A stretch of DNA of 20,945 nt, from positions 1 to 20,945 of the IMG/VR virus record IMGVR_UViG_3300049595_004368. The stretch is one strand, 5' to 3'. The stretch is from a virus. The translations under genes and the position numbers were made by a program. The notes under the pieces are model-generated. The model ran no database searches, was not told the origin of the DNA, and saw only the letters and a list, made by a program, of their open reading frames with translations. This document shows, piece by piece, positions 1-20,945 of the stretch (position 1 is its first letter; each line of letters begins with the position of its first letter).

Positions 1-78
1 CGGCCGGCGGCCGCGTCGGATCCGGCCAGCGGCCGGAGGTTGTTGGTGGGGTTCCATGGCCCCGAATGTGGCCGGAAC

Positions 79-107
79 TTGCTTCCAAACCTGCCGCAAA
101 GTAGGGT
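79..107 (+). promoter_or_regulatory. Candidate sigma70-type promoter for the rightward operon
   Basis: TTGCTT at 79-84 and TAGGGT at 102-107 are separated by exactly 17 bases, in the AT-richer stretch upstream of the first rightward gene. TAGGxT-type -10 boxes are common in GC-rich bacteria. The match is modest and the host sigma factor is unknown, so this is only a candidate. Confidence 0.3.
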
Positions 108-245
108 CAATTTGCAACTTCGACCGTAATCCCTTCCGCGCAAACGACTTACGACGGCTGGATATTTGGGATTAATCTGGACAGAATCTATCGGCCGTGG
201 TCGAATATCTCCATGTCGCCGATGCAACGGCGGCCCGACCAGACC

Positions 246-261
246 GACCAAGGAGCAAGCC
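246..261 (+). promoter_or_regulatory. Repeated ribosome-binding leader, copy 1
   Basis: GACCAAGGAGCAAGCC directly precedes the ATG at 262. The same 16 bases occur at 760-775, and close variants occur at 1039-1055, 1422-1439 and, on the minus strand, at 10469-10488. The AAGGAG core is a good Shine-Dalgarno match at about 6-7 bases from the start codon. Conservation of the flanking bases is more than a Shine-Dalgarno site needs. Confidence 0.75.
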
Positions 262-744
262 ATGAAGACCACGACCAAGAACCTCGACCAAGCCTACAAC
301 GCCCTCTACGAAGTCACCTCGACCCTGACCGTCATCGGCGAGATGACGCTGGGTAGCAACGACGAGGCCTTTACGGTCGCCTTCGTCGGCGAGCAGGCCA
401 ACTGGTCCTCGATCCAAGTCGCCATCGACACCGCGACCGTGATCTGCGGCTTGACCTACGAGGCGGCCAAGGAAATCGAGGAGCACTCGGCCGAGCTTGA
501 GTGGGAGCATCAGTGGACGAGCGTGAGGGCTGGTCGGCAGTGGGTGCTGGTCAAGTCCTCCAACCGCGCCGCCCGTTTCGCGGCGAACTATGAGCGTACG
601 GGCATCGCCCTCGAAACGATGGTGCGTCGCGCTCGGTACATGAAGACTCCCATCGTCGCGCACCTCGACGCCGATGCCATCGAATGGTCGGCCGTGAAGG
701 CCGAGATCGTCGCCATCGAAGCCAAGGCCGCTGACATCTTCTGA
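262..744 (+). CDS. Hypothetical protein, 160 aa
   Basis: I do not recognise a family. The start ATG at 262 is chosen because GACCAAGGAGCAAGCC ends immediately before it and the same leader precedes the next genes. The protein is mixed alpha/beta with no membrane segment or signal peptide. A stretch of roughly residues 50-75 is rich in Glu and Ala and probably helical, and the C-terminal third has several Ala-rich helices (ending AKAADIF). It is the first gene of the rightward operon and is followed after 31 bases by another small unknown gene with the same leader. Position and size fit the class of small, early, host-interacting phage proteins, but that role is inference. Confidence 0.7.
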   Translation: MKTTTKNLDQAYNALYEVTSTLTVIGEMTLGSNDEAFTVAFVGEQANWSSIQVAIDTATVICGLTYEAAKEIEEHSAELEWEHQWTSVRAGRQWVLVKSSNRAARFAANYERTGIALETMVRRARYMKTPIVAHLDADAIEWSAVKAEIVAIEAKAADIF

Positions 745-759
745 TCCATCCCGACCACC

Positions 760-775
760 GACCAAGGAGCAAGCC
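760..775 (+). promoter_or_regulatory. Repeated ribosome-binding leader, copy 2
   Basis: GACCAAGGAGCAAGCC immediately before the ATG at 776 is identical to the leader at 246-261. The preceding intergenic bases (TGATCCATC starting at the stop codon) are also shared with the junction after 1415. Confidence 0.75.
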
Positions 776-1036
776 ATGAACACCTACAAGCTGAAGTACG
801 ACCTGATCCCCTTCCACGACGATGCCGAGCTGGTGCGCATCGTCATCCGCTCGAAGCCCGGCAGCGCGTGCCGGCGCGAGTGGACGATCGGCCACGCTCG
901 CCGCGGCTCGCCGCGCCTGACGGCCTTCCGCGAGCGCGTGGACGCGATGCGCTCGGCCCGTCAGATGACTGTCGAAGACCGCTCCAAGCTGCTGGCCGTC
1001 GTGTGGAGTGACCTGCAACCGCTGTCCGTGAACTGA
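776..1036 (+). CDS. Hypothetical protein, 86 aa
   Basis: A small basic protein of unrecognised family. The ATG at 776 is fixed by the repeated leader at 760-775. The sequence opens MNTYKLKYDLIPF and has an Arg-rich middle (CRREWTIGHARRG, about residues 32-44) followed by a probable helix containing REDRSKLL-like charged residues. The predicted charge suggests it may bind nucleic acid, but no motif proves this. It lies between two other leader-sharing small genes and is probably cotranscribed with them. Confidence 0.65.
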   Translation: MNTYKLKYDLIPFHDDAELVRIVIRSKPGSACRREWTIGHARRGSPRLTAFRERVDAMRSARQMTVEDRSKLLAVVWSDLQPLSVN

Positions 1037-1038
1037 CC

Positions 1039-1055
1039 AACCAAGGAGACAAGCC
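1039..1055 (+). promoter_or_regulatory. Repeated ribosome-binding leader, copy 3
   Basis: AACCAAGGAGACAAGCC precedes the ATG at 1056. It differs from copies 1 and 2 by one inserted base and a substitution at its 5' edge. Confidence 0.7.
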
Positions 1056-1415
1056 ATGAAGAAGCTGACCAAGGAAACCATCGAGTGCCTCCACGACCGC
1101 TTTGCCCAGATCGAGGCCAACATCCTCGAGGAGGGCAAGAACCACGGCGAAGAGGCCCAAGCCGAGTGCGCCGAGAGCTGGCAGAGCACGCTTGAGGAGC
1201 TCGGCGAGTTGATCGCCGATCCGACGCAGGAGTTGCTCTCGAAGCTCGATGCCGCGGCCGAGGAACTGGAACTCTACGAGGAAGCCTACACGGGCGTGCG
1301 TCGTGACCTTCGCGCGGCACGCCGCATCGAGGACAAGCGCGACTGGGACGCCTTCATCGCCGCCGGCGGCGACCCGAACTCGGTCGTCGTGTTCACTTGC
1401 CGCTTCGCCCGCTGA
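1056..1415 (+). CDS. Hypothetical acidic helical protein, 119 aa
   Basis: No family is recognised. The ATG at 1056 follows a copy of the repeated leader. Residues 1-80 are almost entirely charged heptad-like helix (many Glu, Leu, Ala), suggesting a coiled coil and oligomerisation. The C-terminal part contains DWDAFIAAGGDPNSVVVF. There is no signal peptide or membrane segment, so it is probably cytoplasmic. It is part of the four-gene group with shared leaders at the start of the rightward operon. Confidence 0.65.
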   Translation: MKKLTKETIECLHDRFAQIEANILEEGKNHGEEAQAECAESWQSTLEELGELIADPTQELLSKLDAAAEELELYEEAYTGVRRDLRAARRIEDKRDWDAFIAAGGDPNSVVVFTCRFAR

Positions 1416-1421
1416 TCCATC

Positions 1422-1439
1422 GACCAAGGAGCCACCGCA
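1422..1439 (+). promoter_or_regulatory. Repeated ribosome-binding leader, copy 4
   Basis: GACCAAGGAGCCACCGCA precedes the ATG at 1440. Its first 11 bases match copies 1 and 2. The GGAGCCAC part is closest to the minus-strand copy at 10469-10488. Confidence 0.65.
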
Positions 1440-1808
1440 ATGACCTCCAACAACCAAGACCGCGACCACATCCTCATCGAGGTAGTCACCGACCCGCGAA
1501 CGATGCGCGCCACGCGCTGGGTCTCGATCGTCACCAGGGCTGATGCCGCCAGCGTCCTCGCGCGCTGCGTTGCCGAGGATGTCCTCGAAGAACTCGACGC
1601 CCACGGCTGCGGAGCCGACGTGCAGGCGCTGGCCGAGATGGCCGGCGACTCGCGGCAGAGCTTCGCCGTCTACACGCGCGCGCAGCTCCGCCACCTCGAC
1701 CGCAGTGACGATGCCGACGAGTGCGGCGACGTCGACATGGAAGCGTGGAAGGCGGCCGAGGAGGCCGGCTGGCTGGCCGACAACGAAGCCGAGGAGGTGG
1801 ACGAGTGA
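1440..1808 (+). CDS. Hypothetical acidic protein, 122 aa
   Basis: Unrecognised. The start is set by the leader at 1422-1439. The N-terminal third looks like beta strands (ILIEVVTDPRTMRATRWVSIV); the middle is helical; the C-terminal 40 residues are strongly acidic (DDADECGDVDMEAWKAAEEAG) and end in EAEEVDE. The stop codon overlaps the GTG start of the next gene (GTGA at 1805-1808), indicating translational coupling. The acidic tail could mimic nucleic acid or act in protein binding, but that is speculation. Confidence 0.65.
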   Translation: MTSNNQDRDHILIEVVTDPRTMRATRWVSIVTRADAASVLARCVAEDVLEELDAHGCGADVQALAEMAGDSRQSFAVYTRAQLRHLDRSDDADECGDVDMEAWKAAEEAGWLADNEAEEVDE

Positions 1809-2098
1809 TCAAGCTGACCACGTTCGACGGCTTGCTCGTCTCGTTCGATGCCGCGCGATTCGCCGGCATCCCGCACGAGATCAAGGAATCTCTGGCGCTG
1901 TGGGTAGTCCACGCGCTGAGGCCGGGATCCTGCGTCGTGGCGCTGCTCGAGCACGACCTCGCGCGCGCCGATCAGCACGCCCATCCGACCACGCGCCCGC
2001 ACCTGCCGGCGATCGTCGAGTGGATCGCCACGTACGTCCCGGCCGAAGCCAAGGGCCAGCGCGGCCTGAAGCTCTGGCAAGGCTACTCGAGGTGGTGA
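1805..2098 (+). CDS. Hypothetical protein, 97 aa (GTG start)
   Basis: The reading frame is open further upstream, but the natural start is the GTG at 1805 that overlaps the previous stop. This gives a protein beginning VIKLTTFDGLLVSFDA, which looks like a real amino terminus, whereas the upstream extension is Arg/Gly-rich shadow sequence. A Shine-Dalgarno-like GAGGAGG lies just upstream. No family is recognised. The protein contains a hydrophobic stretch (SLALWVVHALRPGSCVVALLEH) but no clear membrane segment. It ends 1 base before the next start, so the two genes are coupled. Confidence 0.6.
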   Translation: MIKLTTFDGLLVSFDAARFAGIPHEIKESLALWVVHALRPGSCVVALLEHDLARADQHAHPTTRPHLPAIVEWIATYVPAEAKGQRGLKLWQGYSRW

Positions 2099-2099
2099 G

Positions 2100-2672
2100 A
2101 TGTCGCCGAAAAAGCACATCCCCGCGCCCAAGTTCTGGGACGACGCCAAGCAGCAATGGGTGCAGCGCGAGCGGACCGAGCGCGACCCGCGCTACCTGCT
2201 GCGTCGTGAGTTCCGACTGACGCTTGGCAGGCTGGGCGACGTGGATCGCGGCTACATCCCGACGCTCAACTCTCGGCAGCAACTCCGCGAGGATGCGTCG
2301 ACCTTCGCGGCGGCGATGTCCCTGCGCCTCACCTACCACCCAGCCTGCGTCTACGTCGTCTCCCTGACCGGCCAGCCAGTGGCGACCAAGCGCGCGATCC
2401 TGCACGCCTTGGCCGAGTCGAAGCAATTCGTCCTGCGTGCGGACCGCACGTCGAACGACATCTACATTTCTCAGGCCGAGGACTGGGAGGCCGTGCCCGC
2501 GGCGTCGGAGACCGTGGCCTCGATTCCCGGAATGCCCTCAAGTCCGGCGGCCTCGGAGGCCGAAGAACTGGACGACCTGACGCTGAACCTGCGCGCTGCC
2601 GTGGCTCAGCTCATGATCAATCTCAAGCCGCAGCGCAGACCCGTGACCGACCAACTGGAGCTATTCGCATGA
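2100..2672 (+). CDS. Hypothetical protein, 190 aa, with C-terminal QLELF clamp-binding-like motif
   Basis: The family is not recognised. The ATG at 2100 lies one base after the previous stop, with GAGGTGG just upstream. The N-terminal half is basic (KKHIPAPKFWDD; RERTERDPRYLLRREFR) and could bind DNA. Residues about 95-120 form a compact alpha/beta stretch, and about 125-165 is a Glu/Ser/Ala-rich linker. The last residues are TDQLELFA: Q185-F189 fits the bacterial beta-sliding-clamp-binding pentapeptide QLxLF at an exposed C terminus, which in known proteins directs polymerases and other factors to the clamp. A basic domain, flexible linker and terminal clamp peptide together suggest a replication-associated or host-clamp-targeting protein; this is inference. 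The stop overlaps the endolysin start (ATGA). Confidence 0.65.
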   Translation: MSPKKHIPAPKFWDDAKQQWVQRERTERDPRYLLRREFRLTLGRLGDVDRGYIPTLNSRQQLREDASTFAAAMSLRLTYHPACVYVVSLTGQPVATKRAILHALAESKQFVLRADRTSNDIYISQAEDWEAVPAASETVASIPGMPSSPAASEAEELDDLTLNLRAAVAQLMINLKPQRRPVTDQLELFA

Positions 2673-3106
2673 CGACCAAGACCAGGACTCTTCTCTCGCT
2701 CGCGTTCATCGTGATCGCGTCGACGATCTCGCACGCGGCCGACCGCGTGATCGACAAGGACACGCGCAAGTTCCTCGACGCCATTCGTCGTGTCGAGACC
2801 GGCGGCTTGCCGAAGGCCGGAGCCGGCGCGATCGGCGACAAGGGCGCGAGCATCGGCCCCTACCAGATCCAGCGTGCGTACCACGTCGACGCGCGCATGA
2901 AGGCCGGCAAGTACGAGGACTGCTCGGCCAGCCACGCCTACAGCGAGCAGACCATGCTCGCGTACTTCGCGCGCTACGCGCCGACGGCGCTGGCGAAGAA
3001 GGACTGGGAGACGCTGGCGCGCATTCACAACGGAGGCCCGAAGGGCCACACGAAGAAGGCGACGCTCGGCTACTGGGCTAAGGTGCAGAAGGAGATGAGC
3101 AAATGA
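2669..3106 (+). CDS. Sec-exported endolysin resembling i-type (destabilase) lysozyme, 145 aa
   Basis: Likely muramidase that degrades peptidoglycan at lysis. Residues 1-23 form a typical signal peptide (TKTR, then LLSLAFIVIASTISHA, cleavage near A23/A24). The mature part follows the i-type lysozyme plan: RRVETGG with candidate catalytic E43, GDKGASIGPYQIQ with D57 as the candidate second acid, AYHVDA, then the hallmark ARIHNGGPKGHTKKATLGYW at 117-136. Animal i-type enzymes carry many disulphide cysteines; here only C85 remains, as might suit a phage enzyme. E43-D57 spacing is 14, close to the 12 in clam lysozyme. Export by Sec implies holin-independent or pinholin-triggered lysis. It starts in an ATGA overlap and is followed by a small unknown gene and a membrane hairpin protein. 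The alternative is a divergent lytic transglycosylase of the same superfamily. Confidence 0.8.
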   Translation: MTTKTRTLLSLAFIVIASTISHAADRVIDKDTRKFLDAIRRVETGGLPKAGAGAIGDKGASIGPYQIQRAYHVDARMKAGKYEDCSASHAYSEQTMLAYFARYAPTALAKKDWETLARIHNGGPKGHTKKATLGYWAKVQKEMSK

Positions 3107-3387
3107 GCTACTGTAGAGTACAAACATCGGTTCGCATTTCCGCTGCGCATCGCATTAAACTTGCTGCCCATATTTATGAATTTGGGGTGACATCTTTCTG
3201 GCTAGAAGGGATTGACGAGGTTGAGTTGGTCATGTCCTCGGATCACCCCAACGCTTCTCGATTGCCGGCTGCCGTCGCCGCCTTCAACGCCGTGATGGAT
3301 GGCGAAGTGACCCCGCCTGCGATTCGTAAACCCACGCTTCAGGAAATGCACACCGACCCACTCACTCACAAGGAGCCCAGCAAATGA
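3103..3387 (+). CDS. Hypothetical protein, 94 aa, of atypical base composition
   Basis: No family is recognised. The ATG at 3103 overlaps the endolysin stop (AAATGA). The first 45 codons use AT-rich codons (for example CAT, ATT, TTT, GGG, CTT) in sharp contrast to the neighbours; after about 3240 the composition returns to GC-rich. The N-terminal part looks like beta-alpha-beta (VQTSVRISAAHRIKLAAHIYEFGVTSFWLEG). No signal peptide or membrane segment is seen. The composition suggests recent acquisition, at least of its 5' half. It sits between the endolysin and a small membrane protein, so a lysis-related role is possible but unsupported by motif. Confidence 0.6.
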   Translation: MSYCRVQTSVRISAAHRIKLAAHIYEFGVTSFWLEGIDEVELVMSSDHPNASRLPAAVAAFNAVMDGEVTPPAIRKPTLQEMHTDPLTHKEPSK

Positions 3388-3551
3388 TCAAAGCCACCAT
3401 CGTCACCATCGTCAGCCTTCTCGGCATCGTCATCTCCTCGGAGATGGCCGGCGCGGCGGGCGGCTTCCTGTTCATCGTGGCGCTGTTCTTCTACTCGAAG
3501 CTCGACGGCATCCACATGGAGCTCAAGAAGCAGAACGAGCCGAGGCAATGA
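3384..3551 (+). CDS. Small membrane protein, 55 aa; holin/pinholin candidate
   Basis: A short gene coupled on both sides: its ATG overlaps the previous stop (ATGA at 3384-3387) and its TGA overlaps the next ATG (3548-3551). AAGGAG sits at 3370-3375 upstream. The protein begins MIKATIVTIVSLLGIVIS, turns through SEMAGAAGG, and has a second hydrophobic stretch FLFIVALFFY, ending in a charged tail (KLDGIHMELKKQNEPRQ). Two short hydrophobic segments with a tight turn are typical of small class II holins or pinholins. Its location close to a Sec-exported endolysin supports that, because signal-sequence endolysins commonly pair with small-hole holins. No sequence family was recognised, so the role is inferred from topology and context only. 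Confidence 0.6.
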   Translation: MIKATIVTIVSLLGIVISSEMAGAAGGFLFIVALFFYSKLDGIHMELKKQNEPRQ

Positions 3552-4081
3552 CTGTGACCTGTTTCAACTGCGATGGGCCTCCGCCAGTGCATTGGCATCA
3601 CGTTGTTCCAAGATCCGCGGGAGGGAAAAAGACCGTGCCGTTATGCGAATCATGTCACGGGCTAGTTCATGGCAAGGACATGCGGATCGCGTCGCTTACA
3701 AAGTCTTCCCTTGCGCACAAGAAGAGCCAAGGGCTCCGCGTGGGCACTATTCCGCTCGGCAAGCGCCTCGCCGCTGACGGCAAGCACCTTGAGGACAATC
3801 CCGTCGAGCTCGAGGCCGTCGAGAAGATTCGCGCCAATGCTCGCCGGCACGCCGAAATCCTCGAGGAGCTTGCGGCCTTGCGTGCTCGTCTTAACTATTA
3901 CACTGGAGAAGCGCGACGAGAAGCCCAGAAGCGCGAGCGCGTCCTCATCAAGGAGAAGAAGGCGACGAGCTACCTCGGCACGGCCCGCGAGCTAAACGCC
4001 GGCATCGGCGACCGCTACCCGACGCGCAAGGCCAAGGCGTGGAGCGTTAGCTTCGTGCGCCAGTTCGTGGAGCGGCGGTGA
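3548..4081 (+). CDS. HNH endonuclease fused to a stand-alone serine-recombinase 'Recombinase'-like domain, 177 aa
   Basis: Residues 1-42 are an HNH module with a zinc knuckle: C5xxC8, the WHHVVPRSAGG core with H17/H18, and C33xxC36H with H41. Residues 55-177 resemble the DNA-binding 'Recombinase' domain that follows the catalytic domain in large serine recombinases: KKSQGLR, PLGKRLAADGKHLEDNP (compare PYGYRL..dG..L.pdP), ELEAVEKIR, then after an inserted charged helix (about 98-140) ARELNAG and RYPTRKAKAWSVSFVRQFV. The serine catalytic domain is absent. Known HNH enzymes nick or cut DNA; the second domain would supply site recognition. The 5' DNA (to about 3670) is less GC-rich than the rest, as if the HNH part had been grafted on. 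The next gene repeats the second domain. A homing-type nuclease is the simplest reading. Confidence 0.7.
   Translation: MTVTCFNCDGPPPVHWHHVVPRSAGGKKTVPLCESCHGLVHGKDMRIASLTKSSLAHKKSQGLRVGTIPLGKRLAADGKHLEDNPVELEAVEKIRANARRHAEILEELAALRARLNYYTGEARREAQKRERVLIKEKKATSYLGTARELNAGIGDRYPTRKAKAWSVSFVRQFVERR
3717..3822 (+). repeat. 106-bp direct repeat, copy A (recombinase-domain coding)
   Basis: This segment aligns without gaps to 4151-4256 at an offset of 434 bases. By hand count about 92 of 106 bases are identical, including a 23-base identical start. It encodes the KKSQGLR...GKRLAADGKHLEDNP...ELEAVE part of two adjacent genes, pointing to a local gene or domain duplication. Confidence 0.85.
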
Positions 4082-4530
4082 TGGTTCACGAGAGTCTTCC
4101 CGCCGGCTACGTTGAATTCATCTCTGCTAGGACGAAGGCCGCGCTCGCCTACAAGAAGAGCCAAGGGCTCCGCACGGGCCATGTGCCCTACGGCAAGCGC
4201 CTCGCCGCCGACGGCAAGCACCTCGAGGACAATCCTGCCGAACTCGAGGCCGTCGAATTGATGCGGGCCGCGAAGGAGGCTCGGGCTCGCCTTGGGGAGG
4301 AGCTCGCCGCCGTTCGCTCAAAGATCGCCGCGCTCAAGAAGCAACCCAAGCCGAGGCAAGCCGAGATGCGTCGGCTTCTGGCGCAGGAGCTCGAACTCGG
4401 GAAGGCGTATCGCGCCAACGGCTCCCGGGCGCTCGCCCGCACGCTCTCGGCGAATCCTTCGCGCTACCCGGCTCGAGGTGCGAAGGGCTGGAGCGCCCAA
4501 CTCGTCGAGCAGGTTCTTAAGAGACTATGA
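4078..4530 (+). CDS. Stand-alone serine-recombinase-like DNA-binding domain protein, 150 aa
   Basis: Paralogue of the C-terminal part of the upstream HNH fusion, without nuclease or serine-recombinase catalytic domain. Residues 20-60 carry KAALAYKKSQGLRTGHVPYGKRLAADG and DNPAELEAVE; residues 62-112 are a charged coiled-coil-like insert (SKIAALKKQPKPRQAEMRRL); residues 117-150 carry RALARTLSANPSRYPARGAKGWSAQLVEQVL, matching the helix-turn-helix end of the recombinase domain family. The start ATGATGG overlaps the previous stop (TGATG), so the ATG at 4078 gives MMVHES; the second ATG at 4081 is also possible. The predicted role is site-specific DNA binding, perhaps as partner, regulator or competitor of the HNH fusion; function is inferred. 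Confidence 0.65.
   Translation: MMVHESLPAGYVEFISARTKAALAYKKSQGLRTGHVPYGKRLAADGKHLEDNPAELEAVELMRAAKEARARLGEELAAVRSKIAALKKQPKPRQAEMRRLLAQELELGKAYRANGSRALARTLSANPSRYPARGAKGWSAQLVEQVLKRL
4151..4256 (+). repeat. 106-bp direct repeat, copy B (recombinase-domain coding)
   Basis: Gapless counterpart of 3717-3822 (offset 434). Differences cluster in about 20 bases (4174-4193) and the remainder is nearly identical, including silent positions. This favours recent duplication or gene conversion over selection at protein level alone. Confidence 0.85.
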
Positions 4531-4535
4531 GCTGA

Positions 4536-4541
4536 TACCAT
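4536..4541 (+). promoter_or_regulatory. Candidate -10 box upstream of the 40-aa membrane protein gene
   Basis: TACCAT (within TGATACCAT) lies 7 bases before the ATG at 4549, so a transcript started here would be almost leaderless. No Shine-Dalgarno sequence is visible in the short gap. No good -35 box is seen (TTCTTA at 4514-4519, 16-base spacing, is weak). Confidence 0.25.
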
Positions 4542-4548
4542 CCGCGGC

Positions 4549-4671
4549 ATGATCAGGCTGGGCCGTCTGGCGTTCGAGATCGTCTACGTCGGCGTGGCCT
4601 GCATCATCATCCTCGGCCTCGTCCTGTGGCCGTTCAAGAAGCTAGACGACCAATGCAAGGAGCAGCAGTGA
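4549..4671 (+). CDS. Single-pass small membrane protein, 40 aa
   Basis: Short reading frame beginning MIRLGRLAFEIVYVGVACII and continuing ILGLVLWPFKKLDDQC, giving one membrane segment of about 20 residues (8-28) with a Lys-rich cytoplasmic flank. Its TGA overlaps the GTG start of the following gene (GTGA at 4668-4671), and it begins 18 bases after the preceding gene. Coupling and a clean hydrophobic profile support a real gene. Function is unknown; one-pass peptides of this size in phages include holin-like, antiholin and superinfection-exclusion proteins, but nothing here distinguishes these. Confidence 0.5.
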   Translation: MIRLGRLAFEIVYVGVACIIILGLVLWPFKKLDDQCKEQQ

Positions 4672-5015
4672 CCGACTACGACCGATGGCTCGAGGAGCCG
4701 TACCAAAGCGACGAGGAGCCGTCGTCCGGCGACGTGCAGGTCATCCAGTTCGGCTTGGAGATCGAGGTGACCGTGGAGGACGACGAGCTGCACAGCTTCG
4801 TCATCCTCGGCATCGAGGATCGCGACGAGGCGCTCGAGTGCGCGGAGGACGCGGCCGCGAGCCTTGGCCGTACGTTCGATCCGGCGCGAGCCACGGACGC
4901 AGAGATCATGCAGCTCATCTCCGATGCTTTCCTTCCTGGTCGCATCCACATGCCGACCGTGCTTGAGCAACTCCGCGCCATGGACGACGACCAGTCGCGC
5001 GAGGCGTGGGAGTGA
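4668..5015 (+). CDS. Hypothetical acidic protein, 115 aa (GTG start)
   Basis: The GTG at 4668 is preferred: AAGGAG lies about 5 bases upstream and the stop of the membrane peptide overlaps it. The protein is strongly acidic throughout (DRWLEEPYQSDEEPSSGD; VEDDELHSF; EDRDEALECAEDAAA). A central strand-rich stretch VQVIQFGLEIEVTVEDDELH is followed by a helix. No family recognised, no signal peptide, no membrane segment. It is the last gene before the structured non-coding element at 5036-5188. Confidence 0.6.
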   Translation: MTDYDRWLEEPYQSDEEPSSGDVQVIQFGLEIEVTVEDDELHSFVILGIEDRDEALECAEDAAASLGRTFDPARATDAEIMQLISDAFLPGRIHMPTVLEQLRAMDDDQSREAWE

Positions 5016-5018
5016 GTC

Positions 5019-5029
5019 GTGCTAGGATC
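5019..5029 (+). promoter_or_regulatory. Candidate extended -10 promoter, GTGCTAGGATC copy 1
   Basis: TGCTAGGAT (5020-5028) fits an extended -10 (TGnTAnnnT), and TAGGAT is a common -10 in GC-rich bacteria. Initiation about 7 bases downstream would begin the transcript near 5035, just before the first helix of the structured element at 5040. The identical 11 bases recur at 5527-5537 before another gene. No good -35 is visible. Confidence 0.35.
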
Positions 5030-5035
5030 CCCATC

Positions 5036-5188
5036 CCGAGCGACGGCGTGTAGCCGTCGCACCCGGTGCGCGTCGCATCCGTGTGACTCGACGTGCGCCG
5101 GACCTCACAACCTCGGACACTCCAGCAGTCTTGAATGGCTGCACGGCGAGCGGGCTGTCCGAGGTCGTCATTGCTAGGCCCGCTCGCC
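5036..5188 (+). ncRNA. Structured RNA element with H-type pseudoknot, upstream of DUF1599 gene
   Basis: Helix 1: 5040-5047 pairs with 5053-5060 (8 bp, 5-base loop). Helix 2: 5063-5075 pairs with 5089-5101 (13 bp including two G-U pairs, 13-base loop). Helix 3: ACCTCGGACA at 5110-5119 pairs perfectly with TGTCCGAGGT at 5156-5165. Helix 4: GGCGAGCGGGC at 5145-5155 pairs perfectly with GCCCGCTCGCC at 5178-5188. The order 3-5', 4-5', 3-3', 4-3' interlocks, with no base between 4-5' and 3-3', as in a coaxially stacked H-type pseudoknot; a small CAGC/GCTG hairpin (5123-5126 with 5138-5141) can form inside loop 1. The two long helices could instead be mutually exclusive switch states. The element ends 9 bases before an ATG lacking a Shine-Dalgarno sequence, so a cis-regulatory leader (riboswitch-like) or a processed small RNA are both possible. 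I cannot assign a known RNA family. Confidence 0.65.
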
Positions 5189-5197
5189 ACCTTTCCC

Positions 5198-5533
5198 ATG
5201 CCGACACGTCCCGAACTCCTCGACCTGCACGACGAAGTCTGCGCGGCCGCGCACGACGTCATGGCGAAGAAAAGCCACGACTACGCGGCGAAGGACGACG
5301 CGCTGTTCAACGTCCGGCAGTGCGAGGCGTTCGGGCTGTGCAGCGCCGAGGCCGGCGTACTGGTTCGAATGACCGACAAGCTGTCCCGCCTTTCGAGGTT
5401 CGAGAAGCAAGGCGAGCTGGCTGTGGACGACGAGGCCGTGGAGGACACGGTGGTCGACCTCGTGAACTACTCGGTGCTCCTGCTCGCGCTGTTCCGCGAA
5501 CGCAAGAAGATCGACTCGCCGCCGGCGTGCTAG
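5198..5533 (+). CDS. DUF1599 / nucleotide-modification-associated domain 1 protein, 111 aa
   Basis: Matches the remembered pattern of the DUF1599 (Nmad1-type, all-alpha, MazG-like) family: KSHDYAAKDD (residues 25-34), VLVRMTDKLSRLSRF (55-69), and DDEAVEDTVVDLVNYSVLLL (77-96). The conserved Asp/Glu residues in the last two motifs are of the kind that bind metal in MazG/dUTPase-like pyrophosphatases. The family is frequent in phages and has been linked by context to modified nucleotides. ATG 5198 is chosen because it begins the family-like sequence; an in-frame ATG at 5135 would put part of the pseudoknot into coding sequence and adds only a low-complexity Arg-rich extension. No Shine-Dalgarno is seen; the pseudoknot abuts the start, so translation may be structure-controlled. 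No deoxynucleotide-hypermodification enzymes are visible nearby. Confidence 0.75.
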   Translation: MPTRPELLDLHDEVCAAAHDVMAKKSHDYAAKDDALFNVRQCEAFGLCSAEAGVLVRMTDKLSRLSRFEKQGELAVDDEAVEDTVVDLVNYSVLLLALFRERKKIDSPPAC

Positions 5534-5537
5534 GATC
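5527..5537 (+). promoter_or_regulatory. Candidate extended -10 promoter, GTGCTAGGATC copy 2
   Basis: Exact 11-base copy of 5019-5029. TAGGAT at 5531-5536 is 9 bases from the ATG at 5546, so initiation here would give a leaderless or near-leaderless mRNA. It overlaps the TAG stop of the preceding gene. GGAT could alternatively act as a weak ribosome-binding site. Confidence 0.3.
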
Positions 5538-5545
5538 GGCACGAC

Positions 5546-5794
5546 ATGAGTGCCCATTGCCCTCTCTGCGGCTCCCGCGTGTACAGCTTGAACACGCTTC
5601 GCTGGTCGAGTGCCCTGCGCCAGATGCCGGCGACCATTAAGCGCGATGCCCTGCGCGCTCAGACTGATCGCTCGCCGGCCGCCGGCAGGTGGCTGTACGC
5701 CACGAAGGACGGCATCGCCGTGTGCATCTCGCCCGATCAGGCCGCGCAGTTGCGGGACATCGAGGCCGAGTTCGGCGAAGACCTCGAGGACTGA
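5546..5794 (+). CDS. Small zinc-ribbon-like protein, 82 aa
   Basis: The protein begins MSAHCPLCGSRVY, a CxxC knuckle at C5/C8 typical of zinc ribbons; no second CxxC pair follows (one more Cys in GIAVCISPDQ), so metal binding is uncertain. The remainder contains KDGIAVCISPDQAAQLRDIE and an acidic C terminus. No family is recognised beyond the knuckle. It ends two bases before the GTG start of the HNH-like gene and is probably cotranscribed with it and with ruvC. A nucleic-acid-binding accessory role is plausible but unproven. Confidence 0.6.
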   Translation: MSAHCPLCGSRVYSLNTLRWSSALRQMPATIKRDALRAQTDRSPAAGRWLYATKDGIAVCISPDQAAQLRDIEAEFGEDLED

Positions 5795-5796
5795 CC

Positions 5797-6174
5797 GTGC
5801 GTTGCACCGCGTGCGGCGAGCAGACGAAGAAGCTCCAGCGCCACCACTACGCGCCCGAGACGATCTTCGGCGCACTGGCCGACACGTTCCCGCTCAAGTT
5901 GCTGTGCGCCGAATGCCACGCCCAGTACCACGCCGAGGAGCGGGAGTTCGCGAAGAAGAGCCTAGGTCGCCTCGAGTGGTGCCAACTGTTCGACAGCGAT
6001 GAGCGGTGCGAGCGGTGCGCGGTGATCGGTGGCGAGCAGCACGGCGAGACGCGCGTCGTGCGCTACGCCTTCTGGTCGATCGACACGCGCTGGCACTCGG
6101 GAGCCCTGTGCTATCGGTGCTTCGACTACTTCGCCGGCGAGACCAGGCGATGGCACAAGAAGGCGGGCGCGTGA
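5797..6174 (+). CDS. HNH-like zinc-finger protein, 125 aa (GTG start)
   Basis: Two metal-binding clusters are visible. The first resembles an HNH treble clef: C3xxC6, RHHYAP with H16/H17, and C37xxC40H with H45. The second is C71xxC74 and C105xxC108. The GTG at 5797 places the first CxxC at the start of the protein; the longer in-frame extension upstream lies inside the preceding gene and is unlikely. The first module parallels the N-terminal module of the HNH fusion at 3548 (CxxC, HH, CxxCH) although the sequences differ. The stop overlaps the ruvC start (GTGA). Known HNH proteins are DNA nickases or nucleases; the spacing between HH and the second CxxC is longer here (about 20 residues), so activity is not assured. 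Confidence 0.65.
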   Translation: MRCTACGEQTKKLQRHHYAPETIFGALADTFPLKLLCAECHAQYHAEEREFAKKSLGRLEWCQLFDSDERCERCAVIGGEQHGETRVVRYAFWSIDTRWHSGALCYRCFDYFAGETRRWHKKAGA

Positions 6175-6704
6175 ACGAATTCGTCGGCATCGACCCCGGC
6201 CTGCACGGTGGCCTCGTCCATCTCGACGCGAGCCTTCGCGTGCGCGCATGCCATCGCACGCCGATCATCGAGGGCGAGAAGGGCGTGAAGTCCCAGTACG
6301 ACGAGCGCGCGCTGGCCGGTCTCGTGCGCGACCTTGCCGAGGATGCGGCGGCCCGCGGTGCGCTGGTTCGGTTCTGCATCGAGGACGTGGCCGCGGCTCC
6401 CGGGCAAGGCGTGGTGTCGATGTTCCGATTCGGCATCGGCTACGGGCTGTGGCTCGGAGCCATCTCGGCTACACGCTGCCCGCTGCTCAAGATCAAGCCG
6501 CAGGCGTGGCAGCGCGTGGCGTTCTCTGGCCGGCCCAGCGCGGACAAGAAGCAGACGAGCTTCGTCGTCGCGCGCGAACGGTTCCCCGAGTTGCCGCTCA
6601 AGAGCAAGTCGGCCGACAGCGGATTGAGCGACGCGGCCCTTATCGCCGAGACGTGCGCGAAGATTTACAACCACAGACCGACGAACGAGAAGAGCAAGGC
6701 GTGA
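6171..6704 (+). CDS. ruvC-like: RuvC-like Holliday-junction resolvase (phage type), 177 aa
   Basis: RNase H-fold resolvase that would cleave four-way junctions and other branched DNA during phage recombination, repair or packaging. Residues 1-14 carry VGIDPGLHGG, the first beta strand with catalytic D8; FCIEDVAA holds E71; the C-terminal helix has DSGLSDAALIAE with D149/D154, completing an acidic triad or tetrad. QAWQRV (111-116) and the K-rich segment RPSADKKQTS are also typical. The GTG at 6171 overlaps the previous stop and puts the catalytic Asp at the expected distance from the N terminus; the longer frame from 6006 lies within the upstream gene. At about 177 residues the length matches RuvC. 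Its 3' end is duplicated at 7446-7504. Confidence 0.85.
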   Translation: MNEFVGIDPGLHGGLVHLDASLRVRACHRTPIIEGEKGVKSQYDERALAGLVRDLAEDAAARGALVRFCIEDVAAAPGQGVVSMFRFGIGYGLWLGAISATRCPLLKIKPQAWQRVAFSGRPSADKKQTSFVVARERFPELPLKSKSADSGLSDAALIAETCAKIYNHRPTNEKSKA

Positions 6705-6706
6705 CC
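6646..6706 (+). repeat. 61-bp imperfect direct repeat, copy 1 (ruvC 3' end / next start)
   Basis: Aligns without gaps to 7446-7506 at an offset of exactly 800 bases; by hand count 49 of 61 bases match, with 31 of 35 in the first part. It spans the ruvC C-terminal codons (ETCAKIYN...) and the overlapping start codon of the next gene (GTGA). Confidence 0.85.
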
Positions 6707-7072
6707 ATCAAAGTCTTCAGACAGACGTCCGAAGTCCGCGGACATATGCGGAAGCGCGGCATGGACTGCGGCGGCCATCCGCCGTTCGGATGGCGTCGCG
6801 AGGTCTACTGGGACGCCGAGAAGCAGGAACGCCGGACACGGTTCGAGCCGGTCGGGGAGGAGCTTCGCGCCATCCAGAACGTGCTGATGTTGCGCGAGGC
6901 GGGATGCTCGATCCGCGCGATCGTCGACGCCCTGAACGCCGACCCGAAGCGATACCCGCCTCGCGGGACCAAGTGGCATATCCGGTCGGTTCAGTTGCTG
7001 ATCCGCGCCGGCGAACTCAAGGGCCAACTTCACAAGCTGCTGGTCCAGACCGGCTATCTGGACGGCGAGTAG
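6701..7072 (+). CDS. Stand-alone serine-recombinase-like DNA-binding domain protein, 123 aa
   Basis: Third protein in the window with the layout of the serine-recombinase 'Recombinase' domain but no catalytic resolvase domain: GGHPPFGWRRE (24-34; compare GG.PPYGYR), FEPVGEELRAIQNVLMLREAG (48-68), CSIRAIVDALNADP (69-82) and RYPPRGTKWHIRSVQLLI (84-101). It is compact, lacking the coiled-coil insert of the two proteins at 3548-4530. The GTG at 6701 overlaps the ruvC stop; the frame is open far upstream but only as a shadow of other genes. The predicted role is DNA binding. It lies, with the following RHH gene, between the two copies of the 61-bp ruvC-end repeat, so it looks like cargo of an inserted cassette. 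Confidence 0.65.
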   Translation: MTIKVFRQTSEVRGHMRKRGMDCGGHPPFGWRREVYWDAEKQERRTRFEPVGEELRAIQNVLMLREAGCSIRAIVDALNADPKRYPPRGTKWHIRSVQLLIRAGELKGQLHKLLVQTGYLDGE

Positions 7073-7075
7073 TCC

Positions 7076-7429
7076 ATGGCCGGCAAGAGCGAGGACGCCG
7101 GCACGGGCAAGCGCAAGCGCGGACGACCGCCGAGTGGGCTTCCGCGGCGAAGGAATTTCGCGTTCAAATTGTCGGAGGAGGAGGTCGCGGCGCTCGACGA
7201 TGCCGCCGACCGGCTGTCGGAGTCGACCATCCCTCACAAGCTCGCGAAGGTTGGCGGGCGCGTGACGCGCGGCGAGGTCCTGCGCGCCCTGATCGCGACG
7301 AAGCTCGACGACCTGCTCCGCGGCCACGACCGCAAGCGCGGCGTCGGACGGGTCTGGGACGAGTCGGCGCGCATCGGACGACCTAGCCTCTTGGGCGACG
7401 ACCTCGACGACGAAGAGGACGACGAGTAG
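7076..7429 (+). CDS. Ribbon-helix-helix-like DNA-binding protein with AT-hook-like N terminus, 117 aa
   Basis: The N terminus GKRKRGRPPSGLPRRR (11-26) contains the AT-hook core RGRP. It is followed by NFAFKLSEEEVAALDDAADRL (27-47; beta strand then helix A) and RGEVLRALIATKLDDLL (65-81; helix B), the arrangement of ribbon-helix-helix regulators. The C terminus is acidic (GDDLDDEEDDE). ATG at 7076 is three bases after the preceding stop. It probably acts as a transcriptional regulator or partner of the preceding DNA-binding protein; both lie in the same candidate cassette. It resembles RHH antitoxins in architecture, but no toxin is next to it. Confidence 0.65.
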   Translation: MAGKSEDAGTGKRKRGRPPSGLPRRRNFAFKLSEEEVAALDDAADRLSESTIPHKLAKVGGRVTRGEVLRALIATKLDDLLRGHDRKRGVGRVWDESARIGRPSLLGDDLDDEEDDE

Positions 7430-7441
7430 GTCGTCCCTTGA

Positions 7442-7504
7442 TTCTCCGAGACCTGCGCGAAGATTTACAACTACCGACCCACAATCGAAACGAGCAGACC
7501 ATGA
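7442..7504 (+). pseudogene. Remnant of a RuvC 3' end
   Basis: In the frame ending at the TGA of 7502-7504 the DNA reads FSETCAKIYNYRPTIETSRP then stop, against AETCAKIYNHRPTNEKSKA at the C terminus of the resolvase at 6171-6704. An in-frame stop precedes it at 7439-7441. The stop overlaps the tailspike start (ATGA), just as the intact ruvC stop overlaps the next start (GTGA). It therefore looks like the amputated end of a second ruvC allele. Confidence 0.75.
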
Positions 7505-7506
7505 CC
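7446..7506 (+). repeat. 61-bp imperfect direct repeat, copy 2
   Basis: Counterpart of 6646-6706, offset 800 bases, with the start codon of the following gene in register (ATG 7501 against GTG 6701). Confidence 0.85.
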
Positions 7507-8841
7507 GCAGACTTGAATTCCTACGCACACACCGGCGACGAGACGTTGCATCCCTCGCGCCTTGGCGCGCCCGACGCGGCTCCGACATCGGCTCGCCGTA
7601 TCCAGCTCCCCGATGAGCCGCAGCCGTGGCGCGGCGTCCCGGAGTACATCCCGACGCGCGTGCGCGAGTGCGCGATCGTGGTGAACCGAGACGGCTACAC
7701 GATCCTTTCCGACAACATCGTGGTCATGGCGCAGAACAGCTTGGCCGACGCCATTCGCACGGCAGGTCATCGCTATCCACGCGGCTGCGTGATCGGCGTC
7801 GAGGGCCGCGTGAAGGGACTCGACATCGGCGGTCCCTTCGGCGCGCAAAACAAGAGCCAGACGGCGTTCTGGCCGAATAACGCGCCCATCCGAAACCTGC
7901 GAATCGTTGGCTTGAACGAAGAGGCCGGCATCGAGGGCGTGACGATCTGGGACGGCCTCGGCGGCGTGGATGACATCCGCTTCGAGCGCCTGACGTTCTG
8001 GAACCCAAAGCACTCGAAGACGCCGTTCCTGACGGCGATGAACCAAGTTCACGGCCGGATCGGGATCTACGAGTGCAAGTTCAAGGCGCTCGATCTCGAG
8101 CAGTTCATGCGCCGCGGAATGATGTGGGGATGGCGCGGGCACGGGCCGGCGCAGTGGGACGTGCGCCACGTCGTCGTCGACCCTTGTCAGGAGCACAGCG
8201 GCTACGGGGACAACTATCAGGGCACGTCGTACTTCGTCGACATCCGCGGAAGCAGCAACGGCCGCACGTTCCTCCAGCACACGAACCGCACGACGTCGGG
8301 ACCGTGCCAGCGCGGCGACATCCACGTCGTCAACTGCCGCGCCGACAACATCTCCGACTTCGGCGGTGGCGGCTCCGACTACACGTTCGTCGGCTGCATG
8401 GGCACGGTGTACGTCGAGGGCTGCTCCTCGTTCGGCGACACGGGCATCGAGACGAATGGCGCGATGGTCTTCTGGACAGACACTTCGAACGGCAACTACC
8501 AGAACCGTGCCGGCTACACGACCACGCGCGCCGTGGTGAAGGGCTTTACGGCTTCGCACATGCACGCGCGTCGTTCGATGCTCATGGTGTCCGGCGTGCA
8601 GGACTTCGAGCTTCACCAGGACTTCCTGCTGTTGGGCCTGACGGTGTCGCTGGACTTGGACACGACGTACGGGGGCCCGATCAAGAATGGTCAGGTGGAG
8701 ATATTCGGGCCGACCGCGCCTTCGAAGTACGACGGCTTTGACTGCCTGACCAAGGCGCGCAAGGCTAACCGCGTGCTGACTCCGCGCGAGCTCGACGCAC
8801 TGTGGCATCGCCCGACGCGCCGACTGTTCGGCCTGAAATGA
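7501..8841 (+). CDS. Beta-helix tailspike-like protein, 446 aa
   Basis: Likely a virion spike or capsule/polysaccharide-binding or degrading protein. After an N-terminal segment with EYIPTRVRECAIVVNRDGYTILSDN, residues about 95-330 show irregular right-handed beta-helix-type rungs of inward hydrophobics and Gly/Asn turns: IRNLRIVGLNEEAGIEGVTI, VDDIRFERLTFWNP, GRIGIYECKFKALD, GDIHVVNCRADNI and GTVYVEGCSSFGDTGIET. Such folds are shared by pectate-lyase-like enzymes and phage tailspikes; no catalytic site is identifiable by eye. ATG 7501 follows the ruvC remnant in an ATGA overlap. It is unusual in lying on the plus strand, far from the minus-strand tail operon. The stop is followed at once by the terminator hairpins. 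A secreted polysaccharide lyase not built into the virion is an alternative. Confidence 0.65.
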   Translation: MTADLNSYAHTGDETLHPSRLGAPDAAPTSARRIQLPDEPQPWRGVPEYIPTRVRECAIVVNRDGYTILSDNIVVMAQNSLADAIRTAGHRYPRGCVIGVEGRVKGLDIGGPFGAQNKSQTAFWPNNAPIRNLRIVGLNEEAGIEGVTIWDGLGGVDDIRFERLTFWNPKHSKTPFLTAMNQVHGRIGIYECKFKALDLEQFMRRGMMWGWRGHGPAQWDVRHVVVDPCQEHSGYGDNYQGTSYFVDIRGSSNGRTFLQHTNRTTSGPCQRGDIHVVNCRADNISDFGGGGSDYTFVGCMGTVYVEGCSSFGDTGIETNGAMVFWTDTSNGNYQNRAGYTTTRAVVKGFTASHMHARRSMLMVSGVQDFELHQDFLLLGLTVSLDLDTTYGGPIKNGQVEIFGPTAPSKYDGFDCLTKARKANRVLTPRELDALWHRPTRRLFGLK

Positions 8842-8843
8842 AA

Positions 8844-8875
8844 GACGGTCGGCGCTCTCTCCAACGCCGACCGTC
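8844..8875. terminator. Bidirectional intrinsic terminator hairpin
   Basis: GACGGTCGGCG (8844-8854) and CGCCGACCGTC (8865-8875) form a perfect 11-bp stem with a 10-base loop, three bases after the stop of the tailspike gene. On the minus strand the stem is followed by TTTCATTTC, a fair U-tract; on the plus strand by CGCTTTCC, a weaker one. It is placed to stop both convergent operons. Confidence 0.8.
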
Positions 8876-8905
8876 CGCTTTCCTGACTGACGAATCTCAA
8901 CCGCT

Positions 8906-8929
8906 GGGGCCGGCTTGCATTTCGGCCCC
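8906..8929. terminator. Second GC-rich hairpin between convergent operons
   Basis: GGGGCCG (8906-8912) pairs with CGGCCCC (8923-8929) around a 10-base loop. No good U-tract follows on either strand, so it probably assists the adjacent terminator or marks the 5' side of the tRNA transcript. Confidence 0.5.
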
Positions 8930-8962
8930 GCACCGATCGCGCGCATTCTAGCACGCGGCATC

Positions 8963-9039
8963 GGGGCCGTAGCTCAATCGGTTAGAGCGCGCGTCTTATA
9001 CACGCATGGTTGCGGGTTCGAGTCCCGCCGGCCCTACCA
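8963..9039 (+). tRNA. tRNA-Ile (anticodon UAU)
   Basis: A complete cloverleaf of 77 bases: acceptor GGGGCCG/CGGCCCT with one G-U closing pair; D-arm GCTC/GAGC; anticodon arm around CTTATAC with anticodon TAT at 8997-8999; T-arm GCGGG/CCCGC with loop TTCGAGT; discriminator A and encoded CCA (9037-9039). The outermost anticodon-stem pair is a C-A mismatch. UAU reads AUA, a codon that bacteria normally read with lysidine-modified CAU tRNA and that should be rare in such GC-rich DNA; one AUA codon is at 8701-8703 in the tailspike gene. Phages often carry this tRNA. It lies just downstream of two hairpins and 8 bases from the end of the opposing operon. Confidence 0.93.
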
Positions 9040-9047
9040 TCCTGACG

Positions 9048-9779
9048 TCAAGGCCCGGTGACGTACTCGACAGCGAGGATCTCGAAGTCCCACTGCGCGA
9101 TGAACTTGTTCCGCAGCGTGGCCTCTCCCCACGGTGCCTCCACTTGTGCGTACGCGATCGAGTGCCAGCGCAGATCGACCACGCCATCCGGGTCGGTGAA
9201 CGGCGCGAGATAAGCGGGATGCACGAACTCTGATGTACGCGTGGTCCAGTACTCCGGCTGGATGTCACGGTCCCACGGCATCGTCAGCGTCTCGCCGCTC
9301 TTTCCGGCAAAGTCGAGGACGCCGTCGAAAGGGCCGAGGATGACTTCGCGTGGCTGCCCGACTCGCACGGTCGGAAGGCCGCAGAAGTTGAGCAGCATGC
9401 CGGACTCCGTTTTGCAGAACATCCACGCCGGGAAGTCGTAGCCCCACGGCTGGCCGTTCAGTGGGTTCACGCCGATCGCGCGAGGGTCGAACTCGAAGGA
9501 GGGGTGGATGTTCTCGAGCTCGGCGAACCACGCCAGATGCCAGCGGTGTGTGATCCTCACGCGCCGGAGGGTCGCCGGATCGCCGCGGAACGCCTCCAGC
9601 GCGATCCTGCGCTCGTCCTTGGCCTTGGATGGCACCCACGGCCAGTCGTTTCCCTTAAGGCCGTAGAACGCGGCTACGGGCGTCCCAGATCGGCTGCGGC
9701 CTTGGGCGTCTGCCCAGTCCCCTGAAGTCACGACGCCCAAGGCCAGAGCCGTCAGGCCGACGCGCGCGCCAGCCTTCAC
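9048..9779 (-). CDS. Secreted protein, paralogue of the upstream gene, 243 aa (GTG start)
   Basis: The GTG start at 9779 overlaps the stop of the upstream paralogue. The first 25 residues (KAGARVGLTALALGVVTSG) resemble a weak signal peptide with a possible cleavage near ADA-QG. The body aligns by eye with the preceding gene: RRVRITHRWHLAWFAELEN, LGPFDGVLDFAGKSGET, MPWDRDIQPEYWTT and VHPAYLAPFTDPDGVVDLRW. Such FDGxLDFxGxSG and aromatic/beta-rich patterns recall 'choice-of-anchor' type extracellular beta-sandwich domains, but I recall this only loosely. It is the last gene of the leftward operon, directly before the tRNA. A role outside the virion (envelope modification, superinfection exclusion) or as a virion decoration is possible. 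Confidence 0.65.
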   Translation of the reverse strand: MKAGARVGLTALALGVVTSGDWADAQGRSRSGTPVAAFYGLKGNDWPWVPSKAKDERRIALEAFRGDPATLRRVRITHRWHLAWFAELENIHPSFEFDPRAIGVNPLNGQPWGYDFPAWMFCKTESGMLLNFCGLPTVRVGQPREVILGPFDGVLDFAGKSGETLTMPWDRDIQPEYWTTRTSEFVHPAYLAPFTDPDGVVDLRWHSIAYAQVEAPWGEATLRNKFIAQWDFEILAVEYVTGP

Positions 9780-10468
9780 GGATTGTACTCCACCCGCCGA
9801 ACGACGATCTCCCAGTCAGAGATGACGTCGCCCACGCTCAAGGCGTCGGCCGTCGGCACGTCGAGCCCGGGCACCAAGGGGACGGAGTTGACGACTCCGA
9901 TTCTGAAGGTCACCAGACCGTCGCCGTCGAGGTCGACGAACTTCGAGAGCAGAAGAGGACTCGTCACGTCGACGACCTCGGTCGTGTAGTAGCTGGGCTG
10001 GAGGCAGACGTTCCACGGCACGATCTCCGTCCGGCCCGAAGGGCCGACGTAGTCCAGCGTTCCGTCGTACGGGCCAAGCTCGAAGGTACACATGAAGACG
10101 CTGACGCTCGGCGTCCAAGTGCTCGCGAACTGGCCGGCCTCGTTGTAGAGCCACGTCATCGACTGGAAGTGCGGCATGTAGCCGTAGCCGTTGTCGTTCG
10201 GGACTTCGGCGTTGTTCCACCAGGCGTTCGGCGTCGTGTTCTCGACGCGGAACGCATAGCCAAGGTGCCAGTCCACGGTCAGGCGCACGCGCGAAAGCGG
10301 CGCGCTGGCCGTGTAGGCCGGGAAGGAGATCTCGCCGGCATCGTCGGCGCTGGCGTTCGTGCCGATGAACGGACCGTCGAAGTACTGCTGACCACGTTGG
10401 CGACCGGCGTGGACGGAGACTCCAACGACAAGTGCGGCCGCGAGGCCGGCGAAGAAAAGACGCTTCAT
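9776..10468 (-). CDS. Secreted protein with signal peptide, 230 aa
   Basis: The start at 10468 is fixed by the leader CCAAGGAGCCACAACC and by the signal peptide MKRLFFAGLAAALVVGVSVHA (cleavage about residue 21). The mature part is beta-rich and aromatic with LSRVRLTVDWHLGYAFRVEN, LGPYDGTLDYVGPSGRTEI, VPWNVCLQPSYYTT, LLSKFVDLDGDGLVTFRIG (an Asp-rich, possibly Ca-binding stretch) and a WEIVVRRVEYNP end. It is paralogous to the next gene. A single-domain 'choice-of-anchor E'-like extracellular fold is a possible identity, uncertain. The longer upstream in-frame extension to 10546 lies within the DUF1508-like gene and is rejected. Its start overlaps that gene's stop (ATGA). Confidence 0.7.
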   Translation of the reverse strand: MKRLFFAGLAAALVVGVSVHAGRQRGQQYFDGPFIGTNASADDAGEISFPAYTASAPLSRVRLTVDWHLGYAFRVENTTPNAWWNNAEVPNDNGYGYMPHFQSMTWLYNEAGQFASTWTPSVSVFMCTFELGPYDGTLDYVGPSGRTEIVPWNVCLQPSYYTTEVVDVTSPLLLSKFVDLDGDGLVTFRIGVVNSVPLVPGLDVPTADALSVGDVISDWEIVVRRVEYNP

Positions 10469-10722
10469 GGTTGTGGCTCCTTGGATCCTGCGTGCATGCG
10501 ATCGACGAGCTTCGTGCCCGGCTTCATGTGATCGAGAACCGAGCACGCCGCGCGAAGGGCCGCGTGGTGCGACGAGTACATTTCAGAGAAGCAGAGGATG
10601 CGACTGTTGGGGCTGCGCACGCGGAAGAACCACGAGCCGCTCGGGCCCTGCTCTACCTCGAGCGTCAACGCCACGCCCTTCGCTTCTCGACTCCTCGGCG
10701 ACTTCGGCGTGGCATTGGTCAT
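10465..10722 (-). CDS. YegP/DUF1508-like protein, 85 aa
   Basis: The core GSWFFRVRSPNSRILCFSEMYSSHHAALRAACSVL (residues 28-62) matches the DUF1508 (YegP) pattern F.FrL...NG.vi..Se.Y.sk..a..gI..v: a small alpha/beta dimeric fold whose biochemical role is unknown. The ATG at 10722 has AGGTGA about 5 bases upstream. The C-terminal tail DRMHAGSKEPQP overlaps, as DNA, the ribosome-binding site and start of the secreted-protein gene. A DUF1508-like protein in the distal part of a tail operon is unusual; whether it is virion-associated cannot be told. Confidence 0.7.
   Translation of the reverse strand: MTNATPKSPRSREAKGVALTLEVEQGPSGSWFFRVRSPNSRILCFSEMYSSHHAALRAACSVLDHMKPGTKLVDRMHAGSKEPQP
10469..10488 (-). 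promoter_or_regulatory. Repeated ribosome-binding leader, copy 5
   Basis: On the minus strand, GGATCCAAGGAGCCACAACC directly precedes the ATG at 10468. It matches the CCAAGGAGCCAC of the leader at 1422-1439 although it lies inside the coding end of the DUF1508-like gene. Confidence 0.6.
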
Positions 10723-10726
10723 GGGT

Positions 10727-11059
10727 TCACCTGTTCGCGATCTCTCTCTCGAGGCGCTCGAGCGTGGCGACCACGCGCGCCTGTTGTTCGTCGTGCCGCG
10801 CGAGCACCATCTCGAACTGCTCCCGGCAGGCTTCGCGCTCGAGTGCCATCTGCCGCTCGAAGAACTCGCGCTCGAGGCGCAACTGGGCCGCGAACTCGGA
10901 CACGCTGCGGCGATGTTCGTCCATCGCGCGGTCGACGAGCTTCGGCAGGTAGCGGTAGATTGCCAAGGCGATGATAGCCAGAACGCCGATTGCGCCGATG
11001 TCGCCGACGCTGGCCATCGAGATGGACTCCGCGACGGAGGACTCGAGCGCGGCGACCAT
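10727..11059 (-). CDS. Single-pass membrane protein with coiled coil, 110 aa; holin-like candidate
   Basis: ATG at 11059 overlaps the stop of the lipoprotein gene upstream (TGATG); a longer frame to 11128 is less likely. Residues about 18-38 (IGAIGVLAIIALAIYRYL) are one membrane segment, with an acidic N terminus and a basic flank after it (KLVDRAMDEHRRS), predicting the C terminus in the cytoplasm by the positive-inside rule. Residues 45-110 are a long charged coiled coil (LRLEREFFERQMALEREACREQ). Topology is opposite to a classical inner-membrane spanin. It lies immediately after a probable u-spanin, so it belongs to a lysis or envelope module; holin, antiholin or scaffold are possible. Confidence 0.65.
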   Translation of the reverse strand: MVAALESSVAESISMASVGDIGAIGVLAIIALAIYRYLPKLVDRAMDEHRRSVSEFAAQLRLEREFFERQMALEREACREQFEMVLARHDEQQARVVATLERLEREIANR

Positions 11060-11466
11060 CACGCGCCTCGCTCGGCCTCGTGGGCCTTGTGCAGGGCCTT
11101 CTTTCTCGTCCAGTCGCGGCCCAGCCACGTCGCGATCATCGAGGCTAGCGCGATGCCGATGGCCTCGGGCAGGCCGACGAGCTTCGACACCGTGCCGGCG
11201 AGGTCCTGCGTGCGCTGGTTCACGTCCTGCCCGACGGCGGCGACCTCGCGCTCGTACTCCTCGCGGGCCTCGGAAAACTTGCGCTCGACGTCGTCACGGT
11301 CGGCCGCGTCGGTGTGCAGTCGAGCGATCTCGACTTCGGCCAAGGAAAGGCGCTTGTCGACCGTGAATCCCAGCTCCGCGATGTCGCCGGAAGTGGCGCA
11401 GGAGGTGAGGGCCGCCGTTGCCAGCACGCTGGCGAACAGCCACGAGAGGATGATGGATCGGCGCAC
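11059..11466 (-). CDS. Probable unimolecular spanin (lipoprotein plus C-terminal membrane segment), 135 aa
   Basis: GTG at 11466 has a perfect AGGAGG 5 bases upstream; the very long upstream frame is a shadow of the preceding gene. Residues 1-23 are a lipoprotein signal with lipobox LTSC (C23). Residues 35-90 are charged helix/coiled coil (VEIARLHTDAADRDDVERKF). Residues 100-116 (PEAIGIALASMIATWLG) form a C-terminal membrane segment followed by RDWTRKKALHK, a cytoplasmic anchor. An acylated N terminus, periplasmic coiled coil and inner-membrane C terminus is the plan of u-spanins such as phage T1 gp11, similar in length, which join outer and inner membranes in the last step of lysis. This implies a diderm host. 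The alternative is a holin-like or tail-associated lipoprotein. Confidence 0.6.
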   Translation of the reverse strand: MRRSIILSWLFASVLATAALTSCATSGDIAELGFTVDKRLSLAEVEIARLHTDAADRDDVERKFSEAREEYEREVAAVGQDVNQRTQDLAGTVSKLVGLPEAIGIALASMIATWLGRDWTRKKALHKAHEAERGA

Positions 11467-11480
11467 GACTTCCTCCTTGC

Positions 11481-11879
11481 TCAGGGCTGGTAGGTCAGGC
11501 CCAACGCTTCCGCTTCGTTGGGGCGCAGGACGCCTTGCTCGAGGAGCCACGCCGGCAGGGGCTCGCCGACGGCTCCGTCGATCTTGAGGTCTCGGGACTT
11601 GGACCACACGAGCCAGCGGCCCGCCTCGACCTCGAAGGGTCCGAGCACCGTCGCTCCCTGCGGCATAGTCGAGGATGGCTTCTCGTAGAGTTCGACCGCG
11701 AGCGACGCGCGCGCCACGACGAGCAGCGTGTCGCCGTCGAATCGCGCCACCGCGGCCGCGCTCGACTCTTCGCTGCTCACCACCACCGAGCCCACCAGCT
11801 TCGGCTTGAGGCCAAGCGAGGGACAGGACGAAAAGAAGAGGCCGCAGCAGACGGCCAGCAAGGCGCGCAAGGTGTCCAT
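11481..11879 (-). CDS. Predicted lipoprotein, 132 aa
   Basis: The first 19 residues MDTLRALLAVCCGLFFSSC form a short hydrophobic signal ending in a lipobox-like FSSC (C19). The remainder is soluble and beta-rich with SVVVSSEESSAAAVARFDGD, TLLVVARASLAVELYEKP and an acidic/hydrophobic C terminus. No family is recognised. It lies 14 bases upstream of the u-spanin-like gene and shares its lipoprotein character, so the two may act together. Start ATG 11879 gives the signal peptide directly; no strong Shine-Dalgarno is visible. Confidence 0.6.
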   Translation of the reverse strand: MDTLRALLAVCCGLFFSSCPSLGLKPKLVGSVVVSSEESSAAAVARFDGDTLLVVARASLAVELYEKPSSTMPQGATVLGPFEVEAGRWLVWSKSRDLKIDGAVGEPLPAWLLEQGVLRPNEAEALGLTYQP

Positions 11880-11924
11880 GCCGACAGTCTCGCGCGCGCA
11901 TGCAAAGTCCGCGTTGGCGTATTC

Positions 11925-12329
11925 TCAGACCGGCGTCTGGGCGATCACGATCCAGCCAGTGCCATCGCAAATGAAGGTGGCCGAGTCATACGCGACGTAG
12001 AGCGTCGGGCCCGCCGAACCGCCGTTGATCAAGTTCGCGCCCGTGGGGAAGGTTTCAGCGCCGCCGCCCGTCACCACGCGGCTGAGAACCGTAAAGGTGC
12101 GGTGCTTGAAGTTCGCGGCCAGCGGCAAATACACCTGAATTACCGCGGCCGTGCTGTCGCAGATGACGCAGTCGTCGCCCTCGACGATCGTGTAGGGACT
12201 GTCCGCGTCGACCAGCAAGCGGATGTTCTTCGTGTGGCGCAGCGTCGTGTTGGTGTTGATCGTCGACCGCGAGGCCGAGACCAAGTCGCTGGCATTGATG
12301 GTCGTGATGGCTGTGGTGATCGTGCTCAT
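11925..12329 (-). CDS. Fibre-tip-like structural protein, 134 aa
   Basis: ATG at 12329 overlaps the stop of the hexapeptide-repeat gene (ATGA); the upstream frame is a shadow. The N-terminal helix/strand (MSTITTAITTINASDLVSASR) is followed by a beta-rich domain with the pattern common at the ends of phage fibres: YTIVEGDDCVICDSTAAVIQVYLPLA, RTFTVLSRVVTG, GANLINGG and a terminal ATFICDGTGWIVI. Small trimeric tip domains with W-x-x-x endings are known from many fibres. It is the last of five small fibre/structural genes after the tail-tip gene, and is probably virion-associated. Confidence 0.6.
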   Translation of the reverse strand: MSTITTAITTINASDLVSASRSTINTNTTLRHTKNIRLLVDADSPYTIVEGDDCVICDSTAAVIQVYLPLAANFKHRTFTVLSRVVTGGGAETFPTGANLINGGSAGPTLYVAYDSATFICDGTGWIVIAQTPV

Positions 12330-12706
12330 GATCTTTGGACGTCGTGGAGGATCTCGTCTTCGACGACTTGATTGCCGCCGATGAATGTGCAGCCGTAGAG
12401 CTCCGACGCTCCTCGAATGATGGCGTTGCCGTAGATCCTGGACTCGCCATCCACGCGCGACGTGCCCTCGACGATGCAGTTGCCGAAGCACTGGGCCTCG
12501 TGATCGACGAAGGCGTTGCCGCGAATTTGTGCGCGCTCGTAGATCCAAGCGTCCCCGCATACCCACGCGGACCCGTAGACCTTGGCCGTCGAGTCGATCC
12601 ACACGACATCATCGACGACCGCGGTGTCGGCCACCCAGCCGCCGCCGTTGGCATGCTGGTGCGCCGGCACGGGACCAGCTCCGTCACCGAAGTCGTAGGT
12701 GGTCAT
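12326..12706 (-). CDS. Hexapeptide-repeat (left-handed beta-helix) phage protein, 126 aa
   Basis: Opens MTTYDFGDGAGPVPAHQHAN then GGGWVADTAVV, a start seen in many phage hexapeptide-repeat proteins. Residues 35-105 contain a run of six-residue repeats: AKVYGSAWVCGDAWIYERA, AFVDHEA, CIVEGTSRVDGESRIYGNA, IIRGASELYG. These build left-handed beta-helix prisms (YdcK-like or transferase-like). It could be a structural fibre element or an acyltransferase-type enzyme; no catalytic His is obvious in a conserved setting, so structural is favoured. The start overlaps the stop of the upstream gene (ATGA), and the end overlaps the next start. Confidence 0.75.
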   Translation of the reverse strand: MTTYDFGDGAGPVPAHQHANGGGWVADTAVVDDVVWIDSTAKVYGSAWVCGDAWIYERAQIRGNAFVDHEAQCFGNCIVEGTSRVDGESRIYGNAIIRGASELYGCTFIGGNQVVEDEILHDVQRS

Positions 12707-13890
12707 CGTTCCGCCACCACTACATGGCCCGTCAGCGTCACCGCCGTGGAACTAGTGTTCTTGATGAAGGGGATGATGACCGAGCCCGTGTAGATGCGGA
12801 TGCCGGGGTCGCTGTACTTCGACACGAGGGCGACGTTGACTTGAGTGCAGCTCAGCAGAGTCAATGGTCTGGCCACGATGAGCGACACCGCACCGCCTCC
12901 AAGCGATGTGCCCAGAGTAATCGACTGGATACTGCGCACACCCTTGTCGCCTGCCGCTAGCTGGAACCACACAACCGTGCCGAGCACCGGGGTCGGCGGG
13001 ATCTGATCGCCAGCAACGCCGAGCAGCGTGGCTGTGCGGTTGCCCGTGCCGGCAGAGTTGGTGTAGGTCACCGTGCTGTTGGTGATCGCAGCGGCGTTCG
13101 TATTGGCCGTGGTGGTCAACAGGCCGATGACATAGCCCTCGCCATCCGTGCTGCCGTTCAGGTCACGAGCAGGGAAGGTGGGCGATGTGATGGCCTGCGC
13201 CGTAGTCGTCGTCACCACGATGCCCGTGTTTACCCACACGACATCCGCCAGCATGATCGTGCAGAGCGTGGTCGTGGTCGCTGCCGTCTCGGTGATGTAC
13301 AGAGAGCCAGTCGGTGACCACAGTTGGAGCGAACCATTGTCCGCCGCGGTCGTGCCGTCAGTCGCTCGCCCATTTAGACCAGGAGTTCCCGGCGACCACG
13401 CGCCCGTGAATCCCGCGTCCTTGCCGAAGCTGTACCAGTAGGCTGTACCTTCGGTCGCTGTTCCGACCTTGTTGATCGGGATGACTCGACCAGTGATGCC
13501 CGTATTGACAGGGCTATTGACCTTCTTGTCGCCCGTTGCGTCGTACACCGACCATTCGCAGCCGTCAGTGTATTGCAGAGACTCACCTGCCATGAGCACC
13601 GCCTTGAACAGGCAGTACTCCGTACCGCTGACATCCTTCTTGACCGTCACGGTGTTGGCCGTGCTGGCGTGACGATTGAAGACCGAGATCGACTTTACGC
13701 CGCGCTGGGTTGACGATGCGGGCGCAGCGACAATCACGGTCGTACCCGCCGTGTTGATCGTGCCGTGGCCGTCGCCCGGAGTGAACGCGGTCGTGGTCAT
13801 GTCCACATACGACACCGCATAGTCAATGTCCGCGGTCGAGCTCGTCGTGAGGTCGATGCTCTTGGTTGTCGCGTCGAGTGTGATCGCCAT
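12703..13890 (-). CDS. Phage structural (tail/fibre) protein, 395 aa
   Basis: Beta-rich, Thr/Ala/Gly/Ser-rich and low in charge: MAITLDATTKSIDLTTSSTA, then ISVFNRHAST, VNTGIVVTTTTAQAITSPTF, ATLLGVAG and VSLIVARPLTLLSC. The first 110 residues follow a pattern I associate with phage virion proteins that begin AITLDxTTKS; about 110-290 is probably a second beta domain. Start ATG 13890 has a GGAGGA 9 bases upstream. Likely part of the fibre or of virion decoration. The composition is less GC-biased at third positions than the tail-tip gene, consistent with a modular origin of fibre genes. Confidence 0.65.
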   Translation of the reverse strand: MAITLDATTKSIDLTTSSTADIDYAVSYVDMTTTAFTPGDGHGTINTAGTTVIVAAPASSTQRGVKSISVFNRHASTANTVTVKKDVSGTEYCLFKAVLMAGESLQYTDGCEWSVYDATGDKKVNSPVNTGITGRVIPINKVGTATEGTAYWYSFGKDAGFTGAWSPGTPGLNGRATDGTTAADNGSLQLWSPTGSLYITETAATTTTLCTIMLADVVWVNTGIVVTTTTAQAITSPTFPARDLNGSTDGEGYVIGLLTTTANTNAAAITNSTVTYTNSAGTGNRTATLLGVAGDQIPPTPVLGTVVWFQLAAGDKGVRSIQSITLGTSLGGGAVSLIVARPLTLLSCTQVNVALVSKYSDPGIRIYTGSVIIPFIKNTSSTAVTLTGHVVVAER

Positions 13891-13891
13891 C

Positions 13892-14167
13892 TCAGAATCC
13901 TCCGAACGCCATGCGCGTCATGATCTGCGGCTGAGTCAATCCACCGCCGTTGCCCGGACTGGCCCACGTCCCGTCCGATCGCAGGAAGTTTGTGGTGCCG
14001 CCTCCGCTCGACGGCGTCAGGCCCGCGTCCGAAGACGAGAACAAAGGCAGCGTGACGTCCGCGCCCGTGCTGCTCGTCAGCAGCCGCGTCGCCGCCGTGT
14101 AGCCGAGATCGGTCGATCCACCGCCGCCGCCCTTGGCCTTGCAAAGCTTCGTCTGGTAACGACTCAC
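13892..14167 (-). CDS. Short tail-fibre-type protein, 91 aa (GTG start)
   Basis: GTG at 14167 overlaps the previous stop (GTGA). After a basic start SRYQTKLCKAKGGGGGS the protein reads TDLGYTAATRLLTSSTGADV, LPLFSSSDAGLTPSSGGGTT and NFLRSDGTWASP, the repeat-like segments that recur in phage fibre shafts next to knob domains. It is too short to be a fibre alone; it is probably a linker or adaptor subunit, or a fragment of a once larger fibre gene. Confidence 0.65.
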   Translation of the reverse strand: MSRYQTKLCKAKGGGGGSTDLGYTAATRLLTSSTGADVTLPLFSSSDAGLTPSSGGGTTNFLRSDGTWASPGNGGGLTQPQIMTRMAFGGF

Positions 14168-14532
14168 ACCGTGTACCTCTGGTAGTAGCCGTAGACGACG
14201 ACTCTACTGGCGGCGTCAGCGTACGCTTTCACGATCACGCCGTTCTGCATGAGCCTCTTGTCTTGAACGACAACAGCACCATCGCCGTGGACAAGGTCGA
14301 TATGGATCAAGTCATCCGGCGAACTCGTTCCGCCCATCAACAACCATAGACCAGTGCTGGCATGACCTGTAGCCACATGGCACGCCTCGATGGTTAGGAA
14401 CTCGAGCGTGGTCGTGCCCGAGTTCACGGTGTGGATCGTCTGCGCTCCACCGCTCGTCGTCGCTGTGATGAGGATGTTCTTGCCGTTGGTCTGCCCGGAC
14501 AAATAGCTGGTGACGATGTCTCCGCGTGCCAT
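14164..14532 (-). CDS. Small phage structural protein, 122 aa
   Basis: Beta-rich, with MARGDIVTSYLSGQTNGKNI, ITATTSGGAQTIHTVNSGTT, TLEFLTIEACHVATG, LIHIDLVHGDGAVV and a terminal VVVYGYYQRYTV. The pattern matches small virion/fibre-associated beta-sandwich proteins of tailed phages, without a named family that I can fix. It starts three bases after the tail-tip stop and its end overlaps the GTG of the next gene. Confidence 0.6.
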   Translation of the reverse strand: MARGDIVTSYLSGQTNGKNILITATTSGGAQTIHTVNSGTTTLEFLTIEACHVATGHASTGLWLLMGGTSSPDDLIHIDLVHGDGAVVVQDKRLMQNGVIVKAYADAASRVVVYGYYQRYTV

Positions 14533-14535
14533 GTA

Positions 14536-17500
14536 TCACGTCCTCCCAAAGATCTGGTGCTCGACGAAGAACTGTAGACCGCTGCGCTCGAAGCGTTGCC
14601 GCGGGATGCGCAACAACTGCGTCGAGAACCGATAGATGCGGACTTGGAAGGCCGTGCTCGGACGAGTCATGGTGAGCCTCCATTGGACGTGCTGGCAGCG
14701 AACCTTGCCCGGCGTGTATGCCTGAAAGTCCGAGTAGGTGTCGTCCTCGTCCAGCGTGCGAAACTCGATCTTCACCTCCACGCGCCCGAGGTCGTCGGCC
14801 GCGGCGAGCTTGTTCAACGGCCCTTCCCACGACCACTGCGCCTCGCCGTTGTCCCAGACGTGCGCGCTGTCGTCCCACGTCGTCGGCCAGATCTGCTCGC
14901 CGACGAAGAATGCCGAGTTGTAGAACCATTCGGCGCGCTGGTCCACGAGCACCAAGGGATCGGACGTCGTGTACGTCGCCGTCAAGTTCGAGCCGCTGAA
15001 CTCGAGGTAGCCCTGCGGGAACATGATCGAGGTCGTCACTTGGCAGTTCGTCAGCGTGGCGTTCGGCGTGACCGCGCCCGACCTGCGCCATCCGATCCCG
15101 TAGTCCTCCCAAGATCGAGTGAAGTAAGTGCTGTTGCCCGAGTCGACGATGGCCTCGCTGTCCACAGGAGCGGGATTCCACGCCACGACGTCCGCGGTCG
15201 ACCACTTGTTGCGCTCGCTGACCGCGCGCACGAACAACTGACCAGCCTGACCGATGCCGTGCAGGTGCTCGCGAGCCGAGACGCTCGTCGCCACCGCGCT
15301 GGTCCAATTCGCCGTCGGCCCGAACTTGCCGGAGTCCTGCGGCATCGCGCCGACACGCTGTCCAAGCAGCCAGCCGCCGCGCCGAATCTCGAGCGTGGTG
15401 GACTCGTCGACAGATCCGGGCTCGACGCGGTACGTCGCCAGCTCGCCGTCCAAGGAGTATGGGAACGACGAGTCCCAGTCCGGCGCAGTCGGTGCCGGCG
15501 ACCGGCCGATCATGCGCACGGACGACTGCCCGCTGCGCGACGGCAGGCGTGCTTGCCCGCCTTGGCTCCGCGACACGACGGCCACGAGGAAGGAATCGCC
15601 GACGGCTGCGTTCTCGAGCGTGACGACGGCTGAACGGTCGCTGGGAAGCGCCGTGGCCTTGAGTTCGAAGAACGGCTCGAGGAGGCCGATGTCGGGCGCG
15701 ACGTACACGTCGAAGCCGGCCAGCGTGTCCGAGGAGTTGTCGCCGTACTCCCACGACACCAGGAGTCTTGGCTGATGCGATCCGCCCGGCCCACGCGCCA
15801 CGACTTCCTTCGCGCGCACGTTGTCGACGATCGGCGGGATCGACTGACGACCAGCGGCCGGAGTCTCGGCGGTCAGGAACTCCACGTCGATGTCAGGCGT
15901 GTCGCCGACGTCCTCGACGTCGTACACGCTTTCGACGTACTCCGACCATTGGATCTCGCGCTGGAGCTCCGGCGTCAACGTGATGGAGTCGACCTGCGCC
16001 AGCAGGTCTTCGCCGTCGGTGTGGAGGATCCACACGTCGTCCTTCAGAGGCGCGATGCCGTAGCCCGTCGACACCGTGATCGGCGAGCCGATGGCATAGG
16101 TTCCGGCCGCCGAGGTGACGGTCAACGTCGGCGGGTTGGAGACGCCTGCGTTCGCGCTTCGCACGGTCAGCTTGTACGTCGTCGCGGCCGCGAGCACGAC
16201 CGTGCGATCAAGGTACACCTGCGTGCTCAGGCTCGAGTCCTGCTTCACGCGACCAGAGACGCCGCGGTCGAGTACGTCGTGCGCGATGCGAATCACGTCC
16301 AGCGGCTGGAGGCCGACGAGGTCGATCGAGCCCACGAAGCGTCCCTTCCTCCGCACCTCGTTCTCTTGGTTTAGCAGGTAGCGCGCCTGCCGTAGAACTT
16401 GAGCGCGTCGGATCACGCCTTCTTGGAAGAAGTTCCGCCGGCGAATCAAGCCGGAGTCAGTCGTGCCGGCGATGGTCGGATGCTCTACGGAGACCATGGA
16501 CCGCTCGTAGAACAGCGCCTCGTCCAAGAAGCCGATCTCGATCTGGTTGAAGCGCGTCTTGGGGTTGAGGTACTCGACCTCGAAGCTGCCCGCCTCGATC
16601 TGCGCCATGCCGACGATCTCGGACACGCTCTTCGGCTTGAACACCGCGATGCGCACCTTGCGTCCGTCACGGATGATCGTCGCGCGGCCGCTGGCGCACA
16701 CTTGGAGCAGTGCATCCCACGCCGAACCCTGCTGGTCGATCGCGCCGTCGTACTGGAATCGAGGATGCCGAGTCTGGATGGTGCCGGCCGGAGTCACGAC
16801 CGAGGACATAAGCGAGCCCACGGCCCACGGCGTGTTCGAGAGCGACGGGTTGCGCACGATGATCTTGTGCGGAGCAACGGCCGGACGCTGGATGTCGACG
16901 ATCTCGTAGTTGCCGGCGACACCTGCGTTGTCCGAATTGAACGCGACGCCAGACGGCAAGGAAGGCGTGCCCGTGACCCAGATGTAGTCGCCGATCTTGA
17001 CCGTGCTCGGGATCGAGTCCTTCGGCACATAGAACTCGAACACGCGGCCGCTGCTGTCCGTCGTGTGCAGTACGTCGCTCCACGTCATCGCCGAACCGCT
17101 GGTCGTCGCGCTGTAGGTAGCCGTGTAGCCGGACTGGTTGTAGACCAGTCCGTCGCAGTAGTCGGCCCACTCTTGGAACGTGGCGATGTCGAGGTCGGTG
17201 TTGTCGAACGTATTGCCGAGTCCCCAGTTCTTGTCGAGCAACATGTCGACGACGATCCACGCAGGGCAGCGCGAGAACTCGACCGTGAACGTCGGGAAGT
17301 CGGTCGAGATCTTGTCCCACACCGGCACCTTTCGGCCCTTCACCACGACCGTCACGTTCGGCGTGTTGCCGCTGATCTCGCTCGAGGCGCGTACGTTCAC
17401 GCCGACCAGGGGAGCTGTCGGATAAGTGAACGGGTCGTACTCGCGCAGCGAAAGCGACTGCCAGCGCATCGTGTCCGCTGCGTTCACGCTCGAGGAGTTC

Positions 17501-19557
17501 TCGATCGAGCGCAGGACCTCGATCTTGTACTTGGATTTCTTGACCCGTTGAGTAGGAGGTGTCGTGCCCTCGATGATGCTGTAGGTCGAATCGGAGACAA
17601 GGTTCGGCCCGTTGACCGTCATCGTGTTTCCGTTGCCGGATCCGTCGACCGTCGTGCTTGCGCCCGACATGTAGAAAACCGGCACCAAGTCTGAGATGAA
17701 GTTCGTGCGCCCGTTGCCGTTGTTGTATTGGCGACGGATCGTGTCCTCGTCCATGACGCCCTTGTAGATGACGACGTTCTGCATCATTCCATCGGTGCCG
17801 GGCCCACGGATCTCGAAGTTGCCAGCGCCGATCGACGAGAAGTTGGGCAGCGTGACGGTCTGCGATGTCGTCGTGTCGACGAGCTTGACGCCGTTGGCGT
17901 ACAGACGCACGCGGTTCAACGTCCCGACGGCGCTCGTCTCGAACGTCGCGACGATGTGCTTCCAGCCGCCAGGCGCGTAAGCCGCGGCCGGCGTGAACGA
18001 TTCATCGTCGTCGGCATTCTGGTCTGCGATCGTGTTTGCAAACACAAAGCTCGGAGTGAAGAACGTCTCGCCCTTGCCCTCGTAGAACTGGCTGGAGGTT
18101 GTGCTGTTCAGTTGGACGTACGGCACTGTGCGTTGAACGCTCTGCCCGGGAGCGAGCGTGAACGTGGGCCGAAGAGCGCCGACGCGAATCTGGCCGAGCT
18201 TGAACCACGCTCCTGCCGGCACCGTGGTGCTGCGCACGACTCGGTAGACAAAGGTACTAACTCCAGTAAATACTACGCTCTTCGTCTGCACATAGCAGAA
18301 CATCTCGACCGTGAACGACTCCGCGGCTCCAGAGCTCGTCCATAGCGGACCATTGGCCGGCACGGTCAGAGTTCCAGTCCTGCTGAGGAAGGCCGCGCTG
18401 GGAGCAGTGGTTGGCGTGCTGGTGAAGTCGAACAGGAGCGACGGTGCAAGCGCCGGTCGAGTGAAGGTCTGCGGATCGTACAGCGGCACGCGCGTGTCGA
18501 CGGTCGATCCCGGATTCAGCTTCGAAACGAAGCGCGTCGGGCGCAGGCGCACATAGCCGTCGCCCTCGGGACCGCCAGTCGTGATCGGCACGCCAACTGC
18601 GTTGAGCTCGATGTAGCGGACCGCGATGCCGCTGTTCGTCGCGACCAAGTTCCCGCCCGTCGAGAGCGTCAAGCCCTCCGGGTACAGCACCTTGATGACG
18701 GCCTCTTCGCCCTCGACCGTCATCGTGTAAGTGATGCCGAATTCCGTCCACGTCGCGTTGCTCGAGGTCGTGCCGTTGACGAGGAACTGCGGCGAGCTGT
18801 AGTTCAGGACTTGATCGAAGATCGAGTCGCCCGGACCGACCAGTTCCGTGTCGATCGCCACGACGCTCGAGGCGAACTCGAAGCCCTCGATGGAGGACTG
18901 CTCGAGCGTGCCCATCCTTACCTGCACAGTCACGCCTTGCAGGCTCGAGGCGTCGCTGTCGTTGACGTACAACTTGCCGGCCGGAAGCACGCTTGAACTG
19001 GAATTGCTCGTGATCGGGACGGCGGTGTCGGAAGTCTGGCCGGCGATCTCTTCGAGCGCCCCTTCGCCCAGAGAAAGCAGCACCGAATACTGCGCGCCGC
19101 CGCTGCCGAAGTCGTCGATGAACTCGTTGATGACCTGACCGCCCACGCGCATCTTGCCGTAGTAGAGCGGGATCGGCTCGCCCTCGACGCGCGAAGGCTC
19201 GATGCCCGAGTAGCCGTACGTCGCCGAGCTGTCGTCCTTGCGCGGCTTCGGAGGCTTCGGTAGCAGCGCGCGCATGATCACGTTCGCGGCGAACATGATC
19301 GCGAGGTACTTGACGAATCCGGCAAGCGTGAACTCGATGCCGCGCGGAGCGAGCAGGAATCCGATGCGGTCGCCGGCGAGGATCTCGTCGTCCCAAGCAA
19401 GACGCTTCACTCCGCGCACCGGGATGATGTTCTCCTTGTGGTCGATCCAGCCCGGCGGCAGCAAGTCCACCACCAGGGCTTGCCGACGATCGACGCGCAA
19501 CAGCTCCGCGCCGCGTGCGCCCGCGAAGACGTTCTGGATCAGGAGGACTTCGATCAT
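14536..19557 (-). CDS. J-like: Tail-tip / host-specificity protein (lambda J-like) with LamG insert, 1673 aa
   Basis: Central tail-tip protein that contacts the host. ATG 19557 overlaps the stop of the NlpC/P60 gene; the 117-residue extension is a shadow. Residues 1-100 (MIEVLLIQNVFAG..., then a hydrophobic FTLAGFVKYLAIMFAANVIM) and SGIEPSRVEGEPIPLYYGKMRVGG are typical of the TipJ N terminus. About 395-640 is a concanavalin/LamG-like insert: GGWKHIVATF, RVRLYANGVKLVD, MMQNVVIYKGVMDEDTIRRQ. About 750-1000 carries tail-protein motifs (FSRCPAWIVVDMLLDKNWGLG; ASGRATIIRDGRKVRIAVF), then RFNQIEIGFLDE. About 1240-1330 is fibronectin-III-like (QPRLLVSWEYGDNSSDTLAGFDVYV). The C-terminal 300 residues are Trp-rich and probably specificity-determining. 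Lambda J is 1132 aa; the insert explains part of the excess. Confidence 0.9.
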   Translation of the reverse strand: MIEVLLIQNVFAGARGAELLRVDRRQALVVDLLPPGWIDHKENIIPVRGVKRLAWDDEILAGDRIGFLLAPRGIEFTLAGFVKYLAIMFAANVIMRALLPKPPKPRKDDSSATYGYSGIEPSRVEGEPIPLYYGKMRVGGQVINEFIDDFGSGGAQYSVLLSLGEGALEEIAGQTSDTAVPITSNSSSSVLPAGKLYVNDSDASSLQGVTVQVRMGTLEQSSIEGFEFASSVVAIDTELVGPGDSIFDQVLNYSSPQFLVNGTTSSNATWTEFGITYTMTVEGEEAVIKVLYPEGLTLSTGGNLVATNSGIAVRYIELNAVGVPITTGGPEGDGYVRLRPTRFVSKLNPGSTVDTRVPLYDPQTFTRPALAPSLLFDFTSTPTTAPSAAFLSRTGTLTVPANGPLWTSSGAAESFTVEMFCYVQTKSVVFTGVSTFVYRVVRSTTVPAGAWFKLGQIRVGALRPTFTLAPGQSVQRTVPYVQLNSTTSSQFYEGKGETFFTPSFVFANTIADQNADDDESFTPAAAYAPGGWKHIVATFETSAVGTLNRVRLYANGVKLVDTTTSQTVTLPNFSSIGAGNFEIRGPGTDGMMQNVVIYKGVMDEDTIRRQYNNGNGRTNFISDLVPVFYMSGASTTVDGSGNGNTMTVNGPNLVSDSTYSIIEGTTPPTQRVKKSKYKIEVLRSIENSSSVNAADTMRWQSLSLREYDPFTYPTAPLVGVNVRASSEISGNTPNVTVVVKGRKVPVWDKISTDFPTFTVEFSRCPAWIVVDMLLDKNWGLGNTFDNTDLDIATFQEWADYCDGLVYNQSGYTATYSATTSGSAMTWSDVLHTTDSSGRVFEFYVPKDSIPSTVKIGDYIWVTGTPSLPSGVAFNSDNAGVAGNYEIVDIQRPAVAPHKIIVRNPSLSNTPWAVGSLMSSVVTPAGTIQTRHPRFQYDGAIDQQGSAWDALLQVCASGRATIIRDGRKVRIAVFKPKSVSEIVGMAQIEAGSFEVEYLNPKTRFNQIEIGFLDEALFYERSMVSVEHPTIAGTTDSGLIRRRNFFQEGVIRRAQVLRQARYLLNQENEVRRKGRFVGSIDLVGLQPLDVIRIAHDVLDRGVSGRVKQDSSLSTQVYLDRTVVLAAATTYKLTVRSANAGVSNPPTLTVTSAAGTYAIGSPITVSTGYGIAPLKDDVWILHTDGEDLLAQVDSITLTPELQREIQWSEYVESVYDVEDVGDTPDIDVEFLTAETPAAGRQSIPPIVDNVRAKEVVARGPGGSHQPRLLVSWEYGDNSSDTLAGFDVYVAPDIGLLEPFFELKATALPSDRSAVVTLENAAVGDSFLVAVVSRSQGGQARLPSRSGQSSVRMIGRSPAPTAPDWDSSFPYSLDGELATYRVEPGSVDESTTLEIRRGGWLLGQRVGAMPQDSGKFGPTANWTSAVATSVSAREHLHGIGQAGQLFVRAVSERNKWSTADVVAWNPAPVDSEAIVDSGNSTYFTRSWEDYGIGWRRSGAVTPNATLTNCQVTTSIMFPQGYLEFSGSNLTATYTTSDPLVLVDQRAEWFYNSAFFVGEQIWPTTWDDSAHVWDNGEAQWSWEGPLNKLAAADDLGRVEVKIEFRTLDEDDTYSDFQAYTPGKVRCQHVQWRLTMTRPSTAFQVRIYRFSTQLLRIPRQRFERSGLQFFVEHQIFGRT

Positions 19558-20015
19558 TTCAGGATGAGGCGATAGACGCTGTGGATTGGTCCGATCATGC
19601 GTTCGGCGACCGCGCGCACGCCACGCTTCCGATCCGAGGTCAGAAGGATCAGCGGCTCGGCATTGCCGCAATGCACGACGATCGAGACGTGCGGCATGTT
19701 GCGCTCGGGACCCATCATCTGGAGGACGATGTCGCCGACTTGCGTCTTCGTCTTGCAGATGTATCCGCGCGACAAAAGACGCCATCGGTCGTCGTACTGC
19801 ATTCTCCACGTCTGGAGCGCCGCGCTGTCGGCCGTAGTCTGGCCCGACTCCCAGTCCTCGACGGCGTCCAGACACTTCTCGCCGTGGATCCTCTTCAGCA
19901 CAAGCCACGCCACGCCCAAGCAGTCGATGCCGTGCCGCAGACTTCTCCCGCCTTCGGCGTGCGGAGCGCCGAGCATGTCGTAGTAGAAGTCGCGCTCGAC
20001 GCTAGGCATGAGCAC
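19554..20015 (-). CDS. K-like: NlpC/P60 tail-assembly peptidase (lambda K-like), 153 aa
   Basis: Cysteine peptidase domain: HGIDCLGVAWLV with catalytic C32, and RNMPHVSIVV with H109 as the candidate base, preceded by the VGDIVLQM strand typical of NlpC/P60. In lambdoid phages this tail-tip protein follows L and precedes I/J, and is thought to cleave peptidoglycan or process tail-tip components. The GTG at 20015 is chosen for a GAAGG 7 bases upstream; the ATG two codons later (20009) is nearly as good. The lambda I gene is absent between K and J as a separate frame. The JAB metalloprotease half of lambda K is missing, as in many relatives. Confidence 0.85.
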   Translation of the reverse strand: MLMPSVERDFYYDMLGAPHAEGGRSLRHGIDCLGVAWLVLKRIHGEKCLDAVEDWESGQTTADSAALQTWRMQYDDRWRLLSRGYICKTKTQVGDIVLQMMGPERNMPHVSIVVHCGNAEPLILLTSDRKRGVRAVAERMIGPIHSVYRLILK

Positions 20016-20019
20016 GAGT

Positions 20020-20706
20020 CTACCTTCGTCCTTGCCGCGGGATGCCGGGCCAGCCGCCGAAGCGCGCCGGATGCTGGCGCGCAAATCCGTTCGCGACCTC
20101 CGTGTCGCCGCGCTCCTCGCACTGCGACAAGGTCTTCTCGCAGGTCGGATGCGCCGCAGCAAGCGCCGCGACGTTCAAGTCGTACCCACACCGCTCGTCG
20201 CCGTAGCGGAAGCGGCAGTGGTTCCGAATGTACCTCTGGCCCGGTAGCACGGCCTGCGTCAGGTTGAGCGCCGACACGTTCCACGTCACGCGATCGAGCG
20301 TGGCCTTGCATCCGACGATCTGCCCGTCGAACCGAAGGGCCGCGTCCGGGTTGCCAAGCTCGAGGACGTGGACGAGCCGGATGACGATCGGCTGGCCGAC
20401 CAGCCCGTCGTGGTCTTCGAGGATCGCCCGCACGATCAGGGACTCGTTCGAGATCTGAAGCTGGATCTGCGGCAGGTCGCCCTCGGCCGACTGCGATACG
20501 GCCGACTGCGCGATCGGAAACGGCTCGTAGGTCAGGGCCGCGCCGACCGAGTCCACGCCGAACGTCACGTTCCGGTCGTAGTTGGTCAGTCGGTAGCGCG
20601 TCGGCGGCGTGGTCGGCACCTCGATGTCGTACAGCCAGATCCAAGGGTACGGGTCGGACAGCGACCGGGCGCGCTGCGTCGTGAGTAAGGTCAGGTCTTG
20701 TGTCAT
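20020..20706 (-). CDS. L-like: Minor tail protein L-like (Fe-S, lambda gpL / BR0599-type), 228 aa
   Basis: Tail-tip protein. The N-terminal half (DPYPWIWLYDIEVPTTPPTR, then RLTNYDRNVTFGVDSVGAAL TYEPF in two strands) matches the DUF2163/gpL fold. The C-terminal part holds four cysteines, C164 (HCRFRYGD), C173 (ERCGYD), C189 (PTCEKT) and C196 (SQCEERG), in the spacing by which lambda L binds an iron-sulphur cluster, followed by the hallmark ANGFARQHPARFGGWPGIP. The extra cysteine C133 is outside the cluster. ATG 20706 overlaps the stop of the gpM-like gene, and it ends 5 bases before the peptidase GTG start. The K, L, M order equals that of lambda. Confidence 0.9.
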   Translation of the reverse strand: MTQDLTLLTTQRARSLSDPYPWIWLYDIEVPTTPPTRYRLTNYDRNVTFGVDSVGAALTYEPFPIAQSAVSQSAEGDLPQIQLQISNESLIVRAILEDHDGLVGQPIVIRLVHVLELGNPDAALRFDGQIVGCKATLDRVTWNVSALNLTQAVLPGQRYIRNHCRFRYGDERCGYDLNVAALAAAHPTCEKTLSQCEERGDTEVANGFARQHPARFGGWPGIPRQGRR

Positions 20707-20945
20707 TCGGAGAGCACCTCCTCGAGCTGGACCGACCAGCGGAACACGCTCGGCGTGACCTGCTCGACGCTCAGGCTGTCGACCACGAATCTAGCAGTGA
20801 TCGACGCGCCGGCTGGGGTCGTCCACGAGAAGGGCACCTCCGCGCCCTTGTGGCTGTCCCAGAAGCTCTTCAGCGTCGTGGCCTCGCTGGCGGTCGCGGC
20901 TTCGTTGCCGATCGTCCAGCGGCCACGGGAGCGCGATTGGCGCAC
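20703..20945 (-). CDS. M-like: Minor tail protein M-like, C-terminal part (cut by window end)
   Basis: The 80 visible residues match the C-terminal two thirds of lambda gpM: TLKSFWDSHKGAEVPFSWTT (compare LESFLEEHGGWKSFLWTPP), then RFVVDSLSVEQVTPSVFRWS and an EEVLSE end. Lambda M is about 109 residues, so about 30 residues should lie beyond the window edge; the GTG at 20945 is probably internal. Position directly upstream of L, with an ATGA overlap, supports the call. Confidence 0.8.
   Translation of the reverse strand: MRQSRSRGRWTIGNEAATASEATTLKSFWDSHKGAEVPFSWTTPAGASITARFVVDSLSVEQVTPSVFRWSVQLEEVLSE

Follow-up and report, generated by a model that had tools for sequence, protein, structure and literature searches.

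Directly upstream of a gene of the DUF1599 family (nucleotide modification associated domain 1), positions 5040-5188 of the phage DNA considered here are occupied by a pair of hairpins and by two interlocking, perfectly paired stems of 10 and 11 bp. The question raised by this locus is whether these helices represent a functional RNA and, if so, what this RNA does for the gene that follows it.

The window (i.e., the whole stretch of DNA analysed) comprises a complete IMG/VR virus record (20,945 bases). It is a linear piece of the genome of a tailed phage whose tail genes are lambda-like. No DNA similar to it was found in the annotated phage collection. Three closer phages (referred to as L053, L054 and L055; 53-55% identity of the DUF1599 proteins) were identified via the adjacent RuvC-like gene, and the viral-contig alignments with the RuvC, DUF1599 and next genes returned the same three. 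A terminase scan added about fifteen more relatives, the fragments of which do not cover the DUF1599/element locus; the comparative set accordingly comprises four uncultured phages, the window included. Since the genome contigs searched contained no relative of RuvC or terminase, the host was not found.

Anatomy of the element

The helices were described in a preceding sequence-only reading, together with their loops, a -10-like box and an ATG without a Shine-Dalgarno (SD) sequence 9 nt downstream; all these coordinates were reproduced and are listed in Table 1, together with those of a further hairpin, P4. S1 and S2 abut at 5155/5156 with zero nucleotides between them, and loop 1 in the window is 25 nt long.

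Table 1. The element, its putative promoter box and the downstream gene (positions in the window)
Feature	Position	Strand	Basis
-10-type box TGCTAGGAT (TGC TAGGAT)	5020..5028, hexamer 5023-5028	+	sequence
P1 hairpin, 8 bp, 5-nt loop GUGUA	5040-5047/5053-5060	+	folding
P2 long hairpin, 13 bp, two G-U pairs	5063-5075/5089-5101	+	folding
S1, first pseudoknot stem, 10 bp	5110-5119/5156-5165	+	pairs in 4/4 phages
P4 hairpin within loop 1, 6 bp, loop UUGAAU	5125-5130/5137-5142	+	
S2, second pseudoknot stem, 11 bp	5145-5155/5178-5188	+	pairs in 4/4 phages
Loop 3, CGUCAUUGCUAG, 12 nt; UCAU common to 4/4 phages	5166..5177	+	
Pyrimidine-rich spacer ACCUUUCCC, without Shine-Dalgarno; CCACCU common to 4/4 phages	5189..5197	+	
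DUF1599 gene, 111 aa; ATG at 5198, 9 nt past S2	5198..5533	+	

The minimum free energy of the element region is -89, compared with -68.6 +/- 4.3 for shuffled sequences (z = -4.75), and none of the 200 shuffles reached so low a value. The nested minimum-energy fold of this region contains S2 and lacks S1, because the program cannot draw pseudoknots. The stem energies (-17 to -20 kcal/mol for S1 and -22 to -25 kcal/mol for S2) permit the knot; the coexistence of S1 and S2 rests on geometry, and each stem per se rests on covariation. Contacts of the P4 loop with the linker or with loop 3, inspected by eye, were not consistent.

Conservation of pairing in related phages

Each of the three relatives has a structured region directly before the DUF1599 start codon, and a search for interlocking stems gave one and the same arrangement at this position in all four phages: S1 of 10-11 bp, S2 of 11 bp, a junction of zero nucleotides, a first loop of 24-27 nt, a last loop of 8-12 nt, and a distance from S2 to the ATG of 9, 12, 9 and 9 nt. 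Outside the elements of these phages, 8 comparable matches (interlocking stems of at least 20 pairs) were found in 1.38 Mb of strand, about one in every 170 kb of phage DNA; these are mostly G-U-rich.

Since MAFFT misplaces the stems, the pairs were counted in a manual alignment anchored at their junction. All 84 cells of the two stems contain standard pairs (40/40 in S1 and 44/44 in S2), and 18 of the 21 pairs have changed on both sides between phages (9/10 in S1 and 9/11 in S2). Arms swapped between phages form on average 4.8 of 10 pairs in S1 and 5.1 of 11 in S2, as against 10 and 11 for a phage's own arms. A covariance-model search served as a check independent of the hand alignment: with a model built from L054 and L055 only and a search space of 131 kb, the best other matches were to L053 (E 2e-7) and to the window (E 0.007), both at the expected position, once per phage, and with no second copy.

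The sequence-only reading had regarded a loss of complementarity in homologues as evidence against its proposal of a pseudoknot; in the three close relatives the outcome is the opposite, i.e., full compensatory change. The RNA fold is therefore real: its paired bases changed in concert in the three related phages. The arms alternate, and their pairing and geometry are kept throughout; with this comparative support from four phages, the element is assigned to the H-type pseudoknots, and its constant place 9-12 nt before the ATG is that of a probable leader.

S1 contains three G-U pairs and no A-C pair in the four phages; S1 and P4 together contain six G-U pairs and zero A-C, and P2 adds further G-U pairs. 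Therefore, the selected molecule is the RNA of the + strand, which agrees with the initial preference for an RNA over a DNA element directly before DUF1599. Of the remaining helices, the P1 hairpin is present in L053 and L054 and is weaker, with an internal loop, in L055. Long P2 hairpins differing in sequence occur in all three relatives, and at the P4 position these phages have a hairpin with the loop UUGGUC; in P4, three of the five compared pairs show both-sided changes.

A separate observation concerns L053, where positions 4311-4365 are a truncated second copy of the L054-type P1/P2 beside an inserted C5-methyltransferase gene. This copy differs from L054 by two compensatory changes of P1 pairs and has near-identical flanks, pointing to recombination at the element.

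The search for other members of the family was largely negative. The covariance models of Rfam 15 at the gathering threshold identified only tRNAs in the window and its relatives; the highest-scoring Rfam model on the element is that of a microRNA, by chance (13 bits vs 78), and the preQ1 classes gave no match on the element region up to E 10. Considering that no Rfam family matches, we claim no known riboswitch or leader family. The HDV-like, preQ1, SAM-II and glmS layouts presumably have another order of arms and were set aside. A scan with the exact pattern of the S1 arms gave nine matches, which we attribute to chance because the two-stem scan confirmed none of them at its position; searching with a pattern of the conserved region of the P4 loop returned only the known relatives and unrelated matches. 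The 51 more distant viral DUF1599 loci have no such element upstream, the space being mostly occupied by coding DNA or overlapping genes. Thus, the association with DUF1599 noted initially holds for the window and its three close relatives and fails for the distant loci; as far as the compared sequences go, it is lineage-specific. Absent from Rfam and from these 51 loci, the element therefore represents a new family of pseudoknotted phage RNAs with a narrow distribution.

Coupling to the DUF1599 gene, and a putative promoter

The DUF1599 start codon directly follows the element in all four phages, and the gene preceding the element varies: an ORF ending at 5015 in the window, a C5-methyltransferase gene in L053 and L055, and an unrelated ORF in L054. 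The element and DUF1599 remain together despite this change of the upstream gene, and an action in cis on DUF1599 is therefore favoured.

The box bordering the element on its 5' side has counterparts in the relatives: TAGACT (L053), TAGAAT (L054) and TACAAT (L055). No -35 sequence was recognised at the box of the window. The overall number of -10-like boxes is not above that in shuffled sequences, so the evidence for a promoter consists in the conserved positions of the boxes. Judging from the hexamer in Table 1, the transcript probably starts near 5035, just before P1.

Boxes of this kind were also observed elsewhere. In all four phages, TAGACT or TAGAAT precedes the ATGs of homologous genes by 6-7 nt (window 20022, minus strand, and the equivalents L093-L100), a placement which suggests that the mRNAs of several phage genes are leaderless. 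A second TGCTAGGATC at 5528-5548 of the window overlaps the end of DUF1599, 9 nt before the ATG of the next gene; in L054 and L055, TAAGAT lies 7 nt before the ATG.

The frame through 5135-5197 is open in the window. An N-terminal extension of the protein in frame through the knot (from an ATG at 5135) was considered and rejected: its protein sequence shows no conservation, and some of the indels between the phages are not multiples of three. This is in line with the earlier assumption that the segment is untranslated. SD-like tracts occur at many other genes of these phages and at none of the four DUF1599 starts.

The DUF1599 product falls within Pfam PF07659 (26.9 bits at a cut-off of 25) and PHROG 1485 (E 5e-14); no solved structure matched it in sequence. 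The predicted fold is helical (pLDDT 88.9), and its best structural match is 2p06 with Z 7.5, which is below the safe level for helical bundles; 2gta and DCTPP1 score lower. The model weakly resembles the all-alpha NTP pyrophosphatases (AF_0060, YpjD and DCTPP1), AF_0060 being, as we presume, a member of this superfamily. The gene likely encodes a nucleotide-handling enzyme.

Several other features can be mentioned in their own right. Two adjacent paralogous short proteins (window 3548-4081 and 4078-4530) share a domain similar to the post-catalytic part of serine recombinases, and in the former the N-terminus is HNH-like; at 6704-7069 there is a third recombinase-like fragment (PHROG 95, integrase). 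In L053, DUF1599 is followed by a tRNA-Met-like gene (4896-4987) with no counterpart in the window; at that place, L054 (about 4838-4940) and L055 (about 4855-4935) have tRNA-like long-stem hairpins, for which ARAGORN makes no call. A tRNA-Ile gene with the anticodon TAT (window 8963-9039) is conserved in all four phages. Two neighbouring proteins of an unknown family on the minus strand (window 9051-10546) are mutually similar by eye and have no PHROG match.

Probable translational control and its alternatives

We consider it probable that the element is a structured 5' leader of the DUF1599 mRNA and controls the translation of this gene. The leader of about 160 nt, transcribed from near 5035, would form two hairpins and then an H-type pseudoknot, in which S1 is stacked end to end on S2 and loop 1 bears a hairpin. 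The foot of S2 would lie 9-12 nt before the SD-less AUG, so the knot would occupy the place that the 30S subunit needs. The knotted state would restrict or gate the entry of the ribosome into the DUF1599 gene, and its formation would depend on a bound factor; we lean to a protein, possibly the DUF1599 product itself. By analogy with gene 32, rpsO and the alpha operon, we favour repression that such a factor may relieve or impose.

The closest of these systems is the gene 32 mRNA of phages T4, T2 and RB69, the 5' leader of which has an H-type pseudoknot with coaxial stems serving as an autogenous translational operator; T4 gene 32 is likewise a tailed-phage mRNA with such a knot upstream of the start codon (PMC3014915). 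There, however, the knot is small, lies 67 nt upstream and is followed by an A+U-rich tract, and the acting protein is a cooperative ssDNA-binding one (PMC3014915), whereas the element described here has stems of 10-11 bp, ends 9-12 nt before the AUG, includes two extra hairpins and precedes a DUF1599 gene. In rpsO (S15) and the alpha operon (S4), translational repression makes use of a pseudoknot that lies on the initiation site or shortly before it, and one upstream of this site is also described in mycobacteria (PMC10931766). The rpsO and alpha-operon cases differ in that the genes are cellular and encode ribosomal proteins, the SD sequence is inside or near the knot, and there is no sequence relation to the element. 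The manA, wcaG and STAXI motifs are likewise candidate structured RNAs, found in phage or mobile DNA; the last of them is mainly a pseudoknot (PMC2864571), but a small one in tandem repeats. No Rfam family, motifs of that survey among them, matches the element.

It is tempting to read the same position in the opposite sense, i.e., the pseudoknot and the pyrimidine-rich spacer would load the ribosome on the SD-less start, activating rather than repressing, either via protein S1 or with the stem S2 replacing the SD helix. The SD sequence is absent in all four phages, S2 ends at the usual distance of an SD helix from the AUG, and the spacer, CCACCU-YYCC, is largely conserved; besides, bS1 binds pseudoknots (PMC10931766), and a pseudoknot of the tisB mRNA is reported to serve standby loading (PMC7708055). 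A stable 11-bp GC-rich helix at -10, however, would more simply hinder the 30S subunit, and we find recruitment rather unlikely. The more specific notion of a phage ribosome-landing RNA, where S2 stands in for the Shine-Dalgarno helix and structure drives initiation on an SD-less AUG in bacteria, is unlikely.

The own -10 box and the compact, fully folded body would also fit a separate small RNA, produced from the same promoter, with processing or an end near 5188, and acting in trans, its adjacency to DUF1599 being incidental. The constant 9-12 nt to the ATG across divergent phages, the lack of a U-run after S2 and the single copy per phage speak against it, which makes such an RNA quite unlikely.

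A metabolite riboswitch for a nucleotide or a modified-base precursor handled by the DUF1599 protein would agree with the likely place of this gene in nucleotide metabolism and with short unpaired stretches that recur in part between the phages (UUG in the P4 loop, UCAU in loop 3 and the A-rich linker before S1). Yet little sequence is conserved outside the pairing, and aptamer cores are usually near-invariant; the P4 loop of the window departs from UUGGUC, and Rfam offers no match. The preQ1 and SAM-II riboswitches are, as here, pseudoknotted leaders of metabolic genes, but have much shorter stems and strongly conserved ligand-binding loops, and their Rfam models do not match the element. The comparison with preQ1 made in the sequence-only reading stands as a loose analogy of pseudoknotted leaders and not as family membership; a riboswitch here is improbable.

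Covariation shows the use of each stem and not their coexistence, so a two-state switch, with S1 and S2 formed in alternation and no knot, could be proposed. With nested folding, the window and L055 indeed favour S2, L054 favours S1, and L053 both. A switch, however, normally needs overlapping competing arms; the arms of S1 and S2 do not overlap and abut with zero nucleotides in all four phages, and the length of the loops suffices for a coaxial knot. We regard the switch as highly improbable.

Finally, perfect GC-rich stems could extrude from DNA, but a DNA element (a cruciform or protein-binding palindromes) or chance is scarcely credible given the G-U pairs without A-C, the z value above and the interlocking geometry conserved through complete sequence turnover.

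The preferred reading, a leader controlling translation of DUF1599, makes the element a candidate for a second, unrelated phage leader. The comparative proof of its fold is unusually clean, the stems being wholly replaced with the pairing kept. The leader is attached to a gene of the nucleotide-metabolism type and to an SD-less start codon, and it permits a sharp test of whether a phage knot gates or recruits the ribosome.
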